A stretch of 64,000 nt of DNA from K189A clade bacterium (lineage in GTDB: Bacteria > Pseudomonadota > Gammaproteobacteria > Pseudomonadales > Azotimanducaceae). Numbering within the stretch: the stretch's first letter is position 1; the number at the start of each line of letters is the position of its first letter. A model generated the notes under the pieces. That model worked only from the letters and a program-made list of their open reading frames with translations. It made no database searches and was not told the origin of the DNA. The stretch is taken from NCBI GenBank assembly GCA_902631405.1, contig CACOYI010000003.1:1-64000 (forward strand), given 5' to 3'. Shown here one piece after another: positions 1 through 64,000 of this stretch. The translations under genes and the position numbers were made by a program.

Positions 1-1497
1 ATGGTTGTCTTTGGTTTTGTTGGTCAACGTAAAGTAGATAGCGCCGATGATTTTGCGACAGCTCGTGGCGCCTATGGTCCTCTTTTTCTCGCTTTTGCTT
101 TCGCCGCTACGACGGCCAGCGGGGCCACTTTTGTTGGGTTTCCTGGAATTGGTTATAACGCAGGATTACCCGTAATTTGGTCAGTTTTTCTCTATCCAAT
201 GGGCGTATATGTTGGGGTTCTAATCTGTCTTCGCCTTGTCAGTAACAGCGGGAACCAGTTTGGAAGCCGATCAATCCCTGAATATTTAGGAATCCGTTAT
301 CAGTCTGATGCGATACGTATCCTGGTCTCGCTTTTCTCGCTATCTCTCTTCTTTTATTTGGCGGGACAACTGGTTTCGGGCATCGTCATGTTTGAAGTGA
401 TGCTTGGCCTAGCACCCGGACCAGCTTTGGCGATCACGTCACTAGTGTTACTTGTCTACGTTGTCATGGGAGGGGCGCACGCCGACATACTAACTGACGG
501 GGTACAAGGTTTTATAATGGTTGCTGTAGGGTTGCTGGTCACAGGACTGTTCCTTACAGGATATGGAGTTGAGGGTGGTTTCGCCGGTATGATCGATTCT
601 CTTCGTGCCCAAGATGAGAATTTAGTCGGCTGGTTGAATAAGACAGATGTTCTCTATCATTCCTGGTGGTCAGTTCTGGCTATATTTATGGCTCACGTGC
701 CTCTCGGGCTTTTGCCCCATATAGGGAACAAACTTTGGGCGTTGAAGGAGCCTTCTCAGCGAATGAGTTTTATTCGCTTGGCATTCGCTTTTGGATTAGT
801 TCTTGGGATGCTTGGCTTGGGCGGCATTATGGCGAGAGTCATACTTGGGGAGGGTATTGGCAGTAATCAAGCTCTTGTCTTGCTCTTTATCGAGTTGTTT
901 CCGAGTTGGTTCGCGGCCTTGCTTGGGGTCGGTATTCTCGCGGCCGTGATGTCGACAGCTGATGGTTTGGTCGTCTCATCATCCCAAATAGTGGCGAATG
1001 ATCTATACCGATTAACCTTCGTCCCGCGCTTTCGAAAGAATTTAGATGAAGATGAAATCGAAAGACGTGTTCTGAACGTGAGTAGGATAAGTACAGTAAT
1101 TATCATGTTGCTTTGCACGCTTCTTGCGTGGCAGATGTTGGATATGAATGTGACGATTATTGTATGGATTGGCACCGGTTGTATGATGGCAGCGTTTTCA
1201 GGACCACTCATTCTTGGCGCGGTGTGGAGTGGAGTGACTAAGGCTGGCGCGTTCGCGGGGCTTCTGTCAGGTGGTTTGGTTTTCATGATTACATTCAACG
1301 CTGTGATCGATCCGGAGTGGTTCTCATCTGGCGTATTGCGTGACGCCTCAGTGTGGTTGCAAAAAGAGTCTCCTAATCCCTGGTCCTGCGCTGCTATGGG
1401 TGAGGTGGTCTCAATAGCGCTTACAGTAATTGTTTCGAAATTGACTCAGCAATTACCAGATGAGCATATTGATAAACTGTTTGTGCCTCAGAGTTAG
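1..1497 (+). CDS. Sodium:solute symporter (SSS/SLC5 family), 5' end probably cut by window
   Basis: Inner-membrane sodium-coupled transporter of the SSS family. The 498 visible residues are almost wholly hydrophobic helices, with the family-typical stretch SADGLVVSSSQIVANDLYR near residue 320 and a short charged loop after it. The ATG sits exactly at base 1, and the protein opens inside what should be the end of the first helix (SADDFATARG follows at about residue 14), so the true start is probably upstream of the window. It is the first gene of a sugar locus with GH32 enzymes and a fructokinase, so uptake of a sugar or short oligosaccharide from the periplasm is a reasonable inference. The substrate cannot be read from sequence. 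Confidence 0.85.
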   Translation: MVVFGFVGQRKVDSADDFATARGAYGPLFLAFAFAATTASGATFVGFPGIGYNAGLPVIWSVFLYPMGVYVGVLICLRLVSNSGNQFGSRSIPEYLGIRYQSDAIRILVSLFSLSLFFYLAGQLVSGIVMFEVMLGLAPGPALAITSLVLLVYVVMGGAHADILTDGVQGFIMVAVGLLVTGLFLTGYGVEGGFAGMIDSLRAQDENLVGWLNKTDVLYHSWWSVLAIFMAHVPLGLLPHIGNKLWALKEPSQRMSFIRLAFAFGLVLGMLGLGGIMARVILGEGIGSNQALVLLFIELFPSWFAALLGVGILAAVMSTADGLVVSSSQIVANDLYRLTFVPRFRKNLDEDEIERRVLNVSRISTVIIMLLCTLLAWQMLDMNVTIIVWIGTGCMMAAFSGPLILGAVWSGVTKAGAFAGLLSGGLVFMITFNAVIDPEWFSSGVLRDASVWLQKESPNPWSCAAMGEVVSIALTVIVSKLTQQLPDEHIDKLFVPQS

Positions 1498-1546
1498 TGA
1501 TTTTGAGTTACTTCCTTCAGGATAGCTTTATATTCATGGCCTCGAA

Positions 1547-3619
1547 TTAGCCCGAGCTCGTCTGCATTGCCACGTAATTTTTATATTGGCCTTCTGGAAG
1601 ATTCATAAGCTGAGAGTGAGATCCGGATTCTTTGATCTCGCCGTCCTCGAGAAAATAAATCCGATCGGAATGAACAATCGTCGACAAACGGTGGGCGATG
1701 ATAATTACCAGTTTGTCTTTAGCTGCCTCATGAAGTGCATCGATTAAATAGGACTCGGTTTCTGGGTCCAGTGCTGATGTCGGTTCATCAAGGATTAATA
1801 TTTGCGATTCTCTTAATAGGCCGCGGGCAATAGCTATTCTTTGTTTCTGTCCGACGGATAGTTTGCTGGTAACGGTCCCAAGGTTAGTTTCGTAACCGTC
1901 TGGTAGTTTGGATATAAAATCGTGTGCGCCCGCAATTAGTGCTGCTCTCTCGATTTCTTGGTTGGTTGCTTTGTTGTTTCCGTAACGAATGTTGTGGGCG
2001 ATCGATTCGGAAAATAATTGGGTCTCCTGAAAAACGTAGGACGTCTGGCTTCTAAGGCTCTCCACCTTCACTTTACTGAGATCGTAGTCATCAGCAAAGA
2101 TTTCTCCAGAACTTGGACGCAGAAACCTTGGTATCAGATAAGCTAGGCTTGTCTTACCGGCGCCTGTTGGTCCAACCAAAGCAATTATCTCGCCTACCTT
2201 TGCAGAAAGGTTTACTTTTCTGAGAGCTTCTCGCCCATCAGGGTAGGTGAGGTCGACGTTGGAAAGCCGAATCCCATTTTGGATCTTCGGCAGTTCTATA
2301 CCAGTGCTCGTGTTTTCCGTGGGTAGATCCAATAAGAAAAATACCCGCCTGAGCCCAGCGATAAAACTTTGCAACTCAGTGTATAAAAAGCCAAAGCTGT
2401 AAAAAACCGCACTCAAAACAAAGAAATAGTAAAACACCACAAAATAGTCGCCGGCGGTATACGTGCCATCAATGACGTATCCCGCCATCACGATGAAAAA
2501 TATGATTTGTCCGGTCAAGAATGCGAGGCTCCCGAATCGGCCGGTTATCAATTTGATAAGCGTTTCCGACCTAAACCGTTTAAAAGATTCGGCACTCGCT
2601 TGCGAAAAGCGCTCTCCCTCTCTCTTGTTGCCGCCGAGGCTCTGAACGGCTAGAACGTTGCTCATTCCCTCCTCGATATTGCTGGTCGTGTTTGACCCGG
2701 ACGCGCGACTCGCCTGGCTTCTTCTGCGGGTCATTCGCGCAAATGGCACGACGAAAAGAAATGTAACGGGGCCGACTAAAATTCCAACCACGATAACTTC
2801 TGGGGCGTTACCGAAACTGGTAAACATGATGTAGAGCGTCAAAGCGACCATAAGGATTCCCGAATAAATTCCCATCGTCATGGCTTCATATATGCCGGTA
2901 GCACTCGTAGAGTCGTACAGCACGCGATATACGTTATCTCCTATTCTTTGGTCATCTAAGGTTTCAAGGGGTAAGGCTTTGATGTGCTGAGCTAGTTGGG
3001 TTCGTAGCAAATGATTGAGGGATTGGGATAAACGCAGATGCACCTTGAAATCGAGTATGCCGAAAATTCCACCCATCTCGCTCGCAGCGCTATTTGCAGC
3101 GTTTTCAGTTCTCGTGGCGGTGTCATGGCCATCAGCCAAAACGGCAGTCGCATTTCCCAAGGATCCTGCGGCTGCACCCGTATAAGCGCCGTTTGCATGA
3201 CGCCCGGTTGCTCGATTCGGTGTCATTCCAAAAAGTACCACCATCAAAACTCCAAGAGTGAGCATCCAAAGCATTAATTCGGTAACGCCTAGTGTGCTGA
3301 GATATGGCATGACGAATCCTAAATAACCAGGGAACCCGGAACCATTTGCCGGTATTGGCTGACCAAGAATAACGTGGTCCACAATTATCTTGAGTGGCCA
3401 AGGGATTATCAGCAGCCTGAAAGTATGTTCCAGCGTGATGAATCCTAATTTAGCTGCGATACGTGCTTTGAAGAATTTAAAGAAATAGGTAGTGCGCGCG
3501 AATATTTGTAACGTCTCTCGAGCCGTAAGGTCAGTATTTTTGTCAAGCGAACTCGCAGACTCATCCAATTCCTGCTCGGATTCTCTGAGGGTCATTTTTG
3601 GTTGTGCTGCTTGATTCAC
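1547..3619 (-). CDS. ABC exporter half-transporter, LSVGQ-type subunit of pair A
   Basis: Type IV ABC exporter with an N-terminal six-helix membrane domain and a C-terminal nucleotide-binding domain. Walker A (GPTGAGKTS) begins near residue 483. The signature is LSVGQKQR rather than LSGGQ. Walker B is ILILDEPTSALD with the catalytic Glu present, and the switch His is in AHRLSTI. Pair A is read leftward: the 814-residue partner ends 21 bases before this GTG start, so the two probably form a heterodimer. No good Shine-Dalgarno precedes the GTG, which fits translational coupling. It resembles the second subunit of pair B at 22.9 kb, sharing the ETLDDQRIGDNVYR-like coupling-helix segment. The exported substrate is unknown. 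Confidence 0.9.
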   Translation of the reverse strand: MNQAAQPKMTLRESEQELDESASSLDKNTDLTARETLQIFARTTYFFKFFKARIAAKLGFITLEHTFRLLIIPWPLKIIVDHVILGQPIPANGSGFPGYLGFVMPYLSTLGVTELMLWMLTLGVLMVVLFGMTPNRATGRHANGAYTGAAAGSLGNATAVLADGHDTATRTENAANSAASEMGGIFGILDFKVHLRLSQSLNHLLRTQLAQHIKALPLETLDDQRIGDNVYRVLYDSTSATGIYEAMTMGIYSGILMVALTLYIMFTSFGNAPEVIVVGILVGPVTFLFVVPFARMTRRRSQASRASGSNTTSNIEEGMSNVLAVQSLGGNKREGERFSQASAESFKRFRSETLIKLITGRFGSLAFLTGQIIFFIVMAGYVIDGTYTAGDYFVVFYYFFVLSAVFYSFGFLYTELQSFIAGLRRVFFLLDLPTENTSTGIELPKIQNGIRLSNVDLTYPDGREALRKVNLSAKVGEIIALVGPTGAGKTSLAYLIPRFLRPSSGEIFADDYDLSKVKVESLRSQTSYVFQETQLFSESIAHNIRYGNNKATNQEIERAALIAGAHDFISKLPDGYETNLGTVTSKLSVGQKQRIAIARGLLRESQILILDEPTSALDPETESYLIDALHEAAKDKLVIIIAHRLSTIVHSDRIYFLEDGEIKESGSHSQLMNLPEGQYKNYVAMQTSSG

Positions 3620-3640
3620 TATTTTAATTACTGATTATGT

Positions 3641-6085
3641 TTACTCTGCCCGGGTTCTCTCTGATAAACGGGCCTCAGTTTCAACGAATTTCTTGTAGCG
3701 ACCGTTATCAAGTTTAAGAAGCTCATCGTGCGTTCCTCTCTCGATCAGTTTGCCATCATCAAGATACAAAATTTGATTAGCTTTTCTGATAGTTGAAATC
3801 CGGTGCGTAATTAAAAAAATTGCTCTGTCTTTTCCCCACACACTTAAGTTTTCCATTACTCGGTGCTCAGTTTGAGCATCTAATGCCGCGGTAGGTTCAT
3901 CTAGAATGAGAATTGGAGAATCCTTGAGGATCGCTCGAGCAATCGATAATCGCTGTTTTTGCCCAGTCGACAGTTTCCCACCGCGGTCGCTGAGCATGGT
4001 ATCAAGTCCCTCAGGTAGAGAATCTATGTATTCGTCAATGCAAGAGACAGAGGCGGCGCCCATTACTGCTTTATCATCCGCTGAGGGAACGACGTAGCTG
4101 ATATTATCCCTCACCGACATGCCAAATAGAACGTTCTCCTGTAGCGCTATCGATACACTATTCCTGAGGCTGCTTAGTTCGATGTCTCTCAAGTCGACCC
4201 CATCAATTTTTATCTGCCCTGAATCAGGATCAAACAATCTGGACATCAGTCCCATCATGCTGCTCTTTCCAGATCCTGTTGGTCCTACGATCGCCGTGAT
4301 ATCGCCTCTTTTTGTTGAGAATGAGATATTTTTCAAGACCGGTCTCTCCTGTTCGTAGGAGAAGCTCACATTTTCAAATGAAATATCATTTTGAAGAGCC
4401 TCTAAGGGCTCTGCGTTATCACGATTTTTCACGTCCGGCTCGATATCAAGAATGTCGAAGACTCTGTTCAAGCCCATTGCCATATCTTGGGCACGTGTCC
4501 AGCGATCGATCAGATCTCGTACAGAGACGCTTGCAGCCCCCAGCTGTTCCTGTGCAGATTGATATGCTGATAAGTTCCATTTTAAAAAGCTGAGCCCTAC
4601 TAATCCCACCAAAACAGTAGCAAAGGTCTCTCTCTCTCCCTGAGCCCATATTGCGGTTATATACTGACCGTATAAAAGCGCCGCGGCGGCGATAGTAAAA
4701 GTTACGATGCCCACGATTGCCATGAGTGATCTGACTCGATATGAGGCGTTAAATGCGGTAACGGAATCCCTCTCAAATTTGTTCTGCTCTTCTTTTTCAG
4801 CACCAAAGGCTTTAATGATTTTCAGGCTGGAAAATGTTTCTTGAACTCGCGACGTAAAGTCTGAGTTTAATATTCTGGCATTGAGCGATCGCTCACGCAT
4901 GCGAGGAGAGAACCAGCGCCCCCAAATAATTGCAAGCACGACAATGGTTGTCGCCATGCTGCCCAATAGTGGGTCCAAGGCGAATAGAAATAAGACTCCA
5001 GTAAAGTAAGTAATTATGACTTGTAAGCCTTGAGTAATTTCACCCACAACCGCTGTCACTTGAGCGCTATCCTGGTAAATTCTGTAGACTGAATCCCCCA
5101 CTCGATGGCTGCTATGGTATCTGAGCGACAGTCTGTGCCACCGCTGTAGAAGCGCTAATCTAAGACCTTGATTTACTCCCTGCATGATAAAAATATAGTA
5201 GTAGGGGAGAATTAAAGCGGCAGGTATTTGGGCCAGCCATCCGATAACTAGGAAAACAGCGTAGACCCATTTCAAGCTGTGACGTTGCTCATCGCTTAAT
5301 TGTTGAAGCTCTACGTTGGCGCCATTGGAAGAGCCCTCAATCGAATTACTCGCAGCGAGTTCTGGTTGTCCAACGAAGTCAGCCACAAAAGTCGTAAGAG
5401 GTTTCGCCTGCAATATCGATTGGCTAATCACATCAACCGAAAAGAGAGAAATCAAGAGCACCAAAAGGGTCGAGGCCCACAACAAGGTGAAGTAGTAAAC
5501 AAGATGACTGCCTAGTCTTACCCTAAAAGCAAAGCGACCGTCAATCAGTCGGTATTGAAATGTCCAGATTAGTAAAGCGCTGGCCAGTACCAAGCCTGCA
5601 TAAAGATTGTCGATATAACCGTCTAAAAAAAATAGTGCGAACAAGAACCCTGTGGCTGAGACGAATGCGAGTCCCAGGGAGAGAATCAAAAATAATCTTT
5701 TTTCTGCAAAAAGGAGAAAACAGGTGAGAGAGGCGGAGAATATTGCACTAGCTACCACGAACATATGGAGCCATGAGGCTTGCGGGTCGATCAATCCAGA
5801 TGTGGGACCCAAGATCGCGAAAAAAGTTACGATCGGTGGTATATGGTTGATTTTCCAACTTGATCCTGGCGAGTCGGTTTCTGAATATTGTGAGGCCTCG
5901 CTTCTGGAACCAAATTCGTACCAATAGCCTTTGATAAAAGGCAAGATGAAAGGCCAGGTCCGACTGAAAATTTTAAGAATGGATAGAAAGCCGGTATCTT
6001 CGAGGCTGTTATCTTTTATCGGCTCTGACTCAGCTCTGGCCTCACTCAAGAACGGGAGGGCATTGGCTCGTTCAATATCATTCAT
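3641..6085 (-). CDS. ABC exporter half-transporter with extra N-terminal membrane region, LSTGQ-type subunit of pair A
   Basis: Large (814 residues) ABC exporter subunit. The standard membrane plus ATPase core occupies roughly residues 260-814. Walker A GPTGSGKSS is near residue 601, the signature is LSTGQKQR, Walker B is ILILDEPTAALD and the switch is THRISTI, so the ATPase looks intact. The N-terminal 250 residues are unusual: a hydrophilic lead is followed by about four extra hydrophobic segments (about residues 80-215) and a periplasm-like loop, absent from the 646-residue paralogue at 21 kb. It is the first gene of the leftward pair and is divergent from the NTF2-GH32 gene, sharing a 188-base intergenic region. 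Partner and paralogue relations are seen in sequence; substrate is not. Confidence 0.9.
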   Translation of the reverse strand: MNDIERANALPFLSEARAESEPIKDNSLEDTGFLSILKIFSRTWPFILPFIKGYWYEFGSRSEASQYSETDSPGSSWKINHIPPIVTFFAILGPTSGLIDPQASWLHMFVVASAIFSASLTCFLLFAEKRLFLILSLGLAFVSATGFLFALFFLDGYIDNLYAGLVLASALLIWTFQYRLIDGRFAFRVRLGSHLVYYFTLLWASTLLVLLISLFSVDVISQSILQAKPLTTFVADFVGQPELAASNSIEGSSNGANVELQQLSDEQRHSLKWVYAVFLVIGWLAQIPAALILPYYYIFIMQGVNQGLRLALLQRWHRLSLRYHSSHRVGDSVYRIYQDSAQVTAVVGEITQGLQVIITYFTGVLFLFALDPLLGSMATTIVVLAIIWGRWFSPRMRERSLNARILNSDFTSRVQETFSSLKIIKAFGAEKEEQNKFERDSVTAFNASYRVRSLMAIVGIVTFTIAAAALLYGQYITAIWAQGERETFATVLVGLVGLSFLKWNLSAYQSAQEQLGAASVSVRDLIDRWTRAQDMAMGLNRVFDILDIEPDVKNRDNAEPLEALQNDISFENVSFSYEQERPVLKNISFSTKRGDITAIVGPTGSGKSSMMGLMSRLFDPDSGQIKIDGVDLRDIELSSLRNSVSIALQENVLFGMSVRDNISYVVPSADDKAVMGAASVSCIDEYIDSLPEGLDTMLSDRGGKLSTGQKQRLSIARAILKDSPILILDEPTAALDAQTEHRVMENLSVWGKDRAIFLITHRISTIRKANQILYLDDGKLIERGTHDELLKLDNGRYKKFVETEARLSERTRAE

Positions 6086-6212
6086 TTGAATAAGGAGGCT
6101 TGCTTTCGCAATTTATCGCAACGACCCTCTTTACTATACGAAGGTGTCGTATTTGACTTTGCTCCATCCCCTCCCGATGTAATACAGTCCATTGGGCAGC
6201 GTAGAAAGATAT

Positions 6213-6226
6213 CCCAATTGGGTCAA
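6213..6226 (+). promoter_or_regulatory. Palindrome CCCAATTGGG with variant of the recurrent GGGTGAA motif
   Basis: A perfect 10-base palindrome (CCCAATTGGG) followed by TCAA lies about 50 bases before the GH32 start, between divergent ABC and GH32 genes. The right half, ATTGGGTCAA, resembles the AATGGGTGAA motif repeated in other intergenic gaps of this locus. An operator is inferred, with no regulator gene visible in the window. Confidence 0.3.
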
Positions 6227-6273
6227 ATCAAAATTATCCAGAGCTGCTCATAAGATTGGAGGAGGTCTGAGAT

Positions 6274-8046
6274 TTGAAAAACTCTCGAGAAGCTGAAACT
6301 TCTCAAATCATCGATGCTAGAGCAGCGCTTGCAAATTATGTTAAAGCGGTGGCATCCGGCGATATTGAGAGTCAACTCAATTTTTTCTCCGAGTCATGGG
6401 TTACCGGTTCTGGTCGAACGAAAGAGGATGTGCGTCGCTCTCTAGCTCATGGAGACTCTGAAAAACCCGGTAGGGATAAAACCTTTGACTTTGAAGACTC
6501 GAAGATAACGATAGACGGCGGAAAGGTGATATTTGACCCCGTTATCAATCGATCGGGCGGATTATTCGAGATCATAATGCAGGAAGAGAAAGACGGTGTT
6601 TGGCGCTGCACGTTTTTGGGTCCCACTCGGGCTGTCGATACGCTGGCAGAGGGAGGAAGAGAGGCGAGGGAAGCTCTATTGGAGGATCCATTCAGACCGA
6701 CTTTTCATTTTGTTTGCCCTGAAGGGATCGCAATGCCGTTTGATCCGAACGGTGCCATTTATTGGCGGGGGCGCTATCACCTTTTCTATATATTTCAAGA
6801 CAGTCGATCGGGTGTGCGCTCTGATCATTGGGGGCATGTTTCAAGCGCCGATCTTTTTCATTGGCGTCACCATCCCACGAGTCTGATAGATGGGATGTAC
6901 AGCGGGAATTGCTTTGTTAATCGAGAGGGTATCCCTACGATTTGCTATCACCAGGTCGGTTTGGGAAATTCGATAGCTATATCTCTCGATGAATCGTTAG
7001 ATCGATGGGAAAAGCTAGAGTCCAATCCTATTACTCCCCATACCGTGGAGGGTGACCAATATCACGGAAAATATTCATCCTGGGATCCGTTTGCCTGGGT
7101 CGAAAAGGAAAATTATTACGCGATATTCGGGGGCAGTCGTCCAGCCATCGTGAAGTCTAAAAGATTGGATGGTGAATGGAATTACGTGGGTGACTTGTTT
7201 GCTCATGGAATCGAGGGAGTTGACCCAGAGGAAGACGTGTCATGTCCTGAATTATTCCCCCTTGGAAGTAAGTATGTGCTCTTGTGCATCAGTCATCGTT
7301 TAGGTTGTCGTTATTACATCGGGGATTGGAGAGACGAAAAATTCTATCCTGAAACGCATGGCTCGATGAGCTGGGTAGATAATAGTTTTTTCGCTCCTGA
7401 GAGCCTGTTGGACGATAAGGGGCGTCGAATCATGTGGGCCTGGATTATGGATGAGCCTCATTTCGGGGTACGAATAAAATCCGGTTGGTCTGGCACATTG
7501 AGTTTGCCGAGAGTTTTATCTTTGGATGAAAATTCGAATTTAATGATTGAGGTTCCTCAAGAGGTCGAGAGTCTTCGATACGGTGAGTTTTCTGTATCAG
7601 AGCGCTCAATTGGCTCGGATAGAGACCTGTTGATTGAGGGTCTTTATGGAAACCAGTTGGAGATCGAATTAGAGCTGAGTTCAGATGATGCGGAGTCTTT
7701 CGGCATCAAAGTTTGTGTCTCTGAAACAGGAACCGAAGAGACCCTGATAGGATACGACTACCGAGCTAGCAGTCTGTTTCTGGATACTTCAAATTCTGGA
7801 CCCCAGAACACGCCCAAGGCGGTTGAATCGGCACCTCTCTCGCTGGCCTTGGGGGATCCTCTGCATCTGCGCATCTTTGTTGATCGTTCGGTCGTTGAAG
7901 TATTTGCCAATCGAAGACAAGCGATCGCTAGGCGGATTTATCCTGCTGAAGCCGCGAGCTTATACGTAAAACTTTTCAGTAGAGGGGGTGATACTAGGCT
8001 TACTTACCTAAAGTCTTGGAAGATTCATCCGTCTAACGCTTCCTAA
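6274..8046 (+). CDS. GH32 beta-fructofuranosidase-like enzyme with N-terminal NTF2/SnoaL-like domain
   Basis: Predicted cytoplasmic glycoside hydrolase; no signal peptide is seen. Residues about 15-120 resemble an NTF2/SnoaL-like fold (DARAALANYVKAVASGDIESQLNFF). The GH32 five-bladed propeller follows: FDPNG gives the nucleophile Asp157, SSWDPF replaces the usual RDP motif and supplies Asp271, and VSCPE supplies the acid/base Glu326. The C-terminal beta-sandwich contains the typical LRIFVDRSVVEVFANR segment. The family cleaves terminal fructosyl units from sucrose, inulin or levan. The Arg-to-Trp change in RDP and the added domain suggest an altered substrate. The TTG start is chosen because GGAGGAGG stands about 7 bases upstream. 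It leads the rightward receptor gene. Confidence 0.88.
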   Translation: MKNSREAETSQIIDARAALANYVKAVASGDIESQLNFFSESWVTGSGRTKEDVRRSLAHGDSEKPGRDKTFDFEDSKITIDGGKVIFDPVINRSGGLFEIIMQEEKDGVWRCTFLGPTRAVDTLAEGGREAREALLEDPFRPTFHFVCPEGIAMPFDPNGAIYWRGRYHLFYIFQDSRSGVRSDHWGHVSSADLFHWRHHPTSLIDGMYSGNCFVNREGIPTICYHQVGLGNSIAISLDESLDRWEKLESNPITPHTVEGDQYHGKYSSWDPFAWVEKENYYAIFGGSRPAIVKSKRLDGEWNYVGDLFAHGIEGVDPEEDVSCPELFPLGSKYVLLCISHRLGCRYYIGDWRDEKFYPETHGSMSWVDNSFFAPESLLDDKGRRIMWAWIMDEPHFGVRIKSGWSGTLSLPRVLSLDENSNLMIEVPQEVESLRYGEFSVSERSIGSDRDLLIEGLYGNQLEIELELSSDDAESFGIKVCVSETGTEETLIGYDYRASSLFLDTSNSGPQNTPKAVESAPLSLALGDPLHLRIFVDRSVVEVFANRRQAIARRIYPAEAASLYVKLFSRGGDTRLTYLKSWKIHPSNAS

Positions 8047-8067
8047 ACTGGTTAACAGCCAAAAAAA

Positions 8068-8077
8068 TATGGGTGAA
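8068..8077 (+). promoter_or_regulatory. Recurrent motif TATGGGTGAA upstream of the TonB receptor
   Basis: One copy of the intergenic motif shared by several gaps of the locus, about 100 bases before the receptor start. A weaker GGTGAAATTTT follows at 8139. A regulatory role is inferred from recurrence only. Confidence 0.35.
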
Positions 8078-8178
8078 GGTGCCCTGGCTCGAAGATTAAA
8101 AGTGTTGCTTGTCCTTGCTTATTGTTATATGAAAAGTCGGTGAAATTTTGATTTTTTTGTAAAGAGGGAGAGCTTTTC

Positions 8179-10872
8179 ATGAAAACAACTGAGTTTCGAA
8201 GTCATGGTTTCTTCGCGAGGGTTCTGGGACCGCTGGTAATACTCGGAACGTTCGCTGGTTTTTCTTGGTCCGATGAGGATGAAGGTAGTGAATACTTTGA
8301 AGAAGTGATCGTTACCGCGGAGCGGAAAGAGGAGAATGTCCTAGATACGCCTATGACGTTGACCGCGTTCAGTTCAAGCATGCTAGAGCAGCTTGGTATT
8401 CAGGATCGAGATAAGCTACAGAATCTAGTGCCGGGTCTTCAATTTGGTGATACCGGAGACCAGGAGGGTAATGGTACGACACTTCGCGGTATAGGAACTC
8501 GTGTGGGCGGAATCGAGCATCGTGATCGTTCTGTCGCCACCTATATAGATGGAGCCTATACAGTCGGTGTCTACGGCACCGCACCTGGAGGAGGATTCGA
8601 TCTCGAACGTGTTGAAGTAGCCAGAGGGCCTCAAGGAACGCTGAATGGACGGAACTCGATAGCTGGCTCTATAAACTACGTATACAAGAAGCCATCAGAT
8701 GAGTGGGATGTTGATGTCATGGCGCAGGTGACGGATGTTTCCCAACAGCGGTTTAATGCGGCGATCGGTGGACCTTTGATGGAAAACTTAAGCTTCAGAA
8801 TAACGGGTGGTGTCTATACTGGAGACGGATATCAGGAAAACGTTGGTATTGGACCGGATCACGCGAAGCCTGATCATCAGTTTTATGCGGGCCAATTAAG
8901 GTTCAAGACTGACCGGTTTGACTCAAATCTACGTTATTCCTACGTACAAGATACGGGTGTTCCTCGTTCTCTTGTTCAATTAGCTAACTTGAATACGACG
9001 GATGAAAACTTTGTACAGGCTGGCGCTTATTCGATCGGGACTCCTCCGCCCAACTTGGCTGAAATTGAAAACGTGGCGCATTTATATGCAACCCAGAATC
9101 CTGCTGGTCCTGCGGATTGCCCAGTGGGTCGTCCGTACATGCATTGTGGAAATGGAGAGATTTCTAACAAGGTGGCGCTCAATTACTTGGGCTATGAAGA
9201 TAGCAGCGCGGAGGGTATCAATTTTTACGCGCAGTATGATTTAACCGATACCATCACAGTTAAATACACATTCAATGATAGAGATACGAATCAGATGAAT
9301 GTGAAAGACGCCGATTACATGAATCGGTATGCAGTTGCGGGCGGAGATCATACGATTGCATCAGACGGTGGTGCGAGACTTAGAGATCGTTTCTATGAGC
9401 TCCCTTATCAGTATGAAGAGACTTCTCATGAGTTGTTGGTCACGGCTGATGTAAACGAGCGGCTAACCGTCATTGCGGGCTATTTCCAGTATGAAAACGA
9501 TAGCTACTGGGCGATTGTGAGAAACGAAACAACCGCGGATTTTAGATACGGCACGGCGGACTTCTGGGCACAAGAAGCATCCCCGGTTTTCGGTTTCCTA
9601 CCGGTATCTAGTTGTCAGGAGTTTCTCGAGGTGGGTCTAAGAGATACCTTTGGCTATTACATAGATCCTGTTGAGGCTAAAGCCAATGGGCAGTCCTATT
9701 GGTGGTGCCCAGAAGGCGATGAACATACAAGGATCGTTAACTATCAGACATCAGCCGAACAGGAATCAGAAGCGATATTTTTGAACGCGGATTATGAGAT
9801 AAACGATAAGTGGGCGGTCTCCGCTGGTATACGAACTCTTGAGGATTGGAAATATCAAGGTCCGTTGGGACAAGGTGGGGATTACACCCTCAGCTTCGGT
9901 GGAGCTCTTGTCACTGTAGGATATCAAGATGGTGGTTTTGACAAGCCTCATACGTGGGATGCTGTTGTAGGCCAATTGACGGCGGAATACACCACAGAGG
10001 GTAATAACCTTCTATACGCACGTTTTTCCACGGGTCATAAGGCTGGTCAGTTTAATCTTTTGTCGACGGGAACTAGTGGGATTGATCCTGTAGTGGATGC
10101 GGTTGAACTAGATAACTATGAGCTTGGAAGCAAGGGCACCTACCTGGACGGGCGCCTTCAGTTGGCGGTGGGTGCGTTTTTGATGGATTACGATGGATTC
10201 CATTTGTCTGCATTACAACCCCTTACTGAGGGTTCGACGGTAGGCGTGTGGGAGCCTTCTCCACTTCCTGAATATACGGCGAACGTTCCTGGAACCACCA
10301 TTTGGGGTCTTGAGATCGAATACAACTATGCGATGACCGATAATCTGAGGTTCATGGGCTTCTATGCCTACCAGGATTCAGAGATTGGGCCCCATGAGTC
10401 CGTAGTCAGGGGTGATCCAGATGCAGGATATGCTTTGTGGGATCACATTGATTTTGATACGGGAGAGCCCGTTCAAAGCTATTACACGCTGCCAATGGAT
10501 CAGACGGGTAATCAGCTTCCTAGTCAGCCCAACCACAAGTTTGCAGCGACGGGTGTATATGATATCGATCTCGATGCTGACATGGGATCTTTGTCATTAT
10601 TGACGACATACTCTTTCACTGGCTATCAGTATCCAACAATCGCTAACATCGATTTGTATAAAGTCGATGGTTATCATCGGGTTGATGCATCGGCTATATG
10701 GACCTCTGCCGATGAGACAATTTCAGCGACATTTTTTGTTAACAACGTATTTGACAAGATTGGCCTGAATGAGTTCGTCGCGGTTAGTGGGCTTGGTGAG
10801 CAGGTATTCCTCGGGATGCCAACGAATCACAGAGAGATGGGTCTCACGATTCGATACAGACCATCTATATAG
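8179..10872 (+). CDS. TonB-dependent outer-membrane receptor
   Basis: 897-residue outer-membrane active transporter. It has an N-terminal signal-peptide-like stretch (LGPLVILGTFAGFSWS), a TonB box followed by the plug (EEVIVTAERKEENVLDTP, about residue 40), plug motifs such as VEVARGPQGTLNGRNSIAGSINY, and a long beta-barrel with alternating aromatic strands ending in LTIRYRPSI. Such receptors in proteobacteria import oligosaccharides, siderophores and vitamins. No SusD partner is present. Placement between two GH32-linked gene groups points to a fructan or fructosylated compound, which is inference. The barrel contains Cys-bearing loops (DCPVGRPYMHCG, SSCQEF, WWCPEG). GAGGGAGAG precedes the ATG. 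Two hairpins follow the stop codon. Confidence 0.92.
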   Translation: MKTTEFRSHGFFARVLGPLVILGTFAGFSWSDEDEGSEYFEEVIVTAERKEENVLDTPMTLTAFSSSMLEQLGIQDRDKLQNLVPGLQFGDTGDQEGNGTTLRGIGTRVGGIEHRDRSVATYIDGAYTVGVYGTAPGGGFDLERVEVARGPQGTLNGRNSIAGSINYVYKKPSDEWDVDVMAQVTDVSQQRFNAAIGGPLMENLSFRITGGVYTGDGYQENVGIGPDHAKPDHQFYAGQLRFKTDRFDSNLRYSYVQDTGVPRSLVQLANLNTTDENFVQAGAYSIGTPPPNLAEIENVAHLYATQNPAGPADCPVGRPYMHCGNGEISNKVALNYLGYEDSSAEGINFYAQYDLTDTITVKYTFNDRDTNQMNVKDADYMNRYAVAGGDHTIASDGGARLRDRFYELPYQYEETSHELLVTADVNERLTVIAGYFQYENDSYWAIVRNETTADFRYGTADFWAQEASPVFGFLPVSSCQEFLEVGLRDTFGYYIDPVEAKANGQSYWWCPEGDEHTRIVNYQTSAEQESEAIFLNADYEINDKWAVSAGIRTLEDWKYQGPLGQGGDYTLSFGGALVTVGYQDGGFDKPHTWDAVVGQLTAEYTTEGNNLLYARFSTGHKAGQFNLLSTGTSGIDPVVDAVELDNYELGSKGTYLDGRLQLAVGAFLMDYDGFHLSALQPLTEGSTVGVWEPSPLPEYTANVPGTTIWGLEIEYNYAMTDNLRFMGFYAYQDSEIGPHESVVRGDPDAGYALWDHIDFDTGEPVQSYYTLPMDQTGNQLPSQPNHKFAATGVYDIDLDADMGSLSLLTTYSFTGYQYPTIANIDLYKVDGYHRVDASAIWTSADETISATFFVNNVFDKIGLNEFVAVSGLGEQVFLGMPTNHREMGLTIRYRPSI

Positions 10873-10893
10873 GGAGGTTCTGTAGGAGAAAAT

Positions 10894-10918
10894 AGAGGCT
10901 TGTTATTCAAGCCTCTTT
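10894..10918 (+). terminator. Hairpin after TonB receptor
   Basis: A perfect 9-base stem, AGAGGCTTG/CAAGCCTCT, with a TTATT loop followed by TT, located 22 bases after the receptor stop. It is the first of two tandem hairpins. Confidence 0.6.
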
Positions 10919-10922
10919 AGAG

Positions 10923-10969
10923 ACGGAGATGCCGCAGTCGAGAAAGCTGCAATGACATCTCCGTTTTTT
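10923..10969 (+). terminator. Rho-independent terminator after TonB receptor
   Basis: Stem ACGGAGATG/CATCTCCGT with an inner GCAG/CTGC pairing, followed by a run of Ts. Together with the preceding hairpin it should end receptor transcripts before the ADP-ribosylglycohydrolase-like gene, so that gene probably has its own promoter. Confidence 0.8.
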
Positions 10970-11037
10970 GTTTTGGTCGTGCGAACAAAATAACGATTAA
11001 ATTTCGTCTTCGGCTTTGAGAAAACGATGGGGGAAAA

Positions 11038-13077
11038 ATGGCTCAATTAACTCAAGACTATAAAGATAGAGTTTATGCTGGTGTATTGGGGAAGGTAATT
11101 GGTGTTTATTTGGGAAGGCCTTTTGAAGGTTGGCCCTACGATTACATTCAAAAGCAACTCGGAGACATTGAATATTACGTGCACGATAAATTAGATGTGC
11201 CTTTGATCGTCACCGATGATGACATTACAGGAACTTTCACTTTTTTGAGGGCTCTGGAGGATCACGGAAATAATCCTGATCTGAGTGCGCGGGAAATCGG
11301 ACAGAGTTGGCTAAATTACCTCATCCGAGAGAAAACGATTCTCTGGTGGGGGGGGTTAGGGAATTCCACAGAACACACGGCATATATCAGGCTCGCGAAC
11401 GGTATTGACGCGCCCAGAAGTGGATCGATGGAATTAAATGGGAAAGTTGTGGCCGAGCAGATTGGCGCTCAGATCTTCATCGACGGATGGGCAATGGTAT
11501 CTCCAGGCGACCCAGATCAAGCGGTTAAGTTTGCAGAGGCCGCTGCAAGAGTAAGTCACGACGGAGAGGCTGTATACGGCGCTAAGGTACTGACCGCCAT
11601 GGAGTCTATGGCTTTCGTTGAAAGAGATATACAAAAGCTTATTGATTTGGGACTATCTTATATCCCCTCGGACTCTGTCATCGCCCGTATGATAAGTGAT
11701 CTGAGAGAGTGGCATGCGACAGAGAGTGATTGGCGCGCAACACGAGAACTCTTAGCCGCGACTTATGGATATGATAAATATGGGGGTAATTGCCACATGG
11801 TCCCTAATCACGGCTTGATAATTCATTCATTACTCCATGGGGAAGGTGACTTTTCGGAAACGCTCAAGATTGTTAACACCTGTGGTTGGGATACCGACTG
11901 CAACTCCGGGAACGTGGGCTGCCTGATGGGAATATTGGTAGGAGTTGAGGGAATAGACGCTGGGATGAACAAAGGTCTTGACTGGAGAGGTCCTGTGGCT
12001 GACCGCCTTTATGTTCCGACTGCCGATGGAGATAGAGGTATAAGTGACTGTGTCAGGGAAGCTGGCCACATTATCGATATGGGACATGCTTTAGCCGGCG
12101 AAGCGGCATTTCGTCCAAAAAATGGTGCTCAATTTCACTTTTCTTTTCCTGGCTCAGTTCAAGGGTTCCAGGTTCAGGTGGGCGAGGGTGAGATAACTAA
12201 TGTTGAGCTTGGAGATGCCAGAGGTTTGAAGTTAGTGGGCAAAGAGGGTTCACGAATTGGCTCGCCGGTATTTATTCCTTCGAAAGAAATCGGAGAACGT
12301 TTCGAGAAGCGAGGCTATGCGCTTCTGGCTTCCCCCCGTTTGTTTCCGGGCCAAACCGTTGAGGTTGGAGCAAACGGCTCCGATGCATCAGTCTATTTTG
12401 CTTACTACGGAGAAGATGATGAAGTAAGTTATATCGAGATACCCCTGGAGATATCCGGCACTACCTCACTAGAGGTGCCGAATTTACCGGGTCCGATATT
12501 TGAGTTGGGTATCTTCTTTCATAAAGACTCATCGGTCACTCTGGACTTTGTTAAGTGGAGTGGTGCACCGAGGTTCGTTGCAGAGCGACCAAAACATAAA
12601 GGCACCATGTGGCGAAAAGCTTGGGTGAACGCTGTGGATGAATTGGTGGGTTGGTCAGAAATGTTCCGAGTGATCCAAAATGATGGTTTGGGAATGATTA
12701 GCCAAGGCACGCAGGACTGGCAGGATTATAAAGTCCATGCCGATGTTATCCCTCACTTAGCGAAACGGGCCGGTCTTGCGATAAGAACACAAGGTCTAAC
12801 GCGTTTCTATGGCCTGCTGGTTACTGTGGAAGGCACTGTTCAGTTGATCCGTAAAAATCACGATGAGACAGTACTCGCCGAGGCTTCGTTTGATTGGTCG
12901 TTTGGTGAAACCCTTAATATGTCTCTAAGTGCGAAGGGGGATCATTTGACGGCCTCGATTAATGGAACTCAGGTTTTAGAAGCCACTGACTCGACTTTAA
13001 AGGGCGGTGCGGTAGGGATAGTGATTGAAGAAGGGAGAAGCGCAACCAACAAGGTAAGTGTCGAGCCAGTCTCCTAA
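11038..13077 (+). CDS. ADP-ribosylglycohydrolase-fold protein with C-terminal beta-sandwich domains
   Basis: The N-terminal 340 residues match the all-helical ADP-ribosylglycohydrolase (DraG/ARH) family: an early metal-binding VTDDDITGTF (Asp60-62) and a late GWDTDCNSGN (residues 283-292). The family normally cleaves ribofuranosyl bonds with a dinuclear magnesium centre. Here the domain is followed by about 300 residues of beta-rich sequence. The last 160 (GTQDWQDYKVHADV ... GLAIRTQG ... GGAVGIVIEEG) look like a LamG/DUF1080-type jelly roll, common in carbohydrate-active proteins. At 679 residues it is about twice a normal ARH. It sits next to the fructokinase, 22 bases away. I infer that it acts on a sugar-furanoside rather than on ADP-ribosylated protein; this is unproven. 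Confidence 0.82.
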   Translation: MAQLTQDYKDRVYAGVLGKVIGVYLGRPFEGWPYDYIQKQLGDIEYYVHDKLDVPLIVTDDDITGTFTFLRALEDHGNNPDLSAREIGQSWLNYLIREKTILWWGGLGNSTEHTAYIRLANGIDAPRSGSMELNGKVVAEQIGAQIFIDGWAMVSPGDPDQAVKFAEAAARVSHDGEAVYGAKVLTAMESMAFVERDIQKLIDLGLSYIPSDSVIARMISDLREWHATESDWRATRELLAATYGYDKYGGNCHMVPNHGLIIHSLLHGEGDFSETLKIVNTCGWDTDCNSGNVGCLMGILVGVEGIDAGMNKGLDWRGPVADRLYVPTADGDRGISDCVREAGHIIDMGHALAGEAAFRPKNGAQFHFSFPGSVQGFQVQVGEGEITNVELGDARGLKLVGKEGSRIGSPVFIPSKEIGERFEKRGYALLASPRLFPGQTVEVGANGSDASVYFAYYGEDDEVSYIEIPLEISGTTSLEVPNLPGPIFELGIFFHKDSSVTLDFVKWSGAPRFVAERPKHKGTMWRKAWVNAVDELVGWSEMFRVIQNDGLGMISQGTQDWQDYKVHADVIPHLAKRAGLAIRTQGLTRFYGLLVTVEGTVQLIRKNHDETVLAEASFDWSFGETLNMSLSAKGDHLTASINGTQVLEATDSTLKGGAVGIVIEEGRSATNKVSVEPVS

Positions 13078-13099
13078 TTGAAGGGAAAGTCCAACTACT

Positions 13100-13999
13100 A
13101 TGGTAGCGCATCAACTAAGGATCGCCGGAGTTGGTGAAGCCCTTTGGGATGTTTTTCAACATAACGAAGAGTTTGGGGGGGCACCCGCGAATTTTGTATC
13201 TCATTGCAGTATGTTGGGAGAGCGAGGCTATCTGGTGAGCGCGCTCGGTTCGGATCATAGGGGCCAGCTCGCGGTGCAGCATCTTACAGAGCTGGGAGTG
13301 GATATAGAGCATTGCGTAATAATCGATGGCGTGGAAACTGGGGTCTCGTCTATAGCGCTTGATTCAAAAGGAGACGCAAAATACGAAATCAGAGAGAACG
13401 TTGCCTGGGACAGAGTGTGTTACGACTCGAATTTATATCCTTTTTTCCAATCTTTGCACGCCATCTGTTTCGGAACGTTAGGCCAAAGGACAGTGAAAGC
13501 GCACCTCGAGACGATGAAGATGCTCTCAGCAACAAAGCGTGAATGCGTAAAGTTCTTCGACCTGAATCTCAGACAAGATTTTTATACGATGGAAGTTATT
13601 TCCCAATCGTTAATTCACTCAAATATCGTGAAACTTAACGAAGACGAATTGGGAGTATTGTCTAAGCTCTCGCCGGTGAAGGGTTCAGACGAGGCAATCG
13701 TGGATGATCTGATTAAACGATTTAAGATTAATTTAGTGGCATTGACCTTGGGTGAGCGAGGCTCCGTGTTAATGTCGCAAGAAGGCAGGTATGCAGAAGG
13801 CGCTTGCGACGTCGAGGTTGTGGATACCGTTGGTGCTGGAGACGCCTTCTCTGCTGTAATGGTAATCGGATATCTAAGGGATTGGAGTCTGAGTCGAATA
13901 AGCAGGGCGGCGAACGGATTAGGTGGTTTTGTTTGTTCAAAACCAGGCGCCACGCCGCGTTTGTCTCGTGATTTTCTAGAAGGTTTCAGTGGGGAATAA
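13100..13999 (+). CDS. PfkB-family carbohydrate kinase, probable fructokinase
   Basis: 299-residue ribokinase-superfamily enzyme, probably phosphorylating D-fructose to fructose 6-phosphate with ATP in the cytoplasm. The N-terminal sugar-binding motif GGAPANF starts at residue 26, and the C-terminal ATP/anion-hole motif DTVGAGDAF is at 242-250 with catalytic Asp248. The opening GEALWDVF and the GGAPANF variant are typical of fructokinases of this family. GAAGGGA precedes the ATG. It lies 22 bases after the ARH-fold gene, 39 bases before a flavin oxidoreductase, and in the same locus as two GH32 enzymes, which supports fructose as substrate. Related kinases act on ribose, inositol or adenosine, so the substrate is inferred. 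Confidence 0.85.
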   Translation: MVAHQLRIAGVGEALWDVFQHNEEFGGAPANFVSHCSMLGERGYLVSALGSDHRGQLAVQHLTELGVDIEHCVIIDGVETGVSSIALDSKGDAKYEIRENVAWDRVCYDSNLYPFFQSLHAICFGTLGQRTVKAHLETMKMLSATKRECVKFFDLNLRQDFYTMEVISQSLIHSNIVKLNEDELGVLSKLSPVKGSDEAIVDDLIKRFKINLVALTLGERGSVLMSQEGRYAEGACDVEVVDTVGAGDAFSAVMVIGYLRDWSLSRISRAANGLGGFVCSKPGATPRLSRDFLEGFSGE

Positions 14000-14038
14000 A
14001 TTGACAATGGTGGTCAGAAGCATATAGACGGAGGTTTT

Positions 14039-14953
14039 ATGGAATTTGGAGCGCAGTTGGGTCTCTATGGAACGAATTACTGGTCAAATATTAGGGAAAC
14101 AGTCGAGGCACTAGACGCGGGTAGATGGAGCAGTATTTGGTTCCCGGATCATTTTATGCCACCGGGCAATCCCGATGCCGGGCATGGACACGCCTTAGAA
14201 GCTTGGACCATTTTATCTGCCATCGCATCCATAACGAGTAGGGCTAAGCTTGGGATTCTCGCGACCGGCAACACCTATAGAAATCCAGCGCTGTTAGCGA
14301 AGATGTGCGCCTCATTGGACCACGTGACGGATGGACGCATGGTTCTTGGTTTGGGAGCTGCCTGGTATGAACGAGAGCACCTCGCATATGGGTGGGAGTT
14401 CCCACCGTTAAAAGAGAGAAGTGACAGATTAGAAGAAGCCGCCGAATTAATACGGCTGCTCTTTACCAAAGCAGAGGACGAGTACGTATCTTTTAATGGT
14501 AATTTTTATAGGTTGGATGAGGCTCCATTGACTCCTGGATCAACTCAAAGCCCTCACATACCCATCCTAATTGGAGGGAATGGGGAGAAACGAACACTGC
14601 GAACGTGTGCCAAATTTGGAGATCAATTTAACCTGGACTTTTGGCATCCGGGCGGAGTGGATGTGTTTAAACATAAGAGTAAGGTCGTGGAGGAACACTG
14701 TGAGTCTGTGGGGAGGGACCCATCGGAGGTGAAACGCAGCGTCTGCCTACCTTTTCGCCTTTTTGAATCGGAGAACGATTTCCGGGAGGCGCAGGGTCAA
14801 CCTTGGTACTGTTGGGGAACTACGACAATGATCCAAGACACCTTGGGCGAGTACATTGAAGCTGGTGCACAGGAGATAATGCTTTGCGCTATCCCAGCGA
14901 AGCCAAGTGCCTGGCAACGGGTCGAAGAAGAAGTTCTATCCGTTTTTAGTTAG
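14039..14953 (+). CDS. Luciferase-like (LLM class) flavin-dependent oxidoreductase
   Basis: 304-residue TIM-barrel enzyme of the bacterial luciferase-like superfamily, which uses reduced FMN or F420. Typical segments are present: GRWSSIWFPDHFM, GHGHALEAWTILSAIA, LGILATGNTYRNPALLAKM, VLGLGAAWYEREH and IPILIGGNGEKRTL. It carries no signal peptide. A good Shine-Dalgarno (GACGGAGG) precedes the ATG. It is the last gene of the rightward run ARH-fold/fructokinase/oxidoreductase and is followed by a hairpin before the convergent Rph-like gene. Its presence in a sugar operon is unexpected and suggests oxidation of the non-sugar part of the imported compound. The substrate is unknown. Confidence 0.85.
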   Translation: MEFGAQLGLYGTNYWSNIRETVEALDAGRWSSIWFPDHFMPPGNPDAGHGHALEAWTILSAIASITSRAKLGILATGNTYRNPALLAKMCASLDHVTDGRMVLGLGAAWYEREHLAYGWEFPPLKERSDRLEEAAELIRLLFTKAEDEYVSFNGNFYRLDEAPLTPGSTQSPHIPILIGGNGEKRTLRTCAKFGDQFNLDFWHPGGVDVFKHKSKVVEEHCESVGRDPSEVKRSVCLPFRLFESENDFREAQGQPWYCWGTTTMIQDTLGEYIEAGAQEIMLCAIPAKPSAWQRVEEEVLSVFS

Positions 14954-14986
14954 CTAGTTCGCTTACAAAGCGTTTTTCAGACTAGC
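14953..14986. terminator. Hairpin between convergent genes
   Basis: CGCTT-ACA-AAGCG followed by five Ts, nested in an outer GCTAGT/ACTAGC pairing. It lies between the oxidoreductase and the convergent Rph-like gene and could serve the rightward transcript. The stem is short. Confidence 0.4.
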
Positions 14987-15012
14987 TGTCACGTTTTCGA
15001 TCAGTTAGTTTG

Positions 15013-17820
15013 TTAAGATTCCTCGTGGATCTCAACAATACCCCTGTCTCCATCGATTGTGATCGTTTGCCCATGCCGTATGCGCTTCGTCCCATTTCCA
15101 ACCCCTAATACCGCGGGGATCCCGTACTCCCTTGCGACGATGGATCCGTGAGCCAGAATGCTTCCCACGTCGGTCACAAGTCCTACTGCGTGAGCGAATA
15201 GTTGTGTCCAAGCTGGAGTCGTCAAAGGACTAACCAGTATGGTACCTGGTTCCATATTGTCGAATTCCGTCGGTCCCAATATGACACTCGCCTTAGCTGT
15301 TATTTTTCCGGAGCTTACGGGGAAGCCTCTCATCGTGTTATCGGCATCATCGTTTTTTATTTGTGTTTCTTTGAACGCAAGCGCGTCAATCTCACTTGCC
15401 TCGGGTGGAAGAGTGCCCGGTGGATGGTGTGCCTTCCTCGCTTCTCTCAGTTCTCTGCGCTCTCTAGCGAGCTGTCCAAAAGAAGAATCCCGATTTCCTG
15501 CCTCTCTGTCTTTTATCGCTTGTTCAATTTCAGTGGTTCTCATGAAGAAGATATCGTCTGGTTGATAAAATATACCAGCTTTAACAAGTCTTCCGCCGAG
15601 TTCAAAAGCCATAGGCCGTAATACAGACCATGAAAATCCAAATAAAAAAGCGACTTCTTCTCGGATGAAGTTGTATTTCAGGGCAAGCCATAGTCGAAAT
15701 CGAAACTGCCAGTATTCTAGACCACTCAAGATGTTTGAAATTTCATGCATTTTTTCCTGACGGATTTGGGCTGTTTTTTTTGCCTGATTGTCTGGATGAT
15801 ATTTTTCGTCGCGAACCATGCCTTTAAGCGTTGCGAACAAAGCAGAGGGCTCCTCAATCTGAGTTGGCGCAATAAAGTCCATGCTATAACCCTGATGCCC
15901 ATAAAGTTGAAGATAATCGTCTATTGCCTTCGTAACTTCTTTTGCAGCTGGGTCGCTGCGCAGTTTATCCATAAGAAAAGGAGATGGCGTTACCAAAACT
16001 ATATAAATGAGATCAGGGTCTTTTCTGACGAGCTGAGATATTTCGAAAAGGTGGGCATTCGCATCCATAGTTTTTGACTTGATGCCAGTTAGGAATTGTC
16101 CACTAATGAAGTTTTCATCCGGAAGAGTTTCCCTTAGGAACGCTTGGAGTTGATCGTCAGTCGATTTTGCTACCCCGAATGTGTGCCCAGATCCACTCGA
16201 CCAATAATAACCTTCCTCGATACCAAGCTCTGTGATACCAGCGAGTAATTCTTCATCACTTGCGTCGGATAATTCGAGGTCTCTCCACTTAGATGTCGCT
16301 GACCGCAACCTCGGCTCTGCCTTCTCGTACCACCACTTTAACTGCCCATCGTTTTGACGCGTGTTATTGAAAGCGACGTAGGTTGAGTTATCGCTCTCGG
16401 GCATCGTGATAAGAGAATCAATGTCCTTTTCTCTCTGCTCCTCGTACCAGCTTTCGAATTCAGATCTGTCAGTTTGATCTAATGACTCTTTGAAAAGTGG
16501 TATGTCGTCGATCGCGGCCGTTCGCGCGTTGGCCATCTGTTCGGCGAGCTCTTTTGCGAAGGCTTTGTACTCTTCAGCCTCAATTTCCTCTTCGGATATT
16601 CGGCGAACATCCTCTTTTCGTTTTTTTCTCTCTTCTGCTTCCTTGATGATCCCAGGCCAATCAAAACGTTGGTACGCGTAGCCGTTCACTGTTACAAACA
16701 TCGGACCACCGCCGGCCATTAGACTCTTTTTCCTAGGCGCTTCTAGCCCTCTTGTCAGATAGAGTTCTTCGAAAAGAGGGCAGATAGGTTCAGGCATGTT
16801 CTCTACTATTTGTCTCCTACTAACAAATCGCGCGGGAGGAGTAGGTTTCCATTCCACCTCTATTGGTTGAGCCGGTAGGTTGGTAATTGGTCTTGACTGC
16901 AAAAGGTGAAGTTCGCCATTACAGAAAGCCCATTCGATGTCTTGTGGCTGTCCACTATAGATAGATTCGACTTGGAGCGAGGTTTTTACCAATTCTTGTA
17001 TTTGCTTATCACTGAGTGAGGATTGAGTTCGTTCCTCTGCATTCGTGCTCTCTATGCGAACGCCTTGCCCATCCTCCGACACTATTTTCTGTTCCTTGGG
17101 CCCCAGGAATTTTTCGTTGATATTCAGAGTTTGTCGATCGACGATGAAAGTATCTGGAGTGACCTGTCCGCTGACAACTGCCTCCCCTAGCCCAAAGCTG
17201 GAATTCAATATTATTTGCGATCTTTCTCCGGATGATGGATTGGCGGTAAATAAGATGCCCGATACTTCGGATGGAATCATTTTCTGTACGACTACCGCCA
17301 TGGCGACACTCGATTGATCTATGCCGTTCTGATGTCTGTAGCTTATTGCCTGAGGGGTCCATAGAGATGCCCAGCATTTATGGACTGATTCAATTATCGC
17401 AGCTGATGTTGAGATATTAAGGAAAGTCTCTTGTTGTCCCGCAAAGGAAAATTCAGGCAAATCCTCCGCGTTGGCAGAGGATCTAACTGCCATACGCAAA
17501 GCCGTTCCACTCAGACCTTCGTATGCTTCTATTATCTCGTTTCTGGTGGATTCAGGGGTTTGATTGCTCTCAATGATTAACTGAATCTTTTTGGAGCATT
17601 CCTCAAAATTCGGATATCCGTTTTTTAGATCAGGTTTGGCTAACTCAATTATCTCTTCTTGGATACCGCACGTGTTGACAAAGTCTCGATAGGCATCTGC
17701 TGTGACGATGAAGCCATCGGGCACGCGGAATCCGGATCTGGTCATTCTGGCTAATGATCTTCCCTTGCCTCCGAGAATTTCTAGAGAGTTTTCTTCGGTG
17801 TTGATTGGAATAGTGTGCAT
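15013..17820 (-). CDS. PEP-synthase-like ATP-grasp/phosphohistidine enzyme (rifampin phosphotransferase-like)
   Basis: 935-residue protein with the layout of rifampin phosphotransferase. An N-terminal PPDK-type ATP-grasp covers about residues 15-320 (GGKGRSLARMTRSGFRVPDGF, VRSSANAEDLPEFSFAGQQ, PQDIEWAF ... LLQSRPIT). A variable middle domain of about 500 residues follows. The C-terminal swivelling phosphohistidine domain contains GSILAHGSIVAREYGIP, with the catalytic His near 891. It lacks the PEP-binding TIM barrel of PpsA and PpdK, so ordinary gluconeogenesis is unlikely. Known relatives transfer the ATP beta-phosphate to a small molecule. GAGGAG lies just before the ATG. It is encoded opposite to its neighbours and 45 bases downstream of the SDR stop. 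It may phosphorylate an aglycone or toxin handled by this locus (inference). Confidence 0.82.
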   Translation of the reverse strand: MHTIPINTEENSLEILGGKGRSLARMTRSGFRVPDGFIVTADAYRDFVNTCGIQEEIIELAKPDLKNGYPNFEECSKKIQLIIESNQTPESTRNEIIEAYEGLSGTALRMAVRSSANAEDLPEFSFAGQQETFLNISTSAAIIESVHKCWASLWTPQAISYRHQNGIDQSSVAMAVVVQKMIPSEVSGILFTANPSSGERSQIILNSSFGLGEAVVSGQVTPDTFIVDRQTLNINEKFLGPKEQKIVSEDGQGVRIESTNAEERTQSSLSDKQIQELVKTSLQVESIYSGQPQDIEWAFCNGELHLLQSRPITNLPAQPIEVEWKPTPPARFVSRRQIVENMPEPICPLFEELYLTRGLEAPRKKSLMAGGGPMFVTVNGYAYQRFDWPGIIKEAEERKKRKEDVRRISEEEIEAEEYKAFAKELAEQMANARTAAIDDIPLFKESLDQTDRSEFESWYEEQREKDIDSLITMPESDNSTYVAFNNTRQNDGQLKWWYEKAEPRLRSATSKWRDLELSDASDEELLAGITELGIEEGYYWSSGSGHTFGVAKSTDDQLQAFLRETLPDENFISGQFLTGIKSKTMDANAHLFEISQLVRKDPDLIYIVLVTPSPFLMDKLRSDPAAKEVTKAIDDYLQLYGHQGYSMDFIAPTQIEEPSALFATLKGMVRDEKYHPDNQAKKTAQIRQEKMHEISNILSGLEYWQFRFRLWLALKYNFIREEVAFLFGFSWSVLRPMAFELGGRLVKAGIFYQPDDIFFMRTTEIEQAIKDREAGNRDSSFGQLARERRELREARKAHHPPGTLPPEASEIDALAFKETQIKNDDADNTMRGFPVSSGKITAKASVILGPTEFDNMEPGTILVSPLTTPAWTQLFAHAVGLVTDVGSILAHGSIVAREYGIPAVLGVGNGTKRIRHGQTITIDGDRGIVEIHEES

Positions 17821-17865
17821 CGGCTCCTCGTTAGCTTCTTCGTGTATACAGACCCTGTTTTAAAT

Positions 17866-18636
17866 TTAATTCCAGAATCGATCCGATCGAAACCAAGATC
17901 GCACTGGTATTGTTTCGCCTGTAATCATGTCGGCTGCGGGAGATAGCAGATATCTGCATAGCCCAGCAACGTCTGATGGTGCGGGAGGTAGTGTCAGTCT
18001 CGGTACGGGATCGTTGTTCTCATCGCTGCTGTCTGGCACTGCTCCCCATTTAATCATGTTCGGGGTGGCTATTAGTCCTGGAACCACCGTATTTACGCAA
18101 ATGTTATGCTCCGCCCACATGAAAGAGAGGTTATTCGTTAGGCTGATAACGCCAGCTTTAGCAGCCGAATAGTGCAGCATAAATGGATTTCCCTTAGTGC
18201 CCGCAACCGAAGAAATATTGACTATCTTCCCGTATTTCTGGGAGATCATATGCTTCCCAAACTCGATGCAGCAATTGAAGGTTCCCGTTAGATTGAAATC
18301 GATCATTCGAACCCACTCTTCATGAGGCGTCTCTTCGGGTTTTTTCATAGAAGACCCACCCCCAGCGTTATTTACGAGGCCATCGATGCGCGGAAATTTA
18401 GCTAAAGTGGCATCTAGGAGAGATTTCACTGACTCTGGCTTTGTAATGTCAGTTGAGACGATTAGTGAATCTGCGATCTTCAGTGAATCAGCCGTCTCTT
18501 TGAGAGTGTCTGCGTTTCGGCCTGCTAGAACGATCTTGGCGCCAGCCTCCGACAGATCTTCACAGATGGCTCGACCTATCCCCCCGGCTGCTCCGGTAAC
18601 AACGATGACTTGGTCTTTGAGGAAAAAATCGGACAT
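17866..18636 (-). CDS. Short-chain dehydrogenase/reductase
   Basis: 256-residue classical SDR. The Rossmann motif TGAAGGIG is at residues 14-21, NNAG appears as VNNAGGGSS, and the catalytic Ser and YSAAK appear as VNISSVAGTKG ... LHYSAAKAG. NAD(P)-dependent oxidation or reduction of a small alcohol or ketone is expected. The ORF track begins 27 codons upstream at a GTG, but that extension has no SDR similarity, so I place the start at the internal ATG giving MSDFFLKDQVIVVTG. It precedes the Rph-like gene on the same strand with a 45-base gap and may be co-transcribed with it. It is divergent from the canonical GH32. The substrate is unknown. Confidence 0.87.
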   Translation of the reverse strand: MSDFFLKDQVIVVTGAAGGIGRAICEDLSEAGAKIVLAGRNADTLKETADSLKIADSLIVSTDITKPESVKSLLDATLAKFPRIDGLVNNAGGGSSMKKPEETPHEEWVRMIDFNLTGTFNCCIEFGKHMISQKYGKIVNISSVAGTKGNPFMLHYSAAKAGVISLTNNLSFMWAEHNICVNTVVPGLIATPNMIKWGAVPDSSDENNDPVPRLTLPPAPSDVAGLCRYLLSPAADMITGETIPVRSWFRSDRFWN

Positions 18637-18726
18637 TTCTTGCAATACTCGCGACACGGACTCGTGCTCTATTATGCTATCAGCGCAATTGTTTCTCAGC
18701 TCTAATCTATACCGCACATTATGAAA

Positions 18727-18736
18727 TCACCCAAAT
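18727..18736 (-). promoter_or_regulatory. Reverse copy of the recurrent motif (ATTTGGGTGA)
   Basis: Lies in the 181-base gap between the divergent SDR and GH32 genes. A related imperfect palindrome, GGTGAATTAACC, is at 18805, directly before the GH32 start. A regulatory role is inferred from recurrence. Confidence 0.3.
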
Positions 18737-18817
18737 TACTTGTTCACAAAAATCAGTTTAGGAGCTGATGTCACGATATAATATGGGACCCATTTCGAAT
18801 CGGTGGTGAATTAACCA

Positions 18818-20179
18818 ATGGAAAGTCCCTCAGAGTTGCATCGCCCACAATTCCACTTCACGGCTAAAGAAAATTGGATTAACGATCCAAACGGCCTCGT
18901 CTGGCAGGCAGGGCGTTGGCATCTGTTTTTCCAGAGAAACCCAGAGTCCAACGTTTGGGGGAACATGACATGGGGGCATGCCGTGAGTGAGGACCTTTTG
19001 CACTGGGAGCAGCTGGAAGATGCCTTACGTCCAGATAGCCTAGGCACAATGTTCTCGGGATCGGCAGTGATAGACCGCCGTAATTCAGCGGGTTTCGGTG
19101 ATGACACCATGCTGATCTTTTATACGGCAGCTGGTGAATTTGTGGATCCTTCAGCGAAACACACCCAATGCTTGGCTTATAGCTTGGATGGGGGCAATAC
19201 TCTAAAGAAATTTGAGGCTAATCCGGTAATTCCCTGGATGGAGGGAGCCAATAGAGACCCTAAAGTTGTTTGGCATCCGCAGTCTGACAGCTGGATTATG
19301 GCATTGTATCTGAAGGATGATCGTTATTGTCTTTTGAGATCTCCGGACGCAAAAAATTGGGAGAGATTTCAGGACATATCGCTGCCCGGCGTCACAGAAT
19401 GCCCTGATTTTTTTCAACTAGAGGACGATGAGGGAGAGTTCTATTGGATATTCTGGGGTGCCGACGGTAAATATTTGTTGGGCACATTCGATGGCGATCG
19501 TTTTGATCCGATCACCGATGCCATCGTCTGCGAACAGGGTAAAAATGGTTACGCCGCGCAGACCTGGTCTAATGCACCGGATGGCAGATGTATTCAGATT
19601 TCTTGGATGGCGGGAGGGAAATATCCCGATATGCCTTTTAATCAGCAACTTTCTATTCCTGTTGAGTTAGAGCTGGCAGGCACTGGTTCCAATGCTCGTC
19701 TCATTCGCCGACCCATAAAAGAGCTCGATTCGCTTCGTGGCCGTAAAGAAACCATCGATTGCATAGCGGTTTCTCGAGGAAAATCGTATGAGATGGATTT
19801 GGTTGGCAAATGTTTTGATGTTTCTTTTGAGCTTGAAGCCGGCGATGCCAAAGTGGTTTATCTGACTGTGCGAGGAGAGTGGTTCAAGATAGACTGGGAA
19901 TCGTTTGAACTCTCTGCATTCTCCGGAGGCGCCACCAAAAGCTCTCAGCCAAATAATCCAACTGTTTTTCTGCCGCGAGGCCAGCGGATGTCCTTTCGAT
20001 TCATTATAGATACTTGCTCAATAGAGATCTTTGTGAACGGAGGAGTTGTTTCTGCTTCTTTTTGTTTTCTGGCCGATGGTTATGAGTACCCTCTAGTTTT
20101 TAATACTTATGAGGGGACTCAAAAAATAAAAAATATCGAATGTTATGAACTTCTATCTTCTTTAGTTGCACACGAATAA
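18818..20179 (+). CDS. GH32 beta-fructosidase (levanase/invertase type)
   Basis: 453-residue canonical GH32 enzyme, probably releasing terminal fructose from sucrose or fructo-oligosaccharides. All three catalytic motifs are textbook: WINDPNG (nucleophile Asp23), NRDPKV (Asp147) and ECPDFF (acid/base Glu194), with FSGS at 80. A short C-terminal beta-sandwich ends in SIEIFVNGG. There is no signal peptide, so hydrolysis is expected in the cytoplasm after uptake. It differs from the NTF2-GH32 at 6.3 kb in having intact RDP and no extra domain, so the two probably act on different bonds. The phosphoesterase and ABC pair B follow on the same strand. Confidence 0.93.
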   Translation: MESPSELHRPQFHFTAKENWINDPNGLVWQAGRWHLFFQRNPESNVWGNMTWGHAVSEDLLHWEQLEDALRPDSLGTMFSGSAVIDRRNSAGFGDDTMLIFYTAAGEFVDPSAKHTQCLAYSLDGGNTLKKFEANPVIPWMEGANRDPKVVWHPQSDSWIMALYLKDDRYCLLRSPDAKNWERFQDISLPGVTECPDFFQLEDDEGEFYWIFWGADGKYLLGTFDGDRFDPITDAIVCEQGKNGYAAQTWSNAPDGRCIQISWMAGGKYPDMPFNQQLSIPVELELAGTGSNARLIRRPIKELDSLRGRKETIDCIAVSRGKSYEMDLVGKCFDVSFELEAGDAKVVYLTVRGEWFKIDWESFELSAFSGGATKSSQPNNPTVFLPRGQRMSFRFIIDTCSIEIFVNGGVVSASFCFLADGYEYPLVFNTYEGTQKIKNIECYELLSSLVAHE

Positions 20180-20188
20180 ATGGGTGAA
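20179..20188 (+). promoter_or_regulatory. Recurrent motif AATGGGTGAA upstream of phosphoesterase
   Basis: Copy of the shared intergenic motif, overlapping the last base of the GH32 stop codon and about 50 bases before the phosphoesterase start. A separate promoter or control point for the phosphoesterase/ABC run is inferred. Confidence 0.35.
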
Positions 20189-20238
20189 ATTTAGTAGGTG
20201 CTTTTGTTATTAGTTTATTAAGTGCATAAGCTGCTCAG

Positions 20239-20991
20239 ATGAAGATTCTTGTTATCAGTGACATTCATGGAAATGCATCTGCGTTGCGTGCAGTAGCCAA
20301 GAGAGAGAGGGATGTAGACGCGACAATTTTTCTTGGAGACGCAGTCCTGTCTGGGCCACAGTCGAATGCCGTTATGGAGTTGCTATCAGAACTTCAACCA
20401 GCGGTTTCTCTTATGGGAAATCATGATGTCGAGGTATTGGATCCGGCGTTATTTGCCGGTTGGCCTCCGGAATGGGTTGCTTTGAATACCTGGATTATAG
20501 AGAACCTTGATGCTGCGGTTCCTCACGTGATCAATAAATGGAAGCGTTCTCATGACTTTGAAATCGATGGACTCCATTTTTTTCTCCATCATGGAGACAT
20601 TAAGAACGGAGCCGAATCGCCTTTGCCAGATGCATCGGACGCAACCTTTGAGATACTTAAACAAGGAGACCACTCATCGACTGTCCTTTTTGGACATACT
20701 CATGTTCAATTCGAAAAGCTGGTAAATGGGGTCAACTTCATCAATCCAGGCAGTGTGGGTCAATCTCGATGCGGGAAAAGAGTGGCCTGTTACGGGATTT
20801 TCCAGGACGGAATCTATGAACGTCGACAAGTGGATTACGAACCCGATGATTGGTTGAGTGACCTCGAGAAAATTCAGATTCTTGACGATTACCCGAGCTT
20901 TAAAGAGTGGCTGATTGACGGATTTCTATCCGGGTTCGGTTTGGGGCAGCGAGATCCTTGGCAAAAATATGGGCAACAAGGGTATCTGTAA
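20239..20991 (+). CDS. Calcineurin-like metallophosphoesterase (YfcE/MJ0936-like)
   Basis: 250-residue cytoplasmic phosphoesterase with the complete dimetal motif set: ISDIHGN (D-x-H), FLGDAV (GD), MGNHD (GNHD), LHHGD and LFGHTHVQ (GHxH). The length and VNFINPGSVGQSR segment fit the YfcE/MJ0936 group, which hydrolyses small phosphodiesters or monoesters. It ends 3 bases before ABC pair B, so the three genes almost certainly form one transcript. It could remove a phosphate from the compound before export, perhaps one added by the Rph-like enzyme; that pairing is speculative. The C-terminal 45 residues (GFLSGFGLGQRDPWQKYG) are not part of the core fold. Confidence 0.88.
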   Translation: MKILVISDIHGNASALRAVAKRERDVDATIFLGDAVLSGPQSNAVMELLSELQPAVSLMGNHDVEVLDPALFAGWPPEWVALNTWIIENLDAAVPHVINKWKRSHDFEIDGLHFFLHHGDIKNGAESPLPDASDATFEILKQGDHSSTVLFGHTHVQFEKLVNGVNFINPGSVGQSRCGKRVACYGIFQDGIYERRQVDYEPDDWLSDLEKIQILDDYPSFKEWLIDGFLSGFGLGQRDPWQKYGQQGYL

Positions 20992-20994
20992 CTG

Positions 20995-22935
20995 ATGAAT
21001 CGTCTTGCTAACCAAGGTTCGTTAGCAGGCAACGATAGCAAGTTCTCATTTGCTCTAATCTTTCAACTTTTGCGGAGATGTTGGCCTTTCTACAAGCCTC
21101 AGTTGAAGCATCTGATAGCATTCTCAGCTTTCGCCTTTTTTATGGCGCTTGTAGTTCTGGTACCTACTTTGATAGGTACTGATCTCATCGAGAATAAAGT
21201 GTTACTGGGGGAGCCCTTAGAGCCTCTGCAATCTGATTTATTATTCCTCGATGAAACCTATACCGCTCAAGTTGAAAACGAAACCAACATATTAAGTCAG
21301 GAGCAGAGGGTTGAAGTTCGAGATCGATTGATTTTTTGGGGTTTTTTTTACGTGTTGCTTCTAATCATCTCGGTAAGCGTTGCTTGGTATTACTCGATTT
21401 GGATTTTTCAGCGCATTAACCAAGATCTCAGGGTGCATTTGCTGGCAAAACTTGAGCGATTGTCTCTGCGATATCATGCCATGTCTCAGACAGGTGATTC
21501 CGTCTATCGGGTTTATCAAGATACGGCGGCGATCACCCGTGTCCTCGAAAATCTTATCACTACACCTCTGAGGATTATCTTCTTTTTGGGTTTTTCTACC
21601 GCTATTCTTGGCGCGTTCTCTCCCTCGCTTGTTTTTCTAATATTATTCGCTGCGGTTCCAATTACGATATTGTTGAAGGTATACACCCCTAAGATCCGCG
21701 TGGCTGCCAGGCTATCCCGAGAACTCAACAGTCTGCTGACATCTAATATTCAGGAGACTCTCTCTGTGATTCGCGTCGTGAAAGCCAATGGAGCGGAAAA
21801 AGAAATGATGAAACGATTCCAGTATGGCTCCACGGCGGCGCTGGAGGCTGCTTATAGTCTTCGGAAATATATGTCTATTCTCACGATTGGGGTTTCAACT
21901 ATTTCTGTAGCAACGGTAATTCTTGCTGAGTATTTGATCGTTGGATGGGCACTTGAGGGTAAAGCGACGTTTTTGGGAGCAGCTATCGCAGTTGTCGGAT
22001 TTGCAGTTTGGAATTTGGGTGCCTTCAAGGCTGCGGTAGCCAGGGGTGAGGAGGCCGCAGACAGTACCAGGCAACTCGCGGAAGTATGGTCCACTGCGCA
22101 AGATACTTTGATTGGCTTGAGTCGTTCTTTTGAATTACTCGATAGTGATGTCGAGGTAGAGGATGCTAAGTCTCCGAAGCCCTTTCCTCAATCTCTTGAT
22201 GGTGTCGCATTTCGCAACCTGGTTTTCTCTTATTCTGAGACAAAGAAGGTCCTCAGTGGCATTAATTTTTCCGCGCTTCCAGGCTCGATTACCGCGGTTG
22301 TTGGAGGCACCGGAAGTGGGAAAAGCACGCTTATGTCTTTGTTGCTTAGACTCTATGACCCTGAGGAAGGATCCATCGAAATTAATGGTATCGATATTCG
22401 GGATTTATCGGTCACCGATCTGCGGAATAACATAGCTATTGCGCTGCAACAAAACGAGTTGTTCGCTATGACCGTAAAAGAAAATATTGTTTATGGTCGA
22501 TCAGGAATAAGTGACATCGATATCGTTGAGGCTTGTAGGATTGCTTGCGCTCATGAGTTTATATCGGCATTGCCCCTTGGATATGACACCGAACTGGGTG
22601 AGCGGGGTGGAAAACTGTCGACTGGCCAAAAACAGAGAATCTCAATCGCCAGGGCGGTAGTTCGGAGCACTCCGATTTTGATTCTTGATGAGCCTACAGC
22701 TTCGCTTGACGCGGAGACGGAAAGAAAAGTTATTGAGAACCTCGCACGCTGGGGGAAAGAAAGAATAGTCTTCATCATTACTCATCGTCTCTCGACGATA
22801 CGAAGTGCTGATCAAATTATCCTCATTCACGAGGGCAATATTTCAGAGTCGGGGACTCATGACGAGCTAATGAAAAATCAAGGACCGTATCGAGATTTTG
22901 TAGACGCTGAACTTGGATTAAGGGCCAAGAACTAA
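20995..22935 (+). CDS. ABC exporter half-transporter, LSTGQ-type subunit of pair B
   Basis: 646-residue ABC exporter subunit. A membrane domain (about residues 30-370) precedes the ATPase. Walker A is GGTGSGKST (437-445), the signature LSTGQ is at 541-545, Walker B is ILILDEPTASLD, and the switch is THRLSTI. It parallels the 814-residue subunit of pair A (shared LSLRYH ... GDSVYR.YQD segment and LSTGQ) but lacks that protein's extra N-terminal membrane region. The start is 3 bases after the phosphoesterase stop. The stop and the next start overlap as TAATG, so the two ABC subunits are translationally coupled and very likely form a heterodimer. Substrate unknown. Confidence 0.92.
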   Translation: MNRLANQGSLAGNDSKFSFALIFQLLRRCWPFYKPQLKHLIAFSAFAFFMALVVLVPTLIGTDLIENKVLLGEPLEPLQSDLLFLDETYTAQVENETNILSQEQRVEVRDRLIFWGFFYVLLLIISVSVAWYYSIWIFQRINQDLRVHLLAKLERLSLRYHAMSQTGDSVYRVYQDTAAITRVLENLITTPLRIIFFLGFSTAILGAFSPSLVFLILFAAVPITILLKVYTPKIRVAARLSRELNSLLTSNIQETLSVIRVVKANGAEKEMMKRFQYGSTAALEAAYSLRKYMSILTIGVSTISVATVILAEYLIVGWALEGKATFLGAAIAVVGFAVWNLGAFKAAVARGEEAADSTRQLAEVWSTAQDTLIGLSRSFELLDSDVEVEDAKSPKPFPQSLDGVAFRNLVFSYSETKKVLSGINFSALPGSITAVVGGTGSGKSTLMSLLLRLYDPEEGSIEINGIDIRDLSVTDLRNNIAIALQQNELFAMTVKENIVYGRSGISDIDIVEACRIACAHEFISALPLGYDTELGERGGKLSTGQKQRISIARAVVRSTPILILDEPTASLDAETERKVIENLARWGKERIVFIITHRLSTIRSADQIILIHEGNISESGTHDELMKNQGPYRDFVDAELGLRAKN

Positions 22936-24899
22936 TGGTTCAGTCTCAACGTTACGACGACCGAGTCGATCTGGATGTTGAACTATCCTTTTATCAGACA
23001 CTTGCCCTTCTTGGGCGTTCTGTCTTTCTGCTTAGTCAGGTAAAGCTTTTGTTCTTTTGGAAGCTTATTTTCTCCTCTGTCGCCATTCTTCCCCCACTGG
23101 CTGTACCTTGGCTCCTAAAAATTGTTGTGGATCAGGTTATCTTGCAAGCTCCGATAGAAGGAACTGTTGCCCGTTGGCCGCCCTTTATGATTCCACTGAT
23201 TAGATATGTTGAAGGTCTCAGTCCAATCGATGTGATGGCGTCGGTAACGGCGGTGTATTTGTTTATGCTGATCTTTTTCGGAATGCGAGCTGCTGGGCAG
23301 ATCGCTGATTTGCCCAGAGGATATGATGCTGCGACACAATCAGAACAGGCGCTTTCTTACGGAGAAAGTTCGACGGGGGGGCTCTGGGGATTAATGGAGG
23401 TTCTGCTTTCTGTAAAGTTGACCCAAAAACTTGCCAACGGATTGAGAACAGAATTGATGGGTCGACTCACACGATTAAACATGACGACTTTAGACGAGCA
23501 GCGTATCGGTGACTCGGTGTATAGAGTGATGTACGACGCTCCGATGCTTCCTGAGATTTGTTTCAAGTTGGCGATCAGTCCAGTAATGATTTTAATTGGT
23601 GCAGTTTTGTCGGTTCTGATGATCGGCTACAGCTATGGTGAAGTGTTGCCTGAAATTGTCTGGATTGCTTCGGCGCTCCTGCCAGTAACGTTAGTCATGA
23701 CTTTGCCGTTGTCAGCGTTGGCAAGAAGGTTGAACCAAATAAGTCGTGCAGCGGGGGCAACCACGACGAACGCGATGGAGCAAAGTATAGATAACATCGC
23801 TGCTGTTCAGGCTTTGAACGTTGCCCAGAGTGAATCGAAAGCATTTGAGGAGAAAAGTGCTGAGTCTTTTAGGAGGCATCGGTTTGCAGCCGTTATTGAC
23901 TTGGCCGTCTATGCTATTTCATACACGTCGATATTTATTGGTGTGGGATTTGCGTTTTACATCATGACCGAAAGAGTTGTTGAGGGAACGGTGTCTCCCG
24001 GAGATTATGCTGTGTTATTGGCGCTGTTTTTTACCCTAGGTTTTGCTGCAAGAGACCTTGGTCTTTACTGGATACAGCTGCAAAAAAATGTATCCGCTAT
24101 AAGACGAGTCTTCTTCTTCATTGATTTTACCTCCGAGGCAGATAGGGGTGGTGACTCGCTGAGATCTTTGAATAAAGATATCGTCCTAGAGTCCGTTAAC
24201 TTTTCTTATTCCGAGGGGGTGCCCGTTCTGAAAGATATCAATCTAAAGTTTGGTCTCAATGAAGTCGTTGCCATTGTAGGTCCGACTGGAGCTGGAAAGT
24301 CTACCCTAGCTTACGTGCTTCCTGGATATATTCGCCCGAACACCGGAACGATTAAATTCGATAATCAAGACGTCGCAAATGTACCGGTGAATCAGATCCG
24401 CGAAAAGGTGACTTATGTTTTCCAAGAACATATGCTGTTTTCGGAGAGCATAAGATCCAACCTTCTTTTGGCAAAACCAGATGCTACTGAAGAAGATCTT
24501 TTGTCGGCGTGTAAAATGGCCGGAGCGACAGATTTTTTGGAGGATTTACCGCAGGGACTTGATACAAATGTCGGTAAGTCTGGTGATACATTATCAGTAG
24601 GTCAAAAACAGAGACTGTCGATTGCTCGAGGGATACTTCGAGATACCCCCGTTTTGATTCTCGATGAGCCTACGGCCGCGCTGGACCCTAAAACGGAGAA
24701 CATGCTCGTTAGTGGATTACGACAGTTCGCTCGAAATCGACTTGTGATCGTAATTGCGCACCGACTCTCGACGATTAAAGAAGCAGATCGGATCATTTTT
24801 TTAGATGATGGAAAGGTCTTGGATATCGGAAATCATGACACGCTGATGAAAAACGAGCAGGGCCAATATCGGAGGTTCGTTGAGTTTCAAACGAACTAA
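22935..24899 (+). CDS. ABC exporter half-transporter, LSVGQ-type subunit of pair B
   Basis: 654-residue ABC exporter subunit. The membrane domain contains the TLDEQRIGDSVYRVMYD loop also found in the pair A partner. The ATPase has Walker A GPTGAGKST (about residue 449), signature LSVGQKQR, Walker B VLILDEPTAALD and switch AHRLSTI. The catalytic Glu is present in both subunits of the pair, so neither site is obviously degenerate. Its ATG shares one base with the stop of the preceding subunit. It converges on the PhyH gene with only 2 bases between stop codons and no visible terminator. Confidence 0.92.
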   Translation: MVQSQRYDDRVDLDVELSFYQTLALLGRSVFLLSQVKLLFFWKLIFSSVAILPPLAVPWLLKIVVDQVILQAPIEGTVARWPPFMIPLIRYVEGLSPIDVMASVTAVYLFMLIFFGMRAAGQIADLPRGYDAATQSEQALSYGESSTGGLWGLMEVLLSVKLTQKLANGLRTELMGRLTRLNMTTLDEQRIGDSVYRVMYDAPMLPEICFKLAISPVMILIGAVLSVLMIGYSYGEVLPEIVWIASALLPVTLVMTLPLSALARRLNQISRAAGATTTNAMEQSIDNIAAVQALNVAQSESKAFEEKSAESFRRHRFAAVIDLAVYAISYTSIFIGVGFAFYIMTERVVEGTVSPGDYAVLLALFFTLGFAARDLGLYWIQLQKNVSAIRRVFFFIDFTSEADRGGDSLRSLNKDIVLESVNFSYSEGVPVLKDINLKFGLNEVVAIVGPTGAGKSTLAYVLPGYIRPNTGTIKFDNQDVANVPVNQIREKVTYVFQEHMLFSESIRSNLLLAKPDATEEDLLSACKMAGATDFLEDLPQGLDTNVGKSGDTLSVGQKQRLSIARGILRDTPVLILDEPTAALDPKTENMLVSGLRQFARNRLVIVIAHRLSTIKEADRIIFLDDGKVLDIGNHDTLMKNEQGQYRRFVEFQTN

Positions 24900-24901
24900 C
24901 G

Positions 24902-25621
24902 CTACGCGCTATCTGGGCGATTTGCGGCAAGAAGAGTTTCCGAGGACTTCCCATAATAAAAGAATGTGATGGCTCTTCTCTCACGATCCGTCTGATTGTC
25001 TCCAGACCAATGAACAGTCTGTGCATGATGCACTATTGCGTCACCGGCTTTCACCTCAATCATTTGCGCGCCATCAGACGCATCGTTATATCCGGTGATA
25101 TTCAAATTCTTATCATGACGCTTTTTATGACTACCTTTGGCGTAGAAAAGGCATCCATTTTCCCGATCCATCTGGTCAAGGGCTATCCAGAGCGTAATGC
25201 CTGCCTTCGGGTGCCAAGGTCTACCTGCTGCGTCAATGTGAGGTGATATTCTCTCAGGTGTTCCCGGCGGACGATCGACGAAAGCGGTGCTAACTGGCCT
25301 GAGTTCATCCTCAAGAAGTGAGGCTAGAAGAGGAAGGTGAGACCCCTGATGAGCTTCTCTACTCAACCATTCTGAATAATTTTGCAGTCCCTTCGCAGCT
25401 AAAAGGTATGATTTGGGTGCGCCCCTAAAGTGTTCTTCACGGTCTTTAAGCATTTTTTCTTTGGCGTCTCTGCCCTCTATTAGTAATGAGTTGATTTCTT
25501 CGTCTCCACCGAATCCCTTTAGATGTACGAACCCATTTTGTTTAAATGCTTTCTGTGTATCACTGTCTGCAGTGACGGAACCAAAATCCAGCGCTGGACG
25601 GTAAAAAGCTTTTTCTTTCAT
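24902..25621 (-). CDS. Phytanoyl-CoA dioxygenase (PhyH) family Fe(II)/2-oxoglutarate oxygenase
   Basis: 239-residue non-haem iron oxygenase. The facial triad is visible as HIDAAG (His-x-Asp) and the distal His in VHHAQTVHWSGD, with Arg in DRERRAITFF for 2-oxoglutarate. The segment ITLWIALDQMDRENGCLFYAKGSHKKRH is typical of PhyH proteins. Hydroxylation of an aliphatic or secondary-metabolite substrate is expected. Its ATG overlaps the stop of the upstream ARH-fold gene by four bases (ATGA), so the two are coupled. PhyH proteins act on many substrates, so the target cannot be named. In this locus an aglycone is the natural guess. Confidence 0.87.
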   Translation of the reverse strand: MKEKAFYRPALDFGSVTADSDTQKAFKQNGFVHLKGFGGDEEINSLLIEGRDAKEKMLKDREEHFRGAPKSYLLAAKGLQNYSEWLSREAHQGSHLPLLASLLEDELRPVSTAFVDRPPGTPERISPHIDAAGRPWHPKAGITLWIALDQMDRENGCLFYAKGSHKKRHDKNLNITGYNDASDGAQMIEVKAGDAIVHHAQTVHWSGDNQTDRERRAITFFYYGKSSETLLAANRPDSA

Positions 25622-27246
25622 GACGAGGAGCTCTCTGCGGAGTCTTTGTCTGTTGTAACTGATCTTTTTCCCTGAACTGGGGTATCTCCTGGAAAAAAAG
25701 AACCTTCGATGGCGTCGCCGTTAACTATCCCCTCGAAGTCAACTTCGAAATCCCAGCCGCCTTTATCAATCGCAAAGCTAAAATTGAGCGTTTCTCCCTG
25801 ATACTGACATGCTGCAATCGGATAGGGTTCAAAACCGTCCTCAAGGAATTCGACTGTTCCTGCATCAAAGTTCACCCTTTGTCTTCCCCAGCCGGTTTCG
25901 AGATCCCAACAACCGCCAGGCGAAGTCTCCTTTGTTGAGACGGCTTCTTGTTCCTCTGGAGAATTGAGTACTTTTTTTGCTACCTGAACGGTCCGTTTTG
26001 CCAGGGAAGAAAACCTGTTTTCATTGTGTCCCTTCACAGCAGACATTAGTCTATCATTAAAGTTATCTATCCATTTCCCAGGCAACTTCTTGGAGCCGCA
26101 TCGAACGCCGAGGATCGAACCCACGGTAGCACCATTGCAGTCCGTATCCCAACCTGCGCGAACAGCTGTCACGATTCCAGATTCAAAGCTATCTTGACCA
26201 GAATAAAGCCCAAGTACAACTAGGGCGGCATTATTAATTGTGTGGACCCCGTGATAATGACCATATTTATCTAGTATCTTTTTGAAAATTTCTTCCCAGT
26301 CATTTAATGCGTGACACCATGTTTTAACGTCATTAACGGCCTCGGCCAGTCTGCAGTTCTCTGGTATTTCACCGAGCCCCGCATCAACGATGTCGTCTAT
26401 AGCTTCAAAAACGAATGATGCTGAAATCATAGCTGCCACAAACATTTCGCCGTAGATGCCATTTTTTTGATGAGAGATACACCCATCCTGGAATGCCAGA
26501 GCGGCTGCTTTTTCCGGCCAACCAGGAGCTGCATATCCAAAAATGTCGGCACGTATTTGCGCTCCAATCCATTCTCGATAGGGGTTTCGACGAATAGCCG
26601 AATCAGGTGGCCAGATGTTCGCAACAAAATTTCGGTAGGCAACATTTTCCGCCGTGTAAACCAGCCCGAAGGGCATGTGTGATAACCATATGTCAGCAAC
26701 AGATCTTGGGGTTAGGTAGGGTCCTTTGCTCTCAAGTGCAATAAGTCCGAGGATCGGAAAGTCCATATCGTCGTCTCGGTCCATCTGCGTTATGTTGCCT
26801 CGGGTGGACGGTTTGTGAACCTTTGGCAATATTCTCTCGTTAAAGGGCAGAAAATCATCCAGCGGAAGAACATCCGAATCTGTTAGGTACTTGTCGATTC
26901 TATGTTTGGGCCAGCCCTCTACCGGCTTTCCCAACGCACAACCAGCGGCTCGTCCTAGCCACCCGCCATAAATCCTCTCGTAAAGTTCTTCGTCAGTGAG
27001 CCTTAGATCAAACTTTCGCTTTCCGGACGGTCTCGCGAGTCTAATTTCTTCTAATGATGAAGGTTCGTGGTAGGGGAAAGTTGGGGATACCTCCAGACCC
27101 ATTAATTCATCATATAATTCAGTAAAATCTTTGTCGGGGCTGCCGTGTAAAGTTTCTAATCGGTTTTCGATACTGGTTGTATCGCAGCCTTCTTCCTTAC
27201 GTTGAATGATTTCCCTCTTTATCAGTTTTTGTTCAATCGATTTCAT
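25618..27246 (-). CDS. ADP-ribosylglycohydrolase-fold protein, second copy
   Basis: 542-residue protein with an ARH/DraG-type core at about residues 85-400: a YGGWLGRAAGCALGKPVEGWP opening, metal motif MDRDDDMDFP, and RAGWDTDCNGATVGSILG. About 80 residues precede the core, and a C-terminal beta-rich region of about 100 residues follows (GGCWDLETGWGRQRV ... FSFAIDKGGWDFEVDFEG), so the architecture differs from the copy at 11 kb. It is the first gene of a leftward two-gene unit with PhyH. Two ARH-fold genes in one sugar locus suggest glycosidic-bond chemistry rather than protein de-ADP-ribosylation; this is inference. No ADP-ribosyltransferase gene is visible in the window. Confidence 0.83.
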   Translation of the reverse strand: MKSIEQKLIKREIIQRKEEGCDTTSIENRLETLHGSPDKDFTELYDELMGLEVSPTFPYHEPSSLEEIRLARPSGKRKFDLRLTDEELYERIYGGWLGRAAGCALGKPVEGWPKHRIDKYLTDSDVLPLDDFLPFNERILPKVHKPSTRGNITQMDRDDDMDFPILGLIALESKGPYLTPRSVADIWLSHMPFGLVYTAENVAYRNFVANIWPPDSAIRRNPYREWIGAQIRADIFGYAAPGWPEKAAALAFQDGCISHQKNGIYGEMFVAAMISASFVFEAIDDIVDAGLGEIPENCRLAEAVNDVKTWCHALNDWEEIFKKILDKYGHYHGVHTINNAALVVLGLYSGQDSFESGIVTAVRAGWDTDCNGATVGSILGVRCGSKKLPGKWIDNFNDRLMSAVKGHNENRFSSLAKRTVQVAKKVLNSPEEQEAVSTKETSPGGCWDLETGWGRQRVNFDAGTVEFLEDGFEPYPIAACQYQGETLNFSFAIDKGGWDFEVDFEGIVNGDAIEGSFFPGDTPVQGKRSVTTDKDSAESSSS

Positions 27247-27330
27247 GAAGTTTCGGCAGATAGCTCCTCACTATGGATTACTAAGGTTAGATAATATCCG
27301 GGCTGATCGTCAATTTTAGTGATTCCTTCC

Positions 27331-27340
27331 TTCACCCATT
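27331..27340 (-). promoter_or_regulatory. Recurrent motif, reverse copy (AATGGGTGAA)
   Basis: TTCACCCATT on the plus strand, immediately followed by TTCACC, so GGTGAA occurs twice 10 bases apart. It forms a large inverted arrangement with the copy at 27368 in the gap between the divergent ARH-fold gene and the 209-residue gene. Confidence 0.4.
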
Positions 27341-27367
27341 TTCACCAGAAATTGGTTTGAGCCTAAA

Positions 27368-27377
27368 AATGGGTGAA
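27368..27377 (+). promoter_or_regulatory. Recurrent motif AATGGGTGAA
   Basis: Copy about 65 bases before the 209-residue gene and facing the reverse copy at 27331. The paired layout between divergent genes is what an operator for both would look like; this is inferred. Confidence 0.4.
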
Positions 27378-27443
27378 AACCCAAATATTACTGTTGTTCC
27401 GATAAGTTAATTTCTGGAGTATTGGGGAAGGAGGAGAGAGATC

Positions 27444-28073
27444 ATGTTTGAAATTGATATGGAGGCTATAGAGCCAATTGGGGAGTTTGGTTCGAGGGCT
27501 TGGTGTGATGCTTGTGCGAGTTATGGTGTAAAAATACTCGAGGCAGCAGACCTGCCAGGGGACCTCAATTGGGGGTTTAGCGAGCTATATACCTATCCAC
27601 CTGATCGATTGATATCTGAAGACTGGTCTCAATCTGGCTATCACTTTATGGTGAAGGACGGCGTAGTGTCTGGTGGGGCTTCTGTACCCCAAACCTGTCT
27701 GGATCAGGAAGGCTTCCATGCGAAAATACGCTGGGCATACATTTGCAATCAGTCAGCTACAAAATATGGCAGCGCCGGTCAAAGGAAGAGAAGCGAACAA
27801 GAGGCAGTGCTGCTTTCGCAACTTACGGATTTTTTAGGCTTTACGCCGGAAATGGGTGGAGTTCCCAATGCCGTCTGGCCTGCCCCAATAGTAAAAGCGT
27901 TAAGTGTCGGTGTAGAGGAGGGGGCAGGGCTTCATAATATCGCGGCCTCTTTGCAGAGTCCGTCTCCGGAATTTGTCGGCTTGCCGACCACCGATATGGG
28001 TGTGCCCGATTTTTCCAGTATGAGCGATAAACAAAGATCTGAATTCCTAAAGTTATGTGGTCTGCAGGAGTAA
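27444..28073 (+). CDS. Hypothetical protein, family not recognised
   Basis: 209 residues, soluble, no signal peptide or membrane segment. A strong Shine-Dalgarno (GGAAGGAGGAGAG) precedes the ATG, and codon use looks coding throughout, so the gene is probably real. It contains four Cys (WCDACASYG, TCLDQE, YICNQ and KLCGLQE at the C-terminus) and a central region, WGFSELYTYPPDRL ... GYHFMVKDGVVSGG, that I cannot assign. Two copies of the recurrent GGGTGAA motif lie just upstream and one just downstream. It precedes the transposase-like gene by 80 bases on the same strand. No function is proposed. Confidence 0.7.
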   Translation: MFEIDMEAIEPIGEFGSRAWCDACASYGVKILEAADLPGDLNWGFSELYTYPPDRLISEDWSQSGYHFMVKDGVVSGGASVPQTCLDQEGFHAKIRWAYICNQSATKYGSAGQRKRSEQEAVLLSQLTDFLGFTPEMGGVPNAVWPAPIVKALSVGVEEGAGLHNIAASLQSPSPEFVGLPTTDMGVPDFSSMSDKQRSEFLKLCGLQE

Positions 28074-28086
28074 GTTGCGAGAATAT

Positions 28087-28096
28087 AATGGGTGAA
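28087..28096 (+). promoter_or_regulatory. Recurrent motif AATGGGTGAA
   Basis: Copy of the shared motif in the 80-base gap before the transposase-like gene, 58 bases before its GTG start. Role inferred from recurrence. Confidence 0.35.
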
Positions 28097-28153
28097 TTGC
28101 GTACCTTTAAGATGGTGGTGTTGTTGGGGCTTGACCGATAGAGGTATGAGAGG

Positions 28154-29341
28154 GTGAGCATTGCTAGTTTCTGTGATGAACTGATCTCGGATGGTGCAGG
28201 TTATCGTATAGGAAGAGTTCGTGAGAAATTTCTCAGATCAATGCTCATTGGGATCGAGCATGCAGATTCACTGAATTTGACGAGTATTGCCGGAGCGCTA
28301 GATGAAGGCATTCGGCTGCACGCCACTCAGAAAAGGCTGTCACGGAATCTGGATGACCAAGTATTGTTCGACTTTCTGCAAAATCGTCTCCTGTCCTTGG
28401 CCACAAGTGATGTGTCCGATGATAGCTGGTTAGTGGTTCACACCTATTCCCTAGAGAAAAGGTATGCGAAGAAAATCGAGTATCTTGGGCCCACTGGGAG
28501 AGAGTTAGATCATGGGTTTAAGGTGTGTGAGGTTCTGGCGATCAAACCTGAAAAGAGAGTTTATAAACCGCTAGTGACCCACGTTTGGTCAAATAAGATC
28601 CCTGATTTTGAAAGTGATTCAAGCGAGGTCGCAAAAACGCTTGACCGGGTGCTTGATGCCACTGGCAATAAGGGGCTCGTTTTTTTTGATGACCAGTCGG
28701 TGGGCGCAGACCTGGTGGAATTTTTGATAAATCGACGAGCTTTTGATTACTTTTCAATGATGCCGAGTGACGACGCAAAGGTCGTTCATAGAGATGAGGA
28801 ATGGGTTGTGCGAGAGCTGTTTGATCAAATAGAGACCAAATATGGCAGAACGATGTTTAAGCTGGTCCCCGAGGGCATGCTAGCTAAGGGGAAGATAGAT
28901 CTCGATTTATTTCTTCATGCTGGTGCTCTGGGTGTGAAACGCGTCAATGATTCGAGGCGGCTCACCCTGATTGCGCTGAGGGCAAAGACCAAGCGCTTGG
29001 GGGAAATTTCTATTCCAATCCTGACGACTAAAATAGGCTTGAGAAGCCGAAAATCTCTCATGGGTTTGGTTGAATCATTTTTGTCAATTCAGGATGTAGT
29101 CTCTCTGCACCAAGAGGTTAGAGCGCGTTTTCGTCCAGAAGAGTTTCGGGTATTAACTTACCGGCGATTGCGTTTGCTTTTTAGCCTATTACAGGCTGTC
29201 ATTTTTTATCGGATAGAATCGAAAAGTTCTCCTGTGATTGAAATTCCTAATTTTGCTGACCAACCTCATACAGGAGAGCTGGACAGAACTTATCTCATGC
29301 CTCGCAAAATTGATTCTGAACAGGAGAGGCGAGTTGATTAG
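28154..29341 (+). CDS. IS4-type transposase-like protein, probably inactive or domesticated
   Basis: 395 residues with the overall pattern of IS4-group DDE transposases: a helical N-terminus (NLTSIAGALDEG ... QKRLSRNLDD), a beta-strand where the first catalytic Asp should be (LVVHTYSLEKRYAKKIEYL), a DRGFD-like position (GLVFFDDQSVGADLVEFL), and a C-terminal helix pair (EEFRVLTYRRLRLLFSLLQ). In the first block the usual Asp positions read His and Ser, so transposition activity is doubtful. No terminal inverted repeats or target duplication are evident. It starts at GTG, and its stop overlaps the esterase start by 8 bases, so it behaves like a resident operon gene. The family call rests on pattern recall and could be wrong. 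Confidence 0.55.
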   Translation: MSIASFCDELISDGAGYRIGRVREKFLRSMLIGIEHADSLNLTSIAGALDEGIRLHATQKRLSRNLDDQVLFDFLQNRLLSLATSDVSDDSWLVVHTYSLEKRYAKKIEYLGPTGRELDHGFKVCEVLAIKPEKRVYKPLVTHVWSNKIPDFESDSSEVAKTLDRVLDATGNKGLVFFDDQSVGADLVEFLINRRAFDYFSMMPSDDAKVVHRDEEWVVRELFDQIETKYGRTMFKLVPEGMLAKGKIDLDLFLHAGALGVKRVNDSRRLTLIALRAKTKRLGEISIPILTTKIGLRSRKSLMGLVESFLSIQDVVSLHQEVRARFRPEEFRVLTYRRLRLLFSLLQAVIFYRIESKSSPVIEIPNFADQPHTGELDRTYLMPRKIDSEQERRVD

Positions 29342-30542
29342 TGAGCTATTTCAAATCACACCTCCCTCTGGTGCATACGAATTAGGCCCTGATTCCCAAC
29401 GCAAAGTCGATACGCCAAAAGGTACTATCACAGAATTCTTGTTCACCGAAAGCAATTATTATCCCTCTGCCGAGCACAAGTTTTGGGTGTACGTACCGTT
29501 CGGATATGATGATCGGAACCCTCTAAATTTGATGTTTTTTCAGGATGGAGAAGCGTACTTATCTGAGCAGGGACAAGTCCGAGTAGGCACCGTATTGGAT
29601 AATCTGATTGAAGCAAAAGAGATTCCTCTGATGGCAGCTATTTTCGTCAACCCTGGCACTAGTGTTAATTCTGATACCCCTCAAGACCTGCGTGAGATTC
29701 AGTACAGATCCACGGATAGGGTTTACGGATCATTTATACTGGACGAAATCAGTTCTATCGCGGGTAAAGAATTCAATTTTAGTAATCAGGCTTCGGATCG
29801 AGCTATTTGTGGGATGAGTGATGGCGGTCTTTGTGCATTCAACGCGGCGTGGTTAGCTCCGCAGTCTTTTGGAAAGGTCGTTAGTCATATTGGCAGCTTT
29901 ACCCATTTAGGGGGGGCGTTGGAGTATCCATCTAAAGTCAGGCGCTCAAGGAGTGCGCCCAAACCGATTAGAGTCTTTATTCAAGACGGCATATCTGATC
30001 TTAGCCTTGAGGATGGAGATTGGAGCCTTGCTAACCTCTCCATGGTATCTGCCTTGCGTTTTGCTCGATACGACTATGCTACTGAAATCGGTTTCGGTGG
30101 GCACGATCTGGCCCACGCTGGGGCTATTTTTCCGGAAACTTTACGTTGGCTTTGGAGGGATCATCCTGAAATTGCGAACCACTTCTCAAAGCGAAGCGCT
30201 TCAGATGTTCTTGGAGACTGGGCGATGAGTGTCAATTTTTTTGGAGAAGAAAGGCCCGTTCAACTGCAAATTGAGTCCTCTGGAGAGGAGCTCATTGGTA
30301 AACTTCGAGATGACAGTGATGGAGAATTGAAGTTAATTGAGTTGAAATATCACGATGGCCTGCTACTTGTTAGACACGAGGCGTCCCCCTATCAAAAAGC
30401 TTATTTAAAAGCTCCCAATGATGAGTTGGTTATCGTGTCTTGTTGGCTTAAACACGCTGGCGACCGTCTTGAGGGAACTTTTTCTGCCGAGCAAGGCTTT
30501 ATCTGCGAATATTTAATGGTCGGAACCCGATATAGCAAGTGA
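29334..30542 (+). CDS. Esterase of the enterochelin-esterase/EsteraseD type with C-terminal beta domain
   Basis: 402-residue alpha/beta hydrolase resembling Fes. HKFWVYVPFGYD, LNLMFFQDGEAYL, nucleophile elbow CGMSDGGLCAFNAAW and late His region GFGGHDLAHAGAIFPETLRWLW supply the catalytic Ser, Asp and His. The final 110 residues (GDWAMSVNFFGEERPVQLQIE ... ) look like an added lipocalin-like beta domain. The ORF track starts further upstream, inside the previous gene. I choose the TTG at 29334 because AGGAG stands 7 bases before it and it overlaps the preceding stop by 8 bases. No signal peptide, so a cytoplasmic esterase of an imported ester is likely. Confidence 0.82.
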   Translation: MISELFQITPPSGAYELGPDSQRKVDTPKGTITEFLFTESNYYPSAEHKFWVYVPFGYDDRNPLNLMFFQDGEAYLSEQGQVRVGTVLDNLIEAKEIPLMAAIFVNPGTSVNSDTPQDLREIQYRSTDRVYGSFILDEISSIAGKEFNFSNQASDRAICGMSDGGLCAFNAAWLAPQSFGKVVSHIGSFTHLGGALEYPSKVRRSRSAPKPIRVFIQDGISDLSLEDGDWSLANLSMVSALRFARYDYATEIGFGGHDLAHAGAIFPETLRWLWRDHPEIANHFSKRSASDVLGDWAMSVNFFGEERPVQLQIESSGEELIGKLRDDSDGELKLIELKYHDGLLLVRHEASPYQKAYLKAPNDELVIVSCWLKHAGDRLEGTFSAEQGFICEYLMVGTRYSK

Positions 30543-30560
30543 ACTTTTGCTTAGTCGCGC

Positions 30561-31493
30561 TTATGCGGCGAACTTTTCCAACAAATCCGCCGGAAAACTG
30601 CCTTGAAAAGGCTTCGCCCCATACTTCTCTCTGATCTCATCGATACTTTGTTGCCATTCTTGCTCCCATTCAATGTCCATAAAAGAGGGCTGCTCCCGCC
30701 CATGTAACCAAGCTTCTTTTATTGTTTGCAACAGAATCGGGAAACCTAGGGGTTGTCGAAGATGGCTGATCGAACAAATAGTCGCCAGAAACATTGCTGA
30801 ATAGTTGTGACCAAACTGGGCGAGTTGAAAGGCCGATATAGCTATTTCATGCAAGCTTGTAGTTTGATAGCCGCCGACGAGATGCCATACATCGTGCATC
30901 TGCAGAATCCTGGTATTTAAATATCTAAGGGCTGGTGTCAGGTTTCGCAGGCCGATCGTTTCTCGGTCTAGCACTTCTGCGTCAAAGCCATTCTCAACAA
31001 GCATTTTATAAAGATTGCAGGCGAGGCTGTTCTCTGGTTGAGCTTCAAGTTCATCTAGTGAAATCATATCGGGAATATTTCGTAGGCTCGGCTCCATTAC
31101 TCCCTCGTGATTATTTGCTGCCTGCTCTGCTAACAGGAAAAATTGCGGATTAATTGATTTACCCAGGCTCGCGACCGCCATCGTAATTGAGCTTGCATCA
31201 TAGCCGCCCTCAGGACCTGATAGTGCTTCATCGAATTCTTTCCAGAAGCTGTCTGGCAATGGCGCTTCAACCAAATTCTCACCGGCATAATCCCCTTCAT
31301 TGTTTTTCACCTCACTAGTCATCGAGTCATACATTCGATTAGTGGCGGCGGGCGCGCAAAATGCGGTCCAGACCATGTTTCCGCAAATTTTAGCTCTCGC
31401 CATCGGATCATTATTCATGGCTTGCGCGAAGGTTTCTTTTAGCTTCGTAAATTGAGGCTTACTTGTATTTTCCTTAATTAGAGATAGTGTCAC
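30561..31493 (-). CDS. Coq4-family ubiquinone biosynthesis protein
   Basis: About 310 residues with the Coq4 zinc-site motif H-D-x-x-H-x11-E intact (HDVWHLVGGYQTTSLHE, near residue 200). Coq4 takes part in ubiquinone head-group modification in eukaryotes and is also found in various bacteria. Around 100 residues of N-terminal sequence precede the core. The GTG start at 31493 is preferred over the TTG one codon upstream because AGGAG is then 6 bases away. It follows the crotonase gene on the same strand and converges with the esterase gene. Whether it serves quinone synthesis or another pathway is open. Confidence 0.8.
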   Translation of the reverse strand: MTLSLIKENTSKPQFTKLKETFAQAMNNDPMARAKICGNMVWTAFCAPAATNRMYDSMTSEVKNNEGDYAGENLVEAPLPDSFWKEFDEALSGPEGGYDASSITMAVASLGKSINPQFFLLAEQAANNHEGVMEPSLRNIPDMISLDELEAQPENSLACNLYKMLVENGFDAEVLDRETIGLRNLTPALRYLNTRILQMHDVWHLVGGYQTTSLHEIAISAFQLAQFGHNYSAMFLATICSISHLRQPLGFPILLQTIKEAWLHGREQPSFMDIEWEQEWQQSIDEIREKYGAKPFQGSFPADLLEKFAA

Positions 31494-31523
31494 CAATAGC
31501 TCCTAAATTCTTAAAGTTTTTAG

Positions 31524-32384
31524 CTAAGATTTTGATAGTTTTAGCCATTCATTAAACTGTGGCTGTCTTTTTTCTTTAAACGCACTGACTCCTTCCCGAG
31601 CATCCGCATGATGATCAGATATCGCCGTTTTGGAAGCGATTTCATCCAATGATTGCTCGAAAGTCATGTCGGCTGCGTTGTATACGGATCTTTTGAGCAA
31701 TCGTGTTGCGACTTGTGGCCCGTTTGCAATGTCTGTTGCCATATTCATTACTTCCTTCTCTAAGGAGTCGTCTGGTACTACATCATGTAAAAGGCCCAAT
31801 TCCAGAGCTTCAGCCGCTGATACGATTTTCTTTTTTAGAAAGAATTCCATTGTTTTTGCGATGCCCATTAATTGGACACAAAGGTATTGTCCGCCTTCAT
31901 CCGGCAGCAAGCCGAAACGCAGCGTTGCACTACCGATTTTTGCGGATTCTGATGCGATTCGAAAATCGCATGCTAGGGCTAGGGTCATTCCGGTTTGAAT
32001 CGCTAAGCCGTTGACGGCCGCGATTGCTATCTTATCGCAATTTCTTACCGCTAAATTGAGCGTTTGGGACAAGTGGCGTAGTCCCTCATAGGTGCCTATT
32101 TCATTATCATGACCATGCGGGATAGACGGCATAAGAGAATCACCATCGATAGCTTTTCCCTGTCCAGAAATATCATCCCCAGCACAAAATGCTCGACCTG
32201 AGCCCGTGAATACCAAGACTCTTACTGCATTGTCCATTTGAGCTTGAGTAATGGTTTCCACAAGGTCTCTTTTAATCGCCTGTGTGAAGCCATTAAGCCG
32301 GTCCGGCGTTGTAAATTGAATCCAGGCGATTCCCGGTTCGCGCAGTTCGACACTAAACCCTTTGAATTGTCCAGTCTTCATCAT
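31524..32384 (-). CDS. Enoyl-CoA hydratase/isomerase (crotonase) family protein
   Basis: About 286 residues of crotonase fold: RVLVFTGSGRAFCAGDDISGQG carries the first oxyanion-hole region and AAVNGLAIQTGMTLALACDFRIASESAKIGSATLRFGLLPDEGG the second. The acidic residue in LLPDEGG is consistent with hydratase or isomerase activity on an acyl-CoA. I start at the ATG giving MMKTGQFKG; a GTG four codons upstream is possible. It is upstream of the Coq4 gene with a 30-base gap. The substrate is not deducible. Confidence 0.86.
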   Translation of the reverse strand: MMKTGQFKGFSVELREPGIAWIQFTTPDRLNGFTQAIKRDLVETITQAQMDNAVRVLVFTGSGRAFCAGDDISGQGKAIDGDSLMPSIPHGHDNEIGTYEGLRHLSQTLNLAVRNCDKIAIAAVNGLAIQTGMTLALACDFRIASESAKIGSATLRFGLLPDEGGQYLCVQLMGIAKTMEFFLKKKIVSAAEALELGLLHDVVPDDSLEKEVMNMATDIANGPQVATRLLKRSVYNAADMTFEQSLDEIASKTAISDHHADAREGVSAFKEKRQPQFNEWLKLSKS

Positions 32385-32510
32385 TTCTATTCCCACCCCT
32401 TCTTTCTCTCAGCCGACCCAGGTTAACAACCCTGGATCACATTGAGCAAGCTCGGCTATAGTGGAACAGAAATCGAAGCGAGTTTTTTCGACACGGCAAG
32501 GATTTTTTAA

Positions 32511-33680
32511 ATGCATTTAGTAAAACAGATTGAAGATATGACGTTGCAGTTGTCCGAATGGAGACAAGACCTTCATGCTCACCCTGAGTTGGGTTTTGAG
32601 GAGCATCGAACCTCAGATTTTGTTGCGAGTAAGCTTGAGGAGTTCGGAGTCGAGGTTCACAGGGAGATAGGTAAGACAGGGGTTGTTGGCGTCCTTCGAC
32701 AGGGAAATGAGACCAGATCGATTGGTCTGCGCGCTGACATGGATGCACTGCCAATTAGAGAAACCAATGAGTTTTCCCATAAGTCAAAAAACCCCGGCAA
32801 AATGCATGCCTGCGGTCACGATGGCCATACGGTAATGCTGCTCGCTGCTGCAAAGTATTTAGCAGAAAGCAGATCTTTTAGTGGTCAGGTGAATTTTATC
32901 TTTCAGCCTGCTGAAGAGGGGCTAGGTGGTGCAAAGGCGATGATAGATGATGGTCTTTTTGACAAGTTCCCATGTGATCGCGTATACGCGATGCATAATG
33001 GTCCTGGGATAGCAGTAGGAAAGTTTGCATCAGTTCCTGGGATAAGAACCGCGGCAGGTGCATTTTTTGATATAGAAGTCATCGGTAAAGGAGGGCACGG
33101 AGCTTTTCCGCAATTTGCGATTGACCCAATAACGATGGCGGCTGAGATTATTAGTGCAATTCAGACCATTATTTCGCGCGCGACCTCGCCAAATGAAAGC
33201 GCAGTCTTGTCTATCACCAAAATGCATGCAGGCGATGCCTATAATGTCATTCCGGAGAGAGCGGTTCTGTCAGGAACCGTCAGGACGTTTACGATGGAGA
33301 AGATGCAGGAGATAGAGCAGCAGATGGTAGCCATATCGGAGGGAATATCGAAAGCTCATGGCGGAACCGCTCTTGTGGACTTTAATACTCTCTTTTTACC
33401 TGTCCTAAATGAGGAAGAGGCAACTGATCTTGCAACGGAGGTTTGTGGAGAAATGGTTGGGCGGGACAACGTGATTACAACGGGAAGTGCAGGAACAGGG
33501 TCAGAAGACTTTTCGTTTATGTCAAATGAGGTCCCGGGTTGCTATGTCATCATCGGTAATGGAGAGGATAGTAGCGCGCTACACAACCCTAACTTTGATT
33601 TTAATGATGAAGCGCTTGTTTATGGCGGTAGCTTCTTTGCTCGAGTGATCGAGAAAGAACTGGCTTTGGATCAGGTTTAA
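32511..33680 (+). CDS. M20-family amidohydrolase (N-acyl amino acid/hippurate hydrolase type)
   Basis: 389-residue dinuclear metal hydrolase of the M20D group. The metal-binding and catalytic motifs are present: LHAHPELGFEEHRT, GLRADMDALPI, HACGHDGHTVMLL, FQPAEEGLGGAKAMI, AMHNGPG and the late GSEDFSFM. It cleaves the amide bond of N-acylated amino acids or related compounds in the cytoplasm. It is followed 12 bases later by a saccharopine-dehydrogenase-like gene, so the two may work in one amino acid catabolic route. It is divergent from the crotonase gene. Confidence 0.9.
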   Translation: MHLVKQIEDMTLQLSEWRQDLHAHPELGFEEHRTSDFVASKLEEFGVEVHREIGKTGVVGVLRQGNETRSIGLRADMDALPIRETNEFSHKSKNPGKMHACGHDGHTVMLLAAAKYLAESRSFSGQVNFIFQPAEEGLGGAKAMIDDGLFDKFPCDRVYAMHNGPGIAVGKFASVPGIRTAAGAFFDIEVIGKGGHGAFPQFAIDPITMAAEIISAIQTIISRATSPNESAVLSITKMHAGDAYNVIPERAVLSGTVRTFTMEKMQEIEQQMVAISEGISKAHGGTALVDFNTLFLPVLNEEEATDLATEVCGEMVGRDNVITTGSAGTGSEDFSFMSNEVPGCYVIIGNGEDSSALHNPNFDFNDEALVYGGSFFARVIEKELALDQV

Positions 33681-33692
33681 AAGCGACCCAGT

Positions 33693-34880
33693 ATGGTTAA
33701 GGTTCTAGCGATCGGTGGAAGTGGCGGGATGGGGCGCTTCGCCGTTAGAGAGATGCTCTCATGTGAAAGGATAGATTCGATAGTAGTTGCGGATATCAAC
33801 GCTCAGAGCGCTGCTTCGTTCGCATCTAATTTTGGAGGAAGGGCTTCCTCTCTTGGTCTCGATGTCACTGATCCTGTTGCACTAAGAAACGCGCTGAAAG
33901 GCATTGACGTGGTAGTGAACACCAGTGGTCCGTTCTTCAAATTTGCTGTCCCGATTCTCGAGGCTTGTATTGAAATCAAATGCCACTACTTCGATATCTG
34001 TGATGACTGGGAACCAACTGAGGAAATGCTTGAGCTCGATCAAAAAGCCGTCGAGGCAGGTATTACCGCAGTAATCGGACTTGGTGCCAGTCCCGGTATG
34101 ACAAACTTTCTTGGACTCGCTGCGATGAAAGAACTCGATGACGTCGAATCTATCTATACTGGTTGGCACATGGGCGGTGCTAAACCGGAAGCGGAGAGTT
34201 CTCAAACAAAGGTTAATGCAGCGATGATGCACGGGATCCAACAAATGACTGGATCCGTCAAGGTTTTTAGTAAGGGTCAGGAAGAGATGGTTGCTCCGTT
34301 AAGAAAATTGAAGTTGGAGTATCCTGGTCGCGGTGTTTTCGATGTGCGGATATTTGGGCATCCAGAAGCGATTACTTTCCCGCATCATTATCCCGTGATT
34401 AAGGACTCTTTGAATGTATGTCATGGTGGTGAGAGAGGGCTTTTTCTAATAAGAACTATTCTTACTCTTGTGAACTGGGGATTAGTAACGAGGTCACGTG
34501 CGGCGGCTTGGCTTCATTGGCTAGAATCTCGCCCACAGACCGAAGATTCTGTGCGAGAGGAAATATCGCTGCCTCCCATATATGCTCTAGCGGTAGGCGT
34601 AAAAAATGGACGGAGAGGTTCAGTCGGTGTCTGCTTTTCGGCGGAATCGGAGAATATTCTCGCCGATTTGGGGATGGGGATGGCGACAGGCGTACCTTTG
34701 GCTATGGGTGTTCGAATGTTGGCCGAGGGTAAGATAGATAAGAAAGGAGTTATGGCGCCTGAAGCGGGACACATTGACCCAGAGACTTTTATCCCGGAGG
34801 TTTTGCGAGCATTTTCAGGTCAACGATCTCAGGGATTAAAGAGGATCAATGAGGTTTTGGACGTTACCGTAAAGTTTTAA
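33693..34880 (+). CDS. Saccharopine dehydrogenase-like NAD(P)-dependent reductase
   Basis: 395 residues with an N-terminal Rossmann fold (VLAIGGSGGMGRFAVREML, then VVADIN) and the saccharopine-dehydrogenase-type sequence DVVVNTSGPFFKFAVPILEACIEIKCHYFDICDDWE, followed by GLGASPGMTNFLG. Proteins of this family either oxidise saccharopine-like amino acids or reduce other substrates; the exact reaction cannot be set. It lies 12 bases after the M20 hydrolase, and the class I aldolase follows after about 100 bases. Confidence 0.82.
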   Translation: MVKVLAIGGSGGMGRFAVREMLSCERIDSIVVADINAQSAASFASNFGGRASSLGLDVTDPVALRNALKGIDVVVNTSGPFFKFAVPILEACIEIKCHYFDICDDWEPTEEMLELDQKAVEAGITAVIGLGASPGMTNFLGLAAMKELDDVESIYTGWHMGGAKPEAESSQTKVNAAMMHGIQQMTGSVKVFSKGQEEMVAPLRKLKLEYPGRGVFDVRIFGHPEAITFPHHYPVIKDSLNVCHGGERGLFLIRTILTLVNWGLVTRSRAAAWLHWLESRPQTEDSVREEISLPPIYALAVGVKNGRRGSVGVCFSAESENILADLGMGMATGVPLAMGVRMLAEGKIDKKGVMAPEAGHIDPETFIPEVLRAFSGQRSQGLKRINEVLDVTVKF

Positions 34881-34985
34881 ACTATCCGGCATTCGTAATG
34901 GCGGAATTTAGGAAGTCCATACACTGCTATGGAAGTAGGGTTAGGGACGAAGAAGGCTACTAGAGAAATTACAATTGAGGATGAA

Positions 34986-35879
34986 ATGGAAGTAAAAGAC
35001 GCTCAAAGGGAAAAGATGGCGCAAGCCGATGGATTCATTGCAGCACTTGATCAAAGTGGAGGGTCTACACCAAAAGCACTTGGTCTCTATGGTATCTCCG
35101 AGGAGGCCTGGTCAACGGAAGAGGAAATGTTCGATCTTGTGCACGCGATGAGAACTAGGATTATTACTAGTCCGGCATTCAATGGAGATCGAATTCTTGC
35201 GGCGATATTGTTTGAGAATACTATGAAAAATACCGTGGAGGGGTTGCCGACTACGGAGTATTTGTGGTCGAAAAAGCAAGTTGTCCCAATATTAAAGATC
35301 GATAAAGGTCTTGCAGAAGAATCGAATGGTGTGCAAATGATGAAGCCTATGCCAGATTTGGGAAACACATTGAGTAGCGCCAATGAACACGGAATTTTTG
35401 GGACAAAAATGAGATCGGTTATCAAGGAGCACTCGAATTCCGGGATACACAATGTTGTGAAGCAACAATTTGAGGTGGGAGCTGAAATTCTTTCAGCTGG
35501 TTTGGTGCCAATCATAGAGCCAGAGGTGGACATCAACTGTCCAGATAAAACCGGAGCGGAAACCCTCCTGAAGGAATGCATCATTTCAGGCCTCGATGAT
35601 CTTCAAGAAGGTCAGGAGGTGATGTTGAAGCTGACCTTACCAGAGGAGGATGGACTTTATGAGGAGTGTGTTGCTCATCCGCGAACACTCAGAGTAGTGG
35701 CTCTATCTGGAGGTTATTCCAGAGAGGAGTCCAACCTCAGGCTTTCAAAGCAACTTGGAATGGTTGCCAGTTTTTCTAGGGCCCTTACCGAAGGCCTTCA
35801 GGCTAGTCAGACTGAAGAAGCGTTTAATCAACTCTTAGACTCTTCTATTGAAGAAATCTGTTTGGCTTCAAAGACCTAG
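34986..35879 (+). CDS. fda: Fructose-1,6-bisphosphate aldolase, class I (FdaI type)
   Basis: 297-residue Schiff-base aldolase closely resembling the staphylococcal-type class I enzyme: GFIAALDQSGGSTPKAL, LVHAMRTRIITSP, VVPILKIDKGLAEE, NEHGIFGTKMRSVI, LVPIIEPEVDIN, VMLKLTLP and RVVALSGGYSREE. The lysines in KIDKG and LKLT are the expected catalytic positions. It interconverts fructose 1,6-bisphosphate with dihydroxyacetone phosphate and glyceraldehyde 3-phosphate. The ORF track starts 19 codons earlier; I prefer this ATG because it is preceded by GAGGAT and gives the family length. It could process fructose carbon from the locus upstream, though no phosphofructokinase is seen here. Confidence 0.88.
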   Translation: MEVKDAQREKMAQADGFIAALDQSGGSTPKALGLYGISEEAWSTEEEMFDLVHAMRTRIITSPAFNGDRILAAILFENTMKNTVEGLPTTEYLWSKKQVVPILKIDKGLAEESNGVQMMKPMPDLGNTLSSANEHGIFGTKMRSVIKEHSNSGIHNVVKQQFEVGAEILSAGLVPIIEPEVDINCPDKTGAETLLKECIISGLDDLQEGQEVMLKLTLPEEDGLYEECVAHPRTLRVVALSGGYSREESNLRLSKQLGMVASFSRALTEGLQASQTEEAFNQLLDSSIEEICLASKT

Positions 35880-36161
35880 TGGTCAGGTATGAAGGAATTA
35901 GAGTAATTCATCCATAGATCTAAACGACTAATAGCGGCCTCACCTTATCGGCAATTAAAATTATACAGAGCGTTTCCAACAGATCTTTGAGGGGAGAAAG
36001 GGAAATTTTTGTAAGCTTCCTATTTCCTTCGAGCTCTGGATGAAGCTTTGCTTATTCTTAAGCTTCTCATCGCGGATAACGAAATCTATATCAATTAGAA
36101 ACTCGATAAACTGGAATGGCTTAGACCGACTTCGACGAGATCATTGATGGAAGGTTCAGAA

Positions 36162-36238
36162 TGGCGCACCCGACAGGATTCGAACCTGTAATCCCCAGTT
36201 TCGTAGACTGGTGCCTTATCCAGTTTGGCCACGGGTGC
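36162..36238 (-). tRNA. tRNA-Arg (anticodon ACG)
   Basis: The reverse complement folds as a full cloverleaf: acceptor GCACCCG/CGGGTGC, anticodon stem CCAGT/ACTGG with loop CTACGAA, T-arm ACAGGTTCGAATCCTGT and an encoded CCA end. Anticodon ACG (34 likely edited to inosine) reads CGN arginine codons. Confidence 0.95.
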
Positions 36239-36247
36239 TTCGACGGC

Positions 36248-36276
36248 ATTATGTTGAAGATAAGGCTTAAGAACAA
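36248..36276 (-). promoter_or_regulatory. Candidate sigma-70 promoter of tRNA-Arg(ACG)
   Basis: Reading leftward, TTGTTC (-35) and CATAAT (-10) are separated by exactly 17 bases, and the -10 lies 9 bases before the tRNA 5' end. Confidence 0.5.
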
Positions 36277-36361
36277 CTGCTTAGTTTTTCTGGAATATTC
36301 GTCTCCATTTGTGCTCAAATGATACGGTCAAACTTTTTGGTAAAGTTTTATGGAAGGTCTC

Positions 36362-36565
36362 ATGTCGGAAGGCGTTTCATTAATGCTTTTGGGTATGGGC
36401 ACGGTCTTTGTGTTCCTGTCAGTGTTGGTGTTTGCAGTCACTTTGATGTCAAAGCTGATAATGGCATGGTCGAAAACAGTGGCTGTGTCAGAGCAAAACA
36501 GTATCCCAAAAAACCACGTCGCGGCCGTTGTTGCGGCTATTGATTTGTACGAGAAGGATCACTAA
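36362..36565 (+). CDS. oadG: Oxaloacetate decarboxylase gamma subunit (sodium pump)
   Basis: Small membrane protein of about 67 residues. A single helix, [25 protein letters not shown], is followed by a polar tail ending near [15 protein letters not shown], matching OadG. It anchors and assembles the decarboxylase complex and supports biotin and zinc function. I choose the ATG at 36362 because GGAAGG lies just upstream; the ATG at 36350 is also possible. It is the first gene of a compact gamma-alpha-beta operon, 20 bases before oadA. Confidence 0.85.
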
Positions 36566-36585
36566 GGCTTCCACAGGAGAAAGAT

Positions 36586-38373
36586 GTGTCAAATGACAAC
36601 AAGTCTAAATTGGGTATCACGGATGTTGTGCTTCGAGATGGGCATCAAAGCCTACTTGCGACGCGTATGCGAATTGAAGACATGTTGCCCATTGCTTCCA
36701 AGCTCGACCAAGTTGGATTTTGGTCTTTGGAGTCATGGGGTGGTGCGACGTTTGATGCCTGTATTCGATACCTTGGTGAAGATCCGTGGGAGAGGCTTCG
36801 ATCATTAAAAAAAGCAATGCCCAACACGCCTCAGCAAATGTTGCTCAGAGGTCAGAATTTGCTGGGATATAGACATTACGCTGATGATGTCGTTGAAAAA
36901 TTTGTTGAGAGAGCGGCGGAAAATGGAGTCGATGTTTTTCGAATATTTGATGCCATGAACGACATGCGAAATCTAAGGACCGCGATTGCCGCTGCGAAAG
37001 GGAATGGCAAGCATGCGCAAGGCACTATTTCCTATACCGTTAGTCCCGTCCATGATCTCAAATTATGGGTTGAGCTCTCCAAACAAATAGAGGATATGGG
37101 TGCAGACAGCCTGTGCATCAAAGATATGGCCGGATTGTTGAAGCCTTACGTTGCCTTTGAATTGGTAAGCCAGCTTAAGCAAAATCTAGGAATACCTGTC
37201 CACATGCAGTGTCACGCGACTACGGGTATGTCGACGGCGACTTATATCAAGTCGATCGAGGCGGGTATAGATAACGTGGATACCTCAATTTCATCTATGA
37301 GCATGACCTATGGTCACTCAGCGACAGAGTCATTGGTCGCCATTCTTGACGAGACTGAACGCTCCACGGGCTTGGACATTTCTTTGTTGGAGGAAATATC
37401 GGCTTATTTCAGAGAGGTGCGTAAAAAGTATGCGGCTTTCGAAGGGAGTCTGCGAGGCGTCGACTCTAGGATTCTAGTGGCTCAGGTACCAGGTGGCATG
37501 TTGACTAATTTGGAGAGTCAACTGAAAGAGCAGAATGCGGAAAACAGGTTAGATGAAGTACTTGAGGAGATTCCCAAAGTACGAAAAGAGCTGGGTTACA
37601 TCCCGTTAGTTACGCCAACTTCCCAGATTGTAGGAACGCAGTCTGTAATAAATGTGCTCTCCGGGGAAAGATACAAAACGGTCACTAAAGAAACCCGTGG
37701 AGTACTCGCTGGTGAATATGGATCTACGCAAGCTCCAGTAGATGCCGAACTTGTCCAAAAGGTGTTAGGTGATCAAGCGCCGATAGTTTGTCGCCCTGCA
37801 GATCTTATAGAAAACGAATTGGATCATCTCTCAAAAGAACTTGCAGAAAAGTTTGAATCTCTCGGGATAAAATTATCTGAAGAAAATAAAATCGATGATG
37901 TTTTAACCTATGCCTTATTTCCAGAAGTGGGTGCTCGGTTCCTAGAAAATAGGGGCAATCTCTCGGCCTTTGAGCCAGCCCCCCGGGCGAGTGATCAAGC
38001 CAAAATTGCTCAGCAAAAAGCCGTCGATAGCGAAGGGGTTGGAAGGTCGTATAGAGTCAGCGTCGATGGTCAGGTTTACAGCGTCCAAGTATCGCCAGGT
38101 GATGAAGCGCCGGTGATATCGTCTGCCCCGCAAAAAGCCACGAACGCCAGCTCTGGTCAATCAGAGCAAGTAACTGCGGGACTTGCGGGAAGTGTCCATA
38201 AAGTTATGGTGGCTGAAGGTGATAGGGTTTTGGAAGGAGACACGCTCTTAATACTCGAGGCGATGAAAATGGAAACAGAGGTACAATCAAACGTTTCCGG
38301 GACGATAGCTCAAGTTTTCGTTTCTGCGGGCGATTCGGTCACTGTTGGGCAGAATCTTGTTGAGATCGTATAA
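36586..38373 (+). CDS. oadA: Oxaloacetate decarboxylase alpha subunit (biotin-dependent carboxyltransferase)
   Basis: 595-residue alpha subunit. The TIM-barrel carboxyltransferase domain carries [37 protein letters not shown] and [12 protein letters not shown], with metal-binding [10 protein letters not shown] conserved PYC_OADA-type region follows, then an Ala/Ser-rich linker and a C-terminal biotinyl domain with EAMKMETE (biotin Lys at about 561). It decarboxylates oxaloacetate to pyruvate and passes the carboxyl group to biotin. The GTG start is supported by AGGAGA about 6 bases upstream. Gene order gamma-alpha-beta is usual. Confidence 0.95.
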
Positions 38374-38401
38374 AAGATAAAGGCCTCTAGAGACAGCAAA
38401 G

Positions 38402-39535
38402 ATGGATTCGATATATCAATTGTGGCTAAGCTCGGGCCTCGCTCAGATGAGTTTGGGCCAAGCCAGCATGATTCTGGTCTGCTTGTCTCTGCTGTATTTG
38501 GCGATAGCTAAAAAGTTTGAACCCCTATTACTGGTCACGATTGGATTCGGAGGTATCTTAAGTAACATCCCAGGTGTCGAGATCGCGACTGGTGATGGGT
38601 TGCTCTTCCTAGTATATAAAATAGGGATTGAAACAGGCGTGTTTCCACTCATTATTTTTATGGGTGTTGGAGCGATGACAGATTTCGGTCCCTTACTGGC
38701 AAACCCTAGGACGCTATTTCTAGGCGCGGCTGCTCAATTCGGTATATTCGCGACGCTGCTCGGCGCTATCGCTCTCAGTTCGTTGGGTATTTTGGATTTC
38801 GATATTAAACAGGCCGCAGCAATCGGAATTATAGGCGGTGCTGACGGTCCCACAGCAATTTTCGTCGCAGGCAAACTGGCGCCTGAATTATTGGGCGCAA
38901 TAGCGATCGCCGCCTATTCCTACATGGCATTAGTGCCCATTATTCAACCACCCATAATGCGAGCCCTGACAACGGAGCACGAGCGAAAAATAGAAATGGT
39001 GCAATTACGCGAGGTGTCTCGACTAGAGAAGATTGTTTTTCCTTTATTGTTACTCCTTCTTGTGGCGCTCCTTTTGCCTTCAGCGGCACCATTATTAGGA
39101 ATGTTCTGTTTTGGAAATCTGATGAGAGAGTGTGGTGTGGTGGATCGGTTGACCGACACTACCCAGAATGCATTGATCAATATCGTCACTATTTTTTTAG
39201 GACTTGGTGTAGGGTCGAAGCTCAGTTCAGAAGCTTTTCTGAATATAGAAACTCTCGGGATCTTGTTTTTGGGCATGGGTGCATTCGCGATCGGCACTGC
39301 CAGTGGGGTTTTAATGGCAAAGCTCATGAACTTAGCCAGTTCTACACCAATCAATCCGTTGATAGGAGCGGCTGGAGTCTCTGCAGTACCTATGGCCTCC
39401 AGAGTGGCAAATAAGGTGGGTTTGGAGTCGAACCCACAAAATTTCTTACTTATGCATGCGATGGGTCCGAACGTGGCTGGTGTAATTGGTTCTGCAGTGG
39501 CGGCAGGTGTTTTGATCCAATTTGCCGGGGGTTGA
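38402..39535 (+). CDS. oadB: Oxaloacetate decarboxylase beta subunit (sodium-translocating)
   Basis: 377-residue integral membrane subunit with about nine or more hydrophobic helices. Characteristic segments are [47 protein letters not shown] (sodium-site region), [12 protein letters not shown] and [18 protein letters not shown]. It removes the carboxyl group from biotin and moves sodium ions outward. It lies 28 bases after oadA. The resulting sodium gradient could drive the SSS symporters in this window. Confidence 0.95.
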
Positions 39536-39597
39536 GCAACTTTGCCTAGGATGACCTGGTCTTGTTACCATAGGCCAATTTCGAAAAGGAATAGAGC

Positions 39598-40107
39598 ATG
39601 CCTATACCTCGAGAGCTTCTGACTTTCTTGTTTTGTGTTTTTATCGCGGGCCCGACCTTAGCAGCCGACTATTGGATTTCTATAGGTAGCTTTAAAGACC
39701 GAGGTGCTGCTGAGCAGGGTCTTATCGACGCTAGAAAGCGAAGCTCGCAGAATATAGCTGTAGTGGCCCAGCCCAGTGAAGATGGGATACGCTACCGGGT
39801 ATCTGCTGGTCCCTTTACAACGAAAGATGAAGCCCAATCGGCACTTACTCAAATAAAAGAAGATGGATTTAGGGGAGCTTGGGTTTGGCGATTGAAAGAA
39901 TATGTGGGCGGAGATAATTCCTCCTCGCTACTGAATCCATCGGAAGAATACATTGGTCTCGCAGATATGATTTTCGATAATCTTCCGGAAACCTCAACAA
40001 GACCGACTAATTCAGAAGTTCCGGGCGTTGGTATCTCGGTAAAATCAATGGAGGTTCCTAAGGCTCCCCCAGGTTATCAACTCAACAAGTTAAGGCGGGA
40101 TAACTAG
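39598..40107 (+). CDS. SPOR-domain secreted protein
   Basis: 169 residues. A signal peptide (LLTFLFCVFIAGPTLAA) is followed by a SPOR-type repeat: DYWISIGSFKDRGAAEQGLIDARKR and YRVSAGPFTTKDEAQSALTQIKEDGFRGAWVWRL. SPOR domains bind denuded glycan strands of peptidoglycan, usually at division sites. The C-terminal 60 residues are polar and Ser/Pro-rich. It resembles the N-terminal region of the DUF5916-type barrel protein at 56.5 kb. It sits between oadB and the molybdoenzyme. A periplasmic or envelope role is likely; the exact function is unknown. Confidence 0.78.
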   Translation: MPIPRELLTFLFCVFIAGPTLAADYWISIGSFKDRGAAEQGLIDARKRSSQNIAVVAQPSEDGIRYRVSAGPFTTKDEAQSALTQIKEDGFRGAWVWRLKEYVGGDNSSSLLNPSEEYIGLADMIFDNLPETSTRPTNSEVPGVGISVKSMEVPKAPPGYQLNKLRRDN

Positions 40108-40140
40108 CTTGATCTAGGACACTGTCAATACAGTCGAAAA

Positions 40141-42426
40141 GTGAAAAGTTATCGCACAGCGACACAGTGGGGTGTCTACGATGTCTGCGTCGAGAATGGC
40201 GAACTAATTTCCGTCTCCGGAATAAAGGAAGACCCCGATCCCTCTAAATTCTCAAGCAGCCTTTTAGATGGTGTTCACCATCCATCCAGAATAAAGAGGC
40301 CGGCAGTCAGAAAAGGCTGGCTCGAGGATAAGGTTAGTCGAGCCAGACATATAAGAGGTGGGGACGATTTTGTTGAGTTGCCTTGGGACGAGGTGATCGA
40401 GCTAGCAGCTGGCGAGCTAACTCGTGTTAAGGCTCAACACGGAAATCGTTCCATATTCGGTGGCTCTTATGGATGGGCGAGTGCCGGTAGGTTTCATCAT
40501 GCCCAATCGCAACTTCACCGGTTTATCAATTTTTTTGGCGGGTGCACGCGAGCTATGAATAGCTACAGTACGGCGGCCGCGCAAGTAATACTCCCTCATG
40601 TCGTTGCTCCTTGGGAGGAGGTGGAACTTGAGCAGCCTAGTTGGCGGGAGCTTCGAGATGAAACTGAATTATTCGTTGCGTTTGGAGGTATTCCCCTCCG
40701 AAATACGCAGGTCGCCTACGGTGGTATCACCGAACACAAAAGCTCCGAAAAAATAGAGTCGCTTCTGCAAAACGGTGTTGAGTTTATAAACGTTAGCCCA
40801 AACCTGGCCGACCTCCCGCAAGTTAGCGCCGATCAACATGTTCTCCTGCGACCGAATACTGATGTTGCATTCATGCTTGGGATCGCGTTTGTCCTCGAGG
40901 TAGAGGAACTGTTGGATCGGCAATTTCTCTCTAGTCACTGCAAAGGATATGAAACCTTTGCGCGATATCTTCGTGGGGAAAAAGACGGGATTCTGAAGTC
41001 GCCTGAATGGGCGTCTGCAATCACGGATATAGGAGCAGACGAAATCATATCCCTGGCGCGAAAAATGGCTGTTAAGAGAACGTTTATTTCCGGTGCCTGG
41101 TCGTTGCAGCGTGCTCACCATGGTGAACAGCCATTTTGGATGATTGTTGTTCTGTCCTCGATGCTCGGTGGCATAGGTCTTAAGGGACAAGGTTTCGGAT
41201 TCGGTTATGGTGCCGAAGGTTTTATCGGAAGCGATTACCTTCGTTTTCCTTGGGCGACCTTACCGAAAGGTCGCAATCCTGAAGGCTTTGCCATTCCCGT
41301 TGCACGAATCGCAGATATGCTTTTAAACCCTGGGGGCCATGTCGAATATGATGGTGATGCGATTGAGTATCCTGATATTAAGCTAATTTATTGGGCTGGG
41401 GGAAATCCATTTCATCATCATCAAGATCTAAATCGGTTGGTTTCGGCATGGCGAAGGCCGGACACAGTTATCGTCAATGAGCCGTGGTGGAGCCCAATAG
41501 CCAAATGGGCGGATATCGTTTTCCCTGCGACGACTAGTTTGGAGCGACAAGATATTTGTGCCTCGAGTCACGATAATTATGCTCATTTTATGGAGCGCGC
41601 TCTTGAACCACATCATGAATCTAAGAGCGACCATGAGATATTTTCTTTGCTGGCAAGTAAGTTGGGTTTTGGGGAGCGTTTCACTGAAAATAAAAATGAA
41701 ATGGAATGGCTAGAGTCGATTTGGCAGAGGTCTAGTTCGACGGCGAAATCTTTAGGTTTTGAATTACCTAGTTTTGATGATTTCAGCTTGGCTGGAAGCT
41801 ATAAATTGCCTGATCGAGATAGAAAAGGTGTGTGGTTGTCTGACTTCAGAGCGGATCCTATTAAGAATCCGCTGAAAACGCCGTCAGGACTAATCGAGAT
41901 TTATTCAGACAAGATAGCGAGCTTTTCATATCGTGAATGCCCTGGTCATCCGGTTTGGCTTCCGCCAATAGAATGGCTGGGAGCTGAGCTCGCTAATACT
42001 TATCCTCTTCACTTACTCTCCTGTCAGCCGGCTACAAGACTTCACTCGCAGTACGACCAAGCCCAATACAGTCAAGATCGTAAAGTGCAGGGGTGCGAAG
42101 TGCTTTTCATAAATCCGAAAACAGCAATTTCCAAGGGTATAGGTGACGGCGATATGGTGAAAGTATTTAACAAACGCGGAGCCTGCTTGGCTGGAGCAAG
42201 ATATCAAGAAGGGCTAAGGCGAGATGTCGTCGTTTTACCTACTGGATCCTGGTTCAATCCCGCTGTCGGCGAAGAGCATAGTCTGGAGTTAAACGGGAAT
42301 CCTAATGCATTGACTATTGACATTGGTACCTCAGAGCTGTCCCAAGGTCCAAGTGCGCAAACCTGTCTGGTAGAAATTGAAAAGGCTGACGAAAAGGATA
42401 TAAGCAAAAGAGTGGAGGCGAGTTAA
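40141..42426 (+). CDS. BisC/TorA-type molybdopterin oxidoreductase
   Basis: 761-residue DMSO-reductase-family molybdoenzyme. GGSYGWASAGRFHHAQSQLHRF and NSYSTAAAQVILPH place it in the Ser-ligand group (likely Mo ligand near Ser143). Later segments, VNEPWWSPIAKWADIVFPATTSLERQD and the C-terminal cofactor-binding domain (PLHLLSCQPATRLHSQYD, VLPTGSWFNPA), are intact. There is no twin-arginine signal and no N-terminal iron-sulfur Cys motif, so it is probably cytoplasmic like biotin sulfoxide reductase. It starts at GTG with a weak Shine-Dalgarno. No dedicated membrane or electron-transfer subunit is adjacent. The substrate may be an S- or N-oxide. Confidence 0.85.
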   Translation: MKSYRTATQWGVYDVCVENGELISVSGIKEDPDPSKFSSSLLDGVHHPSRIKRPAVRKGWLEDKVSRARHIRGGDDFVELPWDEVIELAAGELTRVKAQHGNRSIFGGSYGWASAGRFHHAQSQLHRFINFFGGCTRAMNSYSTAAAQVILPHVVAPWEEVELEQPSWRELRDETELFVAFGGIPLRNTQVAYGGITEHKSSEKIESLLQNGVEFINVSPNLADLPQVSADQHVLLRPNTDVAFMLGIAFVLEVEELLDRQFLSSHCKGYETFARYLRGEKDGILKSPEWASAITDIGADEIISLARKMAVKRTFISGAWSLQRAHHGEQPFWMIVVLSSMLGGIGLKGQGFGFGYGAEGFIGSDYLRFPWATLPKGRNPEGFAIPVARIADMLLNPGGHVEYDGDAIEYPDIKLIYWAGGNPFHHHQDLNRLVSAWRRPDTVIVNEPWWSPIAKWADIVFPATTSLERQDICASSHDNYAHFMERALEPHHESKSDHEIFSLLASKLGFGERFTENKNEMEWLESIWQRSSSTAKSLGFELPSFDDFSLAGSYKLPDRDRKGVWLSDFRADPIKNPLKTPSGLIEIYSDKIASFSYRECPGHPVWLPPIEWLGAELANTYPLHLLSCQPATRLHSQYDQAQYSQDRKVQGCEVLFINPKTAISKGIGDGDMVKVFNKRGACLAGARYQEGLRRDVVVLPTGSWFNPAVGEEHSLELNGNPNALTIDIGTSELSQGPSAQTCLVEIEKADEKDISKRVEAS

Positions 42427-42539
42427 CAAGGAAGATAGAAATCCTTGGCAGACTCGCATCTGGCGAGTCATGGGCGATAAGGTGCTTTAGTTTAAGAGAC
42501 AATGTCTATCAGGTGAGTTAATCTCTGCTCGATCATAAT

Positions 42540-42614
42540 GGCTCCGTAGTTCAATGGATAGAACGGCCGCCTCCTAAGCGGCAGATACAGGTTCGACTCC
42601 TGTCGGGGCTACCA
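42540..42614 (+). tRNA. tRNA-Arg (anticodon CCT)
   Basis: Cloverleaf with acceptor GGCTCCG/CGGGGCT, anticodon stem GCCGC/GCGGC around loop CTCCTAA, T-arm ACAGGTTCGACTCCTGT and an encoded CCA. It reads the AGG arginine codon. Confidence 0.95.
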
Positions 42615-42760
42615 AGAAGTAGGTTGAGTGGTCTAAGAATGTACCCAAGGTGCAGTGTAGAGCCGGCTTTAAAACTCAGCCGGTGCAATTCCTAGAGTAT
42701 CATCTTTCGAGTAATAAACTTTTCTCCAGTCTGGCTATTATAATTTGAGCAGAAAAATGG

Positions 42761-44479
42761 TTACTTACTATCAGCGCCTGTTTTCCTGACCAGACGTCCT
42801 GGCAGGGAATCTGTTTCTTCGCCCTCAATGTAGGTTGGCTCTCCATTAACTATTGTCATTAGATAACCGTCCGCTCGCTGTTGCAGTCTTGCGCCACCGG
42901 CTGGTAAATCGTTGACTATTTCCGGCAGCCTTACAGACAGATTCTCAAAGTCGATGATGTTTACGTCTGCCTTCATGCCCGGTTCTAGGGTGCCTCGATC
43001 AGTTAAATCGACTGCGCGAGCGGTATCTCTTGACTGACATTTTATGAGTGTTGGTAGGTCGATCTTCTCTCCGCGAACGCGGTCTCTGCCCCAGTGGGTA
43101 ATAAGTGAAGTAATGAAGCTCGCATCGCAGATAGTACCGACATGAGCGCCGCCATCGCCAAGGCCCATGACTGTGTCTTTATGTAAAATCATGTCACGGC
43201 AGCAATCAAGGTTATTTTGGGCGTAGTTGGCGAACGGGGTATATAGTAGTGAACGGCCATTATTTTCCAATAGAACGTCATATATGTACGACCATGGGTC
43301 AAGTCCTCGAGCTATAGCTTGAGCATTCAATGAGTCTTCTGGATTAGGTTCGTAGTTTGGCGGATCAGTCATCAGCCAAATTTTGCGTCCCTCGTCCATC
43401 AGTCGAAACATTGTCCCAAAGCCTTTGCCCGTAGGTTCGGCCAATATTCGCGCTTTACGCGCTGGATCAGCCATCGCTGAAACTCGTTCATCTAGGGGGA
43501 GATGAGCTACTTCTGTGAACGAGGGTCTCGTTGTGAAAGGCGATAGAGTGGTCGTTAATCCCAGCAAGATGCCAATAGGTCTTGGGGCCACTTGTCCCCT
43601 CATTTTGTAACCCGCATCATTGGCATGTTCGATTTTGTTCAATATCTTGCGCCAACCGTGATCACTTATACCTTGAGCCAAAGAGATGGACATGGGTCTG
43701 CCCGCGGAGCCGACCATCGATTTCAGTAGCTCAAACTCCGTATCAAGGTCTTCGAAATCCGAGATCATCTCCATGACGCCATACCCTATGGTGTGTAAGG
43801 CGTTGGCCATACCTACTAATTCATCGTGCTCCGCCTGAAGGGTTGGCGTTGGTTCTCCTTTAGAACTGCGATGATTAAGTGTTCTGGAACTCGTGAATCC
43901 CAGTGCTCCGGCGCGAATGGCCTCCTCGGTCAGACGACGCATTTCAATAATATCCTCAGTGGTGGCTGGCTCCCGATCTGCTCCGCGTTGTCCCATCACA
44001 TAGACACGCATTGCGGCGTGGGGCAGTTGTGCACAAATATCCATGTCGAATTTGCGTTTTGATAAATAATCTAGGTAGTCTGGGAAAGACTCCCACTCCC
44101 AGCTAAGCCCCTCACTAAGCGCCACACCTGGTATGTCCTCTACTCCTTCCATGAGTTCGATGAGCAGATCGTGGTCAGTGGGTCGTACTGGTGCAAACCC
44201 CACTCCACAATTACCCATTACCACGGATGTAACCCCGTGGTGACTAGATGGAGACATACGATTCGACCATGTTGCTTGCCCATCATAGTGTGTATGGATA
44301 TCGACAAATCCCGGCGTAACCAATGCTCCGTCTGCATTAACCTCTCTGTCGCCATGGCCAGAGACCCTGCCAGTCGCCGCTATTTTCCCGTCTTTTATCG
44401 CAACATCAGCCGTAAAAGGTTGTTGACCGGTGCCATCAATGACTGAGCCAGATCGTATTACCAAATCATACCGCGACAT
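42761..44479 (-). CDS. Amidohydrolase, N-acyl-D-amino-acid deacylase type
   Basis: 572-residue metal-dependent amidohydrolase of the D-aminoacylase group. The N-terminal beta-sandwich opens YDLVIRSGSVIDGTG. Metal-binding FVDIHTHYDGQATW, VVMGNCGVGFAPVRP and the late LGDGGAHVGTICDASF match the family, and AGMKADVNIIDFENL closes the composite domain. It would release an acyl group from N-acyl-D-amino acids or similar amides. The ORF track starts 20 codons earlier; I start at MSRYDLV because AGGGGGG is about 8 bases upstream. The protein has no signal peptide. Confidence 0.87.
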   Translation of the reverse strand: MSRYDLVIRSGSVIDGTGQQPFTADVAIKDGKIAATGRVSGHGDREVNADGALVTPGFVDIHTHYDGQATWSNRMSPSSHHGVTSVVMGNCGVGFAPVRPTDHDLLIELMEGVEDIPGVALSEGLSWEWESFPDYLDYLSKRKFDMDICAQLPHAAMRVYVMGQRGADREPATTEDIIEMRRLTEEAIRAGALGFTSSRTLNHRSSKGEPTPTLQAEHDELVGMANALHTIGYGVMEMISDFEDLDTEFELLKSMVGSAGRPMSISLAQGISDHGWRKILNKIEHANDAGYKMRGQVAPRPIGILLGLTTTLSPFTTRPSFTEVAHLPLDERVSAMADPARKARILAEPTGKGFGTMFRLMDEGRKIWLMTDPPNYEPNPEDSLNAQAIARGLDPWSYIYDVLLENNGRSLLYTPFANYAQNNLDCCRDMILHKDTVMGLGDGGAHVGTICDASFITSLITHWGRDRVRGEKIDLPTLIKCQSRDTARAVDLTDRGTLEPGMKADVNIIDFENLSVRLPEIVNDLPAGGARLQQRADGYLMTIVNGEPTYIEGEETDSLPGRLVRKTGADSK

Positions 44480-44883
44480 CGTTGAACCCCCCTGCACTCG
44501 CACAATCTCCAAAAAGCGAGATTGACTGTCTTGTGTCATGTTGATGTTCTAGCACAGAAGGAATCTCGATAAAACAGCCACTGATTCTAGGTTGAGACAA
44601 GCCTTTGATATGGTTGATGCTGCTTCGCATAAGGAAAAGCTCATCTTCCGGAGGGTCATCAAAGACGAAGCATCCAAGATATTTGTCTTAATCAGCGAAT
44701 CAGAAATAATGTGTCCCACAAAACTGTGCGGCAGAAGATACAGAAAGCGACATCGATGATCAGAAATGAGAACACAATTTCGTAGCGGCTGTCTTTGTCT
44801 CGGTTTCAAGATTTTTAGAGGAGTTGACCGAATTTGCTGTGTAAGGAAGACTCAAGAGAGAGTAATAAACAACAGGAGGAAAG
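44480..44883. other. Intergenic region, about 400 bases, no confident gene
   Basis: Between the divergent amidohydrolase and RidA genes. The first 60 bases hold the non-homologous ORF extension of the amidohydrolase. A plus-strand reading frame of about 50 codons (44610-44759, MVDAASHKEKLIFRRVIKDEAS) lacks a clear ribosome site. A minus-strand 86-codon frame looks random. No terminator hairpin, repeat or strong promoter is evident to me, although promoters for both flanking genes should lie here. Confidence 0.5.
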
Positions 44884-45255
44884 ATGGCGATTGAAGTGAT
44901 TGTCCCAGAATCTGCTCGAAAAACCTATAATGAATGGCGTTTTGCGCCTGCCGTTCGACACCAGGATCTTATTTTCTTTTCCGGCGTTGTCGGTCAAGGC
45001 GAGACCGCTGAAGAGGAGTTCCGCAGCGCTTGGGCTTCATTAGAGGTTACCCTTGCTGAAGCTGGGATTGGTTACGAAGACATCATTGATACAACGCTAT
45101 ACATGGTAGATCTCCAAAAGAATGCTCCCACCATGGCTAAGGTTCGGAACGAATTTATCAAGGAACCCTATCCAGCTTCAACTTGGATAGGTATCACTGA
45201 ATTGGTCATACCTGGAGCTCGAGCAGAGATAAAAGTTATCGCTCGAAAACCCTGA
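44884..45255 (+). CDS. RidA/YjgF/YER057c/UK114 family protein
   Basis: 123-residue small trimeric-type protein. The pattern RHQDLIFFSGVVGQGETAEEEFRSAWASLEVTLAEAGIGYEDIIDTTLYMVDLQKNAPTMAKVRNEFI and the ending SSTWIGITELVIPGARAEIKVIA-like block are typical of the Rid superfamily. RidA members deaminate reactive enamine/imine intermediates; this sequence ends IPGARAEIKVIA, where the key Arg is present. The Shine-Dalgarno ACAGGAGGAAAG is excellent and fixes the start. It stands alone on this strand. Confidence 0.88.
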   Translation: MAIEVIVPESARKTYNEWRFAPAVRHQDLIFFSGVVGQGETAEEEFRSAWASLEVTLAEAGIGYEDIIDTTLYMVDLQKNAPTMAKVRNEFIKEPYPASTWIGITELVIPGARAEIKVIARKP

Positions 45256-45349
45256 TCTCTCACAAGCAGACTGGGTTGTTGAGGGTAGTCGGCTTTCCCA
45301 AAAAACGTCTTACCGCTATCGGGTAATTATTTTAAAAATTGTTTTTGAA

Positions 45350-45379
45350 GTTGCCCAGACACAAAAGTGTCCGAGCAAC
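45350..45379. other. Imperfect inverted repeat between convergent genes
   Basis: GTTGC..GACAC-AAAA-GTGTC..GCAAC with internal mismatches, 24 bases beyond the stop of the secreted low-complexity protein. It could end transcripts from either side, but neither flank has an immediate T-run. Confidence 0.3.
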
Positions 45380-45402
45380 TCTCCTGAGGATGTTATTTCA
45401 AT

Positions 45403-46320
45403 TTAGGGGCAGACTATGGTTAGGACGCCACGAGCTCCCGAAGGGAGCGTTCCCGTTCTCATCTGGCAAGCTGCCGAGTTGTTAACAAAAGCTCCCCAAT
45501 TGGATTGTGATGGCGCATTGCCGACGTAAACTGAAGGCTGATAAGTTCCACCTGCACACGTAACGGAATAAGTGTTGTCGTATATTACCTGCTGTCTTCC
45601 TGGCTTGACGGAATCATCATAACTCAAGTTGCAGGACGCTTCGGAAAGGACGTTTGATACGGTTTGCCAGCCACCGCCAGTAACGGCACATGAGGTCGAG
45701 GGTGGGGGAGTGCCTGAACCGCAATTGGTGCCGGGGGCAATGCGTCCGCCCTGAAGAATATTCCCTGGCTGGACCATTTGCGGATTATTCCCCTGCATCA
45801 TTTGACCAGGTTGATTCATCTGATTATTCGGACCAGGCCTCATTCCTGGATTGCCTGGTCTGTTTTGCATCGAAGGAGCTCCTGCGCCAGGCATTGATGG
45901 GTTGCCCTGCATCATCGGTCGATTGGGTGCACCCGAACCTTGAACCTGTCTGCACTTATCCACAAGAAAAACAACTTGGTTGCTATTGGCCAGAGTGTAT
46001 TCGCTAGCTTTAAGTTGAACCGAAAATGGGGTTTGGCCTTGAACGCCTGCAACCATGTTTAAGCAATTTTGTAATTTAGCCATATCCGGACTGTAGAGCT
46101 CCAGAAACGGAGGCACGCCATTAGGTGTGACTGGATTTTGAACGCGGTACACCGCATTTTTACTTGTTGGTATTACTCCAGAGTGGTCAGAAATCTCTAC
46201 AGTGCAACCGGTACAAGGCTGTCCGGGTACAAATAAATGGTTGTTAGCTGCGGCGCCTGCTGCCAGAAAGACTGCAGCCCAAGCAAAAAAAATAGCTAGT
46301 CTTGAAAAAAAATTTGTCAT
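45403..46320 (-). CDS. Secreted Cys-containing protein with Met/Asn/Pro/Gly-rich linker
   Basis: 305 residues with a clear signal peptide (LAIFFAWAAVFLAAGAAA). An N-terminal domain has paired Cys (GQPCTGCTVEI) and a YSPDMAKLQNCLN segment. A central linker of about 80 residues is rich in Met, Asn, Pro, Gln and Gly (MQGNPSMPGAGAPSMQNRPG). A C-terminal domain has four or more Cys (SCAVTGGGWQTV, ASCNLSYDD, SVTCAGGTYQ, AACQMRTG). GAGGGAAAA precedes the ATG. The family is not recognised. It lies 86 bases after the 193-residue secreted protein on the same strand, downstream in order, and near the flagellin gene. An envelope or extracellular structural role is possible. Confidence 0.72.
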   Translation of the reverse strand: MTNFFSRLAIFFAWAAVFLAAGAAANNHLFVPGQPCTGCTVEISDHSGVIPTSKNAVYRVQNPVTPNGVPPFLELYSPDMAKLQNCLNMVAGVQGQTPFSVQLKASEYTLANSNQVVFLVDKCRQVQGSGAPNRPMMQGNPSMPGAGAPSMQNRPGNPGMRPGPNNQMNQPGQMMQGNNPQMVQPGNILQGGRIAPGTNCGSGTPPPSTSCAVTGGGWQTVSNVLSEASCNLSYDDSVKPGRQQVIYDNTYSVTCAGGTYQPSVYVGNAPSQSNWGAFVNNSAACQMRTGTLPSGARGVLTIVCP

Positions 46321-46406
46321 AGTTTTCCCTCTTAAAACTCTGATTTCCCTGAAACATTACTCTCTTTATTTTTTAATTTCATTGTTTAACTGCAGAGATC
46401 TCCAGG

Positions 46407-46988
46407 TCACCAATCTGAATTTGGATCGGCGTAATTTCCTGAGTTCGGATTTGTGCCATACTGATTGGGTAGCTGATTTGAGTTCTGTTGATTTTGTAAG
46501 CCTGTTCCAGGAAGTTGAAACGAATTGAAAGGTTGTTGAAAGCCTTGGTTGAAAGGCTGACCAAACTGGTTTTGGGGTGGTCCGAATTGAAATAAGTTCT
46601 GGTAATTCGGTGGGATGATGGTGTTTGTTTGAGCCGTCTTGGTACCGGCATCATAGGGCGCCACGAATGCCGCTCTGCTCGTATACAAATCTTCATTCCA
46701 TTCGTTTTTCGCAACGTAATACGCCTCTAGCTGTCTAGCTAATGCGGTCGAGACTCTGGGACTGTTGGCGGTGCCAAGCCAACTTCCTAGATTGTTCTTT
46801 ATTGCCTCGAGCTGCTCGTAACTGCAATCATTACCGACCGAGTTGATCCACTGAAAAGCTGTTGGCTCTCTCTGAACGGGAGGAACGTCTAATACAGCTT
46901 TGAAATCCGCAACCAGGCAAGTCACCTCAGCAGATTTAACCGAAATGTGTAGCGTCAACAAAAATATGAATAATAATCCCTTGCCCAT
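46407..46988 (-). CDS. Secreted protein with Gln/Asn/Pro/Phe-rich C-terminus
   Basis: 193 residues. The N-terminal hydrophobic stretch (LLFIFLLTLHISVKSA) is a likely signal peptide. Residues 20-105 form a predicted globular domain with two Cys (VTCLVADFKA, NDCSYEQLEAI). The last 70 residues are low-complexity with repeated NQ, FN and PN units (QNQFGQPFNQGFQQPFNSFQ). The family is not recognised. It is probably co-transcribed with the downstream Met/Asn-rich secreted protein. The shared layout of signal peptide, small domain and disordered Q/N/P tract suggests that the two products act together outside the cell membrane; this is inference. Confidence 0.68.
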   Translation of the reverse strand: MGKGLLFIFLLTLHISVKSAEVTCLVADFKAVLDVPPVQREPTAFQWINSVGNDCSYEQLEAIKNNLGSWLGTANSPRVSTALARQLEAYYVAKNEWNEDLYTSRAAFVAPYDAGTKTAQTNTIIPPNYQNLFQFGPPQNQFGQPFNQGFQQPFNSFQLPGTGLQNQQNSNQLPNQYGTNPNSGNYADPNSDW

Positions 46989-47146
46989 TTGTAGGATCGC
47001 ATTACGACTTGTCTAAAATATCGGCAATTTGTAACTAATCTTTAGCGTAAAAGCAAAATCAGGGTTTGACTGTGCGTTCCGTGGTTCAATGCCGTGTCAT
47101 GAATGTTAGAGGGCCGGATCGAAAAGGAGGAGCCAGATCTTCCTAT

Positions 47147-49573
47147 TTAGAGTGCTTCGCGTTTCAACAGGTCTAAGACTGTTTTTGGAATGTCGTTTAC
47201 CGTCGCAAGGATTTTGGTGCTTGTCTCTTGGAGTGTTTTTGCCTTGAAGTATTTGGCTGATTCGAAAGCGAAGTCGGCATCAGTGACACGACTCTTAGCG
47301 TTTTCCATAGCGCCAGATATGTCCATTATCGATAGAGAGCTTTGAAATAACCGGTTTTTTTGTGCGCCGATCGAACTTCGCTCACCATGGATTTGACTGA
47401 GAGAGTTTAGAATCAGTTGCTCCGCTTTTCTTTGTCCATCAAATCCAGACAGATCTAGGGTTTCCAGAGCAATGAATTGAGACACGTTACTCTCGGCAAC
47501 AGTGAAGCGCAGCTCATCTCCGGTCGATATTATATCCAACGGTTGCAGATAGCCGTTACGGGAAGAGGAAACCGCGCTTTGGATTTGAGCAATGATGTCA
47601 TCAGCGAGTGGTGCTTTGTTATTTTGGGTAACGTTGACATTATCAATATAAAGCTGAGCACCAGCTGCAAGAAAACCTGTAGCGTCCCAAGTACCAGAAA
47701 CGAATACAAATTTATAGGTCCCAGCAGAGCTAACAGTCTTAGTAACTGTTGCCCAATTCGTATCTGAGCTTGCGTCTGCACCTGTTTCATTGAGAATTTC
47801 CTCTATGTTTCCGGTGCTTTCATCTACTAGGTAGCCAATAACATCGTATGCGTCCGCCCCGCCCTCGGCTTTCCATTCGAAACTGACAGTATCTCCGATG
47901 TCCAATTTCACAGACGAGTCACTTACGATTGCTGGTCCATGCAGAATTCCATAGCCATCGCCACCCGCGAATTGAACGCCGTTGGAGAGAAGCTTAACGG
48001 AAAGACCAGACCCGGACGAGGTTTCATTAGATAACGTTGTCGAATAATTGGCGCTGTCGGGAGTCATACTGTCATGTGGAGCAGCAGATCCGGCGGCGAC
48101 TGGGTCAGGGAAAGAAGTATCACTAGCAGTTGGTTTCCCTCCCAAATTTGAAACGCCGTTTAGTTTGATCTGCTGATTCGAAATGCTCCAGCCAGAAATT
48201 GTGCTATCGCCGTTACTACCTGTTTCAAAATCGTTATTCCCAAACTGGCCAATATTAATTTTAAGCGGTTGGCCATTCTGACCATTCATCGTGGTATCAA
48301 TGTTTCCAATTGAATCAGATCCACCCTGGCCATTACCTACGTAAATATCTCCATCACTGCTTATCGAGACCACACCCAGCTCTGTAGAGATATTGTCATC
48401 CGTTTGTATAAAGATGCTCTCCGTAGCGGAATTCCCTGCTTCTCCAATACCAAAAGAGTGGGTGGAGTGCAGAGTTAATGTACCCGCAATCGTAACTGAG
48501 TCATTTGATCCCGTCGCACCGATTGCCTGACGCGGTCCATGATGGGAGTCCCCAGAGGCAGATATTTTATTAATTCGTAAATTAGTACTGGTTGAGGCGT
48601 TTTCAATAGTTATGTCATCGCCGTCGTGGTCGGTCAGTCGAACACCTGGAAAGTCGGCAGAGCCGGATTTTGAGTATAGAGAGCCCATTTTTTGTATAGC
48701 CGAGGCCCTAACACCGGTCAGTTCAGTGATGGAGTTGATTGCATTAACAGCTTCTCTTACATCATCCCTTGAGATGTCAAAGGTCGGTGTTTCCGTTCCA
48801 TTTATAGTCAATTTAATGATTTCTGGCGATGTGCTCGAGGATCGAAAGACGGCTTCCGTCATAGCGGACGCATCAACACCGGTGTCGTCTTTGTCGAGAG
48901 AGATTCGAGATGCTAGGTCTTTAGCCGATTCTTGTGCAATGGCCTCAAATGTTTTTGATCCCAAATATCCCTTGATTGTAATATCCTCGTTAGTCGTCAC
49001 AGGATTAGCTGCGGGCGATGTTGCTGCAGAAGTGGCGATGGCACCACTCGCGTAATAGGTGTGGCTTCCCAGTTCGGTGGTCGAAATTTTTGGAAAGCCT
49101 ATTTGGATGTTGCTGTCGTTAAGCCCATTGTCTCTTATGACCTGGTTTTTAAAATTGCCATCTAATAAAGCGCGATCCCCGAATCTGGCCCGTTGGGTTA
49201 CTGCATTTATCTCGTTTAACAGATGCTTGACCTCATCCTCAATCATCCTTTTCTGCGTTCCATCCGAGGTTGAGTTTCCAAACTGCACGCTTAGTTCCCT
49301 AGCGCGTAACAACAGATCGGAAACAGAGGACAAACTGCCGTCCACAACGGAAAGAATGTCTCCTGCTCTAGCAATATTGCTGGTAGCCTGGTTTAGACCG
49401 ACCATATCGGCAGCCATGCGCTGAGAGGAACCAACGCCGGCGGCGTTTTCTCCAGCTCTCTCTAACTGTTTTCCTGTTGCCAGCTTTTCGATAGCAGTTT
49501 GGCTTGTTCTTTCTGCTTTGAGTGATGCGCCGTGGGCGCCAATTGCCTGGCTCCCACCAACATACAGGGACAT
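47147..49573 (-). CDS. Large flagellin with long variable middle region
   Basis: About 808 residues. The N-terminal D0/D1 coiled region (SLYVGGSQAIGAHGASLKAERTSQTAIEKLATGKQ ... RARELSVQFGNSTSDGTQKRMIEDEV) and the C-terminal D1/D0 region (ERSSIGAQKNRLFQSSLSIMDISGAMENAKSRVTDADFA ... ILATVNDIPKTVLDLL) are clearly flagellin. Between them lie about 550 residues of Ser/Thr/Asp-rich beta sequence. One stretch (VKLDIGDTVSFEWKAEGGADAYDVIGYLVD ... GAQLYIDNVNV) resembles a jelly-roll domain of large adhesins. Typical flagellins have 270-550 residues. No other flagellar gene is in the window. The start is the second ATG (49573), with AGGA 6 bases upstream. A sigma-54 promoter precedes it. Confidence 0.9.
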   Translation of the reverse strand: MSLYVGGSQAIGAHGASLKAERTSQTAIEKLATGKQLERAGENAAGVGSSQRMAADMVGLNQATSNIARAGDILSVVDGSLSSVSDLLLRARELSVQFGNSTSDGTQKRMIEDEVKHLLNEINAVTQRARFGDRALLDGNFKNQVIRDNGLNDSNIQIGFPKISTTELGSHTYYASGAIATSAATSPAANPVTTNEDITIKGYLGSKTFEAIAQESAKDLASRISLDKDDTGVDASAMTEAVFRSSSTSPEIIKLTINGTETPTFDISRDDVREAVNAINSITELTGVRASAIQKMGSLYSKSGSADFPGVRLTDHDGDDITIENASTSTNLRINKISASGDSHHGPRQAIGATGSNDSVTIAGTLTLHSTHSFGIGEAGNSATESIFIQTDDNISTELGVVSISSDGDIYVGNGQGGSDSIGNIDTTMNGQNGQPLKINIGQFGNNDFETGSNGDSTISGWSISNQQIKLNGVSNLGGKPTASDTSFPDPVAAGSAAPHDSMTPDSANYSTTLSNETSSGSGLSVKLLSNGVQFAGGDGYGILHGPAIVSDSSVKLDIGDTVSFEWKAEGGADAYDVIGYLVDESTGNIEEILNETGADASSDTNWATVTKTVSSAGTYKFVFVSGTWDATGFLAAGAQLYIDNVNVTQNNKAPLADDIIAQIQSAVSSSRNGYLQPLDIISTGDELRFTVAESNVSQFIALETLDLSGFDGQRKAEQLILNSLSQIHGERSSIGAQKNRLFQSSLSIMDISGAMENAKSRVTDADFAFESAKYFKAKTLQETSTKILATVNDIPKTVLDLLKREAL

Positions 49574-49608
49574 CAGCATTCCTAAAAGTGACTATTGGTT
49601 GTTACAAA

Positions 49609-49623
49609 GCAAATATCGTGCCG
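49609..49623 (-). promoter_or_regulatory. Candidate sigma-54 (RpoN) promoter of the flagellin gene
   Basis: Reading leftward: CGGCAC-GATAT-TTGC, which matches the -24/-12 consensus TGGCAC-N5-TTGC at nine of ten positions with correct spacing. It ends about 36 bases before the chosen start codon. RpoN-dependent flagellin genes are known in vibrios. Confidence 0.7.
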
Positions 49624-49710
49624 ACTGATCAAACATCCGTTGAGTGCCAGTTTTACACTATCTATTGTGTTCCCAATTAACGTTGGGGGATGGGGGCTGC
49701 CGACTATCGG

Positions 49711-50247
49711 CTAAATTCTGCCGGTAACGCCTCTCAACATCAGAACTTCGTTGATAAAATTTGTCCAGGTGGCGTCCGGAGTCCACACTGAGAACATATC
49801 TTCTTTGGCTATTTCAAAATCTTCGTCGCTTTCAATCACCCTATATAAAAAACTGAAAGCTGACGCCCGGAAGTTCATCTGGCAGTGCACGAGAACGTTT
49901 CTCTCGTTATTGGCGGTCACGACTCCCTCAAAATGGTTGTAATCCTCTGGAGTAGGTTGATACCAATCGACGGGGAGCTGAACGTATCTTGCTCCGGTTC
50001 CTCGTATCAATTTATCAATTCCCAACCGCGATTTATCTTCTGACGAATCAAAGGCTAGATAAACCACAAGCGAATAGTTTTCTTTCTCTATAAAAGGGAT
50101 ATGCCTGTCGTGCAACTGACCAGCGCTTGCGATTGATTCAGAATAACGCTTGAAATTAATTGGATAGTTATTTTCAAGCTCCTCCGCAAAGGCTGTTCCC
50201 GAGAAAATAACTATCCAGACAAAGAAAACTAAAAAAAACTGTCTCAT
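49711..50247 (-). CDS. Secreted tyrosine-phosphatase-like protein with short P-loop
   Basis: 178 residues from the chosen ATG, beginning with a signal peptide (RQFFLVFFVWIVIFSGTAFA). The region GARYVQLPVDWYQPTPEDYNHFEGVV followed by VLVHCQMNFRASAFSFLYRV recalls dual-specificity phosphatases, but the signature reads His-Cys-x4-Arg, one residue shorter than the canonical HCx5R. It may be a divergent or inactive family member. The ORF track starts 16 codons earlier inside the sugar dehydrogenase gene. I prefer the internal ATG because it begins the signal peptide 4 bases after the preceding stop. It is probably co-transcribed with the aldose dehydrogenase and periplasmic. Confidence 0.65.
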   Translation of the reverse strand: MRQFFLVFFVWIVIFSGTAFAEELENNYPINFKRYSESIASAGQLHDRHIPFIEKENYSLVVYLAFDSSEDKSRLGIDKLIRGTGARYVQLPVDWYQPTPEDYNHFEGVVTANNERNVLVHCQMNFRASAFSFLYRVIESDEDFEIAKEDMFSVWTPDATWTNFINEVLMLRGVTGRI

Positions 50248-50251
50248 CTCT

Positions 50252-51370
50252 TTAGCTTGCTGGATCCACTCTAATAATCTTTCCCTCACTCCCATCAGTA
50301 ACTATGTAGAGATGTCCGGCTGGGCCGGTTCTGATGTCCCTTACTCTTTCACCAATTTCAGAAAAAAGAATTTCCTCCTTAGAGACCCTCCCATTCTCAA
50401 AGCTGAGGCGTCGAACGTCTCTGTTTACGAGAGCGCCCACAAAAAGACTGTCCTTCCAACTTGGAAACAAGTCCTCCTCATAGATGGTTAACCCGGATGG
50501 AGCAATAGAAGGGGTCCAAACGTGTTTTGGTTGAGCCATTCCAGTCATTTCGGTAAATGGACTTACGTAGGCTCCGTTGTAATCAATCCCATAAGTGATC
50601 ACGGGCCATCCATAGTTTGTGCCCGCTTCAATGATATTGATCTCATCGCCGCCCTGAGGGCCGTGTTCGTGTTGAAAGATTATGCCCGACTTTGAAATAG
50701 CCAAACCTTGCGGGTTTCTGTGTCCATAGCTGAAGACCATGGGTGAATTGGGAAAAGGGTTTCCTTCCGCTGGCTCCCCATCGACCGTCATGCGAATGGT
50801 TTTTCCAAAGTGCGTATTAAGGTCTTGCGCTTTTTCTCTGAAATCGAAACCATCGCCGGTCACCAACAAGAGCTCACCCTCGCTAGTCCAGGCAAGTCGC
50901 CCACCATAGTGAAGCGCGGCATATTTGCTGGTATTTGCCTCGTAAATGATTTTTAAATCCGTGATCTCGTTATCTTTCAATAAGCCTCTTGCCACGGTCG
51001 TTTGGTTGTTTTTTTCATTCCCGGCGGCATATGACAAGAACACTTGGTTGGAGACCGCAAAATCTGGTGAAAGTAAAACATCGAAAAGGCCCCCTTGGCC
51101 CGCTCGATAAACCGATGGCGTCCCCTGTATCTCGATAAGCTCCCCATTACTTGGAGATAATACTTTCAGCGATCCGGCAAGTTCCGCGAGTATCACTTTT
51201 CCATCTGGCAAAAAATCAATGCTCCAAGGAAAATCTAGTCCTCTTGCAAGTGTTGTTAGCTTGTAACCACGTTCTTCTGCGGAAAGTGATGAAGCTGACA
51301 GAATTAAAGTAGCAAAGGAGCAGACCGTCAAAAATACTAGCCTAACGCTAGGAAGGGATTTCAAATTCAT
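50252..51370 (-). CDS. Periplasmic PQQ-dependent aldose sugar dehydrogenase (Asd/YliI type)
   Basis: About 372 residues. A signal peptide (RLVFLTVCSFATLILSASSLSA) is followed by a six-bladed propeller of the soluble glucose/aldose dehydrogenase family: ARGLDFPWSIDFLPDGKVILAE, QGGLFDVLLSPDF, HYGGRLAWTSEGELLLVTGD, FSYGHRNPQGLA, QHEHGPQGGDEIN and GTNYGWPVITYG. It oxidises aldose sugars in the periplasm with PQQ. The ORF track starts at a TTG five codons earlier; the ATG gives a cleaner signal peptide. No pqq biosynthesis genes are in the window. Confidence 0.88.
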   Translation of the reverse strand: MNLKSLPSVRLVFLTVCSFATLILSASSLSAEERGYKLTTLARGLDFPWSIDFLPDGKVILAELAGSLKVLSPSNGELIEIQGTPSVYRAGQGGLFDVLLSPDFAVSNQVFLSYAAGNEKNNQTTVARGLLKDNEITDLKIIYEANTSKYAALHYGGRLAWTSEGELLLVTGDGFDFREKAQDLNTHFGKTIRMTVDGEPAEGNPFPNSPMVFSYGHRNPQGLAISKSGIIFQHEHGPQGGDEINIIEAGTNYGWPVITYGIDYNGAYVSPFTEMTGMAQPKHVWTPSIAPSGLTIYEEDLFPSWKDSLFVGALVNRDVRRLSFENGRVSKEEILFSEIGERVRDIRTGPAGHLYIVTDGSEGKIIRVDPAS

Positions 51371-51436
51371 GCTGCTATTGCTCAAAGATTTAATATCTTA
51401 TGATAAAACGGATGCCGTTTAAAATACGAGGGTTGC

Positions 51437-51901
51437 ATGGTAAGTAAATTAATTAGATTGGGGAGCCGACTAATCTCCTTCCTGGTGGCCGGCCTAGTGG
51501 CTTACGTAATCGCAGTATTGTTCTACACACAAATTAATCTCAGTAATTTGACCGACTTGGGAATCGATATTTCGTTTTCTGACCGGCTTGCAGCGGCATC
51601 ACACGATCTACTGAGCATGACGGGGATGTATCTCCCCATCATGCTAGTCGCCTTATTGGTAGCCTTTTCCCTAGCAGCTATTGTGATTCGATTTCTGCCA
51701 AATCTTCGTACCCTAGGATTTGTGCTCGCGGGAATGGTGGGTGTTCTCGCTCTGGTTTTGTTTTTCAGTTCTTTCCTTGGCACTAATCCGATCGCTGTTA
51801 CCAGGTCATCCCTCGGGCTGTTAAGCCAATGTGGTGCAGGTGGAATCGGGGGACTAGTTTACGCTTTAGTCAGTCAACGACTGTTGAATTATCAGTCCTG
51901 A
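51437..51901 (+). CDS. Small inner-membrane protein, four predicted helices
   Basis: 154 residues, strongly hydrophobic with about four membrane segments (LISFLVAGLVAYVIAVLFY, MYLPIMLVALLVAFSLAAIVI, LGFVLAGMVGVLALVLFF and GLLSQCGAGGIGGLVYALV). The family is not recognised. A GAGGG ribosome site lies before the ATG. Its 3' end overlaps the convergent aroA by 10 bases, and it is divergent from the sugar dehydrogenase. Confidence 0.72.
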   Translation: MVSKLIRLGSRLISFLVAGLVAYVIAVLFYTQINLSNLTDLGIDISFSDRLAAASHDLLSMTGMYLPIMLVALLVAFSLAAIVIRFLPNLRTLGFVLAGMVGVLALVLFFSSFLGTNPIAVTRSSLGLLSQCGAGGIGGLVYALVSQRLLNYQS

Positions 51902-53181
51902 AAGAGACTCTGATAGTCAACCCAGTAGTTAGGATAAGTCTTATCGACAACGTTCTTATCGTCTATCGTAATGCTACCAGTCTTGCTGGCTAACACCGAG
52001 AAAGCCATTGCCATCCTGTGGTCGTGGTAGGTGCAAAGTGTATGGGGTTTTATTGAGCCAGTTGTAATTTCATCGATAGTTATTGAGGTATCTGTTTTCC
52101 TAAACGGCACACCCATGATTTTAAATTCTGCGGCTGGGCAATCCAAACGATCGCATTCTTTATGGTGAAGGGAACTTAGCCCTGAGATCTTAGTGGTTCC
52201 AGGAATCAGCGGGCTCATCGCAATCAGGGTCAGCGCAACATCTGGATGATTATTCATGTCCAGGTCACCCAAACCTTCGAGCTGGAGCGAGCCTGAAACA
52301 TTAGTTGATTGATCTTCTCTCTCAACCTTGGCACCCAGTTGTTCCATAACCTCAAAGAAAAAGTAATCTCCCTGAACGCTATTGCTTCCAAGGTTCGGAA
52401 AGTTTACAGAGCTATTGTGGATTGTTGCTATCGCTGAAAAGTAACTCGCGGCTGTGGCATCGCCTTCTATTGAATATTCCCCATCCGAATAAGAACCTGA
52501 CTCGACTACTAGATCTCGTGACCCGCTCCACCTGATTCTTAAGCCCCTCTTGCGCATCTCATTTACCGTGATATCAATGTAAGGCTTTGAGACAAGGTCC
52601 CCCGTTATATTGATGACAACACTTTTCTCTCGATTTACGAAAGGGCTTATCAACAGGAGTGCCGTAACATATTGGCTGGAGATATTCCCCGCAATTTCAA
52701 ATCCTGGGCTCATGACTGGACCTTTAATTTCCACTGGAAGGCCGCCTCTTTCTCGTTTCACATAACAGCCCATCTGCTCAAGGGCATTCAGCAACGGTTC
52801 ATTAGTGCGCTTCCGAAGTGACTCGTGTCCGTCTATTCGTGTGAGGCCTTTTCTCAAGGCAGCCATTCCAATGAGGATTCGAGTGGATGCTCCACTCATC
52901 CTTGCATTAATGGATACGGTTTTATCAGAAAGATCTATCGGTCCTGATATTTCTAATTCGTTGTTCCTTTGATGGATCTTGGCACCTAAATTTCCCAAGC
53001 ATTCGATCATCGCGTCAATGTCGTCGCATTCAGGAATCCCCCTCAAGGTGGACTTGCCATTGACTAATGCGGACATAGCAAGTTGTCGTAGGGCTATCGA
53101 TTTGCTGCCAGGCAGTGTCACCTGCGTGTCGAACCTTTTTGTTAAAGGCGGAATTTGATAGGAAGTCGTCAAAGTTGACAT
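51892..53181 (-). CDS. aroA: 3-phosphoshikimate 1-carboxyvinyltransferase (EPSP synthase)
   Basis: 429-residue EPSP synthase of the shikimate pathway, transferring enolpyruvate from PEP to shikimate 3-phosphate. Key motifs are present with substitutions: LPGSKSIALRQLAMSAL (Lys of GSKS), SGASTR in place of the usual GNAGTAMR, SSQYVTALLL, EGDATAASYF, DMNNHPDVALT (catalytic Asp), HKECDRL (Glu and Arg), DHRMAMAF and DKTYPNYW. It is monocistronic, away from the usual serC/hisC/tyrA or cmk/rpsA neighbours. The divergent N-terminal and GNAGT-equivalent motifs make it distinct from typical gammaproteobacterial AroA. Confidence 0.9.
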   Translation of the reverse strand: MSTLTTSYQIPPLTKRFDTQVTLPGSKSIALRQLAMSALVNGKSTLRGIPECDDIDAMIECLGNLGAKIHQRNNELEISGPIDLSDKTVSINARMSGASTRILIGMAALRKGLTRIDGHESLRKRTNEPLLNALEQMGCYVKRERGGLPVEIKGPVMSPGFEIAGNISSQYVTALLLISPFVNREKSVVINITGDLVSKPYIDITVNEMRKRGLRIRWSGSRDLVVESGSYSDGEYSIEGDATAASYFSAIATIHNSSVNFPNLGSNSVQGDYFFFEVMEQLGAKVEREDQSTNVSGSLQLEGLGDLDMNNHPDVALTLIAMSPLIPGTTKISGLSSLHHKECDRLDCPAAEFKIMGVPFRKTDTSITIDEITTGSIKPHTLCTYHDHRMAMAFSVLASKTGSITIDDKNVVDKTYPNYWVDYQSLFQD

Positions 53182-53414
53182 ACCTCGGATCGGAGGACTT
53201 AGTTCATATTAGCAGTGTTTGAAGAAAGAAGTGGTGGTTTATCAAGTTCGAAGACCTCTCCCCCCTCCAAACCTGATATTTACCACCTATTCGAAAAATT
53301 CAGTGTTTTCAACAATTTCCCGGCAGGGTTGCAATCAACTTAACAGACAGTATCTTGGGACGCAACAATTTGAAACATTTTGTGCACGCGTCCAACTGGG
53401 CTGACGGAGTTATA

Positions 53415-54905
53415 GTGGCTAATTTTTACAAATCCCTCGAGTCAGTTTTCTCAGAAAACGCAACTCGCATAGCATTAAAGTTGACTGATAGAAATGACTG
53501 GTCTTATTTCGACCTTTCTGATCGAGTAAATGAAATTGCTGCGGTGTTACTGAACAGAGATGTGCGGGTGGGAGATCGTGTATCAGTTCAAGTAGAGAAA
53601 TCGCCGGAAGCGCTAGCCTTGTATCTTGCCGTCTTAAAGATTGGTGCCGTTCATGTGCCCTTGAACACGGCCTACACGGATATGGAGGTTGATTACTTTA
53701 TTAAAGATAGCGAACCGGCTCTTTTCGTGGGTAAATCGATTCGTTCCGATTGTGATAGCCTTACCCTGTCTGATTCAGGGTTGGACGGGACTCTGATAGA
53801 ACAACTAAATAGTTTGTCAGATGCTGTCGGTTCCGTTGAGACAGCGACCTTAGCGGACGACGCACTCGCAGCGATTCTATATACGTCTGGTACCACGGGT
53901 TTATCCAAGGGCGCGATGCTCACTGACAAGAATATTGAGAGCAACGCGGTTTCATTGTGTGAATACTGGGGGTGGCAGAGAGACGATGTCCTGTTACACG
54001 CGCTTCCCATTTTTCATGTGCATGGGTTGTTTATCTCGAGTCATTGCGCCTTGTTAAATGGATCTTCAATGATTTGGCTTCCCAAATTCGAGGTTGAGCA
54101 GGTTTTTTCGGCTTTAGCTGATAGTACTGTTTTGATGGGGGTACCAACATTCTATACGCGTCTGCTAAATCATCCGAGCTTGACGCAAGAATATGTCGAG
54201 AATATCCGTGTTTTTATCTCTGGCTCAGCACCCCTTACTGAACAAACGTTCAACCTATGGGAAAATGCTACTGGGCAACGCATTTTAGAGCGCTATGGCA
54301 TGAGCGAGACTATTATCAATACCAGTAACCCACTGCTCGGTGATCGAGTAGCTGGTTCCGTCGGTTTCGCCTTGCCTGGTCAAGAGGTTCGAATAACTGG
54401 TGATGATGGCTCGGTGTTGAATCATGGCGATATCGGCAATATCGAAGTAAGAGGTCCGAATGTTTTTTCAGGTTATTGGAAAAAGCCCGAAAAAACGGCA
54501 GAGGAACTCAGAGAAAACGGTTTTTTCATTACGGGCGATCTTGGTAGACAAGACGAGGATGGTCGTGTCTATATTGTTGGTCGATCCAAAGACCTCATAA
54601 TTTCGGGGGGATACAACGTGTATCCAAAGGAAGTTGAACAGGTTATAGACCAAATGGAGCTGATAGACGAGTCAGCGGTGATTGGAGTTCCTCATGCCGA
54701 TTTTGGAGAAGCGGTTGTAGCTATTCTGATCTCTAAGACAGCAGAGAAGCCCACCTTAGAAGCGCTCAATGAATTTCTGGGCGAAAGGCTTGCCAGATTT
54801 AAGCAACCGAAACAGATTGTCTACGTGGATGAGTTACCAAGGAACACGATGGGTAAAGTCCAAAAGAATATTTTGAGAGAGCGATACGCCGAGTTACTAA
54901 CTTGA
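53415..54905 (+). CDS. matB: AMP-forming acyl-CoA synthetase, malonyl-CoA synthetase (MatB)-like
   Basis: 496-residue ANL-superfamily ligase. ATP-binding AAILYTSGTTGLSKGAML, LERYGMSETIINTSNPLLGDRVAGSVG, TGDLGRQDEDGRVYIVGRSKDLIISGGYNVYPKEVE and the C-terminal NTMGKVQKNILRE all closely follow MatB, which activates malonate to malonyl-CoA. I choose the GTG giving MANFYKSL because CGGAG lies 5 bases upstream and the length then fits MatB; the ORF track begins 20 codons earlier. No malonyl-CoA decarboxylase is adjacent. Confidence 0.82.
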   Translation: MANFYKSLESVFSENATRIALKLTDRNDWSYFDLSDRVNEIAAVLLNRDVRVGDRVSVQVEKSPEALALYLAVLKIGAVHVPLNTAYTDMEVDYFIKDSEPALFVGKSIRSDCDSLTLSDSGLDGTLIEQLNSLSDAVGSVETATLADDALAAILYTSGTTGLSKGAMLTDKNIESNAVSLCEYWGWQRDDVLLHALPIFHVHGLFISSHCALLNGSSMIWLPKFEVEQVFSALADSTVLMGVPTFYTRLLNHPSLTQEYVENIRVFISGSAPLTEQTFNLWENATGQRILERYGMSETIINTSNPLLGDRVAGSVGFALPGQEVRITGDDGSVLNHGDIGNIEVRGPNVFSGYWKKPEKTAEELRENGFFITGDLGRQDEDGRVYIVGRSKDLIISGGYNVYPKEVEQVIDQMELIDESAVIGVPHADFGEAVVAILISKTAEKPTLEALNEFLGERLARFKQPKQIVYVDELPRNTMGKVQKNILRERYAELLT

Positions 54906-54906
54906 T

Positions 54907-56466
54907 TTAGCGCGCGATTCCAAGCGGGGACAGTAAAACGTATAAAATAAGGATGCCGAAACATAGTGCAAGCACTGTAGGCCAGCGGCCCCTCCATGGA
55001 GTTAAATCGACCTCTGTTGATCTGCTCATAATAGTCCTTTGTGTACGATCTCGTATTATTAAAAGCAGAGAGATCTCGATAAGGAAAAGAATACCGTACC
55101 AGTGGACAAAGTGGATCCCACTGTCCCAGATAAAAGTAATGAGCGTATATGCTGGCAGATGAAAAAGAAGGACGGACCAAACGCCCTTTGTCGATGCACC
55201 TTTTAAAAATATGGCTGCTATGACAATCGCTACAACAGGTATGTTATAGAAGCCGCTGAATTTTCTAATGACTTGCCAAAGTCCCTCAGGTGCATCTAGC
55301 AGAAGCGGTGCTATACAGATGCCCAGGAGCATCAAAGCCAAGCCTGTGTATTGACCTACTTTTATTCGATCTCGATCAGTCACATGGCTTGCTTTTCCAG
55401 GCTTGTAAAGATCGAGTGAGACGATCGTGGCGGAGCTTTGCAGAAGACTGTTAAAGGAACTAAAAACTGTTCCAAGAAGAACCGCTAAAAAAAGTCCGAT
55501 CAAGTAATTGGGTAACACCTCTTTCACAAGTGCGGGATAAGCTGCGTCCATAGTCCCCAACGAATCTCCGTAGATATAGAATGCACTGATTCCTGGAACC
55601 ATCACAAAAAAAGGGATTAGCAGCTTGAAGAAACCGGCCAGGAGCACGCCTTTTTGACCAGCTGCCAAGCTTTTTGCAGCGAGGGTTCGTTGAATCACAT
55701 ATTGGTTAGTTCCCCAGTAAGAAAGGTTAGCGAAGAGCATTCCAGTAAAAATAGTTAAAAATGGAGTCGGGTCAGTTCCAGATCCTATTGAGTTGAATTT
55801 TTCTGGGTGCGCCGTCGTTAGCAGAATCCAACCTTCTGCGACGCTTCCCTCTCCAATGTTTCTTAAAGCAAGGATTGGAATTAAAAGGCCGAAAAACAGA
55901 AGTCCGATCCCGTTAACAGTGTCTGAAATTGCAACAGCTCTCAGTCCGCCAAGATTCGCGTAAACCGTCCCAATTATTGCGATGGCTACAACAGTGAAAA
56001 CAATCGAAGAGACCCGATCCACGTCCTCAAAAAAGATTTGCAACAGAGCAATGCTCCCTGAATATAAAACCGAGGGAATCGTTATCAGTCCATAAGCCAG
56101 CAGAAAGATGATGGAAATTGCGACGCGTATGTTGGAGCTGAAGCGAGCTCCGAGAAATTCCGGGAGAGTGCGCATGCCACTGGCGAGATATCTTGGTAGC
56201 AGGATAAGAGCGGAAATCATTATTGCTATTACCGCCGTCACCTCCCATGCCATTGAGCTGAGATTGAATGCATAGGCGGAGCCCGCAAGCCCAATTAGCT
56301 GTTCGGCAGAAATGTTCGTCAGTAGCAACGATCCCGCTATAAAGGTTCCACCGAGTGATCTACCTGCGAGGAAAAATCCATCCGCGCTATCAATCGTCCC
56401 TCTTGTGTACCAGTAAGATATTGTCGCCACTAGAACCATGAAAAAAAGAGTAGAGAATATGAGCAT
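54907..56466 (-). CDS. Sodium:solute symporter (SSS/SLC5 family)
   Basis: 519-residue inner-membrane transporter with about 14 hydrophobic helices. GFFLAGRSLGGTFIAGSLLLTNISAEQLIGLAGSAY, LGGLRAVAISDTVNG, NQYVIQRTLAAKSLAAGQKG and GTVFSSFNSLLQSSATIVSLDLYKP are hallmarks of sugar-type SLC5 transporters. The substrate is unknown. It converges with matB, separated by one base, and is divergent from the SPOR-CBM9-DUF5916 gene. Confidence 0.9.
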   Translation of the reverse strand: MLIFSTLFFMVLVATISYWYTRGTIDSADGFFLAGRSLGGTFIAGSLLLTNISAEQLIGLAGSAYAFNLSSMAWEVTAVIAIMISALILLPRYLASGMRTLPEFLGARFSSNIRVAISIIFLLAYGLITIPSVLYSGSIALLQIFFEDVDRVSSIVFTVVAIAIIGTVYANLGGLRAVAISDTVNGIGLLFFGLLIPILALRNIGEGSVAEGWILLTTAHPEKFNSIGSGTDPTPFLTIFTGMLFANLSYWGTNQYVIQRTLAAKSLAAGQKGVLLAGFFKLLIPFFVMVPGISAFYIYGDSLGTMDAAYPALVKEVLPNYLIGLFLAVLLGTVFSSFNSLLQSSATIVSLDLYKPGKASHVTDRDRIKVGQYTGLALMLLGICIAPLLLDAPEGLWQVIRKFSGFYNIPVVAIVIAAIFLKGASTKGVWSVLLFHLPAYTLITFIWDSGIHFVHWYGILFLIEISLLLIIRDRTQRTIMSRSTEVDLTPWRGRWPTVLALCFGILILYVLLSPLGIAR

Positions 56467-56528
56467 AGGGGTAGCCTACGACTCCGAGTTTAAAGCGTCT
56501 ATAATCTAACAGCGGGAGGCGGCGGCTT

Positions 56529-59351
56529 TTGAAGACTTTATCAACCATACTGCGATGGCTACTCTATTTCTCGGCGGTCGGGCCTTTCTCATCGAACTTT
56601 GCTGATGTTGGGTTGGTCGTAGGCAGTTTCGCTGATCGAGATAATGCTCTTCGCCAGCTAGCTTTACTGCAAAAGAAAGTGAATCCCGCTGCATTCATTG
56701 CAGAGTTTTCGGACGAAAATCGAGACTTGTTCCGCTTGGTCATCCCTACAACTGATTCGGATCTTCGAACTGTTCGTTTGAGGGCTCAAAAGGCGGGTTT
56801 TGGTCAAGGATGGCGATTAGATTACCAGCCCCCTCAAATGCCCTCCGCGAGGCGCGATGAAGGTATTGGATTAATCGCTCGGGACCAAGAGAGCAGGACT
56901 AGAGCGTCAATTTCTGAAAAAAGTGAACAAGGACCCATTGGGTTAGTCCGGTTAGGTTCCGATGGAGAGGAAATTAATATTGAGTTACCTCGACTGGACA
57001 TAGGTGAGGCTACTATCGAGCTCGATGGAAGGCTAGATGAATCTATTTGGGTATCCATTCCTGGGTACGACAATATGCTTGTGATGGATCCGGACACCCT
57101 AGAGAAGACTCGCTTCAAAACTGATGCAAGGATGTTTTATACAGAGAAGGGACTTTATGTAGGGGTGTTCATGGAGCAACCCTCGGAGACTCTCATTGCA
57201 AGGCTCTCAAGTCGAGACGAATTTATAAACCGAGACTCGATAGGAATTACTATAGATACCTCCGGTGAGGGCCTTTATGGTTACTGGTTTACGTTGAATC
57301 TTGGAGGCTCTGTGATGGACGGCAAGGTTGCTCCAGAGCGGCAATTCTCTAGAGAGTGGGATGGACCCTGGGAAAGTGCCACGGCGGTACTAGATAACGG
57401 TTGGAGTGCTGAGATGTTCTTGCCCTGGTCGATGATGACCATGGCGAGCTCTACTGGAGAGAACCGAAAGCTTGGCTTTTGGCTCAATCGAAAAGTAGCG
57501 TTTCTTGATGAGCGATGGAGCTGGCCCGCTTTACCATTTGCCTCACCAAGATTTATGTCGGCTTTGGCAACGATGAGGACACCGGGTGTCGAGCCAAAAC
57601 AGCAAATTGCTGTCTTCCCTTATGCCTCCTACACCTCGGATCAAATGCGTTATGAAAACGAGGGGAGGGCAGGCATAGATGTTTCGTGGAGGCCTACCTC
57701 TAATCTGCAACTGACAGCAACATTAAATCCGGATTTCGGCGCCGTGGAGTCAGATGATGTGGTCGTTAACCTCACAGCCTTTGAAACGTTTTTTCCGGAG
57801 AAACGCCTTTTCTTTCTAGAAGGTAGGGAGGTCTTTTCTACGACTCCCAGAAGCCAGGTTCGTTCGTCGAAGGCTAGTTCAGGAGGATCCCGTCAGACGA
57901 CCTCTACATTTAACCCGGAGCCTACAACCCTTCTGAATACTAGGAGAATTGGGGGAGCACCGTCGGTAGACACACCCATGGGTGTGAGAGTCGATAGCGT
58001 CGACCTGACAAGGCCGACGGACTTAAAAGGTGCGTTGAAGGTGACTGGTCAAAACGGATCGGTACGTTATGGATTTTTGGGTGCCTTCGAGGGTGATATG
58101 CGACTGCCTGGTGTTTACTCGGAACCTGGCTTGTCGGATGAAAAAGTTAATATCGATACGTTTGGTCGAGATTTCGGTGTTGCGCGTTTCTTGTATGAAA
58201 CGGTGGGTGAGGGTAGAAGTTCACTTGGATATTTGGGGACACTCGTCTCGCACGAAAACGGAGAGGCAGCAGTTCATGGTCTTGATGGGCATTGGCTCTC
58301 TAAAAATGGAGCCTGGCAGATCGATGGGCAACTTATTCAAAGTGATGTTAATGATGAGATCGGGTTTGGCGTGATGGCGGACGTGGATTTTAAACCGAAA
58401 CAAGGTACTCAGCATAAGCTGATGCTTGATTACTTTGACAAGCGTTTAGATGTGAGCGATCTCGGGTTTATACGGCGTAATGACGTGTTTTCTAAGAACT
58501 ATCAGTACAACTGGTCCACGGGTAGGGGTCTGACTTATTTTAGGAGCAAGAAAAGATCTATCATGATCTCTAATTCATGGAATATGGACGGCAAACTGGT
58601 CAGGTCTGGTTTGTTTTTTCGAAATGGCTGGACCTTCAAGAATTTGAATGAAATCAGGACAGAATTTAATTACTTCCCGGCCCGTTGGGAAGACCGCAAC
58701 AGTTTTGGCAATGGTGCCTATAAAATGCACGATCGCTTCGTCGGAGAACTTGCCTTTGGAACCGACACCTCACAGCAAGTCTCTTTCAGTGCTTTGGTTG
58801 GAATGCGACAGGAAGAATTGAGCGATTGGACACTTAGATCTTCTGTTGGCTTAACTTACAAGCCCGCGGATCAGTTTTCTCTGGACCTAGATCTGAATTA
58901 CTTCGAACGTAAGGGTTGGCTATTGCATAATACCGATAGATTGATGAGCAAATATGATGCGGGAGATTTTCAACCGAGACTGGGTATGGACATCTTCTTT
59001 ACGGCTAAACAGCAATTGAGATTGACTGTTCAGTGGGCAGTTATCAAGGCTGAGGTAACAGACTTTCTTGTGATTCCTGAACAGGGTGGAACACTTTTGA
59101 GCTTAGAGGATTCCAATGGTTATATTTCGATAAATTCCGTTAGAGGGGATTTTGCTTTATCTAGACTCACCTCACAAATCAGATATCGTTGGGAAATCGG
59201 TCCCCTGTCAGATTTTTTTCTTGTCTACACTCGAGGAAGCAATCTCCCTAATAGGGTAGAGGAGAGCTACGGAGAGCTATGGGAGGACGCGATAAGCTAT
59301 CCAATCGTGGATACTTATGTGGCCAAACTTAGATATCGTTTTGGGAACTAA
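56529..59351 (+). CDS. SPOR-like plus CBM9-like plus DUF5916-type outer-membrane barrel protein
   Basis: 940 residues. A signal-peptide-like start (LRWLLYFSAVGPFSSNFA) is followed by a SPOR-like repeat (residues about 28-100: LVVGSFADRDNALRQLALL, LVIPTTDSDLRTVRLRAQKAGFGQGWRL). A CBM9-like beta-sandwich comes next (about 155-330: IELDGRLDESIW, KGLYVGVFMEQP, WSAEMFLPWSMM). A long beta-barrel-like domain of the DUF5916 type then runs to the C-terminal LRYRFGN, with GAVESDDVVVNLTAFETFFPEKRLFFLEGREVF at the junction. TTG start. An outer-membrane location is inferred; the role is unknown. The N-terminal domain resembles the SPOR protein at 39.6 kb. Confidence 0.82.
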   Translation: MKTLSTILRWLLYFSAVGPFSSNFADVGLVVGSFADRDNALRQLALLQKKVNPAAFIAEFSDENRDLFRLVIPTTDSDLRTVRLRAQKAGFGQGWRLDYQPPQMPSARRDEGIGLIARDQESRTRASISEKSEQGPIGLVRLGSDGEEINIELPRLDIGEATIELDGRLDESIWVSIPGYDNMLVMDPDTLEKTRFKTDARMFYTEKGLYVGVFMEQPSETLIARLSSRDEFINRDSIGITIDTSGEGLYGYWFTLNLGGSVMDGKVAPERQFSREWDGPWESATAVLDNGWSAEMFLPWSMMTMASSTGENRKLGFWLNRKVAFLDERWSWPALPFASPRFMSALATMRTPGVEPKQQIAVFPYASYTSDQMRYENEGRAGIDVSWRPTSNLQLTATLNPDFGAVESDDVVVNLTAFETFFPEKRLFFLEGREVFSTTPRSQVRSSKASSGGSRQTTSTFNPEPTTLLNTRRIGGAPSVDTPMGVRVDSVDLTRPTDLKGALKVTGQNGSVRYGFLGAFEGDMRLPGVYSEPGLSDEKVNIDTFGRDFGVARFLYETVGEGRSSLGYLGTLVSHENGEAAVHGLDGHWLSKNGAWQIDGQLIQSDVNDEIGFGVMADVDFKPKQGTQHKLMLDYFDKRLDVSDLGFIRRNDVFSKNYQYNWSTGRGLTYFRSKKRSIMISNSWNMDGKLVRSGLFFRNGWTFKNLNEIRTEFNYFPARWEDRNSFGNGAYKMHDRFVGELAFGTDTSQQVSFSALVGMRQEELSDWTLRSSVGLTYKPADQFSLDLDLNYFERKGWLLHNTDRLMSKYDAGDFQPRLGMDIFFTAKQQLRLTVQWAVIKAEVTDFLVIPEQGGTLLSLEDSNGYISINSVRGDFALSRLTSQIRYRWEIGPLSDFFLVYTRGSNLPNRVEESYGELWEDAISYPIVDTYVAKLRYRFGN

Positions 59352-59355
59352 CATA

Positions 59356-61047
59356 TCAAACGCTATCATTGATAGAGAGTTTCTCCCTCAATTCGCGTTT
59401 TAAAAATTTACCCGAAGCATTTCTTGGTAATGGCTCGTCCATGAACCAAACATATTTTGGTACCTTGAAGCTTGCTATGAGGTTCCGACAGTGCTCCCTA
59501 AGCTCTGTCGCATCAAGTTTGTTGTTTCCCACAAAAACAGCAGCTCCAACTTCTTCTCCAAGTCTGTCGTCTGGAACACCGAATACAGTGCATTCAGATA
59601 CAGCTGGATGATCGAAGATTGCACTTTCGACCTCGGCACAGTATATGTTTTCGCCACCTCGTAGGACCATATCTTTAATCCTGTCTACGATATAGATGAA
59701 GTCATCCTCGTCCATTTTGGCCATATCACCTGTTCGAAGCCAGCCATCAACAATGGTCTCCTCGGTAGCCTCGGGTCTGTTGAGATATCCTTTTATAACG
59801 TGACCTCCACGCACCCACAGTTCTCCGGTTTCACCTTTCGGGAGAGTTTCGGTGCTTGATGGGTCCACGATTTTGACCTCGTAAGCAGGGGTTGCCGGGC
59901 CGCAACTCTCTGGTTTGTCTATGAAATAGTCTCCACCAATCGATGTGATAATTCCGCAAGTCTCGGTCATTCCATAGCCCGTACTTGGCCGAGCAGTTGT
60001 TACTCGCTCTTCAATTTTTGTAACTAGATCTGGCTGCAGTTGAGCTCCGCCGCCTCCAACAGTCATTAAGCTCGATGTGTCAGTCTTATCGAAATCAGGA
60101 TGAGTAATGATTTCTCTGGCCATAACGGGGACGCCGCTTAGCGAAGTGATCTTCTCGGCCTCAACGATTTTAAGCGCTTCACCGGCGTCCCATTTATACA
60201 TATGAGTAAGTCTTCCACCTGCAATGGTTGTTGCATGTGCCGCGCAGTTATTCGCAGTTACATGGAATAAAGGAGTCGTGACGAGTGCGGAGGGGATTAT
60301 TGGATCTGTTCCCGGCTCCAAAAGCCCTTTCTTCTCTCCGATTAGTCTTTGTAATGATGCAGAGAACATCATGCTCCAGATGTTACTTATGCAGCCACGA
60401 TGAGTCAGTTGGGCGCCTTTTGGCCGACCCGTCGTGCCGGATGTGTAAAAGATACAGGCATCATCGTCCGGCTGAACCTCGATATCATTGGCCTCTGGTG
60501 CTGTATCGAGTAACTCATTCCAATTCGCTATGCCAGAATCTGCAGATGCTGTTCTCACAGTTATGGGTTTGATGAATGACAGCTCTGCACTGATTCCACT
60601 GAAAACATTGAGTCTTTCTTGATCTACGAATATAAACTTCGGCTTCGAGTCTTCTATCGCATACAACATTTCAGGCTCGGTCCACCAGGCATTCATGCCA
60701 ACAACACTTGCTCCGACGGAGAGTGTTGCCCAGTAGCTAAGCAACCACTCCGGATAATTTCTCATCGCTATAGCGACTCGGTCTCCATGAGAGACTTCAT
60801 TGTGAAGGAGCCAGGTAGCCACTGAATCCACTATTTTATGTGCATCGTTATACGAGATTCTTTCGTCTTGATACACGAGGTAATCTCGATCGCCGAACTG
60901 CCTTGTTTGCTCCCACATGTGTTTAAGTGTGGGCAAAGCATTCTTGTACGTATTTATTGGCGCGCCTCGCACATCTATCTTTTCGATTTCAAAATCAGCC
61001 CCCGCTGAAATTAATTCTGCCCAGGCCTCTTTATATTCTTTGTACAC
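59356..61047 (-). CDS. Long/medium-chain acyl-CoA ligase (AMP-forming)
   Basis: 563-residue ANL ligase. DDACIFYTSGTTGRPKGAQLTHRG is the P-loop. STGYGMTETCGIITSIGG, GWLRTGDMAKMDEDDFIYIVDRIKDMVLRGGENIYCAEVE and the C-terminal LPRNASGKFLKRELRE complete the core with catalytic Lys. It activates a carboxylic acid, most likely a fatty acid, with ATP and CoA. GAGGAGGGG lies just before the GTG start. It is convergent with the DUF5916-type gene and divergent from the glycosyltransferase pair. Chain-length specificity is not deducible. Confidence 0.9.
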   Translation of the reverse strand: MYKEYKEAWAELISAGADFEIEKIDVRGAPINTYKNALPTLKHMWEQTRQFGDRDYLVYQDERISYNDAHKIVDSVATWLLHNEVSHGDRVAIAMRNYPEWLLSYWATLSVGASVVGMNAWWTEPEMLYAIEDSKPKFIFVDQERLNVFSGISAELSFIKPITVRTASADSGIANWNELLDTAPEANDIEVQPDDDACIFYTSGTTGRPKGAQLTHRGCISNIWSMMFSASLQRLIGEKKGLLEPGTDPIIPSALVTTPLFHVTANNCAAHATTIAGGRLTHMYKWDAGEALKIVEAEKITSLSGVPVMAREIITHPDFDKTDTSSLMTVGGGGAQLQPDLVTKIEERVTTARPSTGYGMTETCGIITSIGGDYFIDKPESCGPATPAYEVKIVDPSSTETLPKGETGELWVRGGHVIKGYLNRPEATEETIVDGWLRTGDMAKMDEDDFIYIVDRIKDMVLRGGENIYCAEVESAIFDHPAVSECTVFGVPDDRLGEEVGAAVFVGNNKLDATELREHCRNLIASFKVPKYVWFMDEPLPRNASGKFLKRELREKLSINDSV

Positions 61048-61157
61048 TGTCCCCTCCTCAGTTCGATGGCTAGTCTACTGGAGAAGTTGAGTGAAGCGAA
61101 GATATGCTGATAATTGACCGTAAATCTGCGAAAGCGGTCGATTGATCAGGAACTGTT

Positions 61158-61844
61158 TTGGAAAACGTAGCCATTGTAATACCCACCAAAATAATTGACT
61201 CGAATCTAGTGTCCTTGCTTGGTCATCTTCTCAGGAGAACGAGTGCAGAGATAGTAGTAGTAAAGACTGATGAATGCTCAGTAGAAGGCTTTTCAAGATT
61301 TCACCGAGAGGCCCAAGTAAGGTTGGTCACTGCTAGAGCCTCAAGAGGTGGACAAATTCGCCAGGGTATTGTTAATTCCGAGAGTTCTTTGATCTGGGTT
61401 CTTCACGCGGACTCTGTAATTGACGACTCAACTATTAAAGCGATTACCGAGATGGCTCGGAGACAGGATGAAGTTTGGGGTCGTTTTAATCTTTCGTTGA
61501 TTCCCAGCACGAGGATGCTTCAGCTCATATCCTTCTTAATTAATTTTAGGTCTCGCAAGACGAAGATATGTACGGGCGACCAGGGGATGTTCTTTCATCG
61601 TTCTCTTATTTGCGCCATTGGCGGCTTTCCAGATCAACCCCTTATGGAAGATGTAGAAGTCTCGAGAAGGTTGAAGCTAGAATATGCAGATCTTTTCTTG
61701 CCTGCAGAACAAATTGTTCAAAGCAGTGGTAAACGCTGGTTAACAAATGGTTACATGAAGACCATTCTTTCGATGTGGAGTTTACGAATTAGGTATTTTT
61801 TAGGTGCTTCTCCCCAGATTTTGTACGACGAATACTATGGGTGA
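61158..61844 (+). CDS. Family 2 glycosyltransferase, TIGR04283 type
   Basis: 228-residue GT-A glycosyltransferase-like protein. VAIVIPTKIIDSNLVSLLGHLL, ARASRGGQIRQGI, LIWVLHADSVIDDSTI and GDQGMFFHRSLICAIGGFPDQPLMEDVEVSRRLK are typical of the TIGR04283 group. The acidic pair of the DxD motif is seen as HADSV. A TTG start is used. The following gene begins inside its last codons, an 8-base overlap, so the two are coupled. The pair is common in diverse bacteria, sometimes near arsenosugar or lipid genes, and its product is not established. Confidence 0.82.
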   Translation: MENVAIVIPTKIIDSNLVSLLGHLLRRTSAEIVVVKTDECSVEGFSRFHREAQVRLVTARASRGGQIRQGIVNSESSLIWVLHADSVIDDSTIKAITEMARRQDEVWGRFNLSLIPSTRMLQLISFLINFRSRKTKICTGDQGMFFHRSLICAIGGFPDQPLMEDVEVSRRLKLEYADLFLPAEQIVQSSGKRWLTNGYMKTILSMWSLRIRYFLGASPQILYDEYYG

Positions 61845-62454
61845 AGCCAATGTTCACGTCGCTATATTTGCGAAGACGCCAAGACAGGGAGAGGTGAAGA
61901 CTCGCCTGATTCCTGAGCTTGGTGCAGCGGGAGCCTTAAAAGCTCATGTGGAATTACTGCAGAAAACTCTCACGAATCTTTTAAGTGCTTCCGACGCTGC
62001 GCGGTTCGAGCTATGGGTTACAAGCTGCTCTCAGAATATTCAAGATTGTGCTGATCAACACGGCCTAGTTCTTAAGATGCAGTCGGGAGAGAGCCTCGGG
62101 GAGCGAATGAAAAATGCTATGGGTTCGATGTTTGTCAATGGTGCAGACTTAGCCTTCATTGTTGGCAGTGATTGTCCTGAACTTAACTCAGATTATCTTA
62201 GGATGATGATTCACAATTCCTCAGAGCAGGATTTGCTTTTGGCACCGGCTGAAGACGGCGGGTACTGCTTAATCGGTTCTCGTAGTCTTCATTCGGAATT
62301 ATTCTCAGGGATTGAGTGGGGTGAAGCACAAGTCCTTGAGCAAACTCTTTCCAAGGCTGGTGCTCTAGGTTTGAATGTTTATCTAGGACCGACGATATGG
62401 GACGTCGACAGACCGGAAGACTGGCGTCGGTATAAAAAAGATTTTTTTAGCTAG
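61837..62454 (+). CDS. TIGR04282/DUF2064 nucleotidyl-/glycosyltransferase-like protein
   Basis: 205-residue GT-A fold protein of the TIGR04282 (DUF2064) family: VAIFAKTPRQGEVKTRLIPELG, QSGESLGERMKNAM, FIVGSDCPELNSDYLRMMI and LLLAPAEDGGYCLIGSR are diagnostic. The start ATG lies inside the end of the TIGR04283 gene; the ORF track start 11 codons earlier is less likely because no family sequence precedes VHVAIFAK. Its 3' end overlaps the convergent sufE by 8 bases. It probably works with its partner on one sugar-containing product. Confidence 0.85.
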   Translation: MGEANVHVAIFAKTPRQGEVKTRLIPELGAAGALKAHVELLQKTLTNLLSASDAARFELWVTSCSQNIQDCADQHGLVLKMQSGESLGERMKNAMGSMFVNGADLAFIVGSDCPELNSDYLRMMIHNSSEQDLLLAPAEDGGYCLIGSRSLHSELFSGIEWGEAQVLEQTLSKAGALGLNVYLGPTIWDVDRPEDWRRYKKDFFS

Positions 62455-62851
62455 CGCCATTTTCTGCAATTTGATTTATTTTGCCGATCATGGCTCTGAG
62501 ACCATTCCCTCGCGACATAGATAGATGCGCCATTAATCCCAATTCTTCGAAGAGAGTTTCCAAGTCAGTTTCGATGATCTCCGAAGGGCTCAGATTGTTG
62601 ATGGCCACGAGTAGGATTTTTAGCAAACCACGAACAATATGAGCATCGCTGTCGATTTGAAATCGAAGTTTATTGTCTTCGATCGCGTACACTAACCAAA
62701 CCTGACTTTGGCAGCCTCGAATAAGATTTTTCTCGATGCGATAATCGTCGTCCATGTCAGGCAGATCTTTTCCAATCTCTAGGATGAATCTGTATTTGTC
62801 TTCCCAGTCGTCGAAGAACTCGAAGCTTTCCTTTATCTCCGCAAGCTCCAT
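62447..62851 (-). CDS. sufE: SufE sulfur-acceptor protein
   Basis: 134-residue partner of cysteine desulfurase SufS. The acceptor Cys is in NLIRGCQSQVWLVY, and the C-terminal GLMAHLSMSRGNGLRAMIGKI is typical. It takes persulfide sulfur from SufS and passes it to the SufBCD scaffold for iron-sulfur cluster assembly. It starts directly after the sufT stop with no gap, and its 3' end overlaps the convergent DUF2064 gene by 8 bases. It is the last gene of the SUF run. Confidence 0.93.
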   Translation of the reverse strand: MELAEIKESFEFFDDWEDKYRFILEIGKDLPDMDDDYRIEKNLIRGCQSQVWLVYAIEDNKLRFQIDSDAHIVRGLLKILLVAINNLSPSEIIETDLETLFEELGLMAHLSMSRGNGLRAMIGKINQIAENGAS

Positions 62852-63379
62852 TTAAAAAATTCCAAGTTCCAGTTTTGCTGCGTCGGTCATCTTGTCCCTA
62901 GACCACGGAGGATCAAGCACGATCTCCACATCGGTTGACTTTACTCCAGGTACCTCACCGACCCGATCCTTTATTTCTTCTACTAGCACTGGACCCATAC
63001 CACATCCAGGCGACGTAAGCGTCATAGTTATCTTCACACAATCGCTGTCGATCACGGTTTCATATATCAAACCAAGATCTACAATATTTACGGGAATCTC
63101 AGGGTCAAAAACCGACTTTAAAGCTAGATGAACATGTTCTAGGTTCGGCGCGCACTCGTCGTCAGAATAGGGAAGTTGAAGAGGCTCGTAAACCAAGCCT
63201 AGTGCCTCTGCGTCTCTGCCAGCAATACGCGCCATTTTTCCTTGCCAGAGCACGGTGAAGCTGCTCCCAAGCTCTTGAGTTAATGTAACGAATGTATCTT
63301 TCGGGATAAGAAGTGGATCACCAGTTGGAACCAGAAGGGCAGGGCAATCACGTCTGGTGGTGACGACTCTTCTTTCCAA
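62852..63379 (-). CDS. sufT: SufT-like iron-sulfur assembly factor
   Basis: 175-residue protein with an N-terminal extension (RDCPALLVPTGDPLLIPKDTFVTLTQELGSSFTVLWQGKMARIAG) and a C-terminal MIP18/DUF59 domain (LKSVFDPEIPVNIVDLGLIYE, TLTSPGCGMGPVLVEEIKDRV, EIVLDPPWSRDKM). This two-part layout defines SufT of SUF systems, which helps mature iron-sulfur proteins. The start is TTG with a weak ribosome site, so coupling to sufA 14 bases upstream is likely. sufE follows immediately. Confidence 0.92.
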   Translation of the reverse strand: MERRVVTTRRDCPALLVPTGDPLLIPKDTFVTLTQELGSSFTVLWQGKMARIAGRDAEALGLVYEPLQLPYSDDECAPNLEHVHLALKSVFDPEIPVNIVDLGLIYETVIDSDCVKITMTLTSPGCGMGPVLVEEIKDRVGEVPGVKSTDVEIVLDPPWSRDKMTDAAKLELGIF

Positions 63380-63393
63380 CAGGCTGGTCTGCT

Positions 63394-63798
63394 CTAAGAC
63401 GCGGCTTCGCTAACAATATCGCCTAATGATTCAATATTGTTGCTGCTAGCATCTTCACCCAAGGAAAAGCTCTCTCCGCAACCGCAGTAGCTAAATGCGT
63501 TGGGGTTTTTAAAAACGATATTGGAATTAAGGCCCTCTATCTCTAGTTCTATGCATGTTCCGCGAACTAATTCGGCCTTATCGGGGCTTACAAGAACACT
63601 AAGATCGTTGGAAACTTCTACAAGTAGATCTTCGTCTTCCGGCGATCGAGTGAAATCTAGGGTGTACATAAAGCCATTGCAGCCGCTTTCCTTGACGCCC
63701 AATCGTATGAATTGAGCTTGCTGGCCTCGCATTTGATTGCGGATAAAATCTTGGGCTGAGCTAGTAATATCTAGTTGAAGTTGGTTGGCCATCATCAT
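63394..63798 (-). CDS. sufA: A-type iron-sulfur carrier protein (SufA/IscA family)
   Basis: 134 residues with the three conserved carrier Cys: KESGCNGFMYTLDF and SYCGCGESFSL. It receives iron-sulfur clusters and delivers them to apoproteins. The C-terminal 20 residues after the CGCG motif (GEDASSNNIESLGDIV) are longer than usual. It lies between sufS and sufT in a leftward run. The initial MMM leaves the exact start among three consecutive ATGs. Confidence 0.9.
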   Translation of the reverse strand: MMMANQLQLDITSSAQDFIRNQMRGQQAQFIRLGVKESGCNGFMYTLDFTRSPEDEDLLVEVSNDLSVLVSPDKAELVRGTCIELEIEGLNSNIVFKNPNAFSYCGCGESFSLGEDASSNNIESLGDIVSEAAS

Positions 63799-63826
63799 CT
63801 TCAGTTTTCACAGAGAGTAACACGAT

Positions 63827-64000
63827 TTATAAGAAAGTTTGTGCTTTCTCAAGTCCGCTGATCAGGCGATCTCCATCACTGTCATCGTTATATAAACTGA
63901 ACGAAGCCCTAACTGTCCCAGGAATTCCCAGGCGATCCATCAACGGCATGTTGCAATGGTGGCCTGCTCTTAAGGCAATACCTTGTTGATCCAAAAGTGT
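63827..64000 (-). CDS. sufS: Cysteine desulfurase SufS, C-terminal fragment cut by window edge
   Basis: This is too short for the ORF track. The reverse strand translates to 57 residues ending in LISGLEKAQTFL before a TAA stop and contains ALRAGHHCNMPLMDRLGIPGTVRASFSLYN, the SufS block with the catalytic Cys in the GHHC motif. SufS removes sulfur from cysteine using pyridoxal phosphate. The gene continues beyond base 64000. It starts the run sufS-sufA-sufT-sufE visible here; sufBCD presumably lie further upstream. Confidence 0.92.
   Translation of the reverse strand, partial: TLLDQQGIALRAGHHCNMPLMDRLGIPGTVRASFSLYNDDSDGDRLISGLEKAQTFL

Follow-up and report, generated by a model that had tools for sequence, protein, structure and literature searches.

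A gene in the 64,000-nucleotide stretch of DNA analysed here (the window) encodes a three-part protein of 679 residues with an ADP-ribosylglycohydrolase (ARH) fold, which on balance is probably a cytosolic two-metal (Mg/Mn) glycosidase that cleaves a small imported furanoside and whose freed sugar is phosphorylated by a PfkB-type kinase. The protein is apparently cytosolic. A small furanoside would be imported into the cell, the ARH-fold enzyme would hydrolyse it there with its two metals gripping the sugar's cis-diol in the manner of ARH3, and the kinase would then act on the released sugar. We infer the hydrolase activity and the furanosidic bond. The features discussed below are collected in Table 1.

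Table 1 Features of the ARH-family gene and its surroundings (window positions; residues are those of the 679-residue protein).
Feature	Position	Strand	Basis or remark
GH32 family protein a, upstream	6274..8046	+	EC motif reads SC
TonB-dependent receptor, upstream	8179..10872	+	Pfam
Three-part ARH-family protein	11038..13077	+	679 aa, no visible signal peptide
ARH catalytic domain, residues 1-345, all-alpha	11038..12072	+	Pfam PF03747; Foldseek
E30, equivalent of the Glu-flap glutamate (Glu41 in ARH3, Glu28 in DraG)	11125..11127	+	invariant, 54/54
D60-D61-D62, first metal motif (canonical T-D-D)	11215..11223	+	invariant, 54/54; DraG/ARH3 alignment
WWGGLGNSTEH, residues 103-113, family-specific insert and motif	11344..11376	+	alignments
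EQIGAQIFID, residues 140-149, in place of the GN(G)AxMR loop	11455..11484	+	alignments
GWDTDCN, residues 283-289, second metal motif (D285/D287)	11884..11904	+	Cys at the canonical Thr
Linker and middle beta-sandwich, residues 346-540	12073..12657	+	predicted structure, strands 378-516
C-terminal CBM66/GALC-lectin-like beta-sandwich, residues 541-679	12658..13074	+	profile and fold matches
PfkB fructokinase-like kinase	13100..13999	+	22 bp downstream of the ARH gene
LLM-class flavin/F420 oxidoreductase, same direction	14039..14953	+	Pfam, NCBIfam
GH32 family protein b	18818..20179	+	NDPNG, RDP and EC motifs intact
PhyH-type dioxygenase, shared island	24902..25621	-	island comparison
Second ARH-family protein, 542 aa	25618..27246	-	33% identity over the ARH core

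The N-terminal part of the protein matches the Pfam family ADP_ribosyl_GH (PF03747) over residues 15-308 and model positions 2-286 of 287 (E 6.7e-57), and Foldseek comparison of this domain with the PDB returns MJ1187, DraG and ARH3, with TM-scores by target mostly of 0.65-0.79. These matches bear out the preliminary description, which had recognised an ARH-fold protein in this gene. The AlphaFold2 model of the whole protein has a mean pLDDT of 94 and a pTM of 0.94 (alignment n=54), and no NCBIfam model matched the sequence. Among 84,980 species genomes scanned, there were at least 576 relatives. The best 80 of these, which were kept, include members from Gammaproteobacteria, Chloroflexota, Acidobacteriota, Deinococcota, Bacillota, Armatimonadota, Thermomicrobiota, Poribacteria, Bacteroidota and one alphaproteobacterium. 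Along its whole length, the protein keeps this architecture of three parts. Copies from the same genus are 56-95% identical, and plasmid copies in Rhizobium, Agrobacterium, Ensifer, Deinococcus and Enterobacter are 31-49% identical. With full-length relatives at 31-95% identity in many phyla, the observation as a whole is confirmed and does not arise by chance. On the Enterobacter hormaechei plasmid pMB8072_1 (IncFIB/IncHI2A), the gene lies in a cassette of LacI, ARH and solute-binding-protein genes with no permease genes annotated alongside, surrounded by genes of a normally chromosomal type (fur, fldA, nagBA and glnS).

All 54 aligned members share residues E30, D60, D61, D62, D285 and D287, which align with the Glu flap and the metal ligands of DraG and ARH3, whose roles have been described (PMC7050489); E30 is also invariant in a diverse alignment (A3). 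Few parts of the protein are as conserved as the metal core of the ARH domain. Two metal-ligand positions are non-canonical: Asp60 stands for the Thr of T-D-D, and Cys288 for the final Thr of D-T-D-T. The metal-binding core had been described as intact, which holds for the Asp ligands and E30 but not for these two threonines, and their replacement counts against the proposed furanosidase. The family also carries an inserted motif of the form WWGGxGNSTEH at residues 103-113.

According to the family name, the protein would be an ADP-ribosylhydrolase or an O-acetyl-ADP-ribose hydrolase, and its clear membership of PF03747, with a conserved two-metal core, agrees with this. However, none of the 54 aligned members has the ADP-ribosylhydrolase loop GN(G)AxMR, which reads GNG-A-MR in DraG, ARH3 and YegU but CGAAMR in MJ1187, and EQIG[AS]QIFxD occupies its place. 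The adenine site is contacted by Phe143, Ser148 and Tyr149 in ARH3 and by Glu121 and Tyr212 in DraG (PMC7050489, PMC8319183), and Phe143 and Ser148, but not Tyr149, are required for ARH3 activity (PMC8319183). We compared these adenosine contacts by profile alignment rather than atom by atom, and in the profile alignments counterparts of Phe143 and Ser148 of ARH3 and of Glu121 and Tyr212 of DraG are not evident. Residues 121-146 contain no aromatic residue in 50 of the 54 members, as read from a profile alignment rather than a ligand-bound model, and DraG Tyr212 aligns near the family-invariant His253 in the profile alignment. Since the loop is lost and the adenine contacts are not evident, the sequences suggest that ADP-ribose is unlikely to be a substrate of the family. 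In relatives the gene also lies in carbohydrate-import operons, and we regard hydrolysis of ADP-ribosyl compounds or O-acetyl-ADP-ribose as very unlikely.

Two beta-sandwiches follow the ARH domain. The middle one spans about residues 375-516 in the predicted structure and is absent from the preliminary description. The C-terminal one has the fold of the CBM66 of Bacillus subtilis levanase (TM-score by target mostly 0.81-0.82, rmsd 1.7-2.0 Å). CBM66 is the top PDB match of a 16-member profile (E 5e-6), and a deeper 54-member profile weakens this match to E 1e-3. Mouse galactocerebrosidase, which has a lectin domain, is the top PDB structure match by E-value but has a low TM-score, and the Pfam galactocerebrosidase C-terminal lectin domain is matched by 20 of the 54 members. 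A LamG/DUF1080-like domain had been reported at this end of the protein. The beta-sandwich is real, but the DUF1080 match (3keto-disac_hyd, PF06439; residues 559-656, E 0.084) is below threshold, scoring 13.3 bits where the cut-off is 26.8, and we reject this identity in favour of the CBM66/GALC-lectin-like one, which matches better. PF06439 reaches E<0.01 in three of the 54 members, and SDR genes adjoin several relatives; both would suit a C-terminal domain that is itself catalytic, of the 3-keto-glycoside hydrolase type, with the ARH domain as an accessory. Given the conservation of the ARH metal core and the better match of binding modules (CBM66, GALC lectin) to the C-terminal domain, such an arrangement is highly improbable. 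As for the sugar, the CBM66 of SacC binds fructose ends, and another CBM66 binds modified xanthan and neither levan nor inulin (PMC11002231). Therefore, a CBM66 match is no proof of fructose binding.

Outside Gammaproteobacteria, the gene recurs in operons with LacI and a CUT1 ABC importer, often alongside a PfkB kinase gene. The gene order in rhizobia, Chloroflexota and Bacillota is LacI, a solute-binding protein, two CUT1 permeases, sometimes a second ARH gene, and then the ARH gene, after which a PfkB kinase or UgpC ATPase gene may come. In two rhizobial loci (L040 and L044), 28 and 4 bp separate the permease gene from the ARH gene, which in turn overlaps the ATPase gene by 4 and 1 bp. The importers resemble the CUT1 class and have binding proteins of the SBP_bac_1 type, a combination typical of oligosaccharides. 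Annotated plasmid loci agree with the importer-operon pattern. Eight loci were dissected gene by gene (L081, L087, L089, L118, L131, L134, L040 and L044), and we limit the following statement to them: no other glycosidase was seen in these operons, and no other enzyme gene of any kind in the predicted operons except for a second ARH gene in L131. Of 92 loci, 35 have CUT1 permeases and 18 have PfkB kinases within four genes of the ARH gene. Both rates exceed those for genes farther away in these loci, although the loci are related by descent and the enrichment p-values are therefore optimistic. By gene position, the near-enrichment of LacI and UgpC is not significant over the 92 loci. The CUT1 context requires 15 changes on the tree and the PfkB context 8, so the operon context is not one frozen block.

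As the gene lies in importer operons in its relatives and ARH is often their sole enzyme, cleavage of an imported sugar compound is more likely than removal of ADP-ribosyl groups. Importer operons without another glycosidase, the conserved metal core and the absence of GN(G)AxMR together make a catabolic glycosidase the best reading. The earlier idea that this ARH-fold enzyme acts on a sugar furanoside and not on an ADP-ribosyl group thus has strong circumstantial support from the importer and kinase operons, and also from the missing loop and the CBM66-like domain. On the other side, no CUT1 neighbour is found in the window's own clade (35 sequences from Pseudomonadota and Acidobacteriota), where the gene is often among unrelated genes. 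We therefore carry the operon argument over to the window by inference.

The kinases bear on which sugar is released. Four of ten tested neighbour kinases (L085, L124, L128 and L135) pass the ribokinase equivalog cut-off, with 335-373 bits against 299.65. Those of L036, L042 and L073 score 254-291 bits with ribokinase as their best model, and a GGKGANQ or GGKGGNQ motif backs the ribokinase type for all seven; the kinases of L090, L110 and L111 fit no assigned class. In Chloroflexota loci, many of the kinases are of neither the ribokinase nor the fructokinase class. ARH catalysis relies on the cis-2'',3''-diol of ribofuranose, which ARH enzymes hold (PMC7050489). This chemistry and the ribokinases in relatives favour ribo-configured furanosides for the family, so that a ribofuranoside or other cis-diol furanoside is somewhat more likely family-wide than a fructofuranoside. 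The kinase in the window speaks against the ribofuranoside type, as it is fructokinase-like and not ribokinase-like. Substrates may have diverged within the family, and the window copy may serve a fructose-containing compound.

The ribokinases that adjoin several relatives could also belong with a nucleoside hydrolase or similar N-ribosyl-type enzyme that releases ribose from N-ribosides, on the model of Escherichia coli yegTUV, in which the same logic of transporter, ARH protein and PfkB kinase is predicted (PMC10819704). YegU is just remotely similar, its own function is unknown (PMC10819704), and the oligosaccharide-type importers described above do not suit such a substrate; we consider an enzyme of this kind rather unlikely.

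The preliminary description had also named a fructokinase next to the ARH gene, which was a good call. The best solved match of this kinase is the fructokinase 2qhp (E 3e-46), with 161 bits against 70 for the next match, and it carries a GGAPANF motif, although no NCBIfam equivalog cut-off is reached. The ARH-fold enzyme had been proposed to be a fructofuranosidase, whose freed fructose the kinase would take. The adjacent fructokinase-like gene, the two GH32 genes in the locus, the syntenic GH32 genes across the genus and the relationship of the C-terminal domain to the fructose-binding CBM66 of levanase are in line with this proposal, but the support does not extend beyond the local neighbours. 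Beyond the window, only its sister at 95% identity has a kinase gene of this type next to the ARH gene. GH32 genes are within four genes in just 2 of 92 loci and close only in the window's genus, so we reject the GH32 association as a family-wide signal. The locus already holds two GH32 genes, one with intact motifs, and relatives have true ribokinases. Moreover, the ring diol of D-fructofuranose, the 3,4-diol, is trans, and the sugar offers no cis-diol for the ARH metals. Taken together, we consider fructofuranosides unlikely substrates. A GH32 identity for the 679-residue protein itself was likewise rejected, as it has an ARH fold and not a five-bladed propeller with NDPNG, RDP and EC motifs; the GH32 proteins are separate neighbours.

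The surroundings of the gene form a syntenic island that recurs in the genus (~1547-29341 in the window). It contains two GH32 genes, the ARH gene and the second ARH gene, four ABC exporter genes, PEP-synthase-like, PhyH, SDR and LLM oxidoreductase genes, a YfcE-like phosphoesterase gene and two genes for conserved hypothetical proteins (27444-28073 and 28154-29341), among others. GH32 genes occur in nine genomes of the genus, including that of the window; seven of these have a close ARH orthologue, and the remaining two, which are 64-75% complete, carry the second ARH. One relative's island additionally holds a xylulokinase, a PfkB kinase, a 3-oxo-tetronate kinase-like gene, a class II aldolase, a sugar-acid dehydratase-like gene and a sulfatase, a content that fits complex-sugar catabolism but does not name the sugar.

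Several other proteins of these islands are worth noting. In GH32 protein a, the nucleophile motif DPNG is kept, whereas EC (the acid/base Glu) has become SC and RDP has become WDP, across eight aligned orthologues (that of the window and those of L045, L137, L140, L143, L145, L147 and L148). Judged by these motifs, protein a may be non-canonical or inactive; it also has an N-terminal extension of ~130 residues without a Pfam match. The second ARH protein is conserved in the genus and has its own IGAQIRAD-type motif and a C-terminal region without assignment, and a third ARH protein of the genome is encoded on another contig (G000:C26). Near GH32 in the island of genome G588 (L137, 2711-4069), a 452-residue protein without a Pfam or NCBIfam match begins with a sequence (KHPANPLFGEDHSWERRFDNLYGN) reminiscent of five-bladed-propeller glycosidases.

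Many bacterial genes are named ADP-ribosylglycohydrolase from their fold alone. In the limited full-text literature covered, with few subscription journals and preprints, no precedent was found that links ARH proteins to sugar-furanoside hydrolysis, and a LacI regulon survey does not mention ARH. Cleavage of a sugar compound by this protein would be a little-explored second use of the ARH fold. As a tentative extension, it is possible that the family of at least 576 members consists of genuine glycoside hydrolases that act on small imported furanosides and form a two-metal class with a fused binding module. If so, the family would deserve its own glycoside hydrolase family and genes labelled 'ADP-ribosylglycohydrolase' would have to be broadly reinterpreted, as such labels would mislead signalling studies and conceal a type of glycosidase with an unusual metal mechanism. 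It would also become possible to test directly what cassettes of ARH, kinase and transporter genes do, E. coli yegTUV (PMC10819704) among them.

Structural comparisons place the family close to known ARH proteins. It shares the fold, the Glu-flap glutamate and the Asp metal ligands with MJ1187 (1t5j), DraG (2woc) and ARH3 (2foz, 6d36). Unlike these proteins, it lacks GN(G)AxMR, has D-D-D for T-D-D and D-T-D-C for D-T-D-T, and possesses the WWGGxGNSTEH insert, two extra beta-sandwiches and a carbohydrate-operon context. The C-terminal domain has the same fold as the CBM66 of levanase SacC (4azz, 4b1l, 4b1m) and a detectable profile match to it, but the two are only 17% identical, and the domain of the window protein is joined to an ARH domain, with no signal peptide visible on the protein. 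E. coli YegU (L153, 4096-5100) is likewise an ARH protein encoded between a transporter and a PfkB kinase, in a cluster whose function is stated to be unknown (PMC10819704) and which includes a predicted nucleoside symporter and a sugar kinase. It is a single-domain protein that matches the window protein with 28.9 bits over 39 residues, and its transporter is of the MFS type, whereas the relatives' operons have an ABC importer. The plasmid proteins of Rhizobium, Agrobacterium, Deinococcus and Enterobacter annotated as 'ADP-ribosylglycohydrolase family protein' have the same three parts at 43-49% identity over 99% of the length; these lie in LacI/CUT1 operons, whereas the window gene lies with a TonB receptor and GH32 genes.
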